Origin: Lachnospiraceae bacterium
GTDB lineage: Bacteria > Bacillota > Clostridia > Lachnospirales > Lachnospiraceae
Direction: 5' to 3'
DNA: 64,000 nucleotides
Assembly: GCA_022781985.1 (NCBI GenBank)
Contig: JALESH010000048.1
Location: 1-64,000 of the forward strand
How positions within the stretch are numbered: the stretch's first letter is position 1; the number at the start of each line of letters is the position of its first letter. This document shows positions 1 through 64,000 of this stretch, piece by piece. Under the pieces are notes generated by a model, which had not been told where the DNA came from, made no database searches, and worked only from the letters and a program-made list of their open reading frames with translations. The position numbers and the translations under genes are program-made.

Positions 1-1
1 G

Positions 2-1171
<1,170 letters not shown>

Positions 1172-1244
1172 AAGCTGCAGTAAGAATACCCTACGGGATT
1201 CCGGCGAAGGAAAGCCAGAGGAATGGGTTTTGAAGCAGAATTGA

Positions 1245-1273
1245 TTGAATATAGAGATAAAGTGTGATAGAAT
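1245..1273 (+). promoter_or_regulatory. Predicted sigma-A promoter for pyrE
   Basis: TTGAAT (-35) and TAGAAT (-10) are separated by exactly 17 bases, about 70 bases upstream of pyrE in the only gap after the chemotaxis gene. The assignment rests on motif and spacing alone. Confidence 0.45.
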
Positions 1274-1345
1274 AGGAAAGCGTATTTAACAGCACAAAGA
1301 TGGTACTGAAAAGCTGAAAAGCCTATAAATAAAGGAGAAAATGGA

Positions 1346-2023
1346 ATGATGGAACAGTACAAGCAGGACTTTATCCAGTTCATGGTAGACAGCCAGGCAC
1401 TTCAATTTGGTGAATTTACTTTAAAGAGCGGACGGAAATCACCGTTTTTTATGAATGCGGGGGCCTATGTGACAGGCACCCAGCTGGAGAAGCTGGGAGA
1501 ATACTATGCCAGGGCTATCCACGATAATTACGGACTGGATTTTGATGTGCTCTTCGGACCGGCTTATAAGGGGATACCCCTGAGCGTAGCGGCAGCCATG
1601 GCGCTCAGCCGTATCTATGACAGGGACGTGAGATACTGTTCCAACAGGAAGGAAGAAAAGGATCACGGAGATACGGGCATCCTTTTGGGCAGCAAGCTCA
1701 GGGATGGGGACAGGGTGGTGATCATTGAGGATGTCACCACCTCCGGCAAGTCCATTGAGGAGACCTTCCCTATCCTGAAGGCACAGGCGGATGTGGAGAT
1801 TGTGGGACTGATGGTTTCCCTTAACAGGATGGAAAGAGGCCGGGGAGAAAAGAGCGCACTCTGTGAAATCAGGGAAGAGTACGGTTTTGATGCCAATGCC
1901 ATAGTGACAATGGAGGAGGTAGTGGATTACCTGTATAACAGGCCCTGTCACGGTAAGATATACATTGACGATGAATGCAAGGCGAGAATAGATGCATATT
2001 ATGAGCAGTATGGTGCAAGATAG
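1346..2023 (+). CDS. pyrE: Orotate phosphoribosyltransferase
   Basis: This enzyme joins orotate to PRPP to give OMP in de novo pyrimidine synthesis. The 225-residue length fits the PyrE family. Visible signatures are LKSGRKSPFFMNAG near the N-terminus (orotate site), the lysine-rich NRKEEKDHG loop, and the PRPP-binding motif VVIIEDVTTSGKS. AAAGGAG lies 8 bases before the ATG at 1346; a second ATG directly follows and could be used instead. The gene stands apart from other pyr genes here, with its own candidate promoter, and is followed closely by two small membrane-protein genes. Confidence 0.96.
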   Translation: MMEQYKQDFIQFMVDSQALQFGEFTLKSGRKSPFFMNAGAYVTGTQLEKLGEYYARAIHDNYGLDFDVLFGPAYKGIPLSVAAAMALSRIYDRDVRYCSNRKEEKDHGDTGILLGSKLRDGDRVVIIEDVTTSGKSIEETFPILKAQADVEIVGLMVSLNRMERGRGEKSALCEIREEYGFDANAIVTMEEVVDYLYNRPCHGKIYIDDECKARIDAYYEQYGAR

Positions 2024-2036
2024 GAGGTAGTCCCGG

Positions 2037-2189
2037 ATGGAAGAGAAGATCTATAAGATGATGAGCGGTTCCGGAGCGCTCAATATTGCGGTGGGCGTGG
2101 TTACCCTGATCGGAGGTATTACAGGAGGCGTCCTTCTTATCATCAGCGGAGCCAGGCTGCTGGCCAGCAAATCAAAAATATTGTTTTGA
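2037..2189 (+). CDS. Small single-helix membrane protein (50 aa)
   Basis: This gene is absent from the ORF track. ATG at 2037 is preceded by TAGGAGG at good spacing and begins 13 bases after pyrE. The product has a short charged start (MEEKIYKMM), then a glycine-rich hydrophobic stretch with IAVGVVTLIGGITGGVLLII, and a basic tail ending KSKILF. One membrane helix is likely. The strong ribosome binding site and coupling to pyrE support it as real. The function is unknown; I recall similar short proteins in this family of bacteria but assign no role. Confidence 0.7.
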   Translation: MEEKIYKMMSGSGALNIAVGVVTLIGGITGGVLLIISGARLLASKSKILF

Positions 2190-2249
2190 TGCGGATGGGC
2201 ACTCCTTTGTGAGGGGGTGCCCATTCAAAGATTCATGTGGAGGTATGCC

Positions 2250-2588
2250 ATGTTCCGTAAGAATAATCACAGGGAGGGCAAAAAAAGCGGATATATATTT
2301 ACCGTCAAAAAACATCCCGAGAAGGGAATCATGTCCATGATTCTTGGGGTAATATCTGTTCTTTCCATAGCGGCAGCCGTATATCTGGCCTATAGAAACA
2401 ATGGCGACGCTGTTTTCCGGTATGGAGCGGCAGTTTTTCTGGCCACTCTGTTTTCCCTGGCAGGAATGGTGCTGGGAGTGCTTTCCAGGATGGAGAAGGA
2501 CAATTACTACCTTTTTCCTCATCTGGGCATTATTCTGAATCTGATTGCGCTGGCTATGGTCAGTCTGATCTTATATGCAGGGATATAG
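2250..2588 (+). CDS. Small membrane protein with three predicted helices (112 aa)
   Basis: I chose the ATG at 2250 because GGAGG lies 6 bases upstream; the ORF-track start at 2217 has no such site. The product has a basic N-terminal segment (KKSGYIFTVKKHPEKGIMS) and three hydrophobic stretches, at roughly residues 28-50, 58-80 and 90-110. It resembles a Lachnospiraceae family that I tentatively recall as DUF6142, but this is not verified. Its position between the pyrE group and the aminopeptidase gives no functional clue. Confidence 0.7.
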   Translation: MFRKNNHREGKKSGYIFTVKKHPEKGIMSMILGVISVLSIAAAVYLAYRNNGDAVFRYGAAVFLATLFSLAGMVLGVLSRMEKDNYYLFPHLGIILNLIALAMVSLILYAGI

Positions 2589-2629
2589 GGCCTGCAGCAT
2601 AGCATATGGAAAGGAGCAGGGGGATATTT

Positions 2630-4705
2630 ATGGAGAGAACAGAGGATATATTGGAGCGCTATGAGCTTGGCCGGGCCCGGATCCTTGAGATAAAGGCGGA
2701 GACGGGAAGGGGATGGCTGAAGGGGGCCTATGGCCGTTATTTTTATGAGACGGCAGCATTTCTGGAAAAGATTACGGAATGCTTTTCCTATATAGAAGAG
2801 GGCGGGATGGCCCGGGCTTCTCTGGAGGAGCTGAAGCTGTTGAACAGGAGCCTGTACCAGGATGTGCTGCCGGAAAACTACGGAGCAAGCTATGCCAATC
2901 CGGCCTATGCCGCAGAATGCTGCGGAGAGGAGTATGGACAGCTTCTGTCGTTTTTATATGCAGAGCTGAGAAGCCTTATTCCCTTTGCTTTTGAACAGGA
3001 CAGGTATGCACTGACCATCCGCATGGAGTTGTTTTTGGAGGTGTACAGTGCCTTTGACTGTGCTTATGGAGAAAAGGGGCAGGCGCCGGAATACAGGGAG
3101 CTGCAGCAGATCATCTACTGGTTTGTCAGCGATTATTCGGAGCCGGAAGCGGAGAAGCGGCTGAGAGAGCAGCTCTGTCCGGAGGAGGATTTTGCCCTGC
3201 GGATCATCCTGGACAGTGACCTGACGGATCTGCGCTACCTTTATTATTTCGGCGAGTATATCACAGACAAGGAGCTGGAAACAGCAGAATATTTAAACAG
3301 CATGTCCGAAGAGGCGGTCAGACAGATGGCAAATACCTACACGGAAGGCTACCGGATAGGCTTCCGGGTCTGTAACAAAGACATCACCAAAAAAAATGTG
3401 GTCAATATCCGCTACAGTCTGGGCTTTGAAAGGATGATCAGGGCAGCGGTGGAGAATTTTGCGGCCATGGGTATGGATACCACCATCTGCCGGGCAGGAG
3501 CCAGCATTTTCCGGGGGAGAGGGATTCAGAAAAATGGATATTTCGGAGCTTCGCCCAACAGGCAGTACGAATACGACCACAAGGAGGATCAGGCCCTGTA
3601 TCTGGACAGCCGGTATGTGAACCGGAGACTGGAGGGGATGCGGGCTGCCTATGAGAGGCTGAAAAAGGAGGCGGCCGGATTTGGGGGGCCGGCAGTGGTG
3701 GAAATCTTTGGAGAGACACCTTTTGTGCCGGAGGCAAAGCGCCAGGTTCTTCGGCTGAGTGAAAAACAACAGAGGCTGTCAGTGGAATATGCGGCTGCAG
3801 CCGGTGCGCTGCAGAATGAATATATCCCCGGGGAGGAGAGGAGCTTTACCATCATCGCCTTTCCAACACCGGCCATCGGCAGTCGTTTTAAGGAGATTTT
3901 TGAGGAGGTCGTAAGGATCAATACCCTGGACTACGAACTCTATCAGAGGCTGCAGCAGAGGATCATCGATGCCCTGGATCAGGCAGACTATGTACACATC
4001 AAGGGAAGGGATGGAAACAGGACGGATCTGAGAGTGCAGCTGCACAAGCTGAAGGATCCGGCGGCAGAGACGAATTTTGAAAACTGCGTGGCCGATGTGA
4101 ATATACCCGCAGGAGAGATTTTTACCTCGCCGGTACTGAAAGGGACGGAGGGAGTGCTTCATGTGAGCCGCGTATTCCTGAGAGAGCTGGAATACAGAGA
4201 CCTGGAACTGACTTTTCGGGATGGGATGGTGGCAGCCTATACCTGCAGAAACTTTGAGACAGAGGAAGAGAACCGGAAATATATCAGAGATAATATACTT
4301 TTCCACCATGAGACCCTTCCCATGGGGGAGTTTGCCATAGGTACAAATACCACAGCCTATATGGCCGCTAAAAAATACGGAATCGAGCATAAGCTGCCTA
4401 TTCTTATTGCGGAAAAGATGGGGCCTCACTTTGCGGTGGGAGATACCTGCTATTCCCATGAGGAAGATGTGATTACCTTCAATCCCGATGGGAAGGCCAT
4501 TGTCGCCAGGGAAAATGAGGTATCCGCGCTGAGGAGCACCGATATGGAAAGGGCTTATTTTAACTGCCATACCGATATTACCCTTCCCTATGATGAGCTG
4601 GGCGAGTTGGCAGGCATAGCCGGGGACGGAGGAAGGATACCCGTGATCAGGGAGGGGAGGTTCGTGCTGGAAGGCTGCGAGGAGCTGAACCGACCCTTTG
4701 ACTGA
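2630..4705 (+). CDS. Aminopeptidase, M29 family (AmpS-like), long form
   Basis: This is a cytosolic metallo-aminopeptidase expected to remove N-terminal residues from peptides using two metal ions. The C-terminal half carries the M29 signatures GEFAIGTN, IAEKMGPHFAVGD and a late DITLPYDELGELAG. The start at 2630 follows AGGGGG at 6 bases; the upstream in-frame ATG at 2606 has no good site. At 691 residues the protein is much longer than the roughly 410 residues of classic M29 enzymes. The first 250-300 residues form an extra region with no motif I recognise. It is probably a peptide-recycling housekeeping enzyme. Confidence 0.85.
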   Translation: MERTEDILERYELGRARILEIKAETGRGWLKGAYGRYFYETAAFLEKITECFSYIEEGGMARASLEELKLLNRSLYQDVLPENYGASYANPAYAAECCGEEYGQLLSFLYAELRSLIPFAFEQDRYALTIRMELFLEVYSAFDCAYGEKGQAPEYRELQQIIYWFVSDYSEPEAEKRLREQLCPEEDFALRIILDSDLTDLRYLYYFGEYITDKELETAEYLNSMSEEAVRQMANTYTEGYRIGFRVCNKDITKKNVVNIRYSLGFERMIRAAVENFAAMGMDTTICRAGASIFRGRGIQKNGYFGASPNRQYEYDHKEDQALYLDSRYVNRRLEGMRAAYERLKKEAAGFGGPAVVEIFGETPFVPEAKRQVLRLSEKQQRLSVEYAAAAGALQNEYIPGEERSFTIIAFPTPAIGSRFKEIFEEVVRINTLDYELYQRLQQRIIDALDQADYVHIKGRDGNRTDLRVQLHKLKDPAAETNFENCVADVNIPAGEIFTSPVLKGTEGVLHVSRVFLRELEYRDLELTFRDGMVAAYTCRNFETEEENRKYIRDNILFHHETLPMGEFAIGTNTTAYMAAKKYGIEHKLPILIAEKMGPHFAVGDTCYSHEEDVITFNPDGKAIVARENEVSALRSTDMERAYFNCHTDITLPYDELGELAGIAGDGGRIPVIREGRFVLEGCEELNRPFD

Positions 4706-4758
4706 ACAGTAAGGCAGATTACAGGACTGCATGTTTCATGCTTCCTGGCAAATATGGC

Positions 4759-4787
4759 TTGCGCCAAAAGTTATTTTTTAGTAAACT
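4759..4787 (+). promoter_or_regulatory. Predicted promoter of the pur operon
   Basis: TTGCGC and TAAACT are separated by 17 bases, 36 bases before the purE start. The 117-base gap between the aminopeptidase gene and purE holds this and nothing else I can recognise; there is no room for a purine riboswitch downstream of it. Confidence 0.45.
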
Positions 4788-4822
4788 AGAGAAAAATGTT
4801 AAAAAGTAAGGAGAAACGAACT

Positions 4823-5329
4823 ATGGCACAGGTTGGAATTGTAATGGGAAGTGATTCAGACATGCCGGTCATGGCAAAGGCCGCTGATATTCTGGAGGAG
4901 CTGGGGATTTCTTATGAGATGAGGATCATCTCGGCCCACAGGGAGCCGGATGTATTCTTTGAGTATGCAAATACCGCAGAGGAAAAGGGCTTCAAGGTGA
5001 TCATAGCAGGAGCGGGCATGGCAGCCCATCTGCCCGGCATGTGTGCGGCTGTTTTCCCTATGCCGGTCATCGGTATTCCGATGCATACCACGTCCCTGGG
5101 GGGAAAGGATTCCCTGTATTCCATTGTTCAGATGCCCTCAGGCATACCCGTTGCTACCGTAGCTATCAACGGGGGAGCTAATGCAGGGCTTTTGGCAGCC
5201 AGGATCTTGGCTGTATCCGATCCTGAACTTCTGGATAGATTAAAGGACTACAGCAGATCTCTGAAGGAGGGCGTACAGGCAAAGGACGAAAGGCTTCAGA
5301 AGACTGGCTACAGGGATTACTCCAAATAG
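4823..5329 (+). CDS. purE: N5-carboxyaminoimidazole ribonucleotide mutase (class I PurE)
   Basis: PurE makes CAIR in purine biosynthesis. The 168-residue protein shows the nucleotide-binding GSDSDMP, the ISAHREPD motif with the catalytic His, and [12 protein letters not shown]. These fit class I PurE, which normally depends on PurK, yet no purK occurs in the window. The start at 4823 was chosen because AAGGAG precedes it by about 9 bases; the track's extra 9 N-terminal codons would overlap that site. It is the first gene of purE-purM-purN-purD. Confidence 0.96.
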
Positions 5330-5376
5330 AGACAGAGCCTATGAGGGCAGAATGTGGGAAAGGCATGGTGAAGAGC

Positions 5377-6402
5377 ATGGATTATAAGAAGGCCGGTGTG
5401 GATATAGAGGCAGGATATCAGTCAGTGGAGCTGATGAAAAAGTATGTGAAAGAGACGATGAGACCGGAGGTGCTGGGAGGGCTGGGCGGCTTTTCGGGTG
5501 CTTTCTCCCTAGCAGCCATCAAGGACATGGAGAAGCCCACCCTGGTATCGGGAACAGACGGCGTAGGAACCAAGCTGAAGCTGGCATTTCTGATGGACAG
5601 GCATGATACAGTGGGCATAGACTGTGTGGCAATGTGCGTCAATGATATTGCCTGCGCGGGGGGCGAGCCTTTGTTTTTTCTGGATTACATAGCCTGCGGC
5701 AGGAATTATCCTGAGAAGATCGCTGCGATAGTAAAGGGAGTTGCCCATGGCTGCCTGCAGTCGGGAGCGGCATTGATCGGAGGAGAGACAGCAGAGATGC
5801 CGGGTTTTTATCCGGAGGATGAGTATGATCTGGCAGGCTTTGCTGTAGGTGTGGTAGACGAAAAGGATATGATCACGGGAGAGAATATCCGGCCGGGAGA
5901 TACTCTGGTGGGCATCGCCTCCTCCGGGGTGCACAGCAACGGATTTTCCCTGGTCAGGAAGGTATTTGAAATGACTCGTGAAGGCCTGGCTGTCTACTAT
6001 GATGAGCTAGGAAGGACGCTGGGAGAGGCATTGCTGGAGCCTACCAGGATCTATGTGAAGGCATTGAAGGCAGTAAAGGAAGCAGGAGTCACCATCAAGG
6101 GCTGCAGTCATATCACAGGGGGCGGCTTCTATGAGAACATCCCCCGGATGCTGCCGGAAGGTGTCCATGCGGTAGTGAAAAAGGACAGCTATGAGGTGCC
6201 TGCCATTTTCCGCCTGCTGCAGGAGAAAGGACAGCTGGAGGAAAGGATGATGTACAATACCTATAACATGGGTCTTGGCATGGTGCTGGCTCTGGCCCCG
6301 GAACAGGCGGAGACAGCTATGGAGGCGATCAGAAAATCCGGTGAGACATCCTGCGTGGTGGGCCATGTCAGAGCCGGTGAAAAAGGAGTCACCCTATGTT
6401 GA
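5377..6402 (+). CDS. purM: Phosphoribosylformylglycinamidine cyclo-ligase (AIR synthetase)
   Basis: PurM converts FGAM to AIR with ATP. The protein shows the glycine-rich [25 protein letters not shown] and the [20 protein letters not shown] core. About 341 residues from the start [14 protein letters not shown], the usual N-terminus of the family. The track start at 5341 adds 12 non-conserved residues, and the ribosome binding site is weak for either choice. The 3' end overlaps purN by 7 bases, which indicates translational coupling. Confidence 0.95.
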
Positions 6403-7025
6403 GAGTGGTAGTATGTGTGTCCGGCGGCGGCACCAACCTGCAGGCAGTGATAGACGGTGTAAAGGCAGGCAGCATCCGGAATACGGAGATCGTGCGGGTA
6501 ATCAGCAACAATAAAAATGCCTATGCTCTGCAGAGGGCGGAGGAGAATGGCATCGCTGCCGTCTGTGTTTGCCCCGCAGACTATGTCAGCCGGGAGGTAT
6601 TCCACCAGGCGCTGCTGGCAGCAGTGGAGGAGGCGGAGCCGGATCTCATCGTGCTGGCAGGCTTTCTGGTGGTGATACCTCAGGAAATGACTGCCCGGTA
6701 CCGGAACCGAATCATCAATATCCATCCTTCCCTGATCCCTTCCTTCTGCGGAACAGGCTATTATGGGCTGAGAGTTCATGAAGCGGCTCTGGAGAGAGGG
6801 GTCAGGCTCACAGGAGCAACGGTGCATTTTGTGGATGAGGGGACGGACACGGGCCCTATTATCCTGCAGAAGGCGGTTGAGGTCAAGGAGGGAGACACCC
6901 CTGAGGTACTGCAGAAAAGGGTGATGGAAGAAGCAGAGTGGAAGATTCTGCCCCAGGCGATTGATGAGATTGCAGGAGGGCTGATCGAGATAAAGGACGG
7001 TAAATGCAGGAGGACAGACCAATGA
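6396..7025 (+). CDS. purN: Phosphoribosylglycinamide formyltransferase
   Basis: PurN transfers a formyl group from 10-formyl-THF to GAR. The 209-residue protein has the N-terminal [10 protein letters not shown] phosphate loop, the [11 protein letters not shown] motif containing the catalytic His, and [13 protein letters not shown] with the catalytic Asp. The gene starts inside the end of purM and its own end overlaps the purD start by 4 bases (ATGA), so the three genes are probably translated in a coupled manner. Confidence 0.96.
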
Positions 7026-8293
7026 AGGTGTTGATAGTAGGCAGCGGAGGAAGAGAGCATGCCATAGCAGCCAGTGCGGCAAAAAGCAGCAGGGTGGATA
7101 AAATCTACTGTGCACCGGGCAATGCAGGGATCGGCGAATTGGCAGAGTGTGTGCCCATTGGACCTATGGAATTTGAAAAAATCGTGGCTTTCGCCAGGGA
7201 AAATGAAATCGACCTGACCATTGTAGGGATGGATGATCCCCTGGTGGGCGGCCTGGTGGATGAGCTGGAGAAGGCTGGGCTGAGGGTCTTCGGACCTAGA
7301 AAAAATGCGGCCATACTGGAGGGAAGCAAGGCCTTTTCCAAGGATCTGATGAAAAAATATAATATACCCACCGCTGCCTATGAGAACTTCGAGAGTCCCG
7401 GGGAGGCCATGGCCTATCTGGAAAAGGCTAGGTTCCCTATCGTTCTCAAGGCGGATGGCCTGGCTCTGGGCAAGGGAGTTCTGATCTGCCAAAACCTGGA
7501 GGAAGCCAGGGAGGGCGTAAAATCCATCATGCTGGACAGGCAGTTCGGTCCTGCCGGAAACAAGCTGGTCATAGAGGAGTTTATGCAGGGACGGGAGGTT
7601 TCCGTGCTCTCCTTTGTAGACGGCAGAACCATCAGGACCATGACCTCCGCCCAGGATCACAAGCGTGCGGGAGACGGAGATACAGGGCTGAATACAGGAG
7701 GCATGGGAACCTTTTCTCCCAGTCCTTTCTATACTGCTGAGGTGGATGCTTTCTGCAGGGAGCATATTTACCAGCCTACCGTGGATGCCATGGCAGCGGA
7801 GGGAAGAGAGTTTAAGGGCATCATTTTCTTTGGGCTGATGCTGACAGAGGAGGGGCCAAAGGTGCTGGAATACAATGCCAGGTTCGGAGACCCGGAGGCC
7901 CAGGTGGTACTTCCCCGGATGAAAAATGACATGATAGATGTGATGGAGGCCTGCATCGACGGCAGGCTGGATGAGATCGGCTTGGAATTTGAGGACAATG
8001 CGGCAGTCTGCGTGGTGCTTGCTTCGGCAGGCTATCCGGTGGAGTATGAAAAGGGATTTGTCATTCGGGGGCTGGACAGCTTCAAGGATAAGGAGGGCTA
8101 TTATTGCTTCCATGCCGGTACAAAGCGGGTGGGCGAAGATATCGTTACCAACGGCGGCAGGGTATTGGGCATCACAGCCAAGGGCAGGGATCTGATGGAG
8201 GCCAGGACCAATGCATACCGGGCAGCAGAGTGGGTGGACTTCGATAATAAATACATGCGTCATGATATTGGAAAAGCGATTGATGAGGCTTGA
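7022..8293 (+). CDS. purD: Phosphoribosylamine-glycine ligase (GAR synthetase)
   Basis: PurD is an ATP-grasp ligase joining phosphoribosylamine to glycine. It begins [15 protein letters not shown], carries the ATP-grasp core around FPIVLKADGLALGKGV, and DTGLNTGGMGTFSP. The conserved C-terminal part with YNARFGDPEAQVVLPR is intact. AGGAGG sits 8 bases before the ATG at 7022, so I prefer it to the track start at 7004. The length of 423 residues is normal. It is the last enzyme gene of this pur cluster; purF, purL and purH are not in the window. Confidence 0.96.
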   Translation: MKVLIVGSGGREHAIAASAAKSSRVDKIYCAPGNAGIGELAECVPIGPMEFEKIVAFARENEIDLTIVGMDDPLVGGLVDELEKAGLRVFGPRKNAAILEGSKAFSKDLMKKYNIPTAAYENFESPGEAMAYLEKARFPIVLKADGLALGKGVLICQNLEEAREGVKSIMLDRQFGPAGNKLVIEEFMQGREVSVLSFVDGRTIRTMTSAQDHKRAGDGDTGLNTGGMGTFSPSPFYTAEVDAFCREHIYQPTVDAMAAEGREFKGIIFFGLMLTEEGPKVLEYNARFGDPEAQVVLPRMKNDMIDVMEACIDGRLDEIGLEFEDNAAVCVVLASAGYPVEYEKGFVIRGLDSFKDKEGYYCFHAGTKRVGEDIVTNGGRVLGITAKGRDLMEARTNAYRAAEWVDFDNKYMRHDIGKAIDEA

Positions 8294-8326
8294 AAATATG
8301 TCTTTGAAAGGAGCATGGTTACAGAG

Positions 8327-8740
8327 ATGGAGAAGAAGGATTTGGCCAGAAAGGGTGCACTGGATATTTCCGGCTACAACAGGCCGTATGAATGCAAGAA
8401 GTGCGGAGGGCTGATGGTTTTTAAGGGAGTAGGAGAGTACGAGTGTGAGAATTGCCGTTATCTGGACTATGACGACTATGGCAAGGTGCGCGGCTATATC
8501 GAAAAGTATCCGGGGGCGAATCTGGCTCAGATCGCTGAGAAAACCGGAGTCAGCCAGAAGTCTATCATGCAGATGCTGAAGGAATCCAGGCTGGAGGTGT
8601 CTCAGGAATCCAGAACCTTTATGAAATGCAGCATATGCGGCGCGGATATCAGATCGGGAACCCTTTGCCTGAGATGCGAGGTGGCTTATAACAGGGGGCT
8701 GGAGGAGAGAGAACGTGCAGCCCGGAAGCTTCCAGACTGA
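8327..8740 (+). CDS. Zinc-ribbon/HTH protein resembling YvyF (flagellar-operon family)
   Basis: The 137-residue protein has an N-terminal CKKC...CENC zinc ribbon, a helix-turn-helix-like middle (ANLAQIAEKTGVSQKSIMQML, here split over about residues 60-85), and a C-terminal CSIC...CLRC pair. This order matches Bacillus YvyF, a protein coded near flgM. No flagellar genes are visible here, so a motility role is only suggested. ATG 8315 is one base after AAAGGAG and ATG 8327 is 13 bases away, so the start is uncertain. It follows purD at short distance and could be read from the pur promoter. Confidence 0.7.
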   Translation: MEKKDLARKGALDISGYNRPYECKKCGGLMVFKGVGEYECENCRYLDYDDYGKVRGYIEKYPGANLAQIAEKTGVSQKSIMQMLKESRLEVSQESRTFMKCSICGADIRSGTLCLRCEVAYNRGLEERERAARKLPD

Positions 8741-8776
8741 GGAAGGCAAGGAAAGATGTGCAGAGAGGAAAAGCGA

Positions 8777-10072
8777 ATGAAAAAGACACTTAGAGAAAAA
8801 GGATGGAGGATGGCGGCGTATGCTTTGCTGGCCGCAGTCCTTTTTATTGGCGAGCCGCTCATGGGCATGGCAGCTACGGCCACAGTTTCAGTAAGATCCG
8901 CCAAGGTGAGAAAGGAGCCCAGCACCACCAGCGATGCGGTGGCAGGAGTAGCCCAGGGAGGTACGGTGACGATTACGGAGGAGGTAAAGGACAGTGCCGG
9001 AACTGTCTGGTATAAGGTGACCGTAGATAATAAGACGGGATATATCCGTTCCGATCTGGTGAAGAAAACAGACGCTGCTTCCGGCGGCAGCGCAGGCTCC
9101 CAGACGGCATCTGCTTCCGCTACACCGGTTGCAGCCACAAAGGCATACGTAAACTATAAAAGCGTGAGGGTTCGTGCAGCAGCTTCTACTACGGCGGAAA
9201 CGATGGGATCAGTCCCTCAGAACACATCAGTGACCATTGTGGGAGAGACCAAGGCCAATGACGGCAAGAAGTGGTATGAGATAGAGTATACCAATGCTTC
9301 GGGAAATGCGGCCAAGGGCTTTGTCCGGTCGGATCTGATCACCGTTGGCGAGGCACCGGCAGCACCCGCAGGGACTGGGGCGGAGCCGGCCCAGCCCCAG
9401 GCAGAGGAGCCGGAATCCGCGGAGAATCCCGAGGAGGGAGGCGCAGAGGCAGCTCCGGAGGGAGAGGGACAGACCATAGAGTCCGGGACACCTGAGGCCG
9501 GAGGTGCAGAGACACCGGCGGAAACAGCTAAACCGGATTATGAGATGGTATTTACAGAAAACAGTGAGGGTGTCAAGGAGTGGTATCTGTATGACAATAT
9601 CAACGGCACCCGACAGACTCTGGCAGGACTGCTGGCAGCGGCATCTGCCGGCATGCAGGCAGCAGAGGAGGAGACAGAGCCTTTCCCCTATCAGAATGCC
9701 CTTCTCATTGGGCTGGCAGCAGCCCTGATTCTGGCCATCATAGTCATCACCCTGATGGCTTTTAAGATCAGGGATATGCGGGAGGATGCATATGGGGATT
9801 ATGACAGCTATGAGGATGAAGAAGAGGAAGAGGAGGATATGTCTGCACAGGCCGCCGGAACGCAGGAGATCCGTGCACCCGGGTCGGAGGGCCGGTGGAG
9901 ATCCAGAGCCTGGAAAGCATCAGATGCGGATAAAATAAATTATAATCCGGAGGAAGAGGAGCCTGAGCCCGGCAGGCCGGTCAGGGAGGAGCGGCAGCCT
10001 AAGAGAAAGGCCAAGAACTTCCTTTTGGAGGACGACGAATTTGAGTTTGAATTCCTCAATATGGATGACTGA
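8777..10072 (+). CDS. Membrane-anchored bacterial SH3 (SH3b) domain protein
   Basis: The 431-residue protein has a signal peptide or N-anchor (basic start, then AAYALLAAVLFIGEPLMG). Two SH3b repeats follow, at roughly residues 35-100 and 125-190, with typical VRSAKVRKEP/VRVRAAAS starts and GYIRSDL or GFVRSDL ends. Next come a long Pro/Glu/Ala linker, a TM helix (ALLIGLAAALILAIIVITL) and a very acidic cytoplasmic tail. SH3b domains in exported proteins often bind peptidoglycan, so a wall-sensing or anchoring role is plausible but inferred. The start at 8777 was chosen over 8756 because the signal peptide begins there. Confidence 0.8.
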   Translation: MKKTLREKGWRMAAYALLAAVLFIGEPLMGMAATATVSVRSAKVRKEPSTTSDAVAGVAQGGTVTITEEVKDSAGTVWYKVTVDNKTGYIRSDLVKKTDAASGGSAGSQTASASATPVAATKAYVNYKSVRVRAAASTTAETMGSVPQNTSVTIVGETKANDGKKWYEIEYTNASGNAAKGFVRSDLITVGEAPAAPAGTGAEPAQPQAEEPESAENPEEGGAEAAPEGEGQTIESGTPEAGGAETPAETAKPDYEMVFTENSEGVKEWYLYDNINGTRQTLAGLLAAASAGMQAAEEETEPFPYQNALLIGLAAALILAIIVITLMAFKIRDMREDAYGDYDSYEDEEEEEEDMSAQAAGTQEIRAPGSEGRWRSRAWKASDADKINYNPEEEEPEPGRPVREERQPKRKAKNFLLEDDEFEFEFLNMDD

Positions 10073-10081
10073 CAGGAGGGT

Positions 10082-10109
10082 GTACAGGCTTAGGCCTGTA
10101 CGCTCTTTT
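10082..10109 (+). terminator. Rho-independent-like terminator after the SH3b gene
   Basis: GTACAGGC and GCCTGTAC form a perfect 8-bp stem with a 4-base loop, followed by GCTCTTTT. It lies just after the stop codon of the SH3b gene and before the GntR promoter. Confidence 0.7.
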
Positions 10110-10128
10110 GGTTATGGGGCAGTATAGG

Positions 10129-10169
10129 TTGACACAAACGGAGGATTGTTATAATATTACTATAACAAT
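10129..10169 (+). promoter_or_regulatory. Promoter with overlapping palindromic operator upstream of gntR-clpC
   Basis: TTGACA (10129-10134) is followed after 15 bases by TATAAT (10150-10155). A perfect inverted repeat, ATTGTTATA and TATAACAAT separated by 7 bases (10145-10169), overlaps the -10 element and the expected transcription start. A dimeric repressor bound there would block RNA polymerase. The adjacent GntR-family gene is the obvious candidate ligand-free binder, giving autoregulation and control of clpC; that is inference. Confidence 0.65.
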
Positions 10170-10219
10170 ATGGGTGGTCTGTATCTGACAGGCAGTGTTG
10201 GAAAAGAGCGGGGTGGCCT

Positions 10220-10597
10220 ATGATTATTGAGATAGATTTTAACAGTGATGAAGCCTTGTATCTGCAGCTTAGGAACCAGATTATCCTGGGGATTGCCACA
10301 TCCAGGATCAGAGAGGGGGATGAGCTTCCTTCGGTGAGACAGCTGGCAGAGGATATAGGTATTAACATGCATACAGTGAATAAAGCATATACTGTTCTTA
10401 AGCAGGAGGGGTTTGTGAGAGTGGACAGGCGCAGGGGGGCAGTGATAGCCATTGATACAGACCGCGCAGATACGCTTGAGGAATTGAGAAAGGAGCTGAA
10501 GGTTATCTTGGCAAAAGGAAGATGCAGGAATATTTCCAGGCAGGAGGTACATGCTCTTATAGATGAAATATATCAAGATTATGGAGGAATCAACTGA
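10220..10597 (+). CDS. GntR-family transcriptional regulator, YtrA type
   Basis: The 125-residue protein has an N-terminal winged helix with the classic GntR pattern: SDEALYLQLRNQIILGI, then DELPSVRQLAEDIGINMHTV, then the wing VDRRRGAVI. Only a short helical tail follows, which is the YtrA-subfamily layout; there is no large effector domain. Its stop codon overlaps the clpC start (TGATG). The tight coupling and the palindrome on the shared promoter suggest that it controls clpC, occupying the place held by CtsR in Bacillus. The inducing signal is unknown. Confidence 0.88.
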   Translation: MIIEIDFNSDEALYLQLRNQIILGIATSRIREGDELPSVRQLAEDIGINMHTVNKAYTVLKQEGFVRVDRRRGAVIAIDTDRADTLEELRKELKVILAKGRCRNISRQEVHALIDEIYQDYGGIN

Positions 10598-13056
10598 TGC
10601 ATTCACAATTTACGGATAAAGCAAAGGCAGCGCTGCTGCTGGCAGAGAAGATTGCGGCCAGCCTGCGCCAGGGATATGTGGGGACAGAGCATATTCTGGC
10701 GGGGTTGTTAAAGGAGGGTACCGGCGTGGCGGCCAGAGTCCTGGCGGATAACGGACTGGAGGAAATCCGGCTGCTGGAGATGATCCGGGATCTGATCACA
10801 CCCTCGGCAGGAGTTCCGGCTAAGGACAGGGACGGCTATTCTCCCAGGGTGCTCAAGGTGCTGGAGGAGGCTCACAGACAGGCGGAGCGTTTCAGGGCAG
10901 GCAGTACGGGGACAGAACATATTCTTCTGGCGCTGATCAAAGAGGGGGAAAATGTGGCGGTAAGGCTGATGAACACATTGGGTATATCCGTACAGAAGGT
11001 GTATGTGGATGCCCTCATTGCCATGGGAGAGGACGGATCCCTCTATAAGGAGGATCTGTCCAGGAAGCCGGGCGGCAGAAAGAAGGGAGGAGCCTCTGTT
11101 CTGGATCAGTACAGCAGGGATCTCACGGCTCTGGCAAAGGCAGGGAAGCTGGATCCGGTCATCGGCAGGGAGAATGAAATCGGCAGAGTCATTCAAATTC
11201 TCAGCAGGAGGACCAAGAATAACCCCTGTCTGATCGGTGAACCGGGGGTGGGTAAGACTGCCATCGTGGAGGGGCTGGCACTCAGGATTGTTTCCGGCGA
11301 GGTACCCCTGACCGTACAGGACAAGAGGGTACTCACCCTGGATCTGTCCGGTATGGTAGCAGGCAGCAAGTACCGCGGAGAGTTTGAAGAGAGAATTAAA
11401 AAAGTAATAAAGGAAGTCATAGAGAGCGGGAACGTGATCCTGTTTATTGATGAGATGCATACCATTATAGGTGCAGGGGGAGCGGAGGGAGCCATAGATG
11501 CCTCCAATATCCTGAAGCCCTCTCTGGCCAGAGGGGAGATCCAGCTGATCGGTGCCACTACCATTGCAGAATACAGAAAATATGTGGAAAAGGATGCGGC
11601 ACTGGAGCGTCGATTCCAGCCCGTCAATGTAGAGGAGCCTACGGAGGAAGAGGCAGTTGGGATATTGAAAGGAATTGTGTGTAAATATGAGGAGCACCAT
11701 AATGTGACGATTCTGGAGGAAGCCATAGAGGCGGCAGTCCGCCTTTCCAACAGATATATCAACGACAGGAATCTGCCTGATAAGGCCATTGACCTGATCG
11801 ATGAGGCTGCCTCTGCGCTGCGGCTGAAGACCCTGAAGGTACCGGATAAGATGAAAGAGCTGGCAGAGCAGATCACCAAGCTGGATGTGCAGATAGAGAG
11901 ATCCATACGGATGGAGGTATTCAGCCAGGCAGGAGAGCTGAAGCGGACGCAGGACGGACTGATAAAAAAGTATGACCGGATGAAGGAGAAGTTTGACCAG
12001 GCACAGCGGGAGAGAAGCTATGTGGTAGGAGAAAATGAGATTGCGGAAGTGGTGGCAATGTGGACCAAAATTCCAGTCAAAAAGCTGGCAGAAAAGGAAA
12101 GCGAGCGGCTGCTGAAGCTGGAGTCCATCCTCCATAAGCGGGTCATCGGCCAGGAGGATGCGGTGGCAGCGGTATCCAGGGCAATGCGCAGAGGACGGGT
12201 GGGCCTCCAGGATCCTGACAGGCCCATAGGCTCCTTTCTCTTTTTGGGCCCCACCGGAGTGGGAAAGACGGAGCTGAGCAAGGCTCTGGCAGAGGCTATG
12301 TTCGGATCAGAGAATGCCATGATCCGGGTGGATATGTCGGAGTACATGGAGGGCCACTCCGTATCCAAGATGATAGGATCGCCTCCGGGTTATGTAGGCT
12401 TTGATGAAGGCGGGCAGCTCAGTGAAAAGGTGAGGAGAAACCCCTACTCCGTGGTGCTCTTTGATGAGATTGAAAAGGCTCATCCGGATGTATTCAACAT
12501 CCTGCTGCAGGTGCTGGACGACGGTCATATCACGGATTCCAAGGGGAGGAAGGTGAACTTTAAAAATACCATCCTCATCATGACCTCCAACGCAGGGGCA
12601 CAGCGGATCGTGGATCCCAAGAATCTGGGATTCTCGGCGCAGACAGATGAAAAGAAGGACTATGACAAGATGAAGTCAGGTGTAATGGAGGAGGTAAAGC
12701 GGCTGTTTAAGCCTGAGTTTATCAACCGGATCGATGAGATCATGGTATTCCATCCCCTGAATAAGGAGAATATGAAGCAGATCATCACCCTGCTGTCCAG
12801 GAATCTGGCGAAGCGCTGCGAGGAGCAGCTGGATATCAGCCTTTCCCTGAGTCCTGCTCTGAAGGAATATATCGTAGATAAATACGCAGATTACAAGATG
12901 GGAGCAAGGCCCTTGAGAAGAGCGGTTCAAACCATGGTGGAGGACAGTCTGGCTGAGGAGATCCTGTCAGGGAGAGTCAAACCGGGAGACAGTGTTACCG
13001 CCGGCGTAAAGGATAAGAAGGTGGTTTTTCACGTAAAAAAAGAAGAGGGAAAATAA
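10597..13056 (+). CDS. clpC: ATP-dependent Clp protease ATPase subunit ClpC
   Basis: ClpC is a Hsp100 unfoldase that feeds proteins to ClpP. The 819-residue protein has the paired N-terminal Clp repeats (residues 1-145), NBD1 with Walker A GEPGVGKT near residue 213, a middle region with the UVR-like segment, and NBD2 with GPTGVGKT near residue 550 followed by sensor motifs and the D2-small domain. All key ATPase motifs are intact. mcsA, mcsB and ctsR are not adjacent; a GntR regulator overlaps the start instead. radA lies nearby downstream, as in many Firmicutes. Confidence 0.95.
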
Positions 13057-13154
13057 ATTTTACAGTGGAATTCATGTAAGAAATATATTATACTGATACT
13101 ATGTAATTCGAGTAATATTACCAAGGCGCAAAGATACTTAGGAGGACATTAGAG

Positions 13155-13565
13155 ATGGCAGTAGTAGAAGAATTACTTCGTGCGGAAGAAGGGGGAGCGA
13201 TCAGCTTCGGCAATCACAGGCTGGCTCAGAAGGCTAAGCTGGAGGATTTTAAGCATAATGGGGATTTGCTGAAGGTAAAGACCTACAAGACGATGACCAA
13301 GCTGGAAAGAAATGGGGAGTTTGTATATGAATCGGTACCGGGAACCAGCGTGACTGATTTCAGGGAGACAGAGGACGGAATCAGCTTCAAGGTGGAGGGT
13401 GACGAGGATGCACAGCTCATTGTGGGTCTTCAGGATGAAACAGAGTATGAGGTTTTTATAAATGACGAAAGCATCGGCAAGATGAGTACAAATGTGGGCG
13501 GTAAATTGAATTTGAGCGTGGAGCTTGCCGGAGCCGGTGAGGTTAGTGTAAGGGTAGTAAAATAA
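13155..13565 (+). CDS. Conserved small protein of unknown function (136 aa)
   Basis: AGGAGG stands 9 bases before the ATG. The acidic protein has no signal peptide or membrane helix. Its first third is charged (AVVEELLRAEEGGAISFGNHR) and the rest looks like a beta-rich domain ending VELAGAGEVSVRVVK. I recall near-identical short clostridial proteins labelled 'endosialidase', a label that looks unsupported because no catalytic sialidase motif is present. It sits between clpC and radA, a position that may be conserved. I assign no function. Confidence 0.75.
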   Translation: MAVVEELLRAEEGGAISFGNHRLAQKAKLEDFKHNGDLLKVKTYKTMTKLERNGEFVYESVPGTSVTDFRETEDGISFKVEGDEDAQLIVGLQDETEYEVFINDESIGKMSTNVGGKLNLSVELAGAGEVSVRVVK

Positions 13566-13683
13566 GAGGGATTCAGAAGCGGGGCGGTCATCATCAGGTG
13601 GTAGTTCCGCTTTTCTATATGACAGGAAAGCCCTCTGGGCAGGATTCTTTTATGCAGATATGATCAAAGGAGTATAATATAAC

Positions 13684-15060
13684 ATGGCGAAAGGGAAGAA
13701 TACAACTGTATTTTTTTGTCAGGAATGCGGTTATGAATCGGCCAAGTGGATGGGACAGTGTCCGGGCTGTAAGGCCTGGAATACCCTTGTGGAGGAAAGG
13801 GTAACTGCTGCCGTGAAGGGCAGGGGAGGCACTGCAGGGATGGGAACAGGTGTGGGACGGCCGGAGCCTGCCAGGCTTTCCCAGGTATCCATGGGCAGTG
13901 AGGAAAGGATCAGTACAGGGCTGGAGGAACTGGACCGGGTACTGGGAGGAGGGATCGTCCCGGGCTCCCTTACACTGGTAGGCGGAGATCCCGGTATAGG
14001 AAAATCCACCCTCCTGCTGCAGGTCTGTCAGAGGCTGGCCAACGGAGGGTATCAGGTACTGTATATTTCCGGAGAAGAATCCCTCCGGCAGATTAAGATC
14101 CGGGCCAATCGGGTGGGGGAGTTCAGCGACAACCTGCTGCTGCTCTGCGAGACTAACCTGGAGGTGGTGGAAGGGGTGATACGGCATATGGAGCCCACGG
14201 TGGTTATCATTGACTCCATACAGACCATGTATAGTGAGCAGGTCTCTGCTGCTCCGGGCAGTGTGTCCCAGGTGAGGGAGTCTACCAATCTGTTTCTGCA
14301 GCTGGCAAAGGGACTGAATGTTTCCATCTTTATCGTGGGACACGTTACAAAAGAAGGGACAGTGGCAGGCCCCAGGGTATTGGAGCATATGGTGGATACC
14401 GTGCTCTACTTTGAAGGGGACAGGCATGCCTCCTATCGTATCCTCAGAGGAGTTAAGAACCGCTTCGGCTCCACCAATGAGATTGGCGTGTTCGAAATGA
14501 GGGAGGAAGGACTGATTCAGGTGCAGAATCCTTCCGAATTTATGCTCAGCGGACGGCCCGAGGGTGCCAGCGGTTCGGTGGTGGCCTGCTCCATGGAAGG
14601 AACCAGGCCGCTGCTGCTGGAGATACAGGCCCTGGTCTGTGGCAGCAGCTTTGGGATTCCCAGACGGCAGGCCATAGGAACCGATCTGAACAGAGTCAAT
14701 CTGCTCATGGCAGTGCTGGAAAAGCGGGTGGGTCTGCAGATGTCTGCCTGTGATGCCTATGTCAATCTGGCCGGAGGAATCAGAATCGCAGAGCCGGCCA
14801 TAGATCTGGGGATTGTGATGGCATTGGTCTCCAGTTTTAAGGGCAGGGCCATAGACCACAGAATGCTGGTATTCGGCGAGGTGGGTTTAAGCGGTGAGGT
14901 GAGGGCAGTGAGTATGGCCGGACAGAGGGTACAGGAGGCACGGAAGCTGGGCTTTGCCAGCTGTGTGGTACCGGCCGTGTGCATGGACAGCATAAAAGAT
15001 GCAGAGGGGATAAAGGTGATAGGTGTAAAATCTGTCCGGGATGCCATTGATTTGATCTGA
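13684..15060 (+). CDS. radA: DNA repair protein RadA/Sms
   Basis: RadA is a RecA-like branch-migration helicase used in recombinational repair. The 458-residue protein has the N-terminal four-Cys zinc finger (CQECG...CPGC), Walker A GDPGIGKST near residue 100, the RadA-specific KNRFGSTNE motif, and a C-terminal Lon-protease-like domain. AAAGGAG precedes the ATG. Placement near clpC matches the usual Firmicutes clpC-radA neighbourhood, though disA does not follow here; an ABC exporter does. Confidence 0.96.
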   Translation: MAKGKNTTVFFCQECGYESAKWMGQCPGCKAWNTLVEERVTAAVKGRGGTAGMGTGVGRPEPARLSQVSMGSEERISTGLEELDRVLGGGIVPGSLTLVGGDPGIGKSTLLLQVCQRLANGGYQVLYISGEESLRQIKIRANRVGEFSDNLLLLCETNLEVVEGVIRHMEPTVVIIDSIQTMYSEQVSAAPGSVSQVRESTNLFLQLAKGLNVSIFIVGHVTKEGTVAGPRVLEHMVDTVLYFEGDRHASYRILRGVKNRFGSTNEIGVFEMREEGLIQVQNPSEFMLSGRPEGASGSVVACSMEGTRPLLLEIQALVCGSSFGIPRRQAIGTDLNRVNLLMAVLEKRVGLQMSACDAYVNLAGGIRIAEPAIDLGIVMALVSSFKGRAIDHRMLVFGEVGLSGEVRAVSMAGQRVQEARKLGFASCVVPAVCMDSIKDAEGIKVIGVKSVRDAIDLI

Positions 15061-15089
15061 CTGATTTGAGAAAGGCATGGAATTGTTTT

Positions 15090-16880
15090 ATGAGAAAGCT
15101 GTTAATCTATCTGGGGGATTATAAAAAGGAGACGGTGCTGGCCCCCCTGTTCAAGATGCTGGAGGCCTCCTTTGAATTGCTGATTCCTCTCATTATGGCC
15201 CAGATTATCGATGGGGGAATCGCTGATGCTGACAGAGGGTTCATTCTTCAAATGTGCCTGCTCATGACGGTGCTGGGGATCATCGGCCTGGTGTGCTCTG
15301 TTACGGCTCAGTTTTATGCGGCCAAGGCAGCAGTGGGATTTTCTGCCGATTTGAAGCATGCCCTGTTTCAGCACATACAGAGCCTGTCCTTTTCGGAGAT
15401 AGATGCCATAGGCACCCCTACGCTGATTACCCGGCTGACCAGTGACGTGAATCAGGTGCAGTCCGGCATCAATCTGGTGCTGCGTCTGTTTCTGCGTTCG
15501 CCCTTTATCGTATTGGGAGCTATGGTGATGGCATTTACCATCGATGTTTGGGCTGCCCTGGTTTTTGTGGTGGCCATTCCCCTGCTTTGCCTGGCAGTAT
15601 TCGGGATCATGCTGATCAGCATGCCCCTGTACAGAAGGGTGCAGGGAGGCCTGGACAGAATCCTGGGCATGACCAGAGAGACCCTGACCGGTGCCAGGGT
15701 GATACGGGCTTTCTGCAGGGAGGAGGAGGAGATCAGGCAGTTTCAGGAACAGAATAAGGCCCTGAGCAGGATGCAGATGTTTGTAGGCAGAATATCGGCA
15801 CTGATGAATCCGGTGACCTGCGTGATCGTCAACGGAGGGGTGATGGCCCTGGTCTGGTCAGGAGCCCTGCGGGTGGAGGGCGGCTATCTCACCCAGGGTG
15901 AGGTGATCGCCCTGGTCAGCTATATGTCACAGATTCTGACAGAGCTGATCAAGCTGGCCAATCTGATCATCACGGTCACTAAGGCATTTGCCTGCGGAGA
16001 CAGGCTCCAGGCTGTGCTGGAGACAGAGCCCGGCATGCAGGCCGGGAGAGGTTCGGGACAAGCTGAGGCTGCGGCCGCGGCCGGACAGAGGCCGGGATCC
16101 GCCGGGCGGTCTCCTGCAGAGGAACAGGAGGAAGCGGTCTGCTTCGACCATGTCTGCCTGACCTATCAGGGGGCAGGAGCAGAGGCATTGACGGATATCA
16201 GCTTCCGGGTGAAAAGGGGACAGACTGTGGGTATCATAGGAGGCACAGGCTCCGGCAAGTCCTCTCTGGTCAGCTTGATACCCAGATTTTACGATGCCAC
16301 AAAGGGCAGCGTCAGGATCCATGGTGTGGATGTCCGGGAATATTCCCTGAAGGAGCTGAGGGAAAGGATCGGCATGGTGATGCAGAAGGCGGTGCTGTTC
16401 CAGGGCAGCATAAGGGAAAATCTGCTATGGGGAAAGCAGGATGCATCGGAGGATGAGATGTGGGAGGCCCTTGAGACGGCTCAGGCCAGAGAGTTTGTGG
16501 AGGCAAAGGAGGGAGGCCTGGATGCACCGGTGGCTCAGGGCGGAAAGAATCTGTCGGGAGGTCAGAGACAGCGGCTTACCATTGCCAGAGCACTGGTGAG
16601 GAAGCCGGACATCCTAATTCTGGACGACAGTGCTTCGGCTTTGGATCTGGCCACGGATGCAAGGCTGAGAAGAGCGATCCGGGAGCTGGAGGACGATCCC
16701 GCCGTATTTATCGTCTCCCAGAGGACGGCCTCAGTACTTCATGCTGACCTTATCATTGTCCTGGAGGATGGACGGATCGCTGGTCTGGGTACTCATAAGG
16801 AATTGCTGGAAACCTGCAGGGTATACAGGGAAATCCATGATTCCCAGTTTAAAAAGGAGGGAAGACATGATGGAAGGTAG
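15090..16880 (+). CDS. ABC exporter half-transporter, degenerate-site subunit
   Basis: An N-terminal six-helix exporter domain is followed by a low-complexity Gly/Ala/Pro linker and an NBD with GGTGSGKSS Walker A and LSGGQRQR signature. The Walker B end reads ILILDDSASALD, so the catalytic Glu is Asp, and the H-loop reads VSQR, lacking the switch His. Such loss marks the non-hydrolysing site of heterodimeric exporters of the BmrCD/YheIH/TM287-288 type. The ATG at 15090 was chosen over the TTG at 15066. It overlaps the partner gene by 14 bases. Confidence 0.92.
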   Translation: MRKLLIYLGDYKKETVLAPLFKMLEASFELLIPLIMAQIIDGGIADADRGFILQMCLLMTVLGIIGLVCSVTAQFYAAKAAVGFSADLKHALFQHIQSLSFSEIDAIGTPTLITRLTSDVNQVQSGINLVLRLFLRSPFIVLGAMVMAFTIDVWAALVFVVAIPLLCLAVFGIMLISMPLYRRVQGGLDRILGMTRETLTGARVIRAFCREEEEIRQFQEQNKALSRMQMFVGRISALMNPVTCVIVNGGVMALVWSGALRVEGGYLTQGEVIALVSYMSQILTELIKLANLIITVTKAFACGDRLQAVLETEPGMQAGRGSGQAEAAAAAGQRPGSAGRSPAEEQEEAVCFDHVCLTYQGAGAEALTDISFRVKRGQTVGIIGGTGSGKSSLVSLIPRFYDATKGSVRIHGVDVREYSLKELRERIGMVMQKAVLFQGSIRENLLWGKQDASEDEMWEALETAQAREFVEAKEGGLDAPVAQGGKNLSGGQRQRLTIARALVRKPDILILDDSASALDLATDARLRRAIRELEDDPAVFIVSQRTASVLHADLIIVLEDGRIAGLGTHKELLETCRVYREIHDSQFKKEGRHDGR

Positions 16881-18618
16881 GAACAGGCAAAAGAAAATCC
16901 TGCTCAGGGTATTGTGGTATATCAGAAGATACTGGTTTTATCTCTGTGTTTCGATTCTGATGGCGGCATTGACGGTAGTCCTTACCCTGTATCTGCCTAT
17001 TCTCACCGGAGCTGCCATTGATCTTATTGTGGAAAAAGGACGGGTGGATTTTGCGGGTATTTTTCAGCTGCTGAAGAGGATGGCAGCGGTGACGGCGGGT
17101 ACGGCAGCTGCCCAGTGGGTAATGAATGTGTGCAGCAACAGGATGACCTACGCTGTGGTCAGGGATATACGGGAAGAGGCATTCAGAAAGATAGAGGTGC
17201 TTCCGTTAAAATATATAGACAGCCATGCCCATGGTGAGGTGGTCAGCAGGGTGATCGGGGATGCAGACCAGTTTGCAGACGGACTTCTGATGGGATTTAC
17301 CCAGCTCTTTACAGGGGCAGCCACTATCCTTGGCACTCTGGCCATCCTGCTGAACATCAATATGGGTATAGCGGCAGTGGTGGTCTGCATCACACCGGTA
17401 TCCTTCCTGGTGGCCGGATTTATTGCAAGGAAGACCTTCCATATGTTCCGGCTGCAGTCGGAGACCAGAGGGGAACAGACTGCCCTTATCGATGAGATGG
17501 TGGGCGGTCAGAGAGTGGTGCAGGCCTTTGGCCATGAGGAAGAGGCCATGGAGCGTTTTGATGAGATCAATGCCAGGCTCAGGGACTGCTCCTTAAGGGC
17601 TATCTTCTTTTCCTCCCTCACCAATCCTGCTACCCGTTTTGTGAACAGCCTGGTATATACGGGAGTTGGTCTCACCGGAGCCTTTCTGGCTATCCGGGGA
17701 GGGATCAGCGTAGGAAAGCTGTCCTGTCTGCTCAGCTATGCGAATCAGTATACAAAGCCCTTTAATGAGATCTCGGGAGTGATCACGGAGCTGCAGAATG
17801 CGCTGGCCTGCGCCGGAAGGCTCTTTGATCTGATCGAGGAGGAGCCACAGCGGCCGGATGCGGCCGATGCATGGGTGCTGAGCGGGGCAGAGGGCAATAT
17901 CTGCCTCAAGGAGGTGTGCTTTTCCTATGTGCCGGACAGGATGCTGATCCGGAATTTTAATCTGAGGGTGAAGCCGGGGCAGAGGGTGGCCATTGTGGGC
18001 CCTACCGGCTGCGGCAAGACTACCATCATCAACCTGCTGATGCGCTTCTATGATGTGGACAGCGGGAGCATCCGGGTAGAAGGAAGGGATATCCGGGATG
18101 TGACGAGAAGGAGCCTGCGCAGCTCCTATGGAATGGTGCTCCAGGAAACCTGGCTGAAAAGGGGGACGATCAGGCAGAATATTGCCATGGGGAAGCCGGA
18201 GGCTTCCGAGGAGGAAATTCTGGAGGCGGCCGTGGCAGCCCATGCCCACAGCTTTATCAGACGCCTGCCGGAGGGTTACGATACGGTGCTCCCGGAGGAT
18301 GGAGGCAGCCTTTCCCAAGGACAGAAGCAGCTGCTGTGTATTGCCAGAGTCATGCTCTGCCAGCCGGACATGCTGATCTTGGATGAAGCAACTTCATCCA
18401 TTGATACCAGGACCGAACTGAAGATCCAGAATGCCTTTGCCAGACTGATGGAGGGGAGAACAAGCTTCATTGTAGCCCACAGGCTCTCTACCATCCGGGA
18501 AGCCGATGTGATCCTGGTCATGAAGGATGGAAATATTATAGAGCAGGGAAATCATGAGACCCTGCTGGCCGAAGGCGGCTTCTATGCGAAGCTGTACAAC
18601 AGCCAGTTTGCAGTATAG
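16867..18618 (+). CDS. ABC exporter half-transporter, catalytic-site subunit
   Basis: This is the partner of the preceding gene. The start at 16867 follows AAAGGAGG; the track start at 16741 lies inside the upstream gene. Exporter membrane domain, then an NBD with GPTGCGKTT Walker A, a complete Walker B ILDEATSSID and VAHRLSTI with the switch His. Its signature is LSQGQKQ rather than LSGGQ. Combined with the partner's lesions, the dimer should have one consensus and one degenerate ATP site. Drug, lipid or peptide export is likely; the substrate is unknown. Confidence 0.93.
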   Translation: MMEGRNRQKKILLRVLWYIRRYWFYLCVSILMAALTVVLTLYLPILTGAAIDLIVEKGRVDFAGIFQLLKRMAAVTAGTAAAQWVMNVCSNRMTYAVVRDIREEAFRKIEVLPLKYIDSHAHGEVVSRVIGDADQFADGLLMGFTQLFTGAATILGTLAILLNINMGIAAVVVCITPVSFLVAGFIARKTFHMFRLQSETRGEQTALIDEMVGGQRVVQAFGHEEEAMERFDEINARLRDCSLRAIFFSSLTNPATRFVNSLVYTGVGLTGAFLAIRGGISVGKLSCLLSYANQYTKPFNEISGVITELQNALACAGRLFDLIEEEPQRPDAADAWVLSGAEGNICLKEVCFSYVPDRMLIRNFNLRVKPGQRVAIVGPTGCGKTTIINLLMRFYDVDSGSIRVEGRDIRDVTRRSLRSSYGMVLQETWLKRGTIRQNIAMGKPEASEEEILEAAVAAHAHSFIRRLPEGYDTVLPEDGGSLSQGQKQLLCIARVMLCQPDMLILDEATSSIDTRTELKIQNAFARLMEGRTSFIVAHRLSTIREADVILVMKDGNIIEQGNHETLLAEGGFYAKLYNSQFAV

Positions 18619-18627
18619 ACGGGGATT

Positions 18628-19146
18628 TCAGCGTTTCTTGTTCCTGGGGCGCAGGGTGAACAAAAAGCCCAGCTCTTCATCCTTGTAGATAAGGAAGCAG
18701 AGAATACAGAGCAGAGCCATGCCGATGCACACATAGCAGTCGGCGGCATTGAACTTGGGGAAATCAATGGGAACAAAATAGATAAAATCAACCACATATC
18801 CATGGGAGACTCTGTCGATCAGGTTGCCGATACCTCCGCTTATGATAAGAATAAACGCAGCCTTCAGCGGCAGATAACGGCCTCCCCTGGGTATATGAAA
18901 GTATTTGAAAACCAAAAAGAGCATAATCAGGCCGGTGAGGCCGATCAGGAAGCTCTGCCTGCCTGAAAAAATGCCGAAGGCCGCACCTGTATTTTCAAGA
19001 TAGGAAAATTCCAGGATGCCGGGAATCAAGGGATAATCGGCTTGTCCTCTGAGCCGGTCTGCGGACAGAAGCTTGGTGGCTTGGTCTATATAAATCAGCA
19101 CGGACAGGACAAAGATGACGCATATTTTTTTTGAGATATTTTTCAC
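18628..19146 (-). CDS. lspA: Lipoprotein signal peptidase (signal peptidase II)
   Basis: LspA cleaves the signal peptide of diacylated prolipoproteins in the membrane. The 172-residue protein has four hydrophobic helices and both catalytic Asp motifs: GGIGNLIDRV and FNAADCYVCIG. GTG start with GGAGGG 6 bases upstream on the minus strand. It is convergent with the ABC exporter, the two ends being 9 bases apart. The C-terminal tail is basic (RPRNKKR) and slightly longer than usual. Confidence 0.95.
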   Translation of the reverse strand: MKNISKKICVIFVLSVLIYIDQATKLLSADRLRGQADYPLIPGILEFSYLENTGAAFGIFSGRQSFLIGLTGLIMLFLVFKYFHIPRGGRYLPLKAAFILIISGGIGNLIDRVSHGYVVDFIYFVPIDFPKFNAADCYVCIGMALLCILCFLIYKDEELGFLFTLRPRNKKR

Positions 19147-19190
19147 GATAACCCTCCTTCTGGCCTGTGTAAGATCAGTACTGTATAAGA

Positions 19191-19227
19191 AAAGAGCACT
19201 GATAAACCTGAATTATCAGTGCTCTTT
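19191..19227 (-). terminator. Strong hairpin terminator between the frameshifted gene and lspA
   Basis: AAAGAGCACTGATAA and its exact complement form a 15-bp stem with a 7-base loop. Read on the minus strand it is followed by a T-rich stretch (TCTTATAC), so it probably ends the transcript of the frameshifted gene at 19261-19675. Confidence 0.75.
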
Positions 19228-19260
19228 GATTGTATCATTGTTTAAGTGAAAAGACAAGCT

Positions 19261-19675
19261 TTAAAATTCCCGAAGCAGTGGGTCAGGTTTGATCCTGGGA
19301 TGATCCTCCGGCTTATCCTCCGCTTTGCAGTCAGGCATATAGTCCGGCCTGCAGTCCGGCTTACATTCCGGCTTGTGGGGCTTGTGCCCGCAGTCATCCA
19401 GGATGGGTTTGATGAGGTCCAGCTTAGATTTCAGGACGATTTCCAGGTTGGTGATCTTATCCACCATATCCTCTACGGATTTATTGATGACGATCAGGTC
19501 TTCACAGCTACAGTCCTCCATTTTCACAGCTTTCTGTAATTTTTCTCCTTCCGCATTGAGGATCCGCATTGAGGATATGGGAAATGGCAGTTTCCTCCAG
19601 GGCGATGGATTGGAGCAGGGAGGCTGCGGCACAGCATTTGTCAAGATCCTTGCATTTGATTTCAGGCATACTCAT
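19261..19675 (-). pseudogene. Frameshifted Lachnospiraceae surface or spore-coat-like protein
   Basis: Starting from ATG 19675 the frame reads MSMPEIKCKDLDKCC, then ALEETAISHILNA, and then hits an exact 13-bp tandem duplication (19550-19575) that shifts it to an early stop. Removing one copy restores SHILNAEGEKLQKAVK and a continuous protein. It ends in a tail of repeated KP-C-PD units (HKPECKPDCRPD...). The 'LE-TALSHILNAEGEKIQK' pattern is widespread in clostridial proteins, some with collagen-like or coat-like tails. The track ORF at 19261-19644 is only the downstream frame. The function is unknown. Confidence 0.72.
19550..19575. repeat. 13-bp perfect tandem duplication causing a frameshift
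   Basis: TCCGCATTGAGGA occurs twice in direct succession (19550-19562 and 19563-19575). Thirteen bases is 1 modulo 3, so the duplication breaks the minus-strand gene; slippage could remove it. Confidence 0.92.
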
Positions 19676-19714
19676 ATTTTATTATTCCTTATTATTTTTT
19701 TAATGTTTTAATAT

Positions 19715-19744
19715 AGTATATGTGCCGGAAGTCGGATAGTGCAA
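19715..19744 (-). promoter_or_regulatory. Predicted promoter of the frameshifted gene
   Basis: On the minus strand TTGCAC (19744-19739) and TATACT (19720-19715) are 18 bases apart, 40 bases upstream of ATG 19675. Confidence 0.4.
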
Positions 19745-19845
19745 AAGGAACATCGTAAATTGTTGTATTTTCTGGCGCAGGGGCTTTGCAGGCCCGGGCT
19801 CCCTTTCTGCAGATGCCTCAGGCAGAGATTACGGCAGAAATATAA

Positions 19846-19874
19846 TTTACATTTTCCGAAAAATATTATATACT
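19846..19874 (+). promoter_or_regulatory. Predicted promoter of the SEC-C gene
   Basis: TTTACA and TATACT are separated by 17 bases, about 77 bases before the ATG at 19951. The divergent gap 19676-19950 holds this and the minus-strand promoter and no convincing gene. Confidence 0.5.
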
Positions 19875-19950
19875 GGAGTAGTCTTACTCCTTGGCCTCAG
19901 GCTTCAAGGAAGGGTAAACCTATGATAATAAATAAAAGGTGGTAGTAATC

Positions 19951-20454
19951 ATGGCATTATTAAAGCAATGGCACGGGATGGCCTATTCGGAGACAGCAAA
20001 CAAGGGTGACTTACAGAGGCTTTGGACAACATATTTTCAGAAGGAAAAGGATATTTATGCAGAGCTTTTGAAAAATCCCGATGAGGTCGTGGAGGGAACG
20101 GTAAAGGAGCTGGCAGACAGATTCGGTGTGGACCTTATGACCATGACGGGATTTCTGGACGGCATCAACGAAAGTCTGAAGGAGGCCAATCCCATCGAAG
20201 AGATGGAGGAGGATACTAGGGTAAATCTGGGCTTCGATAAGGAACTTCTCTATAAGAATATGGTGGCTGCAGGGGCGGACTGGCTGTATGGGCTGGAAGC
20301 CTGGATGGAAATCCTTGACGAGGAGACAAGAAAGAGGCTTTACAGAGAGCAGAAATCTTCTACTACGGTGGTAAAGGGAGAAAAGATCTATCCCAATGAT
20401 CCCTGTCCTTGCGGCAGCGGCAAAAAATACAAGAAATGCTGCGGCAGAAAGTAG
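19951..20454 (+). CDS. SEC-C metal-binding motif protein
   Basis: The 167-residue protein ends with the SEC-C zinc-binding motif [18 protein letters not shown], as found at the SecA C-terminus and in many small proteins. The N-terminal 140 residues are helical and acidic ([18 protein letters not shown], later [14 protein letters not shown]) with no catalytic motif I recognise. The start at 19951 follows AAGGTGG; four extra codons in the track are unlikely. It has its own promoter and is followed by the thrS leader. A role in protein export or ribosome-associated quality control cannot be inferred from the motif alone. Confidence 0.85.
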
Positions 20455-20499
20455 CAGATGGAGAGCGTAGCTTTTCAGGCGAATGGGTAAAATAGGGTC

Positions 20500-20528
20500 T
20501 TTACAAATCGGAAATCCTGTCATAAAAT
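20500..20528 (+). promoter_or_regulatory. Promoter of the thrS T-box transcript
   Basis: TTTACA and TAAAAT with an exact 17-base spacer lie immediately upstream of the T-box leader. Confidence 0.6.
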
Positions 20529-20564
20529 AAAAACAGATGTAAAGCTCCTGAGCAGTGATTAAAA

Positions 20565-20892
20565 TATGGCGAACACAGTGAAGAGAAGAGTAAGATGTCA
20601 GAAGCCCCAGAGAGGGATACCTATTCCGGCAGAGTCGGTGCAGACTCAGTCCGTTTCGGAAGGTGCTGAAAGTATCCTGGTGGAAGGCATACGAAAACCG
20701 GCTCTGAGTGATCCTAATACGATCCGGTGGCCCCGTTACAGGCCAGATTGAGAGATCCCTGTTCTCTGCGGCGTTTGCCTGCAGACTATGGATATGACGA
20801 TATTTTTGTACGAAACAGGGGAAAAAGGGTGGAACCGCGTAAACGATTATTTGCGTCCCTTACATTGCAGCTGCAGTGTAAGGGATTTTTTT
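20565..20892 (+). promoter_or_regulatory. T-box riboswitch (tRNA-Thr) controlling thrS
   Basis: The leader has the T-box core AGGGTGGAACCGCG at 20826-20839. A terminator hairpin follows at 20857-20892, a 14-bp near-perfect stem from CCCTTACA and TGTAAGGG plus seven T. Upstream stem I ends with a GAA-A-ACC segment before CTCTGAG; ACC at 20697-20699 is the likely specifier codon and fits threonine. Uncharged tRNA-Thr should stabilise the antiterminator and allow thrS transcription. The 5' limit is approximate. The track ORF 20566-20751 lies in this RNA and is not a gene. Confidence 0.92.
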
Positions 20893-20919
20893 CGTAAAGA
20901 ATAAAGGAGAGGATAAGAC

Positions 20920-22881
20920 ATGAAAATCACATTGAAGGACGGAAGCTGTAAGGAATATGCAGCACCTATGAGCATCATTGATATCGCGGCAGATATCAGT
21001 GAAGGGCTGGCAAGAGCTGCCTGTGCAGGTGAGGTAGACGGCCGGGTGGCGGATCTGCGCACGGTGGTAGAGCAGGACTGCAGACTGAATATTCTGACTG
21101 CCAATGATAAGGAGGGACTGAGGGTGGTGAGACATACTGCCTCCCATGTGCTGGCTGAGGCGGTAAAGCGTTTGTATCCCGATGCCAGGCTGGCTATCGG
21201 CCCCAGCATTGATACCGGCTTCTATTATGATTTTGAGCATGAGCCCTTTTCCCGGGAGGATCTGGATCGGCTGGAAGCGGAGATGAAGAAGATTATCAAG
21301 GAAGGCAGGAGGCTGGAGCGGTTTACTCTGCCCAGGGAGGAAGCCATTCGCTATATGGAGGAAAGAGGAGAGTGCTATAAGGTGGAGCTGATCCGGGATC
21401 TGCCGGAGGATGCAGAGATTTCCTTTTATCGTCAGGGGGACTTTGTGGATCTCTGCGCCGGCCCCCATCTGATGAGCACGAAGGGTATCAAGGCCTTTAA
21501 GCTGATTTCCTCCTCCGGAGCCTATTGGAGAGGAAAGTCGGAAAATACCATGCTGCAGAGAATCTATGGAACGGCCTTCCACAAGAAGGAGGAACTGGCA
21601 GACTATCTGGAGTATCTGGAAAATGTGAAGAAGAGGGATCACAACAAGCTGGGCAGGGAGATGGAGCTGTTCACTACCGTGGACGTGGTCGGGCAGGGGC
21701 TGCCCCTGCTGATGCCAAAGGGAGCCAAGATGATCCAGGTGCTGCAGCGCTGGATCGAGGACGAGGAGGAAAGGAGAGGCTATATGAGAACCAGGACTCC
21801 TCTGATGGCCAAAAAGGATCTGTATGTTATCTCGGATCACTGGGATCACTACAAAGAGGGTATGTTTGTGCTGGGAGATGAAGAGGATGAAAATTCTGAG
21901 GTATTTGCGCTGCGTCCAATGACCTGCCCGTTCCAGTACTATGTATATAAGCAGAGCCAGAAATCCTACAGAGACCTGCCCTGCCGCTACGGTGAGACCT
22001 CTACCCTGTTCAGAAATGAGGATTCCGGCGAGATGCATGGACTGACCCGTGTACGCCAGTTCACCATTTCTGAAGGCCACCTGGTAGTACGTCCTGACCA
22101 GGTGGAGGAAGAGTTCCGGGGATGTGTGGATCTGGCAAAGTATTGTATGACCACGCTGGGGCTGCAGGATGATGTGACCTACCGCCTGTCTCTCTGGGAT
22201 CCTGCCAACCAGAGCAAGTATCTTGGCACAGAGGAGCTGTGGAATCAGGTGCAGGATGCCATGCGGGACATTCTAAACCACATCGGCATTGAGTATACGG
22301 AGGAAGAGGGGGAAGCCGCCTTCTATGGCCCCAAGCTGGATATCCAGGCCAGGAACGTATATGGCAAGGAGGATACCATGATTACCATCCAGCTGGATAT
22401 GTTTCTGGCAGAGCGTTTTGATATGACCTATATAGACAGTGATGGAGAGAAGAAACGTCCGTACATTATCCACAGAACCTCGATGGGCTGCTATGAGAGG
22501 ACTCTGGCCTGGCTGACGGAGAAGTATGAGGGAAAATTCCCCACCTGGCTCTGCCCGGAGCAGGTGCGTGTGCTGCCCATCTCAGAAAAATATGAGGCTT
22601 ATGCAAAGGAGACAGAGGCCAGACTGAAGGAGAATGGTGTGCTGGCCACAGTGGACAACCGTTCGGAGAAGATCGGCTTCAAGATCCGTGAAGCCAGACT
22701 GGCAAAGCTGCCTTATATGCTGGTGGTGGGACAGAAGGAGGAGGAGGATGGAACCGTTTCCGTCAGAAGCCGTTTTGCAGGAGATGAGGGCGTGATGCCT
22801 CTGGAGGAGTTCATGGACAGAATCTGTAAGGAAATCAGAACCAGAGAAATCAGAAAAGAAGAGGTGCAGGAAGAAAAATAA
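20920..22881 (+). CDS. thrS: Threonyl-tRNA synthetase
   Basis: This class II synthetase charges tRNA-Thr. The 653-residue protein has an N-terminal TGS domain (KITLKDGSCKEYA), the editing SAD domain (TASHVLAEAVKRLYP, later DLCAGPHL), the class II core with motif 2 around FRNEDSGEMHGLTRVRQF, the motif 3 region HRTSMGCYERTLAWL, and a C-terminal anticodon-binding domain. The Zn-binding Cys of the core is present in RPMTCPFQYY. It is preceded by a T-box, the standard control for this gene in Firmicutes. Confidence 0.97.
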   Translation: MKITLKDGSCKEYAAPMSIIDIAADISEGLARAACAGEVDGRVADLRTVVEQDCRLNILTANDKEGLRVVRHTASHVLAEAVKRLYPDARLAIGPSIDTGFYYDFEHEPFSREDLDRLEAEMKKIIKEGRRLERFTLPREEAIRYMEERGECYKVELIRDLPEDAEISFYRQGDFVDLCAGPHLMSTKGIKAFKLISSSGAYWRGKSENTMLQRIYGTAFHKKEELADYLEYLENVKKRDHNKLGREMELFTTVDVVGQGLPLLMPKGAKMIQVLQRWIEDEEERRGYMRTRTPLMAKKDLYVISDHWDHYKEGMFVLGDEEDENSEVFALRPMTCPFQYYVYKQSQKSYRDLPCRYGETSTLFRNEDSGEMHGLTRVRQFTISEGHLVVRPDQVEEEFRGCVDLAKYCMTTLGLQDDVTYRLSLWDPANQSKYLGTEELWNQVQDAMRDILNHIGIEYTEEEGEAAFYGPKLDIQARNVYGKEDTMITIQLDMFLAERFDMTYIDSDGEKKRPYIIHRTSMGCYERTLAWLTEKYEGKFPTWLCPEQVRVLPISEKYEAYAKETEARLKENGVLATVDNRSEKIGFKIREARLAKLPYMLVVGQKEEEDGTVSVRSRFAGDEGVMPLEEFMDRICKEIRTREIRKEEVQEEK

Positions 22882-22916
22882 ATTGTAAAAGTATATTTTT
22901 CTTATGACGAGCCATA

Positions 22917-22976
22917 CTAACCTCTGAAGCATTTGTATGTTCCGGCCTATGCCGGCAGGTGAAAGTAGGAGGTTAG
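22917..22976 (+). promoter_or_regulatory. Leader hairpin enclosing the DUF1540 ribosome binding site
   Basis: CTAACCTC (22917-22924) is perfectly complementary to GAGGTTAG (22969-22976). The latter contains most of the AGGAGG that precedes the ATG at 22980. A second stem, CCGGC-CTAT-GCCGG, sits in the loop. Folding would hide the Shine-Dalgarno sequence. Confidence 0.55.
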
Positions 22977-22979
22977 ACA

Positions 22980-23294
22980 ATGGCTCAGTTGGATTGTACA
23001 GTAGATAGCTGCATCTATAACAAGAATCAATGCTGCTGCAAGGGAGACATCATGGTAGGAGGCAGCCGGGCAGGCTGCACGGAGGATACCTGCTGTGAGA
23101 GCTTCAGCGAAAAAAGGGGAGACTCTTATACCAGTGCGCTGGAGCATCCCAGCAAAACCATCAGCATAGACTGCGAAGCAACAAAGTGTATGTACAACAG
23201 CAATTATAAATGCTATGCGGAGCATGTGGACATCACAGGCAGCGGGGCAAACGACTGTCGGGAAACATCATGTGCTACATTTAAAGAAAGATAA
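22980..23294 (+). CDS. DUF1540 Cys-rich protein with two repeats
   Basis: The 104-residue soluble protein contains two copies of a Cys-rich unit of the DUF1540 type: LDCTVDSCIYNKNQCCCKGDI and, after a spacer, IDCEATKCMYNSNYKCYAEHV, each ending in a C-x-C or CATF pattern. The even Cys spacing suggests metal or disulfide binding. Such proteins are common and often abundant in clostridia, but the function is unknown. A hairpin-forming terminator with arms GGGGCA and TGCCCC follows the stop at about 23312-23340. Confidence 0.85.
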   Translation: MAQLDCTVDSCIYNKNQCCCKGDIMVGGSRAGCTEDTCCESFSEKRGDSYTSALEHPSKTISIDCEATKCMYNSNYKCYAEHVDITGSGANDCRETSCATFKER

Positions 23295-23334
23295 TGATTG
23301 CATTTGTGGCAGGGGCATGGCCGGAGGGCTGTGC

Positions 23335-23388
23335 CCCCTTGTACCGTAAAAATTAGTCTATCCCCCTTGTACCGTAAAAATTAGTCTT
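23335..23388. repeat. 26-bp direct repeat next to the infC promoter
   Basis: Two identical 26-base copies (23335-23360 and 23363-23388), starting CCCCCTTGTACCG and ending TTAGTCT, are separated by two bases. The second copy runs into the -35 element. Confidence 0.93.
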
Positions 23389-23416
23389 GACTGTAATGTA
23401 ATCATGTGATATACTA
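23388..23416 (+). promoter_or_regulatory. Promoter of infC-rpmI-rplT
   Basis: TTGACT and TATACT are separated by exactly 17 bases, a near-consensus sigma-A promoter, followed by a long untranslated leader. Confidence 0.75.
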
Positions 23417-23419
23417 TTC

Positions 23420-23610
23420 AAGCATGTAGCAGACAGCAGAGATGTTTGGTCTGTTGCATCCTTACATTCAAGCAGAGTATCCACTCTCACCCTGCAGCGA
23501 TAGGGCTGGCAGGAGTTTATAATTCTCGATTTCCCCCGGGGAAGGCATCCGGTACCTGTGGGTGAGGTGCGCCGATATGAGAAGTGGATAGCTATGCTGT
23601 CCATTTTTTT
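23420..23610 (+). promoter_or_regulatory. infC operon leader with attenuator (L20-leader-like)
   Basis: Roughly 200 untranslated bases lie between the promoter and infC. They end in a hairpin (GTGGATAGC with GCTGTCCAT, 23584-23604) followed by seven T, 30 bases before the infC start. This is the architecture of the L20-controlled leader found upstream of infC in Firmicutes, where ribosomal protein L20 binding causes early termination. I infer that identity from position and terminator; I have not matched the L20 binding pseudoknot. Confidence 0.65.
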
Positions 23611-23639
23611 ATGTTTGTATTTATGAGGAGGGCAAAGCC

Positions 23640-24146
23640 ATTAGCGAATTATTTATTAACGAGCAGATTAGGGACAAAGAGGTACGTGTTATTGGTGAAG
23701 ATGGGGAGCAGCTTGGTGTAATGCCTGTGAAGGAGGCTTTCCGGCTGGCAGAGGATGCAGGCCTGGATCTGGTGAAGATCGCTCCCACGGCAAAACCGCC
23801 TGTCTGCAAGATTGTGGATTATGGAAAGTACAGATACGAGCAGGCCAGAAAGGAAAAGGAGGCCAGGAAGAAGCAGAAGACGATCGAAATCAAAGAAATC
23901 CGTCTGTCTCCCAATATTGATACCAATGATTTGAACACAAAGATGAACGCAGCCAGGAAGTTTATTTCCAAAGGTGACAAGGTAAAGATCACTCTTCGGT
24001 TCAGGGGACGTGAGATGGCGCATATTGCAAACAGCAAACATATTCTGGATGATTTTGCAGAAGCTCTTTCCGACATGGCAGTTATTGAAAAGGCGCCGAA
24101 GGTAGAGGGCAGGAGCATGACGATGTTTTTAACTGAAAAGCGTTAG
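23640..24146 (+). CDS. infC: Translation initiation factor IF-3 (ATT start)
   Basis: IF-3 binds the 30S subunit and rejects wrong start codons. The track ORF starts too late (23721): the frame upstream encodes the conserved N-terminus ISELFINEQIRDKEVRVIGEDG. No ATG, GTG or TTG is available there. GAGGAGGG (23625-23632) lies 7 bases before ATT at 23640, so the start is the rare ATT codon, as known for infC in E. coli and others, which lets IF-3 repress its own translation. The 168-residue protein has the N-domain, a Lys-rich linker (KEARKKQKTIEIKEIR) and the C-domain. Confidence 0.95.
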   Translation: MSELFINEQIRDKEVRVIGEDGEQLGVMPVKEAFRLAEDAGLDLVKIAPTAKPPVCKIVDYGKYRYEQARKEKEARKKQKTIEIKEIRLSPNIDTNDLNTKMNAARKFISKGDKVKITLRFRGREMAHIANSKHILDDFAEALSDMAVIEKAPKVEGRSMTMFLTEKR

Positions 24147-24229
24147 TCCGTACAGTTAAAATAGAGGTAGCTGTGAGGTTTCCGGCAGTTACAAATGGAG
24201 AAAATCATGAAATATAGGAGGAATTAGAT

Positions 24230-24427
24230 ATGCCGAAAATGAAGACAAGCAAATCTGCTGCAAAACGTTTTAAATTAACAGGAACAGGTAAATTAAAAAG
24301 AAGTAAGGCTTACAAGCGCCATATCTTAACGAAGAAATCCGCTAAGAGAAAGAGAAACCTTAGACAGCCGGCGATTACAGATGCCACAAATGTTAAGAAT
24401 ATGAAGAAGATTTTACCGTATTTATAA
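24230..24427 (+). CDS. rpmI: 50S ribosomal protein L35
   Basis: The 65-residue, very basic protein begins [27 protein letters not shown], the standard bL35 sequence, and continues through the HILTKKS and KRKRNLR motifs. AGGAGG precedes the ATG. It is in the usual infC-rpmI-rplT order. Confidence 0.97.
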
Positions 24428-24448
24428 ATCGTAAGGAGGATATAAGAG

Positions 24449-24805
24449 ATGGCAAGAATTAAGGGTGGAATGAACGCCAGAAAAAAACATAACAGGGTAT
24501 TGAAGCTTGCAAAGGGTTACAGAGGAGCAAGATCCAAACAATATAGAGTAGCAAAGCAGTCCGTAATGAGAGCATTGGCCTCATCCTATGCAGGCAGAAA
24601 GGAAAGGAAGCGCCAGTTCAGACAGCTCTGGATCGCACGTATCAATGCTGCAGCCAGGATGAACGGCTTATCCTACAGCAGGTTCATGCACGGACTGAAG
24701 CTGGCTGAGGTAGAGATCAACAGAAAGATGCTGGCTGAGATGGCAGTCAATGATGCAGAGGGCTTTGCAGCACTGGCAGAGCTGGCTAAGAGCAGAAGCG
24801 CATAA
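24449..24805 (+). CDS. rplT: 50S ribosomal protein L20
   Basis: The 118-residue basic protein has the bL20 sequence [19 protein letters not shown], then [12 protein letters not shown] and [10 protein letters not shown]. It binds 23S rRNA early in assembly and, in Firmicutes, also the operon leader to repress its own synthesis. AAGGAGG lies upstream, 21 bases after rpmI. Confidence 0.97.
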
Positions 24806-24837
24806 GTGGCAGTGCAGTAAACCTATGAAAATTCAGA

Positions 24838-24883
24838 AAGAGACAGAGGATATCCCGGAGGGGGATCCGATGTCTCTTTTTTT
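24838..24883 (+). terminator. Terminator of the infC-rpmI-rplT operon
   Basis: AAGAGACA and TGTCTCTT pair, with a partly paired interior (GGAT... and GGATCC), followed by a T run. It lies 33 bases after rplT. Confidence 0.75.
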
Positions 24884-24919
24884 GCGGGCTCTCGCAGAGG
24901 ATGCAGCAGGTGGTTGTAC

Positions 24920-25044
24920 AGAGCCAGGCTCGAAAATGCAAGGCATTTCCTCGCTGCGGGCTCTCGCCCGATAGATTCCCATGATACTGCACTCCCAAAT
25001 GCGAGCATTCGGGAGCACAGCCTCATGGGAATCTGCCTGGCTCT
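24920..25044. repeat. Structured multi-hairpin intergenic element (possible dispersed repeat or RNA)
   Basis: The right arm is one contiguous 22-base tract (25023-25044). It pairs perfectly with two separated left arms: AGAGCCAGGC (24920-24929) with GCCTGGCTCT, and AGATTCCCATGA (24973-24984) with TCATGGGAATCT. The inserts form their own hairpins: AAATGC-AAG-GCATTT, CGGGC-TCTC-GCCCG, and CTCCC...AATGC-GA-GCATT...GGGAG. The result is a cloverleaf-like fold. The motif GCGGGCTCTCGC also appears just upstream (24883-24894) and again inside. No ORF of note lies here. Confidence 0.7.
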
Positions 25045-25056
25045 GAGGGAAGGCAC

Positions 25057-25094
25057 TTTACAAACATCTTACATATAAATTACTCAGATATGAT
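25057..25094 (+). promoter_or_regulatory. PhoP/PhoB-box-like repeats and promoter of pstS
   Basis: TTTACA, CTTACA and ATTACT recur with an 11-base period (25057-25062, 25068-25073, 25079-25084), followed by TATGAT at 25089-25094. This matches the Firmicutes Pho-box pattern TT(A/C/T)ACA with 5-base spacers. It should activate pst under phosphate limitation via the PhoB/PhoR-like pair coded downstream. Confidence 0.6.
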
Positions 25095-25184
25095 ATCGGG
25101 AGAAAATGGTCTGTGCTAAACTTCAGATATGGATGGGAGAAAGCCATCGGTAAAGAAACCATATATTTTCAAGAGGTGACGATT

Positions 25185-26060
25185 ATGAAAAAAAGAGTAT
25201 GGAAAACAATGGCATGGGTGGGAGCAGCTATATTGGCGGTGGGTTCCTTTACGGGCTGCGGCAGCCGGGAGGCGGAAGCGGCAGCGGAGAGCGGGAAGCA
25301 GGAGGAGGGTGCATCGGGCAGCCTCAAAGGAAATATTTCCATGTCGGGAAGTACTTCCATGGAGAAGCTGGCTAATTCGCTGGCTGAGAGCTTTATGCTG
25401 AAATATCCCGGGGTGACGGTGAAACCTGAATTTACCGGTTCCTCTGCGGGTATAGAGGCGGTTGCGGCAGGAAATGTGGATATCGGCAATTCCTCCAGGG
25501 AATTAAAGGACAGTGAAAAGGAAGCGGGAGCCGTAGAGAATATTGTGGCTATTGACGGTATAGCAGTGGTTTTGGATCCTGCCAATACAGTGACGGATCT
25601 GTCAAAGGATCAGCTCATCGGCATATATAAGGGAGAAATCAGAAACTGGAGTGAGATAGGCGGAAACGAGATGCCCATTGTTGTGATAGGAAGGGAGGCC
25701 GGCTCCGGCACCAGGGATGCCTTTGAGGAGATTCTGGGGATAAAGGATGCCTGCGCCTATGCCAGCGAGCTGGATAGTACGGGTACGGTGATGGCTAAGG
25801 TGGCGTCCGTGCCGGGAGCCATCGGTTATGTATCCCTGGATGTGGTGGATGATACGGTGATCACAGCAGCGCTGGATGGAGTGGAGGCTGAGCCGGACAA
25901 TATCAAGGCGGGCAGTTATTTTCTGAGCAGGCCCTTTGTAATGGCTACCAGGGGTGAGATCGCAGAGCAGAGTGAACTGGTACAGGAATTCTTCCGTTAT
26001 CTGGAGACAGAGGAAGGAAAAGCAGTGATTTCGGGAGCAGGGCTTATCGTCCCGGACTAA
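25185..26060 (+). CDS. pstS: Phosphate ABC transporter substrate-binding lipoprotein
   Basis: PstS captures phosphate outside the membrane and delivers it to PstCA. The 291-residue protein has a lipoprotein signal peptide with lipobox GSFTGC and the phosphate-binding motifs SGSTSMEKLA and GREAGSGTRDAF. The start at 25185 follows AGAGGTGA; the track start at 25113 would put 24 residues before the signal peptide. It is first in pstSCAB-phoU with a Pho-box-like promoter. Confidence 0.95.
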   Translation: MKKRVWKTMAWVGAAILAVGSFTGCGSREAEAAAESGKQEEGASGSLKGNISMSGSTSMEKLANSLAESFMLKYPGVTVKPEFTGSSAGIEAVAAGNVDIGNSSRELKDSEKEAGAVENIVAIDGIAVVLDPANTVTDLSKDQLIGIYKGEIRNWSEIGGNEMPIVVIGREAGSGTRDAFEEILGIKDACAYASELDSTGTVMAKVASVPGAIGYVSLDVVDDTVITAALDGVEAEPDNIKAGSYFLSRPFVMATRGEIAEQSELVQEFFRYLETEEGKAVISGAGLIVPD

Positions 26061-26090
26061 ACCAGATTTGGAAAGGAGCAGTACCCGGCT

Positions 26091-27029
26091 ATGGAAAATC
26101 AGAAGACCATCACGATTATGGGCAGCAGCCAGAATAAATCTGCCGTGGAGAAAGCAGCCCAGTCCGTTTTCACGGTCTGTGCATTTATGGCTGTCATGGC
26201 AGTGGCATCCATCACCATATATATGATAATAAACGGTACGCCTGCTTTATTTAAGGTGGGAGTGGGAGAGCTTTTGCTGGGAACGGAGTGGGCCCCCGGA
26301 GCGGCGCAGCCCTCCTACGGGATTTTTTATATCATACTTACCTCAGTCATCGGCACTGCCTTGGCGGTTTTGCTGGGAGTGCCCATAGGAGTGCTGACGG
26401 CGGTTTTTCTGGCTGAGCTTGCGCCTGGGAGGGTGGCGGCAGTGATCCAGCCGGCAGTGGAGCTGCTGGCTGGGATTCCCTCAGTTATATATGGGCTGCT
26501 GGGGGTTATGATATTGAATCCCCTGATGTACCGGCTGGAGCTGCGGCTGTTTCACGGCTCGGCGACCCATCAGTTTACAGGAGGAGCCAATCTCATATCT
26601 GCGGTTATTGTGCTTGCCGTCATGATTCTGCCTACAGTCATCAATATCAGCACATCGGCCATCAGGGCAGTCCCGGAGCATCTGAGGGCGGCTTCGGAGG
26701 CTCTGGGTGCTTCCAGGATCCAGACCATTTTCAGGGTGGTGCTGCCGGCTGCAGGATCAGGGATCATTACGGCTGTGGTACTGGGGGTGGGGAGGGCCGT
26801 AGGAGAGGCCATGGCCATCAGCCTGGTATCCGGAAGCTCAGTGAATTTTCCGCTTCCTTTTCATTCGGTCCGCTTCCTTACGACAGCCATCGTCAGTGAG
26901 ATGGGATATGCAGCAGATACCCACAGGCAGGTGCTCTTTACCATTGGCCTGGTACTGTTTACCTTTATTATGCTGATCAATATCAGCCTGACCAGAATCC
27001 TTAAGAAGGGAGAAAAAGAGAATGACTAA
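26091..27029 (+). CDS. pstC: Phosphate ABC transporter permease PstC
   Basis: PstC is one of the two membrane subunits of the high-affinity phosphate importer. The 312-residue protein shows six predicted helices and the inner-membrane-component EAA-like loop EALGASRIQTIFRVVLPAAGSG, which contacts PstB. It begins 30 bases after pstS and its end overlaps pstA by 8 bases, so the two permeases are probably made in equal amounts. Confidence 0.95.
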   Translation: MENQKTITIMGSSQNKSAVEKAAQSVFTVCAFMAVMAVASITIYMIINGTPALFKVGVGELLLGTEWAPGAAQPSYGIFYIILTSVIGTALAVLLGVPIGVLTAVFLAELAPGRVAAVIQPAVELLAGIPSVIYGLLGVMILNPLMYRLELRLFHGSATHQFTGGANLISAVIVLAVMILPTVINISTSAIRAVPEHLRAASEALGASRIQTIFRVVLPAAGSGIITAVVLGVGRAVGEAMAISLVSGSSVNFPLPFHSVRFLTTAIVSEMGYAADTHRQVLFTIGLVLFTFIMLINISLTRILKKGEKEND

Positions 27030-27939
27030 TGCAGTGGCTGCAGACTCCGCTATAGCTGCAGAGCCGAAGAGGAATAGTTTAACTATGGGAAAAAGGAGGC
27101 TTTCGGATGAGATACTCAAGCTTCTGATCTATCTGTCGGTGTTTTTCTCCGTATTGCTGGCAGCGGGAATCCTGTGCTGTGTCATTTCTAAGGGAATCTC
27201 CTCAGTGAGCTGGGAATTTCTCACTACTGTGACCAGCACGCTGAAGGGAACGGTGGGCATAGCAGGCAACATCGTCAATACCCTCTATATTATCGTACTT
27301 ACCCTGCTGATTGCCACTCCCATAGGGGTGGGCTCGGCCATCTATCTAAATGAGTATGCCAGGCCGGGAAGGCTGGTTGGGTTGATTGAATTTACCACAG
27401 AGACCCTCTCAGGCATCCCCTCCATCATCTTCGGCCTGTTCGGCATGGTGTTCTTCGGCAATACCCTGGGTCTGGGATACTCCATACTGACAGGAACGCT
27501 TACCCTCACGCTGATGATCTTGCCCCTGATCACCAGGAATACACAGGAAGCGCTGAAGACGGTGCCCGACAGCTACAGGTGCGGAGCCCTGGGAATGGGA
27601 GTCACCAGGTGGTATATGATCAGGACCATTCTTCTGCCCTCGGCCATGCCGGGCATCATCACCGGCATCATTCTGGCTATCGGAAGGATAGTAGGAGAGT
27701 CAGCAGCCCTGCTTTTTACGGCAGGCAGCGGTTATCTTCTGCCGAAGGCAGGAATGGGGCTGATCAGTAAAATCATGGAATCCGGAGGAACGCTGACGAT
27801 ACAGCTATACCTGAGTATGTCCAAGGCCAACTATGAAGCGGCCTTTGGAATCGCGGCAGTGCTGCTGATCATCGTCCTGGGTATCAACCTTCTGACCAAA
27901 TATGCGGCAGGAAAGCTGGATGTAAATAAGAATGGCTAG
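27022..27939 (+). CDS. pstA: Phosphate ABC transporter permease PstA
   Basis: This is the second membrane subunit of the phosphate importer. The 305-residue protein has a short polar N-terminus, six predicted helices, and the coupling loop around [22 protein letters not shown]. The segment [15 protein letters not shown] is typical of PstA. It starts within the end of pstC and is followed by pstB after 20 bases. Confidence 0.95.
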
Positions 27940-27959
27940 GGCGGATTGGACGGAGTAGA

Positions 27960-28769
27960 ATGGATAAAAAAGATTTGGGAAGGAAACAGGAAAAAGAGAT
28001 GGAGACAGGCAGGAAGAGAACTAAAATCAATGCAAGGGGGCTGAATCTGTATTATGGTTGCAATCATGCACTGAAGGATATAGACATGGATATCAGGCCC
28101 CATGCGGTGACGGCGCTGATTGGGCCTTCCGGGTGCGGCAAGTCTACCTTTCTGAAGAGTCTGAACAGGATGAATGATCTGGTGGACTGCGTCAGGATAG
28201 AGGGCAGCGTTACTCTGGACGGGGAGGATATCTATGATCCCAAGGTAGATACCACTCTGCTCAGAAAAAAAATCGGCATGGTGTTCCAGCAGCCGAATCC
28301 CTTTCCCATGAGCATTTATGACAATATCGCTTATGGCCCCAGGCTCCATGGCATCAAAAGCAAGAGCAGGCTGGATGAGATCGTGGAGACCAGCCTGCGG
28401 GGCGCAGCTATTTTTGAAGAGGTCAGGGATCGGCTGAAAAAGTCGGCACTGGGACTGTCGGGGGGCCAGCAGCAGAGACTGTGCATCGCCAGGGCACTGG
28501 CGGTGGGACCTGAGGTACTGCTGATGGATGAGCCTACCTCTGCACTGGATCCTATCTCTACCCTCAAGATCGAGGAACTGATGGAGGAACTGAAGAAAAA
28601 ATATACGGTGGTGGTGGTCACCCACAATATGCAGCAGGCGGCCAGGGTGTCTGATGATACTGCTTTTTTCCTGGTTGGCCAGGTGGTGGAGTTTGACAGC
28701 ACGAAAAATATTTTTTCAAGACCCAGGGACAAGCGGACAGAGGACTACATTACCGGAAGATTTGGCTGA
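27960..28769 (+). CDS. pstB: Phosphate ABC transporter ATP-binding protein PstB
   Basis: PstB powers phosphate import. The 269-residue protein carries Walker [10 protein letters not shown], the PstB-type [25 protein letters not shown], signature LSGGQQQR, Walker [14 protein letters not shown] and the switch region VVTHNMQQA. An extra 20 charged residues precede the NBD. GGAG lies 6-7 bases before the ATG. Confidence 0.96.
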
Positions 28770-28816
28770 TTGGGATATCGGCCCTGATAAAATCAGATAA
28801 AGAAAGGAATGAAAAG

Positions 28817-29479
28817 ATGTCGCCCAGGATAACCTTTGAACATGAACTGGAAGAACTGAAAGAGAATGTGGCCAATATGAGCCTTCAGGTGGAAAAGACC
28901 TACAGGGGTCTGTTTCAAGCTCTGGAGGAAAGGGATGCAGACAGGATCAGAAAAATCATGGAGATTGACCGTGCCATTTCCGATATGGAAAGAAACATAG
29001 AGTCCCGCTGCCTTTCCCTTCTGACCAGGCAGCAGCCTGTGGCCAGGGATCTGCGCATTGTGACGGCCGGACTTAAGGTGGTCACAGACATTGAGAGGGC
29101 CGGGGATCATGTGGCGGACATGGCTGAGCTGTTCCTGCGCCTGGATATGAATGGGCCGGAAAACTATTCAGAGCACCTGCTGCCCATGGCAGGAGAGGCA
29201 GTGGAGATGTTCCATGATGCGGTAGAGGCCTTTGTGGAAAGGGATGAGGAGGCTGCCAGGCAGGTAATCGCCCGGGATGATGTAGTGGATGAGTTCTTTA
29301 ACAAAGTAAAGGATGATCTGATAGAGTGCCTGAAAAAAGAAACGAAAAATGCGGATGAATGTGTGGATATTCTGCTGGTTGCAAAATATCTGGAAAAGAT
29401 CGCAGACCATGCCGTTAACATCGGCGAATGGGAGCTGTTTCAGGAAACAGGAGATATAGGCATGGCAAGATTGCTGTAA
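28817..29479 (+). CDS. phoU: Phosphate signalling protein PhoU
   Basis: PhoU links the Pst transporter to the sensor kinase PhoR and dampens the Pho response when phosphate is ample. The 220-residue helical protein has two PhoU repeats, each with the metal-binding ER-DH-type pattern (DIERAGDHVADMAE and LEKIADHAVNIGEW). It closes the pst operon. The gap to the next gene contains a new Pho-box-like promoter. Confidence 0.95.
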   Translation: MSPRITFEHELEELKENVANMSLQVEKTYRGLFQALEERDADRIRKIMEIDRAISDMERNIESRCLSLLTRQQPVARDLRIVTAGLKVVTDIERAGDHVADMAELFLRLDMNGPENYSEHLLPMAGEAVEMFHDAVEAFVERDEEAARQVIARDDVVDEFFNKVKDDLIECLKKETKNADECVDILLVAKYLEKIADHAVNIGEWELFQETGDIGMARLL

Positions 29480-29510
29480 AACGTCGGTTTCTTCCGGAAA
29501 AGGTCAAAAT

Positions 29511-29563
29511 TTTACATAAATTTTACTTTAATATGTTTTTATTTTTACAATTGTATTGTAAAA
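29511..29563 (+). promoter_or_regulatory. Pho-box-like repeat plus palindrome upstream of the Na/Pi cotransporter gene
   Basis: TTTACA (29511-29516) and TTTACT (29522-29527) share the 11-base period seen before pstS. Downstream, TTTTACAAT and ATTGTAAAA (29543-29551 and 29555-29563) form a perfect 9-bp inverted repeat with a 3-base spacer. The repeat may be a separate operator or overlap the promoter. Confidence 0.55.
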
Positions 29564-29613
29564 TAGATGAAGTGAAATTTGTATAAAATTTTCTTATGCT
29601 GGAGGAGCAGATT

Positions 29614-31383
29614 ATGGATTTTTTTCAATTACTCACAATGATAGGAGGCCTTGCTCTTTTCCTCTACGGTATGGAGGTGATGGGAGGCGGGCTGTCGAAA
29701 GCGTCAGGCGGACGTCTGGAGCAGATACTGGAAAGGCTTACATCCAATAAGCTGAAGGCGGTTCTCCTGGGCGCCGGAGTAACGGCAGTGATACAGTCTT
29801 CATCAGCAACCACCGTTATGGTGGTAGGTTTTGTAAACTCAGGGATTATGAAGCTGTCCCAGGCCATCGGCATCATCATGGGTGCCAATATCGGTACCAC
29901 GATCACTTCCTGGATTTTAAGCCTGTCAGGCATAGAGGGCGACAGCTTTTTTGTACGTTTATTAAAGCCCTCCTCCTTTTCTCCTGTATTTGCCATTATT
30001 GGCGTAGGCTTTGTGATGTTCTCTAAAAAAGAGAAGCTGAAAAATATCGGAACCATCCTGCTGGGCTTTGCGGTACTTATGTTTGGTATGGATACCATGT
30101 CGGGAGCAGTGGAGGGGCTGGCAGATGTGCCGGAGTTCACCAGCATACTCACAGCATTTACCAATCCCATCCTAGGACTGCTGGCAGGTACCATCCTGAC
30201 GGCGATCATACAGTCCTCCTCAGCTTCAGTGGGGATCCTGCAGGCTCTGTGCGCAACAGGCTCGGTAAGCTACGGCGCAGCGGTACCTATTATAATGGGC
30301 CAGAATATCGGAACCTGTATCACAGCCATGCTTTCTTCCATAGGAGCCAGCAAGAATGCCAAGAGGGCAGCTCTGGTACATCTTTATTTCAATATTATCG
30401 GTACGGTGCTGTTTATGGTGGTCTTTTACAGCCTCCATGCAGCAGTTTCCTTTACTTTTATGGATGAGGCTGCAAATGCGGCAGGGATTGCTGTGGTGCA
30501 TACGGCCTTTAATGTGTTTTCCACTTTTGTTCTGCTGCCCTTTTCCGTGGTGTTGGAAAAGCTGGCCTGCCTTACCATCAGGGAGGAGGGGGGAGAGCAC
30601 ACCTCCGGAACCCGGAAGGACGGCATCCAGATCCTGGACCCCCGGTTCCTCTCCACCCCCGGCTTTGCCCTAGAGCAGTGCAGGACGGCATCCATAGATA
30701 TGGCAGGATATGCAAGGGAAGCCCTGTTCACCGCCATCGGCCTTTTAAATAAATATGACCCGGAGGGGGCTGTGAAGGTGTCGGAGCTGGAGGACCGGGT
30801 GGACAGGTATGAGGATGAGCTGGGCAGCTATCTTGTGAAGCTGAGCGGAAAGACCCTGTCGGAAAAGGACAGCCATACCCTTTCCTTTCTGCTGCATAAT
30901 ATTGGTGACTTTGAAAGAATCTCTGACCATGCTGTGAACATTATGAAGGCGGCAGAGGAAATGGATGAAAAGAAGCTCAGCTTTTCCAACAAAGCCACTG
31001 AGGAGCTGAAGGTCTTTACAGAGGCTGTGAAGGATATCGTAAATACCTCCTTTCTGGTTTTCCAGGAGGAGGATGAGGAGCTGGCAAAGAAGATAGAGCC
31101 TCTGGAGGAGGTGATAGATGCTCTCAATGCCGAGGTGAAAAAAAGGCATATCAAGCGTCTGAGGAAGGGGAAGTGCACGATTGAGATGGGATTTATTCTG
31201 TCGGATGTGACCACCAGCTATGAAAGGGTGGCGGACCACTGTTCCAATATTGCGGTCAGCCTGCTGGAAATTCATGATGACGGCTTTGAGACCCATCAGT
31301 ATATGGACATGCTGAAGAAAGAGGACAACCGGGAATTCAACGAAAATGTAAAGCGCTTTCAGCAAAGATATTTATTGCCCTGA
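29614..31383 (+). CDS. Na+/phosphate cotransporter (NptA/PNaS family) with PhoU-like C-terminus
   Basis: The N-terminal half has the duplicated membrane unit of this family, each with the QSSSA signature (GVTAVIQSSSATTVMVVGF and LTAIIQSSSASVGILQAL). The C-terminal 230 residues are helical and PhoU-like, with FERISDHAVNIM and YERVADHCSNIA. It should import phosphate with sodium, with the tail adding regulation. The start at 29614 follows GGAGGAG; the track start adds six residues. The Pho-box-like site upstream places it in the phosphate regulon. Confidence 0.92.
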   Translation: MDFFQLLTMIGGLALFLYGMEVMGGGLSKASGGRLEQILERLTSNKLKAVLLGAGVTAVIQSSSATTVMVVGFVNSGIMKLSQAIGIIMGANIGTTITSWILSLSGIEGDSFFVRLLKPSSFSPVFAIIGVGFVMFSKKEKLKNIGTILLGFAVLMFGMDTMSGAVEGLADVPEFTSILTAFTNPILGLLAGTILTAIIQSSSASVGILQALCATGSVSYGAAVPIIMGQNIGTCITAMLSSIGASKNAKRAALVHLYFNIIGTVLFMVVFYSLHAAVSFTFMDEAANAAGIAVVHTAFNVFSTFVLLPFSVVLEKLACLTIREEGGEHTSGTRKDGIQILDPRFLSTPGFALEQCRTASIDMAGYAREALFTAIGLLNKYDPEGAVKVSELEDRVDRYEDELGSYLVKLSGKTLSEKDSHTLSFLLHNIGDFERISDHAVNIMKAAEEMDEKKLSFSNKATEELKVFTEAVKDIVNTSFLVFQEEDEELAKKIEPLEEVIDALNAEVKKRHIKRLRKGKCTIEMGFILSDVTTSYERVADHCSNIAVSLLEIHDDGFETHQYMDMLKKEDNREFNENVKRFQQRYLLP

Positions 31384-31430
31384 GGCTGCTTGCAGGAAAG
31401 ATAAAAGGATGATTGGAGCGGGAGGAAGCG

Positions 31431-32102
31431 ATGGCACTCATTTATGTGGTGGAGGATGATAAAAATATCAGGGAAATTGAGACCTTTGCCTTGAAAAATA
31501 CTGGCTATGACATCAGGGATTTTGAGTGTGCAGGGGACTTTTTTTTGGAAATGGATGTCAGGAAGCCGGATATCATCCTGCTGGATATTATGCTTCCCGA
31601 TGAGGATGGGCTGGAGATCGTAAAGCGGCTGAGAGCGGATGGGGAGACCCGAAATATCCCTATTATCCTGGTTACAGCCAAGACCTCTGAAATCGACAAG
31701 GTAAAGGGACTGGACATGGGGGCCGATGACTATATGACCAAGCCCTTTGGAGTGATGGAGTTGATTTCCAGGGTGAAGGCCCTGCTCAGAAGGAGCCAGA
31801 AGGGGGAGGAGAAGGTGCTGCATATAGGGCGTGTCTGCCTGGATAAAGAAAAGCATCAGGTCACGGTGGACGGCTCCCTCTGTGAACTGACCTACAAGGA
31901 GTATGAGCTGCTCAAGCTGCTGATGAACAACGCGGGCATCGTGACGCCCAGAGACTCCATACTTGAGAGGATATGGGGGACGGATTTTGAGGGAGAGTCC
32001 CGTACCCTAGATATGCATATTAAGACGCTCAGACAGAAGCTGAAGGAAGCCGGCAGCATGATCAAAACCGTAAGGAACGTGGGTTATATGTTTACCACAT
32101 AA
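31431..32102 (+). CDS. PhoB/PhoP-like response regulator (OmpR family)
   Basis: The 223-residue protein has an N-terminal receiver with acidic pair VVEDD, phospho-acceptor Asp in ILLDIMLP and the conserved Lys in DYMTKPFG. A C-terminal winged helix ends ESRTLDMHIKTLRQKLKEAGSMIKTVRNVGYMF. GGGAGG precedes the ATG at 31431. The gene is followed by a sensor kinase gene and preceded by phosphate transport genes, so it is the probable regulator binding the Pho-box-like repeats. Confidence 0.9.
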   Translation: MALIYVVEDDKNIREIETFALKNTGYDIRDFECAGDFFLEMDVRKPDIILLDIMLPDEDGLEIVKRLRADGETRNIPIILVTAKTSEIDKVKGLDMGADDYMTKPFGVMELISRVKALLRRSQKGEEKVLHIGRVCLDKEKHQVTVDGSLCELTYKEYELLKLLMNNAGIVTPRDSILERIWGTDFEGESRTLDMHIKTLRQKLKEAGSMIKTVRNVGYMFTT

Positions 32103-32113
32103 AGGATATGATT

Positions 32114-33451
32114 ATGAAAAAGAAGATCAACATCCAGCTGATGACGATTGCGGTCATAGCCATCGTTACCACCCTGCTGATGGCCGTAGGCATCAGCAGG
32201 GATTTATTTTGGAAGCAGATTTTTGAGGATCTGAGGACCTATGCCTGTCTTTTGGAAAATACCGGACTGCTGGAGGACGGCACCGGACTGGAGGGGGATT
32301 TTTTCAGGGAGAATCTCAGGGTTACGCTGATCGACAGTGATGGAAGCATTATTTTTGAAAGCCATGCCCAGGCAGATACCATGGAAAATCATGGCAGTCG
32401 TCCGGAGGTGAGAGAGGCCTTTGCTTCAGGAGAGGGGGAGGCAGTCAGGGATTCCGCTACCATTGGGAAGAGTGCATTTTACTATGCCCTCAGGCTGAAG
32501 GACGGGAGAGTGGCCCGGGTATCCAAGGAGGCTGACAGTGTGTGGCATGTTTTCACAGATGCGTTTCCGGCTATTTTGCTTACCCTGTCAGTGCAGATCG
32601 CATTCTGCCTGATCCTTTCCCATTTTCTCACTGCCAGCCTGCTGAAGCCCATCCGGCAGCTGGCCCGGGGGACAGACGATCCGGGAAAGCCGGATACCTA
32701 TGAGGAGCTGGCGCCCTTCATGGCTACCATCAGGCAGCAGCATGAAAATATTCTGAAGAATGCCGGAATGCGGCAGGAGTTCACCGCCAATGTTTCCCAT
32801 GAGCTGAAGACTCCCCTGACATCCATCTCCGGGTATTCGGAGCTGATTGAGAACGGCATGGCCTCCAGTGAGGATGTGGTGCGCTTTGCCAGAGAGATTC
32901 ACCGCAATTCCAACCGCCTGCTGACCCTGATCAACGATGTCATCCGCCTTTCTGAGCTGGATACCGCAGAGCAGAGGGAAGCCTTTGAAACCATCGACTT
33001 ATATGAGATAGCGGAGACCTGTGTGAATATGCTCCAGATCAATGCGGAGAAGAATGAGGTGACCCTGGAGCTGAGAGGGAGCTCCTGTCTGATACAGTCA
33101 GAGAAGCAGATGCTGGAGGAGCTGGTATACAATCTGTGTGACAATGCGATCCGCTATAACAACAAGGACGGCAGGGTGACAGTGACAGCGCAGCCTCGGG
33201 GGGAGGAAGTGGTGCTCATGGTAGAGGATACGGGCATCGGCATCCCGGAGGAGCATCAGGAGCGTATCTTTGAGCGTTTTTACCGGGTGGATAAGAGCCG
33301 TTCCAAGTCTACTGGCGGCACAGGTCTGGGATTGGCCATCGTGAAGCATATCGTGGCGAAAAATCATGCCCGGATGAGCCTGGAGAGCCGGGTGGGAGAG
33401 GGGACGAGAATAACCGTAGTGTTTGAACGGGTAGGCTCCCGGAGAGTCTGA
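32114..33451 (+). CDS. PhoR-like sensor histidine kinase
   Basis: The 445-residue protein has a TM helix at the N-terminus, an extracytoplasmic sensor of about 120 residues with a GSRPEVREAFASGEG segment typical of PhoR-type sensors, a second TM helix, then HisKA with FTANVSHELKTPLTSISGYSE (His in SHELKTP) and a HATPase domain with N, G1 (VEDTGIGIP) and G2 (STGGTGLGLAIVKH) boxes. AAAGGA lies 8 bases before ATG 32114. It partners with the upstream regulator. Its 3' end nearly touches the convergent symporter gene. Confidence 0.9.
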   Translation: MKKKINIQLMTIAVIAIVTTLLMAVGISRDLFWKQIFEDLRTYACLLENTGLLEDGTGLEGDFFRENLRVTLIDSDGSIIFESHAQADTMENHGSRPEVREAFASGEGEAVRDSATIGKSAFYYALRLKDGRVARVSKEADSVWHVFTDAFPAILLTLSVQIAFCLILSHFLTASLLKPIRQLARGTDDPGKPDTYEELAPFMATIRQQHENILKNAGMRQEFTANVSHELKTPLTSISGYSELIENGMASSEDVVRFAREIHRNSNRLLTLINDVIRLSELDTAEQREAFETIDLYEIAETCVNMLQINAEKNEVTLELRGSSCLIQSEKQMLEELVYNLCDNAIRYNNKDGRVTVTAQPRGEEVVLMVEDTGIGIPEEHQERIFERFYRVDKSRSKSTGGTGLGLAIVKHIVAKNHARMSLESRVGEGTRITVVFERVGSRRV

Positions 33452-33456
33452 GCCTC

Positions 33457-34749
33457 TTACTTTTTTATGCATCTTCTCAGCAAAAACAGCGTGAGCACAT
33501 TTGGCAGCACCATCATTGCATTGATGAAATCCGTACACTCCCAAACCACATCCAGGGGAATGACCGCGCCGATATAGATCATGACGATATAAATCAGCTT
33601 ATACACCCTCATGTTCTCCTCTCCCCAGAGGAAGCCGAAGGCCTTTTCCCCAAAGTAGGACCAGCCGATCAGGGTGGTGAGGGCAAAGGCGGTGAGGGCC
33701 AGAGAGAGAAAGAGGCTGCCTCCCATGGGAAGACAGGAAAAGGCGGCATTGGCCAGGCCGGTTTCGTTTACGCCCAGGAGGGATGCCGGGTACTTGATGC
33801 TGTTGGCTACAATGACCAGGCCGGAGAGGAGGCACATGACCACAGTGTCCCAGAAAACGGCGGTCATGGACACATAGGCCTGTCTGGAGGGGCTTTGGGA
33901 GGCTGAGGATGCGGCAGCGATGGCAGTGGTGCCGATTCCCGCTTCATTGGTGAAAAGCCCTCTGGATATGCCGTATCTGGCCGCCTGGCCTGCCGCGCCT
34001 CCCAGGACAGCCTGGGGCATCAGGGCATGCCTCAGGATGGTGAGGACGGTCTCAGGCAATACGTCCCTGTTAAGGAAAAGGAGGAGAAGGCAGCCGCCGA
34101 TGTAGAGGATCCCCAACAGGGGGATCGTCTTCATGCATATTTTGCCGATGGACCGTACACCTCCCAGTATGATGAGCCCTACCAGAAAGGCGGCAGCCAT
34201 ACCTACCAGATGGGGGGAGAGTCCCCAGGCGGAGGAGGTGGTCTGGGTAAGGGAATTGGCCTGGGTGGTGCAGCCTGCTCCGAAGGCCGCGCAGAGGGTG
34301 CAGAGAGCATAGAAGCGGGCCAGCTTTTTATTATGTAATCCGTTTTTCATCACATACATAGGCCCCCCTGCATAGAGCCCGCAGGGATCTTTTTCCCGGA
34401 ACAGGACACTCAGATAGCATTCGGCATAGGAGGTGGCCATGCCCAGGATGCCGGTGAGCCAGCACCAGAAGACGGCGCCGGGACCGCCCAGAGCCACGGC
34501 AGTGGAGACGCCGATGATATTGCCTGTGCCCAGGGTGGCAGCCAGAGTGGTGGCCAGGGCACCGAAGGCAGAGAGATTGTGCGAGGCTTCCCCCTGTTCC
34601 GGTGTGACAGAAAGCCGGAGCGCCTTTCTGATGTGACGCTGGGGGATATGCAGCCTGAAGGTGAAATAAAGATGGGTTCCCATCAGGAGATACAGGAGCG
34701 GCCAGCTCCATAAAAAGTCGTTGATGCCGGATAATATTTTCAAAACCAA
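33457..34749 (-). CDS. Sodium:alanine/glycine symporter, AGCS family
   Basis: The 430-residue membrane protein has many hydrophobic helices and the AGCS signatures GTGNIIGVSTAVALGGPGAVFW and the YAGGPMYVMKNGL segment. It should take up alanine or glycine with Na+. The start codon appears to be TTG at 34749 with a weak site upstream; the N-terminus is therefore uncertain by a few residues. It is convergent with the phoR-like gene and divergent from the NdpA gene, so it is a single-gene unit. Confidence 0.92.
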   Translation of the reverse strand: MVLKILSGINDFLWSWPLLYLLMGTHLYFTFRLHIPQRHIRKALRLSVTPEQGEASHNLSAFGALATTLAATLGTGNIIGVSTAVALGGPGAVFWCWLTGILGMATSYAECYLSVLFREKDPCGLYAGGPMYVMKNGLHNKKLARFYALCTLCAAFGAGCTTQANSLTQTTSSAWGLSPHLVGMAAAFLVGLIILGGVRSIGKICMKTIPLLGILYIGGCLLLLFLNRDVLPETVLTILRHALMPQAVLGGAAGQAARYGISRGLFTNEAGIGTTAIAAASSASQSPSRQAYVSMTAVFWDTVVMCLLSGLVIVANSIKYPASLLGVNETGLANAAFSCLPMGGSLFLSLALTAFALTTLIGWSYFGEKAFGFLWGEENMRVYKLIYIVMIYIGAVIPLDVVWECTDFINAMMVLPNVLTLFLLRRCIKK

Positions 34750-34790
34750 TACCTGCCGTTATCGTATCTTTTTAAATATATAAGTGCGGG

Positions 34791-34819
34791 TTGTAATATA
34801 TGTTTCCTTTTGCTAGAAT
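34791..34819 (+). promoter_or_regulatory. Predicted promoter of the NdpA-like gene
   Basis: TTGTAA and TAGAAT with an exact 17-base spacer in the divergent gap between the symporter and NdpA genes. Confidence 0.5.
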
Positions 34820-34855
34820 AATGAGATACTGACAAGAAGGAGCACGGATAGAAGT

Positions 34856-35878
34856 ATGGTGAAGGAAGACATAAGGATAAAAAAGGTGATTGTACATATC
34901 CTGGACGCTACGGTGGGGATGCCTGTGCTGTCCGACCAAGAGCTGGATTACGGCTCGGAGTTTGCTGATTTCCTGAAGGAGCACATTGCCAGGATCACCT
35001 CAGGGGATGACAAAAAGAACGGCAGGTTTTATGAGAAGGAATCTGAGGTCTACAGGATGCTGGTACAGTACAGGGATGATTATTTTGTGGATATCAGCAA
35101 GGATATGGCGGATTTTCTCTACAGCATCATGAACAGCAACATAGATATTCCCTCTGCGGATCTGGTGGTGGTTCGTTTCAGGTATGGGGAGGAGGAATAT
35201 CTGGCATTGCTCAAAATGAATTATAAGCAGCACTACACCCACCGTACCCTGGGAGTGCCGGAAGGGGGCAACAGAAATGAGGTGATCCGGCACAAGTCTA
35301 TCCTGCCCTCGGAGAGCCAGCGTCTGAGTGAGGCGGCAGTGATACGGCTGGGGGAGCTGTCGGTTCAGGTGGTGGAGAAAAAGTATGAGGTGAATGGGGA
35401 AAGGGTGGATTATTTTTCCTCTCTTTTTTTAAAGTGCTCCGGCCATATGTCCCATAAGTCCAAGCTTTCTATTGTAACCAGGGCGGTGGAGGAGGTTCAG
35501 AAGGACGGCTATGACGAGCTGAGCCTCTATGAAGCAAGGATGAAAGCAAAGAGCATCATCCAGGAGGAGCTGGAAGAAAACGGAGGCTTTACGGTAGAGG
35601 GGATATCGGAGAAAATATTTGAGGAAAAGCCCGAATTAAGAGTTGCGTTTCAGGACAAAATGGAAAAATACGATATGGTGAAGGAGGAGATCCTTCCCCA
35701 GAGCGAAGCCACTACCAGGAAGTACCAGAAGCAGCACCTGTATACGGATACCGGAATTGAAATCAAGATCCCCATGGATCAATATAAGGATCCCGGCAGC
35801 GTGGAATTCATAACCAATCCGGATGGTACAGTGTCTGTGCTGATCAAGAATATCGGGCGTCTGGAGGCCAGATTTTAG
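34856..35878 (+). CDS. Nucleoid-associated protein (NdpA/YejK family)
   Basis: The 340-residue protein matches the 37-kDa nucleoid-associated family in layout: IKKVIVHILDATVGMPVLSDQEL at the start, DLVVVRFRYGEEEYLALLKMNYKQHY in the middle, and a C-terminal domain with VEFITNPDGTVSVLIKN. The family binds the nucleoid; its exact role is unclear, and in some genomes it accompanies defence genes, of which none is visible here. AAGGAG is 13 bases before the ATG, a long spacing. It is followed after 16 bases by the Mbeg1-like gene. Confidence 0.82.
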   Translation: MVKEDIRIKKVIVHILDATVGMPVLSDQELDYGSEFADFLKEHIARITSGDDKKNGRFYEKESEVYRMLVQYRDDYFVDISKDMADFLYSIMNSNIDIPSADLVVVRFRYGEEEYLALLKMNYKQHYTHRTLGVPEGGNRNEVIRHKSILPSESQRLSEAAVIRLGELSVQVVEKKYEVNGERVDYFSSLFLKCSGHMSHKSKLSIVTRAVEEVQKDGYDELSLYEARMKAKSIIQEELEENGGFTVEGISEKIFEEKPELRVAFQDKMEKYDMVKEEILPQSEATTRKYQKQHLYTDTGIEIKIPMDQYKDPGSVEFITNPDGTVSVLIKNIGRLEARF

Positions 35879-35894
35879 AGGGGACAGAATATCG

Positions 35895-37106
35895 ATGGGG
35901 ACGATCATAGATTATTTGAGGGAGAACGGGGGATTTACGTTTGAGGAGAAGCCCTTCAATGAGGTGGATAATCTGATCCTGAGTCAGTTTGCCTATCTGA
36001 AATTTGACGGGATGGTTCCGGGGCTGGAGGAAGACGGGGAGGCAGTCACAATGGGTTTTCTGGATGTCCACCGGGATCGGGAGCGGATGTTTGCCGATGA
36101 GAGATTCCTGAAGGAAAACACGGCATTGTATCAGGGAATGCTGGGCAGTGTACGGTTTTCCGGGCTGCGGTTGAATTATTATGAAAATGTGGTGGACACG
36201 GAAGAGGAAACCCAGTTTTCCGCAGTTACCCTGTTTCTGGAGGATGGGACGGTCTATATTGCCTATAGGGGAACCGATGAGACCATTGTGGGCTGGAAGG
36301 AGGATTTTAATCTGGCTTTTTCCAGGCCGGCCGGAGGGCAGCTGCGAAGTGTGGAATACCTGAACAGGGTAGGTGGGAGGCTGACGCGTGGATTTTATGC
36401 AGGCGGCCACTCCAAAGGAGGAAACTTTGCGGTTTATGCAGCTATGAACTGCCGGAAGGATATCCGGGAGAAAATCCTCAGGGTGTACAGCAACGATGGG
36501 CCGGGCTTCCGTCCGGAGGTCAGAAAGGACGGAGACTATGAGGGCATCCGGGACAGAGTGGTGAAAATCATTCCCCATTCCTCCCTGGTGGGACTGCTGC
36601 TGGAATACCATGCTGCAGACTACACAGTGGTAGAGAGCAGGACTCTGGGGCTGTTGCAGCACAATCCCTTTACCTGGCTGGTCAAGGAGGACAGTTTTGT
36701 GAGGGTCAAGGAGGTGTACAGGGGGAGGCGGTTCATGGATGAAACTTTGAACGAATGGATTCTTTCCCTGGATGATGATCAGATCCATTCCTTTGTGGAA
36801 ACCCTTTATGAGGTGGTTTCTGCATCGGAGGCAGCCACCTTGATTGAGTTTACTGCTGACTGGAAGAAAAATGTGACGGCTGTGGTGGCTGCCGCAAAGG
36901 GACTGGATGGGGAGACAGCGTCGATGATGAAGAAAATCGTCCTGTCCCTGTTTGAGCTGGCAGCAGAGAGAGCAAAGGATCAGCTGCAGGAGAGAGCGGA
37001 GCAGAAGCGCCGTAGGAAGTGGGGCCGGCTTTCCCGGCCGCTGGCCGGCCGCCGGAAAAGCAGAGGGAACCGGCATGGCGGTCATCCGCAGAGAGATAAA
37101 AAGTAA
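35895..37106 (+). CDS. Mbeg1-like (DUF2974) alpha/beta-hydrolase-fold protein
   Basis: The 403-residue protein has the DUF2974 pattern: an N-terminal YLRENGGFTFEEKPFNEVDNLILSQ, AYRGTDETIVGWKEDF, and the lipase-like nucleophile elbow GHSKGGNFAVYAA (Ser in G-H-S-K-G), suggesting an esterase or lipase fold. A charged coiled-coil tail ends in basic residues (RRKSRGN). Substrate unknown. It is cotranscribed with the NdpA-like gene and its 3' end overlaps the convergent amidotransferase-like gene by 25 bases. Confidence 0.85.
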   Translation: MGTIIDYLRENGGFTFEEKPFNEVDNLILSQFAYLKFDGMVPGLEEDGEAVTMGFLDVHRDRERMFADERFLKENTALYQGMLGSVRFSGLRLNYYENVVDTEEETQFSAVTLFLEDGTVYIAYRGTDETIVGWKEDFNLAFSRPAGGQLRSVEYLNRVGGRLTRGFYAGGHSKGGNFAVYAAMNCRKDIREKILRVYSNDGPGFRPEVRKDGDYEGIRDRVVKIIPHSSLVGLLLEYHAADYTVVESRTLGLLQHNPFTWLVKEDSFVRVKEVYRGRRFMDETLNEWILSLDDDQIHSFVETLYEVVSASEAATLIEFTADWKKNVTAVVAAAKGLDGETASMMKKIVLSLFELAAERAKDQLQERAEQKRRRKWGRLSRPLAGRRKSRGNRHGGHPQRDKK

Positions 37107-37735
37107 GAAAAGACCAGACTGCCGTCGGCTAGCTCCCGGCTGCTGTCAGGAGAGAGCTGCCGCTCAGGATGCCACTGTACACCCAGGATGGGGAGGGAGA
37201 CATGGGAGATGCCTTCCGGGATACCGTCATCGGCAGCCTGGATCAGCTGCAGTTCCCGGCCCAGGCTGCCGATGGCCTGGTGGTGTGCGCTGTTGGTGAG
37301 AATAGTGTCTTTTCCGTATATTTCGGAAAGGAAACAGTCCGGAGCCAGGTGGGTGGGATGTATCCTGTCGCCGTTATCCCATGCGTGGTGTCCGGATTCT
37401 TTGATATCCTGGATGATGGTGCCGCCCAGACAGACATTGATGATCTGCATTCCTTTGCAGATACCCAGTACGGGCCTGCGGCATTTCATGAAGAAATCCA
37501 GGGCCTGCAGCTGGGTAATATCCAGCTCGACATCAATGTTGCGGGAGCCCCGGTTCCTCTGTCCGAAAAGGGCCGGCGCAATGTCTCCGCCCCCGGGCAG
37601 CAGCAGGCCGTCAAAGCCGGAGAGGCATCCCAGGTTCATGGTGGTCAGGCAGGCTGCGCCCATCCTTTGGAGGGCTTTTTCGTAGTTGACGGTGTCCCTG
37701 CTGCGCCCTATTATTATGATCTTCAGATTCTGCAT
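37082..37735 (-). CDS. Gamma-glutamyl-gamma-aminobutyrate hydrolase-like (class I GATase, PuuD type)
   Basis: The 217-residue protein has the class I glutamine-amidotransferase triad: nucleophile Cys in VLGICKGMQIINV and the His-Glu of GVQWHPE. Other family marks are LLPGGGDIAP and the GGTIIQDI segment. PuuD-type enzymes cleave gamma-glutamyl amides, but no polyamine genes are near, so the substrate is open. AAGGAAG lies upstream of the ATG on the minus strand. Confidence 0.88.
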   Translation of the reverse strand: MQNLKIIIIGRSRDTVNYEKALQRMGAACLTTMNLGCLSGFDGLLLPGGGDIAPALFGQRNRGSRNIDVELDITQLQALDFFMKCRRPVLGICKGMQIINVCLGGTIIQDIKESGHHAWDNGDRIHPTHLAPDCFLSEIYGKDTILTNSAHHQAIGSLGRELQLIQAADDGIPEGISHVSLPILGVQWHPERQLSPDSSRELADGSLVFSYFLSLCG

Positions 37736-37840
37736 TTTGCATTGCTTCCTTGTGGGGTGACATGTTCTTCCTCTTATTTTATGTGAAGGGCAGAGGGAGT
37801 AGACTGGGGGATATAAACATAATATTTTTTCAATTTTTTC

Positions 37841-37869
37841 TTGCTATGGGCCGGAAGCTGTGATATAAT
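37841..37869 (+). promoter_or_regulatory. Promoter of tRNA-Trp
   Basis: TTGCTA and TATAAT separated by exactly 17 bases, 27 bases before the tRNA. Confidence 0.7.
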
Positions 37870-37896
37870 GTATTTTGTCGACTGAGACAGATACAT

Positions 37897-37967
37897 AGGG
37901 GCATAGTTCAAAGGTAGAACAGTGGTCTCCAAAACCATCGATGTGGGTTCGATTCCTACTGCCCCTG
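37897..37967 (+). tRNA. tRNA-Trp (anticodon CCA)
   Basis: The 71-base cloverleaf has acceptor stem AGGGGCA/TGCCCCT, discriminator G, anticodon stem GTGGT/ACCAT around loop CTCCAAA with CCA at 37929-37931, and a T-arm with TTCGATTC. CCA is not encoded at the 3' end. A single-gene unit with its own promoter and terminator. Confidence 0.97.
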
Positions 37968-37980
37968 CTTGTGAAAAATA

Positions 37981-38018
37981 AAAGTATCGGAATACTTTGT
38001 ATTCCGATACTTTTTATT
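37981..38018 (+). terminator. Terminator of tRNA-Trp
   Basis: A perfect 15-bp stem (AAAGTATCGGAATAC and complement, loop TTT) followed by TTATTTTT. The region 38019-38118 holds no gene. Confidence 0.92.
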
Positions 38019-38118
38019 TTTGGATAATTTCAGGAAGAGCGGAAAATAATAGGAATGGATGCAGCCCGGGCTGTCTGAAAATGTGAGGGGTAACTGAGAA
38101 AGTTCATCATTAAAAGGA

Positions 38119-38175
38119 TTGATTTCTTTAAAAGGTTTCCTTATACTAATTATAGTTAGTAAGAACTAATAATCG
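38119..38175 (+). promoter_or_regulatory. Promoter of ahpC with palindromic half-sites
   Basis: TTGATT and TATACT are separated by 17 bases (38119-38147). Immediately downstream ACTAA and TTAGT elements alternate, including the palindrome TTAGT-AAGA-ACTAA (38156-38169), a candidate operator for a peroxide-sensing repressor. The regulator is not identified and the site does not match a PerR box closely. Confidence 0.5.
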
Positions 38176-38219
38176 TGCATCAGACAGTCAGGATTATTAA
38201 GAAATAAGGAGGTAGTATC

Positions 38220-38783
38220 ATGTCATTGATCAATAAGGAGATAGTTGACTTTACCGTGCAGGCTTATGCCGATGGTGAGTTTAAAACAGTATCTAAAGAG
38301 GATGTTTTGGGAAAATGGAGTGTGTTCTTCTTTTATCCGGCAGACTTCACCTTTGTCTGTCCCACAGAGCTGGAGGATCTGGCCAACAAATATGAGGAGT
38401 TCAGAAATATAGGGTGCGAGATCTACAGCGTGTCCTGTGACACTCATTTTGTTCATAAGGCATGGCATGACGTTTCTAAAACCATAAAAAAGATCCGGTA
38501 TCCTATGCTGGCAGATCCCACAGGAGTGCTGGCAAGAGGCTTTGAGGTAATGATTGAAGAGGATGGGCTGGCAGAAAGGGGAAGCTTCATCGTAAATCCG
38601 GAGGGAAGGATCGTGGCTTATGAGGTGATTGCCGGCAACGTGGGAAGGAATGCGGATGAGCTTTTCCGCCGTGTACAGGCATCTCAGTTTGTGGCAGAGC
38701 ACGGTGATCAGGTATGCCCCGCAAAATGGCAGCCGGGAGCTGAGACTCTTAAGCCAAGCTTGGATCTGGTAGGGCTTATTTAA
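38220..38783 (+). CDS. ahpC: Alkyl hydroperoxide reductase C (2-Cys peroxiredoxin)
   Basis: AhpC reduces peroxides using a Cys thiol. The 187-residue protein has the peroxidatic Cys in FYPADFTFVCPTE and the resolving Cys in GDQVCPAKWQPG, the AhpC-Prx1 layout. AAGGAGG precedes the ATG. The next gene codes for the matching reductase, so the pair forms a complete NAD(P)H-driven peroxidase system. Confidence 0.96.
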   Translation: MSLINKEIVDFTVQAYADGEFKTVSKEDVLGKWSVFFFYPADFTFVCPTELEDLANKYEEFRNIGCEIYSVSCDTHFVHKAWHDVSKTIKKIRYPMLADPTGVLARGFEVMIEEDGLAERGSFIVNPEGRIVAYEVIAGNVGRNADELFRRVQASQFVAEHGDQVCPAKWQPGAETLKPSLDLVGLI

Positions 38784-38794
38784 AATATGTTGAT

Positions 38795-38824
38795 CCCCGT
38801 CTCGGCCTTGAGACGGGGTGTTTT
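38795..38824 (+). terminator. Hairpin between ahpC and the reductase gene
   Basis: CCCCGTCTC and GAGACGGGG form a 9-bp stem with a 6-base loop, followed by TGTTTT. It may limit read-through so that AhpC is made in excess of the reductase. Confidence 0.75.
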
Positions 38825-38859
38825 CATGCAGCAGGATGGAGCAGAGAGGAGTATGAGTG

Positions 38860-40530
38860 ATGTTGGAAACGGATAAGAGTTTATATGATGTAGTCATCGT
38901 AGGCGGCGGCCCGGCCGGGCTTTCGGCAGCCATCTATGCAGCCAGGGCAAAGTTTCGGGTTCTGGTGGTGGAGAAAAGCGGTATTGGGGGGCAGATCACC
39001 ATTACCTCGGAGATTGTGAACTATCCGGGCGTAGAGTACAGCAGCGGGAAGGAACTGACGGAAAAGATGCGGCTTCAGGCAGAGGGTTTCGGCGCGGAGT
39101 TTTTGGCGGCGGAGGTAGTGGACATGGAGCTGGAGAAGGAGATCAAGACCATCCGTACCACCAGAGGGGAGTATCAGGCCCTGGGCGTGGTGCTGGCTAC
39201 CGGTGCCAATCCCAGAAAGCTTGGCTTCAAAGGAGAAAAGGCCTTTCAGGGCCGTGGAGTAGCCTACTGTGCCACCTGTGACGGCGAATTTTTTACAGGA
39301 AAGGAGGTCTTCGTCATCGGAGGTGGATTTGCTGCCGTGGAGGAGGGGATCTTTCTGACCAAATATGCCGTGAGAGTGACCCTGATTGTAAGAGAGGAAA
39401 ATTTTACCTGTGCCAGGACAGTGTGGGAGAAGCTGGAGGGAAGGGAAAACATCAGGGCAGTCTTCCGCACCGAGCTGATAGAAGTCGCTGGGGAGGATAT
39501 GGTGACCTATGCCCGGTTCCGCAATAATGAGACAGGAGAGGAGTGGAGCCATGAGGCTGCGGAGGGCTTCGGCGTCTTCGTGTTTGCCGGCTATGTGCCC
39601 AATTCTGAGTGGATCGGCGACAGTGTGAAGAAGGACGAGCAGGGCTATCTGCTCACCGACAGGGATCAGAAGACCAGCCTGGAGGGAGTATATGGGGCGG
39701 GAGACATCTGCGTGAAGAACCTGCGCCAGGTGGTCACTGCGGTATCTGACGGCGCAGTGGCAGCCACCTCTCTGGAAAAGGTGGTATCCGGGCTGCATGA
39801 GAAACTGGATATTCCGCCCCTTGTCCGGATGGAAAAGCATCCCCACAAGGGGAAGAAATCAGAGGATGGGCTTGGGGAAGGGAGTGAAGGAAGCGGCGGG
39901 GAATTTTTAAATGCAGAAATCCGTGCCCAGCTGGAAGACTTATTTGCCAGATTTGAGCATTCTGTGATCCTCAAGGTCTGGCTGGATGATCAGCCTCTGT
40001 CGGGAGAGGTAATGGGCTTTATCAGAGAACTGGAGGATCTGACCGATAAGGTGGCCTGGAGGAGGGCAGAGTGGAAGGAGGGCCAAAAGATGCCTGTGCT
40101 GCCCTCGGTGGAGATCTGCCGTGAGGATGGAAGCAGCAGCGGCATTCATTTTCATGGAGTGCCGGGGGGGCACGAATTCAATTCCTTCGTGATCGCTCTT
40201 TACAATGCAGCAGGTCCGGGGCAGCAGGTGGATGAGGAAACGGAAAAAAGGCTCAGGGGGATCCGGGGGAAGCATAATTTAAAGGTTCTGGTTTCCCTTT
40301 CCTGCACCATGTGCCCGGAGACGGTGATGTCTGCCCAGAAGGCGGCAGCTCTTTCAGAAAATATAGAGGCAGAGATGTTCGATCTAGCCCATTTTCCGAG
40401 GCTGAAGGAAAAATATAAGGTGATGAGCGTTCCCTGCCTGATTCTGAATGATGAAAAGGTGTTTTTCGGCAAAAAAAATATAAAGGAAATCACAGATATT
40501 CTGGCCAGTGCCGAGGGGAATGAAAAATAA
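38860..40530 (+). CDS. AhpF-like flavoprotein reductase with reversed domain order
   Basis: The 556-residue protein starts with a thioredoxin-reductase-like module: FAD-binding VVIVGGGPAGLSAAIYAARA, redox pair CATC in VAYCATCDGEF, and NAD(P)-binding VFVIGGGFAAVEEG. After a low-complexity linker (about residues 325-345) comes a double thioredoxin-fold domain like the N-terminal part of AhpF, with redox pair CTMC in SLSCTMCPETV. In enterobacterial AhpF that domain comes first. It should pass electrons from NAD(P)H to AhpC. GAGAGGAG lies 8 bases before ATG 38860. Confidence 0.92.
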   Translation: MLETDKSLYDVVIVGGGPAGLSAAIYAARAKFRVLVVEKSGIGGQITITSEIVNYPGVEYSSGKELTEKMRLQAEGFGAEFLAAEVVDMELEKEIKTIRTTRGEYQALGVVLATGANPRKLGFKGEKAFQGRGVAYCATCDGEFFTGKEVFVIGGGFAAVEEGIFLTKYAVRVTLIVREENFTCARTVWEKLEGRENIRAVFRTELIEVAGEDMVTYARFRNNETGEEWSHEAAEGFGVFVFAGYVPNSEWIGDSVKKDEQGYLLTDRDQKTSLEGVYGAGDICVKNLRQVVTAVSDGAVAATSLEKVVSGLHEKLDIPPLVRMEKHPHKGKKSEDGLGEGSEGSGGEFLNAEIRAQLEDLFARFEHSVILKVWLDDQPLSGEVMGFIRELEDLTDKVAWRRAEWKEGQKMPVLPSVEICREDGSSSGIHFHGVPGGHEFNSFVIALYNAAGPGQQVDEETEKRLRGIRGKHNLKVLVSLSCTMCPETVMSAQKAAALSENIEAEMFDLAHFPRLKEKYKVMSVPCLILNDEKVFFGKKNIKEITDILASAEGNEK

Positions 40531-40597
40531 AATCAATATTTCGCACTGGTATCATATATTTTAAAAGCGCAGCTGGTCAGGATAAAGGAGGCAGAGG

Positions 40598-40678
40598 ATG
40601 AAAAAACACAGGTTTTGGGCATGGGCAATGCTGGCATGCCTTATGATGACATTTTATACAGGCATCAGACACAAATAA
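40598..40678 (+). CDS. 26-residue membrane peptide upstream of the DUF6110-like gene
   Basis: Absent from the ORF track. AAAGGAGG is well spaced before ATG 40598. The product is one basic-ended hydrophobic helix (starts MKKHRFWAWAM, ends TFYTGIRHK). The next gene begins 15 bases after the stop. Short peptides of this style precede DUF6110-type genes in related bacteria as far as I recall. It may belong to the metal-transport locus. Confidence 0.6.
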   Translation: MKKHRFWAWAMLACLMMTFYTGIRHK

Positions 40679-40693
40679 AGGAGGATGTATCGT

Positions 40694-40954
40694 ATGTGGG
40701 ACTTTATGGAAAAAATCAACTGGAAAAAGACAGGTATCTTTGCGACAGGGGTATTGTTTGGAACGGCGGGAGTCAAGGTGCTGGGCAGCAAAGATGCCAA
40801 GAGGGTGTATACAAACTGTGTGGCGGCTGCCCTCAGAGCTAAGGAATGTGTGATGAAGACGGCCGTGACCATCCAGGAAAATGCAGAGGATATTTATGCA
40901 GAAGCAAAGGTGATCAATGAGGAGCGGGCTGCAGCTGTCTCCGAAGAGGAGTGA
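40694..40954 (+). CDS. DUF6110-like small protein of the P-type ATPase locus
   Basis: The 86-residue protein begins MWDFMEKINWKKTGIFATGVLFGTAG, a short amphipathic segment followed by a hydrophobic stretch. Then comes KDAKRVYTNCVAAALRAKECVM and an acidic helical tail. It matches my memory of the DUF6110 family found next to heavy-metal ATPases. ATG 40694 is 9 bases after AAAGGAGG, better than the track start at 40685. It overlaps the ATPase gene start by a few bases if the GTG at 40951 is used. Confidence 0.75.
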   Translation: MWDFMEKINWKKTGIFATGVLFGTAGVKVLGSKDAKRVYTNCVAAALRAKECVMKTAVTIQENAEDIYAEAKVINEERAAAVSEEE

Positions 40955-40959
40955 TAGAA

Positions 40960-43032
40960 TTGGAGTTCAGTATAAAGCATGTGATAAAGGGACGGCTCAG
41001 AGTACATCTGTCCGTGTCCCGGATGACCTGCCGGGAAGCGGATATTCTATTCTGCTACCTGAGCCGGCAGAAGAATGTGACCTCGGCCAAGGTATATGAG
41101 CGTACCGGGGATGCAGTGATCTGCCATACCGGAGACAGGGCAGAGGTGCTGGCCCTGCTGCGCCGGTTTCGCTTTGAGGAGGAGCAGCCGGAGGGGCTGC
41201 CGGAGAATACCGGCAGAGAGCTCAATGGCAGGTATCAGGAGAGGCTGCTGGGCAGGATTCTTTCCTATTATGCAAGGAAGCTTTTTCTGCCCTATCCGCT
41301 GAGGATCTGCTATGCAGGGCTGAAGTCGGCAGGGTATATCTGGAAGGGACTCAGGACTCTGGCTAAGGGGAGGATAGAGGTGCCGGTGCTGGATGGGACT
41401 GCTATTGCTGTATCCATGCTCAGAGGAGATGCCGATACGGCAGGCTCCATCATGTTTCTGTTAGGTGTGGGAGAGCTTCTGGAGGAGTGGACCCACAAAA
41501 AGTAGGTGAACGACCTGGCCAGGACCATGTCCCTCAACATAGGCAGGGTCTGGAGGAAGAGTGAGGGCCGGGAGGTGTCGGTTCCTGTTTCTGAGATCCG
41601 TCCGGGAGATCAGGTGGTGATCCATATGGGCAGTCTCATCCCCTGCGACGGCACCGTAGCAGAGGGGGAGGCCATGGTGAACCAGGCATCCCTGACGGGA
41701 GAATCCCTGTCGGTAAGAAAGGCGGAGGGGAGTACGGTCTACGGGGGAACCGTGGTGGAGGAGGGAGAGATTACGGTCATCGTACAGGCTGCAGGAGGAG
41801 ACGGCAGGTATGAAAAGATCGTCACCATGATCGAAGAATCCGAGAAACTGAAATCAGCCATGGAGAGCAGGGCGGAGCATCTGGCAGACAGGCTGGTACC
41901 CTTCACCCTGGCAGGTACGCTGCTGGCCTGGCTGCTTACCGGAAATGCGGAGAAGGCCCTGTCGGTACTGATGGTAGACTTCTCCTGTGCCTTGAAGCTG
42001 GCTGTGCCCATATCCGTTCTTTCGGCCATCAGGGAGGCGAGAGCCTACAGGATGACAGTAAAAGGTGGGAAATACCTGGAGGCAGTGGCAGAGGCGGATA
42101 CCATTGTATTTGACAAAACAGGTACCCTGACTGAGGCCAGGCCTACCGTGGCCGGAGTGATTCCCTTCCGGGACGAGGACCCGGATGAGCTTCTCAGGAT
42201 CGCTGCCTGTATGGAAGAGCATTTTCCCCACTCCATGGCCAAGGCGGTGGTCAATGCGGCAAGGGAAAGGCAGCTGGACCATGAGGAGATGCATTCCAGG
42301 GTGGAGTATATTGTGGCGCATGGCATTTCTACCACGATAGAGGGGAAGAGGGCCATAATCGGCAGCCGCCACTTCGTCTTTGAGGATGAAAAATGTCAGG
42401 TTCCCGAAGGGATGGAGGAGCGCTTTGAAAGCCTGCCTGCAGAGTATTCCCATCTGTATCTGGCAGTGGAAAACCGGCTTGCGGCGGTGATCTGCATCGA
42501 AGATCCCCTTCGGGAGGAGACGGAGGAGGTGATTCGGGCGCTGAAGGAAACCGGACTGTCCAGGATCGTCATGATGACCGGAGACAACCAGCTTACCGCA
42601 CAGGCTATAGCCCGACGGATAGGGATAGACGAGTACTATTCGGAGGTCCTTCCTGAGGATAAGGCTGCCTTTATCGTAAGGGAGAAGGCTGCCGGCAGAA
42701 AGGTGATCATGGTAGGGGACGGCATCAACGACTCCCCGGCGCTCTCTGCGGCGGATGCAGGCATAGCCGTCAGCGACGGAGCCGAAATCGCCAGGGAGGT
42801 GGCGGATATCACCGTGGAAGCAGAAGACCTGGCCGAGCTTGTGACTCTGAGACTGCTGAGCCAGGGGCTGATGAAGCGGATCAACAGAAACTACCGCGCT
42901 ATTGCAGGCTTCAATACCATACTGATCCTGCTGGGCGCAGGAGGTGTGATCCGGCCTGCTGCGGCAGCCCTGCTTCACAATACCTCCACTCTTGTCATCG
43001 GGCTGAAGAGTATGGAAAACCTGCTGCCCTGA
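40960..43032 (+). pseudogene. P1B-type heavy-metal ATPase gene split by an in-frame TAG
   Basis: The frame runs from a TTG at 40960 (8 bases after GAGGAG; GTG 40951 is possible) through an HMA-like N-terminal domain and membrane segments to GELLEEWTHKK, then meets TAG at 41503-41505. It resumes at once with VNDLARTMSLNIGRVW. The second part has the actuator TGES, phosphorylation site DKTGTLTEA, TGDN and GDGINDSPALSAADAG. The TM metal motif is SCALKLAVP rather than CPC. One base change (for example TCG to TAG) explains the split. The metal is not known. A restart at GTG 41506 could make a partial protein. Confidence 0.85.
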
Positions 43033-43040
43033 TTGGGTCT

Positions 43041-43076
43041 GGCCATATCCGGTATTTTCGGATGTGGCCTCTTTTT
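43041..43076 (+). terminator. Terminator after the P-type ATPase gene
   Basis: GGCCATATCCG and CGGATGTGGCC form an 11-bp stem (one G-T pair) with a short loop and TCTTTTT tail. The 43077-43196 gap holds a possible -10 TACAAT at 43143 and nothing else recognised. Confidence 0.85.
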
Positions 43077-43196
43077 GCGCAGGGAAATAAAGAAACAGGT
43101 GCCGCTTTTAAATTATCTCTTTTCTGAAAAGGGCAGATGTGTTACAATGGACTGAGCAGACGGCTGTAAGGCTGAGAGACAATAAAGGTGGGGCAT

Positions 43197-43889
43197 ATGA
43201 AGAGAATACTATTAAAGCTGAGCGGAGAGGCTCTTGCGGGAGAGAAGAAGAGCGGATTTGATGAGGAGACGGTAAGGGGGGTTGCGCTGCAGGTAAAGCA
43301 GATCGTGGGGAATACCCAGGTGGGCATCGTGATCGGGGGAGGCAATTTCTGGCGGGGCCGTTCCAGTGAAAATATCGACAGAACCAAGGCGGATCAGATC
43401 GGCATGCTGGCCACGGTGATGAACTGTATCTATGTGTCGGAGATCTTCCGTTCTGTGGGGATGGATACGGAGATACTGACCCCTTTTGTCTGCGGCTCCT
43501 TTACCAGTCTTTTTTCCAAGGACAGGGCCAATGAATATTTTCAGCAGGGCAGGATCGTTTTTTTTGCAGGGGGTACGGGGCACCCTTATTTCTCAACGGA
43601 TACAGGGGTGGTGCTGCGGGCTGTGGAGACGGAGGCGGATGTGATTCTCCTAGCCAAGGCGGTGGACGGAGTCTATGATGACGATCCCAGGCTCAATCCG
43701 GCAGCAAAAAAATATGATGAGGTCTCCATCCACGAGGTGATCGCAAAGAACCTTCAGGTGGTGGATATGACGGCATCCATCCTGGCCAGAGACAACAGGA
43801 TGCCCATGTGGGTCTTTGGGCTGGGGGAGAAGGACAGCATTGTGAATACTGTTAACGGCAGATTTACAGGCACCAAGGTGACAGTTTAG
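43197..43889 (+). CDS. pyrH: UMP kinase
   Basis: PyrH phosphorylates UMP to UDP. The 230-residue protein of the amino-acid-kinase fold has MKRILLKLSGEALAG at the N-terminus, GIVIGGGNFWRGR, and TDTGVVLRAVETEADVILLAKAVDGVYDDDP. The AAAGGTGG site supports ATG 43197 over the track GTG at 43188. It is followed by frr at 20 bases, the standard bacterial pyrH-frr pair. Confidence 0.96.
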   Translation: MKRILLKLSGEALAGEKKSGFDEETVRGVALQVKQIVGNTQVGIVIGGGNFWRGRSSENIDRTKADQIGMLATVMNCIYVSEIFRSVGMDTEILTPFVCGSFTSLFSKDRANEYFQQGRIVFFAGGTGHPYFSTDTGVVLRAVETEADVILLAKAVDGVYDDDPRLNPAAKKYDEVSIHEVIAKNLQVVDMTASILARDNRMPMWVFGLGEKDSIVNTVNGRFTGTKVTV

Positions 43890-43909
43890 AAAAGATCGGA
43901 GGAAAACAT

Positions 43910-44461
43910 ATGGACGGGAAGTTAAAGGTTTATGAGGATAAGATGACAAAGGCATTCGACTATCTGGCAGCTGATTTTGCCGCCATCAGGGCAGGACGCG
44001 CGAATCCCCATGTACTGGATAAGATCAGGGTGGATTATTACGGTACCCCCACACCCATCCAGCAGGTAGGGAACATCACAGTTCCGGAGCCCAGGATGAT
44101 TCAGATCGCCCCCTGGGAAAAGACGCTGATCAGGAATATTGAGAAAGCGATCCTGGCTTCTGATGTGGGGATCACTCCCTCTAACGACGGTGCGGTCATC
44201 CGTCTGGTATTTCCGGAGCTGACGGAGGAGAGAAGGAAGGATCTGGTAAAGGAAGTAAAGAAAAAGGGAGAAGAGGGCAAGGTGGCCATCCGCAATATCA
44301 GGAGGGACGGCAACGATGCTTTCAGGAAGCTGGCAAAGGAGGATGTTTCTGAGGATCAGATCAAGCAGCTGGAAGAGAAGCTCCAGAAGCTGACAGACAG
44401 GTTTATCAAGGATATCGAAAGGCTGGTAGAAGAGAAATCGAAGGAAATTCTCACAGTATAA
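43910..44461 (+). CDS. frr: Ribosome recycling factor
   Basis: RRF splits post-termination ribosomes with EF-G. The 183-residue helical protein has the family signatures FAAIRAGRANPHVLDKIRVDYYG, NITVPEPRMIQIAPWEK and the C-terminal KLAKEDVSEDQIKQLEE region. AGGA lies before the ATG. It follows pyrH and precedes uppS. Confidence 0.97.
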   Translation: MDGKLKVYEDKMTKAFDYLAADFAAIRAGRANPHVLDKIRVDYYGTPTPIQQVGNITVPEPRMIQIAPWEKTLIRNIEKAILASDVGITPSNDGAVIRLVFPELTEERRKDLVKEVKKKGEEGKVAIRNIRRDGNDAFRKLAKEDVSEDQIKQLEEKLQKLTDRFIKDIERLVEEKSKEILTV

Positions 44462-44537
44462 GGATTACAGAAGGAGGGACATTCGATGCAGGTCGTTTTG
44501 TCCCTTCTGACGATATGAGTCTTGGAGGAACGGCAAA

Positions 44538-45257
44538 ATGCTGGAAAAGATGAAGATTCCCAATCACGTTGCGATCATTCTGGACGGAAACGGCAGATGG
44601 GCCAGAAGCAGAGGAATGCCGCGAAGCTACGGACACGTGCAGGGAGCCAAGGCAGTGGAGACCATCTGCGAGGAAGCCTATAAGCTGGGCATACAGTATC
44701 TGACCGTATATGCTTTTTCTACGGAAAATTGGAACCGGCCTGAGGATGAGGTGGAGGCGCTGATGAAGCTGCTTAGGAACTACTTAAAGACCTGTCTGAA
44801 AACCGCATCAAAAAACCGAATGTGCGTCAGGATCCTGGGAGACAAGAGCGGGCTGGACGAGGATATCAGAACCAGGATAGAGGAGCTGGAAAAGGCCACC
44901 AGTGAGAATGACGGCCTGCATTTTCAGATTGCCCTCAACTATGGGGGCAGGGATGAAATTGTCAGGGCAGTAAAAAAACTGGCGCTGGAGGTAAAGTCGG
45001 GCAGCAGGGAGGCAGAAAGCATCACCGAGGAGACAGTGAGTGAAATGCTGGATACCCATGGGCTGCCGGAGCCGGATCTGCTGATCAGAACCTGCAATGA
45101 ACAGAGAATATCCAATTTTCTGCTCTGGCAGCTGGCTTATACGGAATTTTATTTCACTCCTGCAGCATGGCCTGATTTTACAAAAGAAGAATTGATAAAA
45201 GCCATAGAGGCATATAATAAAAGGGATAGAAGATATGGATTGGTGAAGAAGGATTAG
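44538..45257 (+). CDS. uppS: Undecaprenyl diphosphate synthase
   Basis: UppS makes the C55 lipid carrier for peptidoglycan. The 239-residue cis-prenyltransferase has the diphosphate-binding region AIILDGNGRWARSRGMPRSYGH and the later conserved LLIRTCNEQRISNFLLWQLAYTEFYF (where a G/S residue before EQR varies). GGAGG precedes ATG 44538 at 9 bases. cdsA follows after 12 bases. Confidence 0.96.
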   Translation: MLEKMKIPNHVAIILDGNGRWARSRGMPRSYGHVQGAKAVETICEEAYKLGIQYLTVYAFSTENWNRPEDEVEALMKLLRNYLKTCLKTASKNRMCVRILGDKSGLDEDIRTRIEELEKATSENDGLHFQIALNYGGRDEIVRAVKKLALEVKSGSREAESITEETVSEMLDTHGLPEPDLLIRTCNEQRISNFLLWQLAYTEFYFTPAAWPDFTKEELIKAIEAYNKRDRRYGLVKKD

Positions 45258-45269
45258 GAGGAAACGGCT

Positions 45270-46091
45270 ATGTTCAAGACTCGTGTGCTCAGCAGTATCT
45301 TTCTTGTAATGGCGGCTCTTGTGACAGTTTTCTGCGGTGGATATCTGCTGGCAGCCATTCTTTTGCTGGTTTCTGCAGTGGCTTACGGAGAGCTGAGCAG
45401 GGCATGTGGGATCCATACTCAGGGAAAGAGGATCAATGCGCTGGAGGGAGCTGGCTATACCGCTATTCTCTTCTATTATGGAGCGGTGGTATTTGGAGAG
45501 GATCCCGTCCTGCCTTTTCTATGTATTCTCTTTGCAATGATAGCTTATATGTTTGTCTATGTCTTTACCTTTCCCCGTTTCCGGGCGGAGCAGGTGATGT
45601 CAGCTTTTTTCAGCTTTGTGTATGCGCCTGTGATGCTTTCCTTTATTTTTCAGACCAGAGAGCTGGAATACGGTCTGGGCATTGTGTGGCTGATCTTCAT
45701 CAGCTCCTGGATCTGTGACAGCTGTGCCTATCTGACGGGGATCCTGATAGGGAAGCATAAGCTGGCCCCCGGGCTGAGTCCGAAGAAGTCCCTGGAAGGG
45801 GCTGTGGGAGGTATCGCAGGTTCTGCACTGGCAGGAGGCCTGTATGGGTATTTTGCAGTGGGCAGTATGCTGCCTGAGCAGGGCATGGTATGGAACTTTG
45901 TGCTGATCGGCGGGCTGGGAGCTGTGATTTCGCAGATCGGGGATCTGGCTGCATCTGCCATCAAGAGAAACCATGAGATCAAGGATTACGGACATCTGAT
46001 ACCGGGACATGGAGGCATCATGGACCGGTTTGACAGTGTGATCTTTACGGCACCCATGATCTATGCTTTGGCGGTGCTGCTGATTCAATAA
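45270..46091 (+). CDS. cdsA: Phosphatidate cytidylyltransferase
   Basis: CdsA makes CDP-diacylglycerol for phospholipids. The 273-residue membrane protein has several helices and the CdsA signature near the C-terminus, DLAASAIKRNHEIKDYGHLIPGHGGIMDRFDS, plus GLSPKKSLEGAVGG. AGGAGG lies before the ATG. It sits in the usual uppS-cdsA-dxr-rseP order. Confidence 0.96.
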   Translation: MFKTRVLSSIFLVMAALVTVFCGGYLLAAILLLVSAVAYGELSRACGIHTQGKRINALEGAGYTAILFYYGAVVFGEDPVLPFLCILFAMIAYMFVYVFTFPRFRAEQVMSAFFSFVYAPVMLSFIFQTRELEYGLGIVWLIFISSWICDSCAYLTGILIGKHKLAPGLSPKKSLEGAVGGIAGSALAGGLYGYFAVGSMLPEQGMVWNFVLIGGLGAVISQIGDLAASAIKRNHEIKDYGHLIPGHGGIMDRFDSVIFTAPMIYALAVLLIQ

Positions 46092-46105
46092 AGACGGAGG
46101 TAGGG

Positions 46106-47251
46106 ATGAGGAGGATAGCGGTTTTGGGCTCCACGGGCTCTGTGGGAACACAGACCCTGGAGATCGTCAGGCAGAATCGGGACCTGCAGGTGACTGCCCT
46201 GGCAGCGGGAAGCAACGTGGAGCTGATGGAGAAGCAGATCAGGGAGTTCCGGCCTGCTGCAGCAGCCATGTGGAGTGAAGAGGCCTGCAGGGAGCTGAGA
46301 TTGAGGGTGGCGGATACCGGTGTGAGGATCGGCTGTGGCATGGAAGGACTGCTGGAAATTGCCGTCATGGAGGAAGTAGAGATACTGGTGACAGCCATCG
46401 TGGGGATGATCGGGATCAGGCCCACCATTGCTGCCATTGAAAGCGGTAAGAGCATCGCCCTTGCCAATAAAGAGACATTGGTTGCAGCGGGTCATATCAT
46501 TATGCCCCTGGCCGGGAAGTGCGGAGTTTCCATCCTGCCGGTGGACAGCGAGCACAGCGCGGTTTTTCAGTCCATGAACGGAGAAAATAGAAGCCGGATC
46601 AGTCGGATCCTGCTGACTGCCTCGGGAGGGCCTTTTCGGGGCAGGACCAGAAGGGAGCTTTCGACTGTGCAGGTGGAGGATGCCCTGAAGCATCCCAACT
46701 GGGCTATGGGGAGGAAGATCACCATAGACTCTGCCACCATGGTGAATAAGGGACTGGAGGTCATGGAGGCTGCCTGGCTGTTCGGTGTGGGGCTGGAGAA
46801 AATCGAGGTAGTGGTGCATCCTCAGAGCATCATTCATTCTATGGTAGAGTATGCGGACGGCGGGGTGATGGCACAGATGGGAGTGCCGGATATGAAGCTT
46901 CCTATTGCCTATGCACTGTTTTATCCCGACAGAAGGCCCCTGGAAGGGAAGCGGCTGGATTTTTCCCAGTTGAGCAGCCTGACCTTTGAGAAGCCGGATA
47001 TGGAGGCCTTTCCGGGACTGCGGCTGGCTTTTGCAGCGGCACGGCAGGGAGGCAGTGTACCCACGGTTTATAATGCGGCCAATGAAAGGGCTGTAAGTCT
47101 GTTTTTAGAAAGGAAGATAGGATTTATGCAGATTCCGGAGCTGATCGAAGCATCCATGGCAGCCCACAGGAGGGTGGATAGCCCCAGTGTGGAGGAGATC
47201 CTTCAGGCAGAGCGGGAAACGTATGAATTTATCAGACAGGTGGTAAATTGA
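46106..47251 (+). CDS. dxr: 1-deoxy-D-xylulose 5-phosphate reductoisomerase
   Basis: Dxr makes MEP, the committed step of non-mevalonate isoprenoid synthesis. The 381-residue protein has the NADPH-binding LGSTGSVGTQTLEIVR, SIALANKETLVAAG, the metal and substrate motif PVDSEHSAVFQ, ASGGPF and HPNWAMGRKITIDSATMVNKGLE. It feeds UppS upstream and works in the same pathway as ispG downstream. Its stop overlaps the rseP start (TTGA). Confidence 0.97.
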   Translation: MRRIAVLGSTGSVGTQTLEIVRQNRDLQVTALAAGSNVELMEKQIREFRPAAAAMWSEEACRELRLRVADTGVRIGCGMEGLLEIAVMEEVEILVTAIVGMIGIRPTIAAIESGKSIALANKETLVAAGHIIMPLAGKCGVSILPVDSEHSAVFQSMNGENRSRISRILLTASGGPFRGRTRRELSTVQVEDALKHPNWAMGRKITIDSATMVNKGLEVMEAAWLFGVGLEKIEVVVHPQSIIHSMVEYADGGVMAQMGVPDMKLPIAYALFYPDRRPLEGKRLDFSQLSSLTFEKPDMEAFPGLRLAFAAARQGGSVPTVYNAANERAVSLFLERKIGFMQIPELIEASMAAHRRVDSPSVEEILQAERETYEFIRQVVN

Positions 47252-48306
47252 TTGTTACGATAATATCTTTTTTATTGATCTTTGGACTCATTGTAATATC
47301 TCATGAATTCGGGCATTTTCTGCTGGCCAAGAAAAATGGCATCCGGGTACTGGAATTTGCGGTAGGAATGGGGCCTTCTCTCTTCCATTTTAACAGGGGA
47401 GGGACAAAGTACAGCCTGAAAGTGCTTCCGCTGGGTGGTGCCTGCATTTTTGAAGGCGAGGATGGTGCTGCTGGGGAGGATGGAAAGGCAGGAGAGGGTT
47501 CCTTTACAGAGGCCAGTGTATGGGCCAGGATATCTTCTGTGGCAGCGGGACCTCTGTTCAACTTCCTGCTGGCCTATGTACTGGCACTGATCATGGTAGC
47601 CTTTACCGGCTCGGAGCGTCCGGTGATACAGGAGGTAATGCCGGAGAGTGCTGCAGAAGCGGCAGGGCTGCAGAGCGGTGACCTGATTACCCGGATAAAT
47701 GGAGATCGGATCCACCTGGGGAAGCAGGTGCTTTTGCTGTCCTCTCTCAGCAAGGGGGAGGAGCTGCAGATCGAATATGTCCGTGACGGTGAAAAAAACA
47801 CAGTCACGCTGACTCCGATGTATGATGGTGAGGCAGGCCGTTATTACATGGGATTCAGAGGGGTTGTAGAGGCGTTCAAATGCAGCCCGCCGGAGGTGTT
47901 TGAATACAGCTTTTATGAGCTGCAATACTGGGTGGAGGCTACCTTTAAGAGCCTGGGAATGCTGGTTACGGGTCAGGTGAGCAGGGATGATGTGGCAGGT
48001 CCGGTAGGAATCGCCCAGCTGGTGGGAGATACCTATGAGGATGCGAAGCCCTACGGTATCAGTTCGGTTATCTTCTCCATGATGAATATTGCCATGCTGC
48101 TGTCTGTGAATCTGGGGATCATCAACCTTCTGCCCCTTCCTGCACTGGATGGAGGCAGGCTGGTATTTCTCCTGGTGGAGGCGGTGAGGGGCAGGCCGAT
48201 TCCGCCGGAAAAGGAGGGTATGGTTCATCTGGCAGGCATGGTAGTGCTGATGCTGGTGATGGTGCTGGTATTGTTCAACGATATTGCCAGGATCTTTACA
48301 GGATAA
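47248..48306 (+). CDS. rseP: RIP metalloprotease RseP/RasP (site-2 protease, M50)
   Basis: This membrane protease cuts substrates within the bilayer, such as anti-sigma factors and leftover signal peptides. The 352-residue protein has the zinc motif HEFGH in the first helix, a PDZ domain (VIQEVMPESAAEAAGLQSGD), and the second metal motif NLLPLPALDGGRLVF. The start codon is TTG, overlapping the dxr stop, which implies coupled translation. A hairpin terminator follows. Confidence 0.95.
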   Translation: MIVTIISFLLIFGLIVISHEFGHFLLAKKNGIRVLEFAVGMGPSLFHFNRGGTKYSLKVLPLGGACIFEGEDGAAGEDGKAGEGSFTEASVWARISSVAAGPLFNFLLAYVLALIMVAFTGSERPVIQEVMPESAAEAAGLQSGDLITRINGDRIHLGKQVLLLSSLSKGEELQIEYVRDGEKNTVTLTPMYDGEAGRYYMGFRGVVEAFKCSPPEVFEYSFYELQYWVEATFKSLGMLVTGQVSRDDVAGPVGIAQLVGDTYEDAKPYGISSVIFSMMNIAMLLSVNLGIINLLPLPALDGGRLVFLLVEAVRGRPIPPEKEGMVHLAGMVVLMLVMVLVLFNDIARIFTG

Positions 48307-48319
48307 TAGGAGCTGCACT

Positions 48320-48384
48320 GATGCAGGCGGAAGTTTGAGCAGTTTTGTGCAATTTGCACACTTGCTTCTTTTGCCTGCATTTTG
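48320..48384 (+). terminator. Long imperfect hairpin after rseP
   Basis: GATGCAGGC and GCCTGCATT close an extended stem that has an inner TGTGCA-ATT-TGCACA hairpin, and TTTTG follows. It probably ends the pyrH-to-rseP transcript. Confidence 0.6.
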
Positions 48385-48390
48385 TATAAT
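48362..48390 (+). promoter_or_regulatory. Predicted promoter of the phosphatase-kinase-ispG-polC unit
   Basis: TTGCTT and TATAAT have an exact 17-base spacer; the -35 lies inside the right half of the rseP terminator. The 160 bases to the phosphatase start hold only a short out-of-frame ORF. Confidence 0.55.
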
Positions 48391-48549
48391 CTGATTGTTA
48401 TATGTCTTATATATCATATAAAACACTTCGACTGATCATTTCATGTGTTTCCGAGTTTGTTCTGAGGCTGCCTGTGAGCAGCAGATTTCCGGGTATCTGG
48501 TCTGCAGCAGATCCTTACTGCAGTATGAAAATCAAAAGGGAGGAGGAAG

Positions 48550-49275
48550 ATTATAAAAACAGAGGTTATTTCAGAGGTATATTGGGACAGGGGATTTCGG
48601 GAGATCAATGAGGACTCTGTTTCCCTGCAGGAGGTTAGCCTGAAGGGGAAAAAGGTGCTGTTTGCAGCGGTCTGTGATGGAATCGGGGGTCTTTGGGGCG
48701 GAGAGAAGGCCAGCGGCTTCGTGGCAGAACGGATGACGGAATGGTTTTATAAGGAGGCAGTCATCCTGCTGAAAAAGGGAAGAGGGAGGCAGCGGATCGA
48801 GCAGTCCGGAATCAGGGCACTGTACGGCTGCAACCAGGAGCTGTGCAGATTTGGAGAGAGGAAGGGGAGAAAGCTGGGAACTGCAGTGACTGCCGTTTTG
48901 CTGGATGGAAGACAGTATTTCCTCTGGCACAGCGGAGATACCAGAGCCTACCGTATAGGCAGGAGGATGGGAAGGTTCAAAAGGCTGACCCGGGATCATG
49001 TGGCAGGAAAGCATGCCCTGGTCCGCTGCATCGGGAGCTTTCCGTGGCAGCAGCCTGATGTGCAAAGGGGACATCTGGGACAGATGGAGGCGCTGCTGCT
49101 TTGCTCCGACGGATTCAGGAACAGAATGGCAGAGGAGAAGCTGGCGGAGGCCCTCAGCAGCAGGGCTCTGATATGCAGAGAGCAGATTTTTTTAAGGCTG
49201 AAGGAAATTGGGAGCCATGCCAGGCGGCATGGGGAGACAGATGATATTTCGGCGGTTTTGATCAAGCGGATATAA
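48550..49275 (+). CDS. PP2C-type serine/threonine phosphatase (rare ATT/ATA start)
   Basis: The track ORF begins too late (48655). The conserved RxxNED motif (DRGFREINEDSVSLQEV) is coded upstream in the same frame, which is open only back to a TGA at 48526. No ATG, GTG or TTG exists there. AGGAGG (48541-48546) is followed by ATT at 48550 and ATA at 48553, the likely starts. Further PP2C marks are VCDGIGGLWGGEKAS, WHSGDTRAYRI and LLCSDGFRNRM; the C-terminus has ETDDISAVLI. The 241-residue enzyme should dephosphorylate targets of the kinase coded next. Confidence 0.85.
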   Translation: MIKTEVISEVYWDRGFREINEDSVSLQEVSLKGKKVLFAAVCDGIGGLWGGEKASGFVAERMTEWFYKEAVILLKKGRGRQRIEQSGIRALYGCNQELCRFGERKGRKLGTAVTAVLLDGRQYFLWHSGDTRAYRIGRRMGRFKRLTRDHVAGKHALVRCIGSFPWQQPDVQRGHLGQMEALLLCSDGFRNRMAEEKLAEALSSRALICREQIFLRLKEIGSHARRHGETDDISAVLIKRI

Positions 49276-49313
49276 TCGGAGATGGATATAACAGAGAAAA
49301 GGAGGCGGTTCTT

Positions 49314-50678
49314 ATCAAAACACTGTTGGGAGATAAATATGCTGTCTGCGGGCAGCTTGGGCAGGGAGGGAGCGGCAGGGTGTACAGGGCCTATGATCAG
49401 CATCTCCAGTGCCACGTGGCCATCAAGGAATTCCGGGCCGGAGATGGGATCTCCGCAAAGGAGCTGGGCATACTGAAGGAGCTGCGGCATCCTGCCCTGC
49501 CGGTGATCCTGGACTATCTGGAAGAGGACGGAAACAGATATCTGGTCATGGAGTATATAGAAGGGATGAATCTGGAGGAATATATCTGTGAAAAGGGCAG
49601 GATACCCCAGGAGAAGGCAGTGGGCTGGGCGCAGGAGCTGGCAGGGGTGCTGGCCTATCTTCATGAAAGGGAACGGCCGGTGGTATACCGGGATATGAAG
49701 CCCTCCAATATCATGATTGATACAAAGGGGAGCATATGGCTGGTGGATTTCGGGACTGCCTATCTCCACTATCATGAAGGAGAGGAGTCCTTTGTCAGGG
49801 CCGGAACCCATGGCTATGGCGCGCCGGAGCTCTTTCTGGGAAAGGGAGGGGTGGATGAGAGAAGTGACATCTATGGTTTGGGGGCCACTCTGTTCCACAT
49901 GCTGACAGGAATCAACCCCGCTCAGCCTCCCTGCCTGATGCAGCCCATCAGGACTTATGACAGATGCTTCCTGCCGGAGCTGGAGAGAATCGTGCAAAAG
50001 GCCACTGAGCAGGATAAGGAGAAGAGGTATCAGACGGTCCGGCAGATGATGGAGGAGCTGAAGGGCTGCGGGAGGGAGAAGCTGTGGAGAAAGGGAATGG
50101 TCAGGATCTCAGAGCTGGCCTACTGCTGTCTGCTGTTAGGGCTGGTCCTTCATTTTCTGGGAGTCTGCAGAGCTGCAGGAGTGCTTCATATGGAGTGGGC
50201 ACAGGGCGAGATATGGAAAAGCAGGGTAAGCCTTCGGGAAATAGAGCTGGGCAGACAGGCTGTATGGGAGATTCTGCAGGCAGCTTTTCTGATATTTTCT
50301 GTTTGTACGGGCGGGGAGGCAGTTCGGAGATGGCGGGAAAGGGGGAGGCAGGAGGTGAAGCATGGGAGGAGTCTGCTGCTTACCTCCAAAAAGGGGAAGG
50401 GGCTTATGCTGGCAGCTCTGGCCGGAGTTCTTGCAGTGTCGGGCAGCGCGTGGGCGGGGGCGGACGGAGAGCTGGCTGTTCATGTGAAGAATGGGAACGG
50501 ACAGAAGGTATTGATACGGCATGATGCCATATATGCCCTTGACGGCATGCTGAAGCTGGAGCTGCCGGCAGATAACTTTGAGGAAGGGAGGTGCTATGAG
50601 CTGGAATTGGAATGTGTGGACCGGGACACAGGAGAGAGGAGAAACAGAACTTTCTATCTGAAAAGGCTTGAACCCTGA
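49314..50678 (+). CDS. Membrane Ser/Thr protein kinase (possible ATC start)
   Basis: The kinase domain spans residues 1-260: GQLGQGGSGRVYRA loop, catalytic Lys in VAIKEF, YRDMKPSNIMI (HRD-type with Tyr), VDFGTA (DFG) and GTHGYGAPELF. Two or three hydrophobic helices follow, around residues 265-290, 325-345 and 365-385. A C-terminal presumably external domain of about 70 residues is not PASTA. GGAGG lies 8 bases before ATC at 49314. The track TTG at 49326 is 20 bases away and trims the KTLLG lead-in. It pairs with the PP2C gene upstream. Confidence 0.85.
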   Translation: MKTLLGDKYAVCGQLGQGGSGRVYRAYDQHLQCHVAIKEFRAGDGISAKELGILKELRHPALPVILDYLEEDGNRYLVMEYIEGMNLEEYICEKGRIPQEKAVGWAQELAGVLAYLHERERPVVYRDMKPSNIMIDTKGSIWLVDFGTAYLHYHEGEESFVRAGTHGYGAPELFLGKGGVDERSDIYGLGATLFHMLTGINPAQPPCLMQPIRTYDRCFLPELERIVQKATEQDKEKRYQTVRQMMEELKGCGREKLWRKGMVRISELAYCCLLLGLVLHFLGVCRAAGVLHMEWAQGEIWKSRVSLREIELGRQAVWEILQAAFLIFSVCTGGEAVRRWRERGRQEVKHGRSLLLTSKKGKGLMLAALAGVLAVSGSAWAGADGELAVHVKNGNGQKVLIRHDAIYALDGMLKLELPADNFEEGRCYELELECVDRDTGERRNRTFYLKRLEP

Positions 50679-50739
50679 TAGGGGGTAGGGTATGATGGTG
50701 ATAATGACAGGGGGATCACTGTTGGACAGGAGGCAGAGC

Positions 50740-51807
50740 ATGCATAGAGAACATACCAGGAGCATAAGGATCGGAGACAGGGCCATCGGCGGGGGCAGCC
50801 CGGTTTTGATACAGTCCATGACCAATACAAGGACGGAGGATATAGAGGGGACGATCCGCCAGATCCATAGGCTGGAGAAGGCCGGCTGTGAGATTGTACG
50901 CTGTACGGTACCCACCCTGGAGGCGGCTGAGGCCATCCGGGAGATTAAGAAGCAGATATCCATTCCGCTGGTTGCAGACATCCATTTTGACTACAGGATG
51001 GCCATAGCGGCCATAGAGAACGGGGCGGACAAGATCCGGATCAATCCCGGCAATATAGGCGGCTGGGAGCAGGTTGCTGCAGTGGTGCAGGCAGCCAAAG
51101 AAAGGGAGATACCGATCCGGGTGGGGGTCAACAGCGGGTCCCTGGAAAAGGAGCTCATAGAAAAATACGGCGGGGTGACAGCGGAGGGGATCGTGGAAAG
51201 CGCCTTGGATAAGGTGAGGATGATAGAGGCCTTGGATTACTGCAATCTGGTCATCAGCATCAAGTCCTCTGATGTGATGATGTGCATCAAGGCCCATGAG
51301 CTCCTAGCCGGTCAGACAGACTATCCTCTGCATGTGGGGATCACTGAGTCCGGCACCCTGCTGAGCGGCAGCATCAAGTCCGCTGTGGGGCTGGGGGTCA
51401 TTCTCTATCAGGGGATAGGGGATACAGTACGGGTCTCCTTAACAGGAGATCCTGTGGAGGAGATCAAGGCTGCCAGACTTATACTGAGGGCCCTGGGCCT
51501 GAGAAGGGGCGGTATAGAGGTGGTGTCCTGCCCTACCTGCGGAAGGACGAAGATTGACCTGATCGGCCTAGCCGGCCAGGTGGAGCAGATGGTGGAGGAT
51601 ATTCCCCTGGATCTGAAGGTGGCGGTGATGGGCTGTGCAGTAAACGGTCCCGGGGAGGCCAGAGAGGCAGATATCGGGATCGCAGGCGGCCAGGGGGAAG
51701 GGCTGCTGATCAGGAAAGGCAAAATTATCAAAAAAGTAGCAGAGGATCAGCTTCTTGCAGCGCTGAGAGAGGAGCTGCTGAACTGGGACTCGGGACAGGA
51801 TCTATAG
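50740..51807 (+). CDS. ispG: 4-hydroxy-3-methylbut-2-en-1-yl diphosphate synthase
   Basis: IspG is a [4Fe-4S] enzyme of the MEP pathway. The 355-residue protein has the N-terminal barrel start [23 protein letters not shown] and cluster ligands in VSCPTCGRT and [23 protein letters not shown] is 6 bases before ATG 50740; the track start at 50692 adds 16 non-conserved residues. It shares a pathway with dxr and uppS in the same neighbourhood and is followed by polC after 3 bases. Confidence 0.96.
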
Positions 51808-51810
51808 AGG

Positions 51811-54800
51811 ATGAAAAAGTTTTGTGAGGTATTTCCCACCCTGCAGCTGGAGGGTAAGGTGAAGAGTCTGATGGAGCAGGTGGATGTGGAGAGAGTCTCT
51901 TCCACCCGACGCAGGGATTTTCTGCGGATTTATATCAGCAGTGACAGGCTGATCGAAAAAGAATATATTCTGAAGGTGGAGGAAAGCATCAGAAAGCAGC
52001 TGTTTCCGGGGATTCCCATGGAAGTAAAGCTCTATGAAAGGTATCGTCTTTCGGCCCAGTACAATCCGGAAAAGTTTATGAATATTTACAGGGACAGCAT
52101 CCTTCTGGAGCTGAAGGGCTACAGCCCGGTAGCTTACAATATCTTTAAGAATGCGGAGATCAGCTATCCTGCAGAGAACCAGGTACTGGTGACCATAGAC
52201 GATTCCGTGCCGGCCAGGAGCAGGGCTGAGGAGCTGAGGGGAATCCTGGACAAGATCTGCAATGAGAGATTCGGGCTCCGGACGGATGTACACATGGCAT
52301 ATAAGGAGAGCAGGGCGGCAGGCCGAAGGGCTGAGGAGGAGCAGAAGATAGCCAGACAGGTGGCAGAAATCAGTGCCAGGGCAGCAGGGACTGCGTCAGA
52401 GGAGACAGAGCCCTCCCCTGATCTCCTGCCGGCCTGCAAAGCACAGGCCCCTAAGGCGGAAGCAGCTGCAGGAGAAAAAAAGGGAAGGGACAGGAGTGCG
52501 GATGCTTCCGGCCCGAAGCAGGCGGGACAGAACAGGCAAAGCGAAGGCAGGAGCCGGGGAATGGGCAGCAGGCCCGAGCCCAGGCGTTCGGTGAAAAGGT
52601 CCGATCATCCCGATGTATTGTATGGACGGGACTTTGAAGAAAGTGCCATGAATATAGAGGATGTCATCGGAGAAATGGGCGAGGTGGTCATCCGGGGTAA
52701 GATTATCAGCATGGATAAGAGGGAGATCAGGAATGAGAAGACCATCCTCTTTTATGATATCACTGATTTTACCGATACCCTTACCTTCAAGATTTTTGCC
52801 GGCAACGATCAGGTAGAGGAGATCACAGGTGGGATCTGCCAGGGAGCCTTTGTGAAAATCAAGGGGATCGCAGTCATTGATAAATTCGACAATGAGCTGA
52901 CCATCGGCTCTATCATCGGGGTGAAGAGGATTCCTGACTTTACTACCTCCAGGAAGGATAACAGTATAAAAAAAAGGGTGGAGCTGCACTGCCATACCAA
53001 GATGAGCGACATGGACGGTGTATCAGAGGCTAAGGATATTGTGAAAAGGGCCTATCAATGGGGGCACCCTGCCATCGCCATTACCGATCATGGTGTGGTA
53101 CAGTCCTTTCCTGATGCCAACCACGTCTGGGAGGATCTGTGGAAGGCGGAGAAGGCAAGGCGGAAGGAAGCTGGGGAGGAGAACCCGGACAAGCAGGATT
53201 TCTTTAAGGTCATCTATGGAATGGAGGCTTATCTGGTAGATGACCTGAAGGAGATCGTAACGGGTGAAAGAGGGCAGGATTTTGGCGGTACCTTCGTGGT
53301 TTTTGATATAGAGACCACCGGATTTTCTCCGATACATAACCGCATCATTGAAATCGGCGCGGTGAAGGTGGAGGGCGGCAGGATCACGGATCGGTATTCC
53401 TCCTTCGTCAATCCTGAGGTTCCCATTCCTTATGAGATAGAAAAGCTGACGGGCATCCATGACAAAATGGTGATGGATGCCCCTGTGATAGACAGGGTAC
53501 TGCCGCAGTTTCTGGAGTTTTGCGGGCAGGCTGTGCTGGTGGCCCACAATGCAGGCTTCGACATGAGCTTTATCCTAGAAAATGCATCCAGACTTGGGCT
53601 GGGGAGAGAGTATACCTATGTGGATACGGTAGGGATCGCCAGGCTTTTGCTGCCCCATCAGGCCAAGCATACCCTGGATGCAGTGGCAAAGGCTCTGGGG
53701 ATTTCCCTAGAAAACCATCACCGGGCGGTGGACGATGCAGAGGCCACCGCAGAGATCTTTGTGAGATTTATTTCCATGCTGGAGAAGGAGGGGGCATATA
53801 CTCTCAGGGCAGTCAACGAAATGGGAGCCTCCAGCCCGGAGATCGTAAAGCGTCTGCCTACCTATCATGCCATCATCCTGGCCAAAAATGACACGGGACG
53901 GGTGAACCTGTACCGTTTGGTATCGGAGTCTCATCTGACCTATTTCAGCAGGAGGCCGAGAGTGCCGAAGAGTCTCCTGCAGGAGTGCAGGGAGGGCCTG
54001 ATCGTAGGGAGCGCCTGCGAGGCGGGAGAGCTGTATCGGGCGCTGCTGGACGGAAAGACGGATGCTGAGATAGCCAGGATCGTGAACTTTTATGACTATC
54101 TGGAGATCCAGCCAGCGGGCAATAATAAGTTTATGATCGATTCCGAGAGGGTAAAAAGCATTCAATCCATGGAGGATATCCTGAATATGAACCGCAGGAT
54201 CGTGGAGCTGGGAGAGCAGTTTGACAAGCCTGTGGCAGCCACCTGCGATGTGCATTTTATGGATCCGGAGGGGGAGGTATACCGTCGGATCATTATGGCA
54301 GGCAAGGGCTTTGGAGATGCGGATAATCAGGCCCCTCTGTATCTGAGGACAACAGAGGAGATGCTGGAGGAGTTTGCCTATCTGGGGAGCGATAAGGCGG
54401 AGGAGGTGGTCATCACCAATACCAATAAGATCGCGGATATGGTGGAGACCATGTCCCCTGTGCGGCCGGACAAGTGCGCCCCGGTCATACCAGACAGCGA
54501 CAGGACACTGACGGACATCTGCTATAACAGGGCCCATGAGATCTATGGGGAGGTGCTGCCCGGGATCGTGGAGGAAAGGCTGGAAAAGGAGCTGCACTCC
54601 ATCATTACCAATGGCTTTGCAGTGATGTATATCATAGCTCAGAAGCTGGTATGGAAATCCGTAGAGGACGGCTATCTGGTGGGATCCCGGGGCTCTGTAG
54701 GCTCCTCCTTTGTGGCCACTATGGCGGGGATCACGGAGGTGAATCCGCTGAGTCCCCACTATTACTGCAGCCAGTGCCATTACAGCGACTTTGATTCGGA

Positions 54801-56373
54801 GGAGGTGAGAGCCTATGCAGGCAGGGCCGGCTGCGATATGCCCGACAAAAGCTGTCCGGTTTGCGGGGCATCTTTGAAAAAGGACGGCTTCGACATTCCC
54901 TTCGAAACCTTCCTGGGCTTTAAGGGAGACAAGGAGCCAGATATTGACCTGAATTTTTCAGGAGAATATCAGAGCAAGGCCCATAAATATACGGAGGTTA
55001 TCTTTGGGGCGGGGCAGACCTACCGGGCAGGCACCATAGGCACCCTGGCAGAAAAAACGGCCTTCGGATATGTAAAAAATTATTTCGAGGAAAGGGGACG
55101 CAGGAAAAGATCCTGTGAGATCAACCGTGTGGTGAAGGGCTGTACCGGGATACGCAGAAGCACGGGACAGCACCCCGGAGGCATCATCGTCCTGCCCTTG
55201 GGGGAGGATATCAATTATTTTACCCCGGTACAGCATCCTGCAAATGATATGACTACGGATACTGTGACCACTCATTTTGATTATCATTCCATAGATCACA
55301 ATCTGTTGAAGCTGGATATTCTGGGGCACGACGATCCTACCATGATCCGTATGCTGCAGGATCTGACAGGGATTGATCCGGTAGGGATTCCCCTGGATGA
55401 TCCCCAGGTGATGAGCCTGTTCAAAAGCACGGAGGCCCTGGGGATCACGCCGGACCAGATCGGGGGCTGTAAGCTGGGTGCCCTGGGGATTCCTGAGTTT
55501 GGTACGGAATTTGCCATGCAGATGCTGATCGATACAAAGCCCCAGGCATTTTCCGACCTGGTGCGTATCGCAGGGCTGGCTCATGGAACAGATGTGTGGC
55601 TGGGCAATGCCCAGACTCTGATCCAGGAGGGAAAGGCTACTATTTCCACCGCTATCTGTACCAGAGATGATATTATGGTATATCTGATCGGGATGGGGGT
55701 GGAGAGTTCTCTGGCCTTTACCATCATGGAAAGCGTCCGTAAGGGAAAGGGGCTGAAGGAGGAGTGGGAGAAGGCTATGAAGGAAGCCGATGTGCCGGAC
55801 TGGTATATCTGGTCCTGCAAAAAGATCAAGTATATGTTTCCCAAGGCCCATGCTGCCGCCTATGTGATGATGGCCTGGCGGATTGCTTACTGCAAGATCA
55901 ACTATCCGCTGGCCTTTTATGCCGCCTTTTTCAGTATCAGGGCCTCGGCCTTTTCCTATGAGCTGATGTGTCAGGGCAGGGAGCATCTGGAAAAGGTGAT
56001 GCAGGATTACCGGCAGCGCGGCGACACGCTTTCCAAGAAGGAGCAGGATGCCTACAGGGATATGAAGCTGGTGCAGGAGATGTATGCCAGGGGCTATGAC
56101 TTCGTGCCTATTGATATTTTTTCTGCCCGGGCCAGAGCCTTCCAGATTGTGGGAGACAGGCTGATGCCATCGCTGAACAGTATTGACGGACTGGGAGAGA
56201 AAGCGGCAGATGCCATCGTAGAGGCGGCTAGGGACGGCGCCTTTTTATCCAGGGATGATTTTCGTCAGAGAACCAAGGTATCCAAGACAGTGGTGGATCT
56301 GATGGCAGGATTAAATCTGCTGGGAGACCTTCCTGAGTCGAATCAGATAAGTTTATTTGATTTTGTGTCATAA
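51811..56373 (+). CDS. polC: DNA polymerase III alpha subunit, PolC type
   Basis: PolC is the main replicative polymerase of low-GC Firmicutes. The 1520-residue protein has an N-terminal domain, a disordered Ala/Glu/Lys linker (about residues 170-260), an OB fold, a PHP domain (VELHCHTKMSDMDG) interrupted by a proofreading exonuclease with FVVFDIETTGFSP near residue 496, then the polymerase core with GSRGSVGSSFVATMAG, the KDEPDIDLNFSGE active-site segment (KEPDIDLNF) and a C-terminal helix-hairpin-helix. The length is slightly above the usual 1430-1450, due to the linker. Confidence 0.97.
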   Translation: MKKFCEVFPTLQLEGKVKSLMEQVDVERVSSTRRRDFLRIYISSDRLIEKEYILKVEESIRKQLFPGIPMEVKLYERYRLSAQYNPEKFMNIYRDSILLELKGYSPVAYNIFKNAEISYPAENQVLVTIDDSVPARSRAEELRGILDKICNERFGLRTDVHMAYKESRAAGRRAEEEQKIARQVAEISARAAGTASEETEPSPDLLPACKAQAPKAEAAAGEKKGRDRSADASGPKQAGQNRQSEGRSRGMGSRPEPRRSVKRSDHPDVLYGRDFEESAMNIEDVIGEMGEVVIRGKIISMDKREIRNEKTILFYDITDFTDTLTFKIFAGNDQVEEITGGICQGAFVKIKGIAVIDKFDNELTIGSIIGVKRIPDFTTSRKDNSIKKRVELHCHTKMSDMDGVSEAKDIVKRAYQWGHPAIAITDHGVVQSFPDANHVWEDLWKAEKARRKEAGEENPDKQDFFKVIYGMEAYLVDDLKEIVTGERGQDFGGTFVVFDIETTGFSPIHNRIIEIGAVKVEGGRITDRYSSFVNPEVPIPYEIEKLTGIHDKMVMDAPVIDRVLPQFLEFCGQAVLVAHNAGFDMSFILENASRLGLGREYTYVDTVGIARLLLPHQAKHTLDAVAKALGISLENHHRAVDDAEATAEIFVRFISMLEKEGAYTLRAVNEMGASSPEIVKRLPTYHAIILAKNDTGRVNLYRLVSESHLTYFSRRPRVPKSLLQECREGLIVGSACEAGELYRALLDGKTDAEIARIVNFYDYLEIQPAGNNKFMIDSERVKSIQSMEDILNMNRRIVELGEQFDKPVAATCDVHFMDPEGEVYRRIIMAGKGFGDADNQAPLYLRTTEEMLEEFAYLGSDKAEEVVITNTNKIADMVETMSPVRPDKCAPVIPDSDRTLTDICYNRAHEIYGEVLPGIVEERLEKELHSIITNGFAVMYIIAQKLVWKSVEDGYLVGSRGSVGSSFVATMAGITEVNPLSPHYYCSQCHYSDFDSEEVRAYAGRAGCDMPDKSCPVCGASLKKDGFDIPFETFLGFKGDKEPDIDLNFSGEYQSKAHKYTEVIFGAGQTYRAGTIGTLAEKTAFGYVKNYFEERGRRKRSCEINRVVKGCTGIRRSTGQHPGGIIVLPLGEDINYFTPVQHPANDMTTDTVTTHFDYHSIDHNLLKLDILGHDDPTMIRMLQDLTGIDPVGIPLDDPQVMSLFKSTEALGITPDQIGGCKLGALGIPEFGTEFAMQMLIDTKPQAFSDLVRIAGLAHGTDVWLGNAQTLIQEGKATISTAICTRDDIMVYLIGMGVESSLAFTIMESVRKGKGLKEEWEKAMKEADVPDWYIWSCKKIKYMFPKAHAAAYVMMAWRIAYCKINYPLAFYAAFFSIRASAFSYELMCQGREHLEKVMQDYRQRGDTLSKKEQDAYRDMKLVQEMYARGYDFVPIDIFSARARAFQIVGDRLMPSLNSIDGLGEKAADAIVEAARDGAFLSRDDFRQRTKVSKTVVDLMAGLNLLGDLPESNQISLFDFVS

Positions 56374-56385
56374 ATATAATATAAT
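56357..56385 (+). promoter_or_regulatory. Predicted promoter of the CheX-like/CheY genes
   Basis: TTGATT and TATAAT with an exact 17-base spacer; the -35 is inside the polC end. The rest of the 110-base gap is AT-rich. Confidence 0.5.
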
Positions 56386-56483
56386 AGTAGCAATTATAAA
56401 TATTGGCATGGTTGCTGGAGCACAGATTGGATTATGAATCATCATCATAATTAATAATTATAATTAGCGGGTGGAGGGTATAT

Positions 56484-57374
56484 ATGTTTAGTCAAATTTT
56501 TGGTAGGTTTCTAGTAGAACAGAAATTAATCTCTTCCGAAGAACTGGAAGAAATCCTGGAGGAACAGAAGAGAGCCAGGGTAAAGCTGGGGCTTATTGCA
56601 GTCAGCGAGGGACTGTTAAGCAGGGAACAGGCAGAGAAAATCAATCGGAAGCAGGCTTTGGAGGACAAGCGGTTTGGTGAACTGGCAGTGAAGCTGGGAT
56701 TTTTGACGGAAGGCCAGGTGCAGCGCCTTCTGCAGCTGCAGGCCAATCCCTATCTGGCTTTTGTACAGGCGGCAACGGAAAAGGGCATCATGACACTGGA
56801 AGAGATTGAAGCTGCAATGGAGCTGTATCAGAGAGAGAATGGCTTTACCAATACGGATATGGAAAATTTCAGGAGCGGCGATGTGGACCGCATGCTTCCG
56901 CTCTATGTCAGAACCGGCAATAAAATAGCCTCGGATTTGATCGGACTAGCCATACGCACCATCATCCGTCTGATTGACAGCGAGATAGCCATAGCTCCTT
57001 CCTATGAAGCGGACAGCTATGCCTTTGAAAATCTTGCCCTGCAGAATGTGGAAGGGCAGCATTCCATCCTGTTGGGTCTTGCGGGAGAAGGGGACAGTCT
57101 GCTGGAGATAGCAGAGGCCTTTGCACAGGAAGAATTTGAGGGCATGGATCTGTTTGCCTTTGATGCCATCTGTGAATTTATCAACTGCATTAACGGTTTA
57201 AATGCTTCTGCATTGAGCTATAAGGGAATCTGGCTGGACATGCTCCCGCCGACCTATTATCAGTCAGGAGTAGCTAAGGCTGAAGGTAAGCTGCTGATTA
57301 TACCGGTTTACATAAAAAATAAAAAGATCGGAATAGTTATTGCAATGGATACGCAGGTTCAGGTTGAGGTATAG
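56484..57374 (+). CDS. CheX-like phosphatase with MshEN/T2SSE-N-like N-terminal repeats
   Basis: The first 115 residues hold repeated helical units such as RFLVEQKLISSEELEEILEEQ and RFGELAVKLGFLTEGQVQRLLQLQ. This is the pattern of MshEN/T2SSE-N domains, some of which bind c-di-GMP. Residues 140-296 look like a CheX domain, with the E-x-x-N phosphatase motif in CEFINCINGLNAS. CheX removes phosphate from CheY, and a stand-alone CheY follows after 29 bases. GGAGGG precedes the ATG. Both domain calls rest on pattern recognition, not a profile search. Confidence 0.72.
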   Translation: MFSQIFGRFLVEQKLISSEELEEILEEQKRARVKLGLIAVSEGLLSREQAEKINRKQALEDKRFGELAVKLGFLTEGQVQRLLQLQANPYLAFVQAATEKGIMTLEEIEAAMELYQRENGFTNTDMENFRSGDVDRMLPLYVRTGNKIASDLIGLAIRTIIRLIDSEIAIAPSYEADSYAFENLALQNVEGQHSILLGLAGEGDSLLEIAEAFAQEEFEGMDLFAFDAICEFINCINGLNASALSYKGIWLDMLPPTYYQSGVAKAEGKLLIIPVYIKNKKIGIVIAMDTQVQVEV

Positions 57375-57403
57375 TGGGTAGAAAGTGTGAGGAGGATAGA
57401 ATA

Positions 57404-57769
57404 ATGGCAAGGATTTTAATAGTAGATGATTCCAGGACATCCCGTAAGATGTTGAAAGAAGTGCTGGAGAATGCCGGATACGAGATTGCAGGAGAGGCTG
57501 CAAATGGCGAGGAAGGCATCATTATGTACAGGGACTTAAAGCCGGATGCGGTGACTATGGATATCACAATGCCTGTCATGAACGGTTTGGATGCCCTGGC
57601 TGTCATCAAAAAAGAGGATGAGGCTGCCAAAGTGATCATGATCACCGCTGCGGGCCAAAAGGAAAAGATCGTCCGCGCGATTAAAATAGGAGCAGATGAT
57701 TTCATTCCCAAGCCCTATGAAGCAGAGCAGGTGATCAACACCTTGGAGCATGTGCTGGGCAGCCAATAA
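57404..57769 (+). CDS. CheY-like single-domain response regulator
   Basis: The 121-residue receiver has the acidic patch VDDSRTSRK, phospho-acceptor Asp in VTMDITMPVMNG, the conserved Thr in MITAAGQ (as T-A) and Lys in IPKPYEA. No output domain. GAGGAGG is placed before ATG 57404, so the track's ten extra codons are unlikely. It is paired with the CheX-like gene, its probable phosphatase. Whether it serves flagellar chemotaxis or another pathway cannot be seen here. Confidence 0.92.
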   Translation: MARILIVDDSRTSRKMLKEVLENAGYEIAGEAANGEEGIIMYRDLKPDAVTMDITMPVMNGLDALAVIKKEDEAAKVIMITAAGQKEKIVRAIKIGADDFIPKPYEAEQVINTLEHVLGSQ

Positions 57770-57796
57770 AAAATATAAAAAAATTTAAAAAAGGGC

Positions 57797-57825
57797 TTGC
57801 ATTATTTTTGATTTTGTAATATACT
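57797..57825 (+). promoter_or_regulatory. Promoter of tRNA-Glu
   Basis: TTGCAT and TATACT separated by exactly 17 bases, 38 bases before the tRNA. Confidence 0.65.
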
Positions 57826-57863
57826 AACGAAGTCGGCAGATGAAACAGAAAAAATGCTGATCT

Positions 57864-57935
57864 GGCTCGTTGGTCAAGCGGTCAAGACGCCGCCCTCTCA
57901 CGGCGGAAACAGGGGTTCGATTCCCCTACGAGCTG
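57864..57935 (+). tRNA. tRNA-Glu (anticodon CTC)
   Basis: The 72-base cloverleaf has acceptor GGCTCGT/ACGAGCT (first pair G-T), discriminator G, anticodon stem CCGCC/GGCGG around CTCTCAC with CTC at 57897-57899, and T-arm TTCGATT. The 3' CCA is not encoded. CTC reads GAG codons only, so a TTC isoacceptor must exist elsewhere. Two track ORFs crossing it are shadows. Confidence 0.95.
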
Positions 57936-57965
57936 CGACTGTTGTTTATGAACAGCCCAACCCAG

Positions 57966-58013
57966 CAAAGTGCTGAAAGTTCCGAGTTTTGGAATTTTCA
58001 GCACTTTGTTTTT
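57966..58013 (+). terminator. Terminator of tRNA-Glu
   Basis: CAAAGTGCTGAAA and TTTCAGCACTTTG pair in a long stem with an inner TTCC/GGAA pairing, followed by TTTTT. Confidence 0.88.
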
Positions 58014-58034
58014 GCTCAGAAACCAGTGGAAAGA

Positions 58035-58114
58035 AGCATCCGCTGTGGGGACGGCCCAAGGAAGGGAGCAGTCACCGAAGGTCTGCTCCTGCCATGATGA
58101 AAAAGACAGATGCT
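58035..58114 (+). other. Unassigned hairpin-rich leader region before the GH101 gene
   Basis: GGAGCAG and CTGCTCC (58065-58089) form a 7-bp stem with an 11-base loop, nested within a weaker AGCATC/GATGCT pairing (58035-58040 with 58109-58114). No ORF is credible in 57936-58285. AT-rich sequence with a TATAAT at about 58138 follows and may carry a promoter. I could not match a known riboswitch. Confidence 0.35.
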
Positions 58115-58285
58115 CTGTACTTCCGGATAATTTTTTGTTATAATAATCTCTAACTATAAAATTCTCATATAGTTTCAGCCAGTCATCTAAAGAGGAAGAA
58201 TTCACGAAAGAAAGGGGGGTAGGGGGATCTGGCTATACATTTTAAAACAAGAATCTGATGATATGGAGAGAAGGGGGTATCAGAA

Positions 58286-61200
58286 TTGACAAAATATAAG
58301 ACGAAAAAGGCGCTTCCGGCCCTTCTGATGGCATGTACCATGGCCGTCAGTCAGATGGCGCCGCTCAGTGCGCAGGCCGCAGAGTCTGCCCTGTTTACGG
58401 CAGAGGAAGCAGAAAGGAAGGAAGGTGCAGAGCTTGCGGGAGCTGTGCAGGCAACCGGGCAGCCGGAGATTCCCACGGTGACCAATGGGGAAGGAGAAAC
58501 TCAGACAGAGGAGACAGCAGGACGCAAGTGGTTCACGATTACAGGCGGCGCAAACAATGGCGGAGGTCATAGTTACGGAAATGCTGGTGTCAGTGCGCCC
58601 ATCCTTTTGCTGGATAATACCAGGAGGATGGAGGAATCGGGGGAGCTTTCCCTTACCTTAAAGCCCAGTAACAACTGGGGAGTATTCTATAGCTATGTGG
58701 ACGACAGCAAGTGGCTCTATGTGGGCTATGACAGCAGCAGCCAGTGGTATTATCAGTACAAATTTGGCACCACGGAATCCTATCCCAGGATCACCGGCCT
58801 GCCTGCGCCCACACAGGGGGAGGAGCTTCAGATGACTGTCTCCCTCAACAGAGAGACGCTTTCCGTGACGGTCAACGGCACCACGGTGCGAGTGACCAAT
58901 CAGGCCCTGATCAACTTTGCAGAGGCGGTAGGCAGCAATGGAAGGTTCGGAGTAAAGACCAATGTGCAGAGTTCCATTTCCTTTGCGGATGTGCGGTATA
59001 ACAATACGGACTGCATGTCTGACGAATGGGTGTTCTGTGCAGAGCGTGAAGGACAGCAGAAGAGTGAAACGGTAGCACCGCTCTTCACCCTGACCGGTAC
59101 GGTAAAGAATGGGGAAAATCAACCCATTCCCGGCGCGGTAGTACGGGTGGGAGTCAAGAGCGCTGTCACCGATGAGAACGGTGCATACAGCCTGTCCGGC
59201 CTGGAGGCCAAGGCTTATGCCATAGCCGTTACCAAGCCCGGCTATCAGGCTTATTCGGAGACTGTGACCATAGCAGAGCCGGGAGAGGGCGGAGCTGCCA
59301 ATACCAAGGATGTGGTGCTCCAGGCCAAGCCGGATCTGCCTCTGGACAGATATGACACCATCCAGTCCGACGAGATGAAGGTATATATCGGCAAGCAGTT
59401 CCCCTTGGTGGCAAGGTACCAGATGCTGGAAAACGGACAGCCCAGGGAAGGAGTTTTCTTCAGGGGAAATGAAGGAGAGCTGAATCAGGTGGCGATTAAC
59501 GGTGTGCAGATTACTCCTGTCGTAACAGTGGAGGAGACCACCGCCACATCCAGAACCTATGTCCTGCAGTGTACAGGAAGCGGCGGTCTCAGTCTGACCA
59601 TGAAGGTGAAGATCAGTGTGGAAGGCAACAATCTGACCTGGCAGGTCACAGAGCTGACAAAGGGAGAGGGCTGCCCGGCCATCGCCACCATCCATGTACC
59701 CGGACTGAATCTGCTGACAGTGGATGCGGCAGAGGAAAATGCCGGCTTTGCAGGGGCAAAGACTTCCACAACCACCACCGTCAGCGGGGATGAGTTCATT
59801 GATTTTGAAGAGGGCTTTGCGCCCATGGACTCTGACGGCTACCTGTATGGGTTTTTGCAGAACGGAAGTCTGAGCGCGGGCCTGTTCAGCAATTCAGAAG
59901 CAGAAGGAGACAAACGAGTGCTCCGCAGCAATGGAGCGGATACCATCAGTCTCAACAGTGCAGCCTGGTATTATGAGCTGGGAGACAGGAACGGACAGAA
60001 CTGGATCAACGCCAGGGAGAACTTTGATACCTATCCTGTCAGCGAGCTGCCCTGCGCAAAGGTAGCCATTGCGGCAGATGCCAATGGGGATGGGGACATT
60101 GACTGGAATGACGGCGCCCTGGCATTCAGGGATATTATGAATATTCCTTATGGCTCCGAGAAGGTAAAGGATGCGGTCAACCACCGTATCGTCATGAACT
60201 TTGCAAGTATGGCGCCCAACCCCTTCCTTGCCACAGCGGACAATATCAAAAAGGTATATCTGGCCACAGATGGCCTGCCTCAGTCCGTGGTTCTCAAGGG
60301 CTACGGAAATGAGGGTCATGACTCCGCCAACTCTGAATATGCGGATATCGCTGAGCGTGAGGGCGGTGTGGAGGATTTCCAGGATCTGATCAGGATCGCT
60401 CATGATTATAATACAGAGATCGGCATACATATCAACGCACAGGAGGCCTATCCAGAGGCGGCGTCCTTTCATGAGGAAATGCTGGAAAATCCCATTGGAA
60501 ACGGCTGGGGATGGCTGGATCAGTCCCATGTCATAGATAAGCGCTGGGATCTTGCCAGCCAGGCCAGATGGAAGAGGCTGGTACAGCTCTATGACAGAAT
60601 CAACGGCACCAGCTTTTACAGCAGACAGTGGCCTGACCCGGTTCTGAATTCCCTTGGTGAGGTAACAGCCTCCCGTGAGGAGATCCGAAGGGATGCAGAG
60701 AGCCGTGAGGACAACATGGACTTTATCTATCTGGATGTCTGGTATCAGGATTCCTGGGAGACCAGAAGGATAGCAGAGGAGTTCCGCACCCTGGGCTGGA
60801 GATTTACCACGGAGTTCAGCGCAGAGGGTGAGTATGATTCCACCTGGCAGCACTGGTCCACAGATGCGGTCTACGGCGGGGCTACCTCCAAGGGCTTCAA
60901 CAGCAGTATCATTCGGTTTATTCGGAACGACCAGAGGGATTCTCAGGTGCTGAACTATCCCTCCTTTGGAGGAGCAGCAGACAATCCCCTTTTGGGAGGG
61001 TACCGCCTCTACGGCTTTGAGGGCTGGCAGGGCGACCAAAACTTTGATAACTATATCAGGCAGACCTTTAACCAGAACCTGCCCACCAGATTCCTGCAGC
61101 ATTATTATGTGACGGATTGGGAGAACTACGGAGAGGGCGAGACCTCCCCGGTAGGAAACCAGGAGAAGCAGATCACCCTGAAGAACGATGAGGGTGATGA

Positions 61201-64000
61201 GGTGGTTGTCACAAGAAAAACAGAGCAGCGTACCGATGAAAACATCGAACGGATCATCACCCTAAATGGCAAAAAGGTTTTGGAGGATGTGACCTATCTG
61301 CTGCCCTGGACAGACAATGATGACGGCACCCTGAAGCTGTATCACTGGAACCTGGAGGGAGGAACCACTACCTGGGAGCTTCCTGCCCAGTGGAGCGGCG
61401 TAAGCAGTGTTGTTATGTATGAGCTGTCCGATCAGGGACGCATCCATGCAAGGACGGTAGAGGTATCCGGAGGACAGGTGACCTTGACGGCAGAGGCTGC
61501 AACTGCTTATGTAGTAGTGCGGGATGCAGGAGAAAAGACGCTGAAAGCAGGGTTCGGTGAGAGAGATTATGTGGCGGATCCCGGATTCAACGGCTATGAA
61601 GCGGGGGAAAGCCTGTCAGCGGAGGACTGGTCCGGAGACATCGGCGATGAAGCTGTAGTAGTGGAAAAGGCATCCACAGGGGATCAAAGGCTGGCTTTCA
61701 ACAGTCCTGAGATGGGCGTGGCTGTCACTACCGCCATCAGCGGGCTGAAACCAGGAACAGACTATGTGGCTGAGGTCAATGTAGAAAATAACAGTGATGC
61801 GGCAGCTTCCATCACGGTGGATGCGGGAGAAAAAACGGTTTCCAATTACACCGGCCGCTCCATCCTGGCTAACTATGTACAGTGCGATCCTAAGCACAAC
61901 ACAAAAATGCAGCGTATGCAGATATCCTTTACAGCGGAGGCCGATACCGCACAGCTGACTCTTGCCAGGGAGGCGGGAGAGGGTTCCACCTATATGGATG
62001 ATATCCGTATTGTAGAAAAGTCCCTGGATAACTTTAAGCAGGACGGCAGCTTTGAACAGGATTTTGAAACGGTAGTACAGGGCATCTATCCCTTTGTACT
62101 CAGTTCCGCGCAGGGGGTTTCCGATCCCCGCACCCATCTGTCCCAGAAGCATGAGCCATATACCCAGAAGGGATGGAATGGAAGGATAATTGATGATGTA
62201 ATTGACGGAGAATGGTCTCTGAAGCATCACTGCAGAACCAACGGCATTGTCTATCAGACCCTGCCCCAGACCTTCCGCTTTGAACCCGGCAAGGTCTATC
62301 AGGTGGAATTTGATTATCAGTCCGGCCCCAACCAGGCCTATGCTGTAGTTGTGGGAAATGGAACAGACTATACGGCGCCTCAGGCATCGGAGAGACTGCC
62401 TCAGGCAACAACCACACAGCATGTGGAGATGGAGGTGACCGGAGCCGGCAACGGCCAGACCTGGATCGGGCTCTATATGAATTCCACCGGTGTGGCAGAT
62501 AACGTGATGGGCGGCATGGACTTCGTGCTGGATAATCTGGTGATCAGGGAAAAGCAGGGCGCCGTTGCAGCAACTCTGGACAAAGAAACTCTCTATAAGG
62601 GAGAAACAGCCAATATTCTGGGCAGCAGCCTGGAGCAGATCACATGGACTTCTTCTGCTCCCGGGGTGGCAGAGGTGGATAAGGCAGCCTCCAAGGTGAA
62701 GGCGCTGTCTGCAGGTACAGCTACCCTGACAGCCGCACTGCCGGATGGTTCCACCCTCACCTTTACGGTTACGGTGAAGGAAGAGGTAATCAGTGAGATT
62801 TCCGCTAATGAGCTGGGAGAAGTGACCGCCACAGCCAATACGGCAGAAACCCAGCATGAGCAGGCCGGAGCTGAAAAAGCAGTGGACGGCAATTCTGGTA
62901 CCATCTGGCATTCACAATATTCTGCACCCTTTACGGTGACCCTGAACAATCCTGCAGTGCTTACCATAGATCTGGGCAGGGCGGTGACCATGGGAGGCTT
63001 CAAGTTCCAGCAGAGACCCAGTGCCAACAATGGAAGGGTTCAGCGGTTCAGCTACCGCATCCTGGCTGAGGACGGATCTGAGCTGGCTGCCGGCAGCAAT
63101 ATAACAGTAAGCGAGGCGGATCAGGCCAACGGTGCATGGGTATATGCCTTCCTGTCGGAGGCAAAGACCGGTCGGTATATTGAGATTTCGGTAGTGCAGG
63201 GCCGCGGAAACTTTGCAGCGATCGCAGAAGTGGCTCCCATCAGGGTAGAGCGGCTGGCTGAGACAGCCACGCTGGAAAACCAGACCCTGGATGCCGGCAG
63301 CAGAAGGAAGCTGGTGCCCTCATCTCCGGAGGGTACAGTGGTGAAAGGTCTGGTATGGACCTCTTCCGATGAAAAAATAGCCACAGTGGACAAAAATGGT
63401 GTGATCACAGCGATAAAGCCGGGCAGCGCAACCATTACTGCAGCCAATGCAGTAGGGCTTACAGTTCAGTGTACCGTAACAGTTACGGAAGCAGAGACTG
63501 TGGACTATGGTGCTTTGCAAAAAGCCATCCAGGCAGCGGAAAAGACAGATCTGTCCAAGTATCAGGACGGTACAGAGAAGACAGCGTTTACCCGGGCTCT
63601 GAGTGAGGCTAAGAGGGTGCTGGAAGAAAGAGCAGACCAGGCGGCAGCTGATGCGGCAGCTGAGGCTCTGACAAAGGCCCAGGCGGCGCTGAAGCCTGTA
63701 GCCGCAGATCCCAAGCCCCAGCCCAAGCCCTGGCCTTTCAGCGATATTCCGGTGAATTCGGGCTGGAAATATGACAATGCAAAATATGTATATGACAATG
63801 ACATCATGAATGGTATCTCCGGTACGAAGCTGTTTGATCCTGACGGAAAGCTGAACCGAGCCATGTTTGCTACGGTGCTCTACCGTATGGCCGGCAATCC
63901 GTCCATAGCATTCGAAAACAAATTTACGGATGTAAAGGATGGCCAATATTACAGCAAGGCCATCATCTGGGCCAACAGACAGGGAATCGTCCAGGGCTTT
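58286..64000 (+). CDS. Secreted endo-alpha-N-acetylgalactosaminidase (GH101), SLH-anchored, cut by window end
   Basis: No stop appears from TTG 58286 (AAGGGGG 8 bases upstream) to the right edge, 1905 codons. In order: signal peptide (KALPALLMACTMAVSQMAPLSAQA); a lectin-like region; a carboxypeptidase-regulatory-like fold (about 267-350); the GH101 region with NHRIVMNFASMAPNPF (near 630), LKGYGNEGHDSANSEYADI and MDFIYLDVW (likely nucleophile Asp near 816); a Big_2 Ig fold (about 1425-1500); F5/8-type carbohydrate-binding domain (about 1505-1650); a second Big_2; a FIVAR helix pair; and SLH repeats from about 1815 (FSDIPVNSGW...). The family frees the Gal-beta-1,3-GalNAc core from mucin-type O-glycoproteins. 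This indicates a mucin user with an S-layer-type wall attachment. Confidence 0.9.
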   Translation, partial: MTKYKTKKALPALLMACTMAVSQMAPLSAQAAESALFTAEEAERKEGAELAGAVQATGQPEIPTVTNGEGETQTEETAGRKWFTITGGANNGGGHSYGNAGVSAPILLLDNTRRMEESGELSLTLKPSNNWGVFYSYVDDSKWLYVGYDSSSQWYYQYKFGTTESYPRITGLPAPTQGEELQMTVSLNRETLSVTVNGTTVRVTNQALINFAEAVGSNGRFGVKTNVQSSISFADVRYNNTDCMSDEWVFCAEREGQQKSETVAPLFTLTGTVKNGENQPIPGAVVRVGVKSAVTDENGAYSLSGLEAKAYAIAVTKPGYQAYSETVTIAEPGEGGAANTKDVVLQAKPDLPLDRYDTIQSDEMKVYIGKQFPLVARYQMLENGQPREGVFFRGNEGELNQVAINGVQITPVVTVEETTATSRTYVLQCTGSGGLSLTMKVKISVEGNNLTWQVTELTKGEGCPAIATIHVPGLNLLTVDAAEENAGFAGAKTSTTTTVSGDEFIDFEEGFAPMDSDGYLYGFLQNGSLSAGLFSNSEAEGDKRVLRSNGADTISLNSAAWYYELGDRNGQNWINARENFDTYPVSELPCAKVAIAADANGDGDIDWNDGALAFRDIMNIPYGSEKVKDAVNHRIVMNFASMAPNPFLATADNIKKVYLATDGLPQSVVLKGYGNEGHDSANSEYADIAEREGGVEDFQDLIRIAHDYNTEIGIHINAQEAYPEAASFHEEMLENPIGNGWGWLDQSHVIDKRWDLASQARWKRLVQLYDRINGTSFYSRQWPDPVLNSLGEVTASREEIRRDAESREDNMDFIYLDVWYQDSWETRRIAEEFRTLGWRFTTEFSAEGEYDSTWQHWSTDAVYGGATSKGFNSSIIRFIRNDQRDSQVLNYPSFGGAADNPLLGGYRLYGFEGWQGDQNFDNYIRQTFNQNLPTRFLQHYYVTDWENYGEGETSPVGNQEKQITLKNDEGDEVVVTRKTEQRTDENIERIITLNGKKVLEDVTYLLPWTDNDDGTLKLYHWNLEGGTTTWELPAQWSGVSSVVMYELSDQGRIHARTVEVSGGQVTLTAEAATAYVVVRDAGEKTLKAGFGERDYVADPGFNGYEAGESLSAEDWSGDIGDEAVVVEKASTGDQRLAFNSPEMGVAVTTAISGLKPGTDYVAEVNVENNSDAAASITVDAGEKTVSNYTGRSILANYVQCDPKHNTKMQRMQISFTAEADTAQLTLAREAGEGSTYMDDIRIVEKSLDNFKQDGSFEQDFETVVQGIYPFVLSSAQGVSDPRTHLSQKHEPYTQKGWNGRIIDDVIDGEWSLKHHCRTNGIVYQTLPQTFRFEPGKVYQVEFDYQSGPNQAYAVVVGNGTDYTAPQASERLPQATTTQHVEMEVTGAGNGQTWIGLYMNSTGVADNVMGGMDFVLDNLVIREKQGAVAATLDKETLYKGETANILGSSLEQITWTSSAPGVAEVDKAASKVKALSAGTATLTAALPDGSTLTFTVTVKEEVISEISANELGEVTATANTAETQHEQAGAEKAVDGNSGTIWHSQYSAPFTVTLNNPAVLTIDLGRAVTMGGFKFQQRPSANNGRVQRFSYRILAEDGSELAAGSNITVSEADQANGAWVYAFLSEAKTGRYIEISVVQGRGNFAAIAEVAPIRVERLAETATLENQTLDAGSRRKLVPSSPEGTVVKGLVWTSSDEKIATVDKNGVITAIKPGSATITAANAVGLTVQCTVTVTEAETVDYGALQKAIQAAEKTDLSKYQDGTEKTAFTRALSEAKRVLEERADQAAADAAAEALTKAQAALKPVAADPKPQPKPWPFSDIPVNSGWKYDNAKYVYDNDIMNGISGTKLFDPDGKLNRAMFATVLYRMAGNPSIAFENKFTDVKDGQYYSKAIIWANRQGIVQGF

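Follow-up and report, generated by a model that had tools for sequence, protein, structure and literature searches.

Candidate AUH start codons in an adjacent pair of PP2C phosphatase and Ser/Thr kinase genes of an uncultured Lachnospiraceae bacterium

A PP2C-type phosphatase gene and the Ser/Thr kinase gene adjacent to it downstream, both on the + strand, are probably both translated from AUH codons (AUU, AUC or AUA), the phosphatase from ATA 48553 (or ATT 48550) and the kinase from ATC 49314. That both genes use AUH starts has good support, from the elimination of other start codons and from the orthologs, and the most likely consequence would be that the weak starts keep the pair scarce. 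The genes lie in the window, the whole stretch of 64,000 nucleotides analysed here, which is part of contig C34 of the 2.44 Mb draft genome of an uncultured Lachnospiraceae bacterium; the pair is present in all 16 genomes of our genus sample. It is flanked by rseP and ispG in the congener G010 and likewise in L031 and L034, two named relatives, and ispG is found 3' of the pair in three further loci. Between rseP and the phosphatase gene lies a leader of 243 nt (48307-48549) with a G+C content of 42%, the value for the window being 52%. No Rfam family was detected at or above the cut-off in the window at 48307-48549, and promoter and terminator matches around the leader were at chance level only. 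The features of the window on which the argument draws are the following (SD, Shine-Dalgarno sequence).

23640..24146, + strand: infC (IF-3) with an ATT start, AGGAGG at 23626-23631, 8 nt upstream; the AUH reference within the window
48526..48528, + strand: TGA stop closing the phosphatase frame upstream, from the reading of the frame
48538..48546, + strand: GGGAGGAGG, putative phosphatase SD, with GGGAGG 6 nt before ATT and AGGAGG 6 nt before ATA
48550..48552, + strand: ATT, possible phosphatase start codon; a canonical codon is absent between TGA 48526 and GTG 48655
48553..48555, + strand: ATA, favoured phosphatase start; its column is shared with the SD-spaced ATT of G010
48553..49275, + strand: PP2C-type phosphatase gene, which a start at ATA would make 240 codons long plus the stop; PF13672, E 1.8e-10
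49299..49305, + strand: AAGGAGG, putative kinase SD, 8 nt before ATC 49314
49314..49316, + strand: ATC, putative start codon of the kinase; five congeners have ATG in this column
49314..50678, + strand: Ser/Thr kinase gene, 454 codons and a stop; PF00069, E 7e-42
49326..49328, + strand: TTG, sole standard alternative kinase start, 20 nt from the SD AAGGAGG

As the original prediction had it, the phosphatase frame (48529-49275, ending in TAA) is open only from 48529, behind TGA 48526-48528, and holds no canonical start codon (ATG, GTG or TTG) before the RxxNED motif (R at 48598, NED at 48607-48615); the first such codon is GTG 48655, and the motif requires codons upstream of 48601. RxxNED supplies metal ligands in PP2C enzymes, and GTG 48655 is unsuitable as the start because the motif would be lost. 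A canonical start is, by elimination, absent from the phosphatase gene. The AGGAGG said to stand just before ATT-ATA is also in place: it occupies 48541-48546, 6 nt from ATA 48553, and overlaps a second SD, GGGAGG (48538-48543), 6 nt from ATT 48550, so that both codons are well placed. The protein scores 41.2 bits against PF13672 (Pfam cut-off, 24), and the PP2C motifs RxxNED, DGIGG, SGD, SDG and DD/DN are conserved in the genus alignment. The kinase frame is open from 49245 to 50678, and here the coordinates and distances given originally were right, with the SD 8 bases before ATC 49314 and TTG 49326, the sole standard option, 20 bases away. The kinase thus has a canonical codon, but a badly placed one, and both genes have an SD at functional spacing (6 nt and 8 nt) from an AUH codon. 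In folding calculations the phosphatase start site is less structured than shuffled sequences (z +1.7), and that of the kinase is average.

When the phosphatase orthologs are aligned, ATG stands in a single column in 14 of the 15 congeners; the window has ACA there, two codons downstream of ATA 48553. The exception is G010, the closest species (67% identity), whose phosphatase has no ATG, GTG or TTG start and shows GGAGG-7nt-ATT, with the ATT aligned to the column of ATA 48553. Since synonymous sites are saturated between the window and G010 and dN is only 0.24, the genes are subject to purifying selection, and one recent error does not account for the missing ATG. In the kinase alignment, ATC 49314 falls in the column that holds ATG in five congeners and TTG in a sixth (G007). 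For the G010 kinase there are two options, an in-frame AGGAGG-8nt-ATA, not positioned at ATC 49314, and a TTG that lies 60 nt further upstream and follows a G-rich stretch; codon scores favour neither. The kinase codon is therefore homologous to ATG, and the phosphatase codon, through the ATT of G010, belongs to a class that was kept. Good candidate AUH starts are found in three of the four genes that make up the pair in the window and in G010; the fourth, the G010 kinase, is ambiguous. A caveat is that the trait is seen in two genomes only, both of them drafts.

AUH use is concentrated in particular genes and is not a general looseness of the genome, because such genes are few and ATH codons show no excess. 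Our scan covered 1.66 Mb of the window genome, with 1,189 genes. An SD-associated ATG, GTG or TTG was found in 1,078 of these genes, and in the remaining genes of the scan ATH codons were no commoner at SD spacing than other codons; genome-wide AUH use was accordingly rejected for this 1.66 Mb. Several of the ATH candidates listed are either intragenic or simply followed by an ATG one or two codons later. The genes among the 1,189 without a well-placed canonical start at a plainly coding 5' end are infC, the phosphatase, the kinase, an spmB-like Gate-domain gene, spoIIGA and an ECF-sigma-like ORF. By a simple count, the probability that two among about five such genes in 1,189 are neighbours by chance is about 1-2%. 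The SDs of the pair are strong but not exceptional, an SD match of at least 6 nt being found at 35% of canonical starts. The ECF-sigma-like ORF (G000:C27:4096, L112) has no canonical start in its first 99 codons; it was rejected as an AUH gene, an out-of-frame ATG lying nearby and a disrupted frame being likelier.

IF-3 discriminates against AUU, AUC and AUA starts, and in E. coli it is an established regulator of its own gene, infC. That infC uses ATT in the window (23640, with AGGAGG at 23626-23631) was correctly predicted, and ATT is the infC start in all 15 genus genomes in which the gene was read. For the pair, we infer from the sequence that initiation actually takes place at the AUH codons and that output is lowered. 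A strong SD at normal spacing would select each AUH codon, with which the initiator tRNA would pair imperfectly; initiation would be inefficient, and the pair would therefore be less abundant than in the congeners that use ATG. An altered IF-3 was considered and rejected: the IF-3 sequences of the genus are 84-96% identical to that of the window, and no systematic change in the sub-clade is apparent by eye in the genus alignment. An initiator tRNA gene was not found in the contigs examined. In S. aureus, infC, ccpN and citZ have AUA starts and cvfC1 an AUU start, and extended SDs are found in infC, ccpN and cvfC1; AUA/AUU starts give a reporter output of about 10% of that of AUG in poor medium, and the effect of the medium is clear in ccpN, a modest rise in citZ and absent in cvfC1 (PMC13009471). 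Because these starts cut output and their medium dependence varies by gene, lowered expression is the safer reading for the pair than IF-3-responsive regulation.

We consider it unlikely that the pair is an IF-3-responsive unit, in which the phosphatase and the kinase would rise together with infC when IF-3 is limiting, linking phospho-signalling to the translation state. Such a unit would fit the codon class, which is the one that IF-3 discriminates against and to which the ATT of infC in the genus belongs, as well as the fact that both neighbours share a feature rare in the genome. It would also fit the medium dependence of the AUA gene ccpN in S. aureus, but the AUU gene cvfC1 has no such dependence and the AUA gene citZ only a modest one (PMC13009471). 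Moreover, the trait is limited to a sub-clade of two species and is therefore not a general link. Stronger translation of the pair when IF-3 is scarce is, from the class of its codons and from the way infC is autoregulated, at most plausible.

It is rather improbable that the kinase starts at TTG 49326, which would leave an AUH start to the phosphatase only. This TTG is in frame and would leave the kinase domain whole, and the TTG of G007 in the column of ATC implies that TTG starts are used in the family; however, TTG 49326 lacks an SD of its own and stands 20 nt from AAGGAGG, whereas ATC 49314 has a spacing of 8 and lies in the ATG column of five congeners. Still less probable, by far, is a sequencing or assembly error concealing true ATG codons. 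The assemblies of the window genome and of G010 are both fragmented drafts, and the original prediction took ATG in orthologs as a sign of sequence error; the ATG is indeed present in the phosphatase of 14 of the 15 congeners, but the closest of them, G010, independently lacks a canonical start and has an SD-spaced ATT, which argues against an error. In addition, the ACA in the ATG column of the window is two substitutions off, the SD is shifted upstream to suit ATA/ATT, and errors would be needed at the start codons of two neighbouring genes. Programmed frameshifting from short upstream frames (ATG 48525 and ATG 49282) is scarcely credible and was rejected, for although these out-of-frame ATGs overlap both starts and the short ORF of G010 ends in TTT-TAA, which could slip +1, the two genes would need different shifts (+1 in the phosphatase, -1 in the kinase), there is no evident slippery heptamer, ATG 48525 has no SD and the strong SDs are placed as AUH starts require.

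AUH initiation, the preferred reading for the pair, may be better conserved in the spmB-like Gate-domain gene, whose start column is ATT, ATC or ATA in all 14 genus genomes read, with all three represented (loci L201, in G000:C20, minus strand, start at 12869, and L202-L214). In several genomes an in-frame stop lies 2-5 codons upstream and no canonical start stands in between. The column is ATG in the two closest sister-genus orthologs (L230 and L232; 70-73% identity) and AUH throughout the genus, so ATG was apparently replaced by AUH once, the class then being kept while the third base changed. The spmB-like gene is the best conserved candidate and the strongest test of AUH initiation in the genus. 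In spoIIGA (L215, L217-L224 and L226; in G000:C52 near 19311, minus strand), 10 genus genomes have no in-frame canonical start at the conserved 5' end; all of these show there an ATA and an out-of-frame overlapping mini-ORF whose length does not vary (ATG-N9-TAT-ATA-TGA). An in-frame ATG is present in four further congeners and in G010. Possibly, spoIIGA is expressed from the AUA, by re-initiation or by a +1 frameshift. That infC, the spmB-like gene, perhaps spoIIGA, and the pair of the sub-clade make up a selected AUH regulon, whose translation would rise jointly when IF-3 is limiting, is a speculation to which we give little weight; if true, it would tie phospho-signalling and sporulation to the translation state. 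AUH genes other than infC are few, and they are easily mis-annotated because gene finders normally ignore such codons. With the pair and the spmB-like gene, Lachnospiraceae would provide evidence that selection uses weak starts to adjust protein amounts, as well as concrete test cases for control by IF-3 beyond infC. Nothing relevant emerged from literature searches on AUH starts in genes for kinases or phosphatases, in spmB or in spoIIGA.

Adjacent PP2C and Ser/Thr kinase genes with the phosphatase first, as in the window, are also a feature of the PrkC/Stk1 PASTA kinases with Stp1/PrpC. However, the window kinase scores 166.7 bits against a PASTA-kinase cut-off of 450 and the phosphatase 97 against 230 for Stp1 (NCBIfam equivalog), and no Pfam match to a PASTA domain was found in the window kinase. 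With scores so far below the cut-offs, assignment of the pair to this system was rejected; a separate kinase/phosphatase pair on contig C65 fits it better, and the phosphatase of that pair has an SD-associated GTG. infC, whose start is always ATT in the genus, resembles the pair in joining an AUH start to an SD, but whereas autoregulation by IF-3 is established for infC of E. coli, no IF-3 effect is known for the pair. E. coli pcnB is alike in its weak AUU start, which is described as limiting expression of the chromosomal gene (Binns and Masters 2002, as cited in PMC13009471), and differs in being a single proteobacterial gene, for poly(A) polymerase. Also close are ccpN (AUA; S. aureus and B. 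subtilis) and cvfC1 (AUU) and citZ (AUA) of S. aureus, which like the pair are Firmicutes genes other than infC with AUA/AUU starts; moreover, ccpN and cvfC1 combine a strong SD with a conserved unusual start, as the pair does (PMC13009471). Unlike the pair, these are unrelated single genes backed by ribosome profiling and reporter proof (PMC13009471), whereas the pair consists of two adjacent genes, known from their sequence and conserved over two species only. The phosphatase and the kinase would thus be additional AUH-initiated genes of a known class, the twist being that they form a kinase-phosphatase pair.
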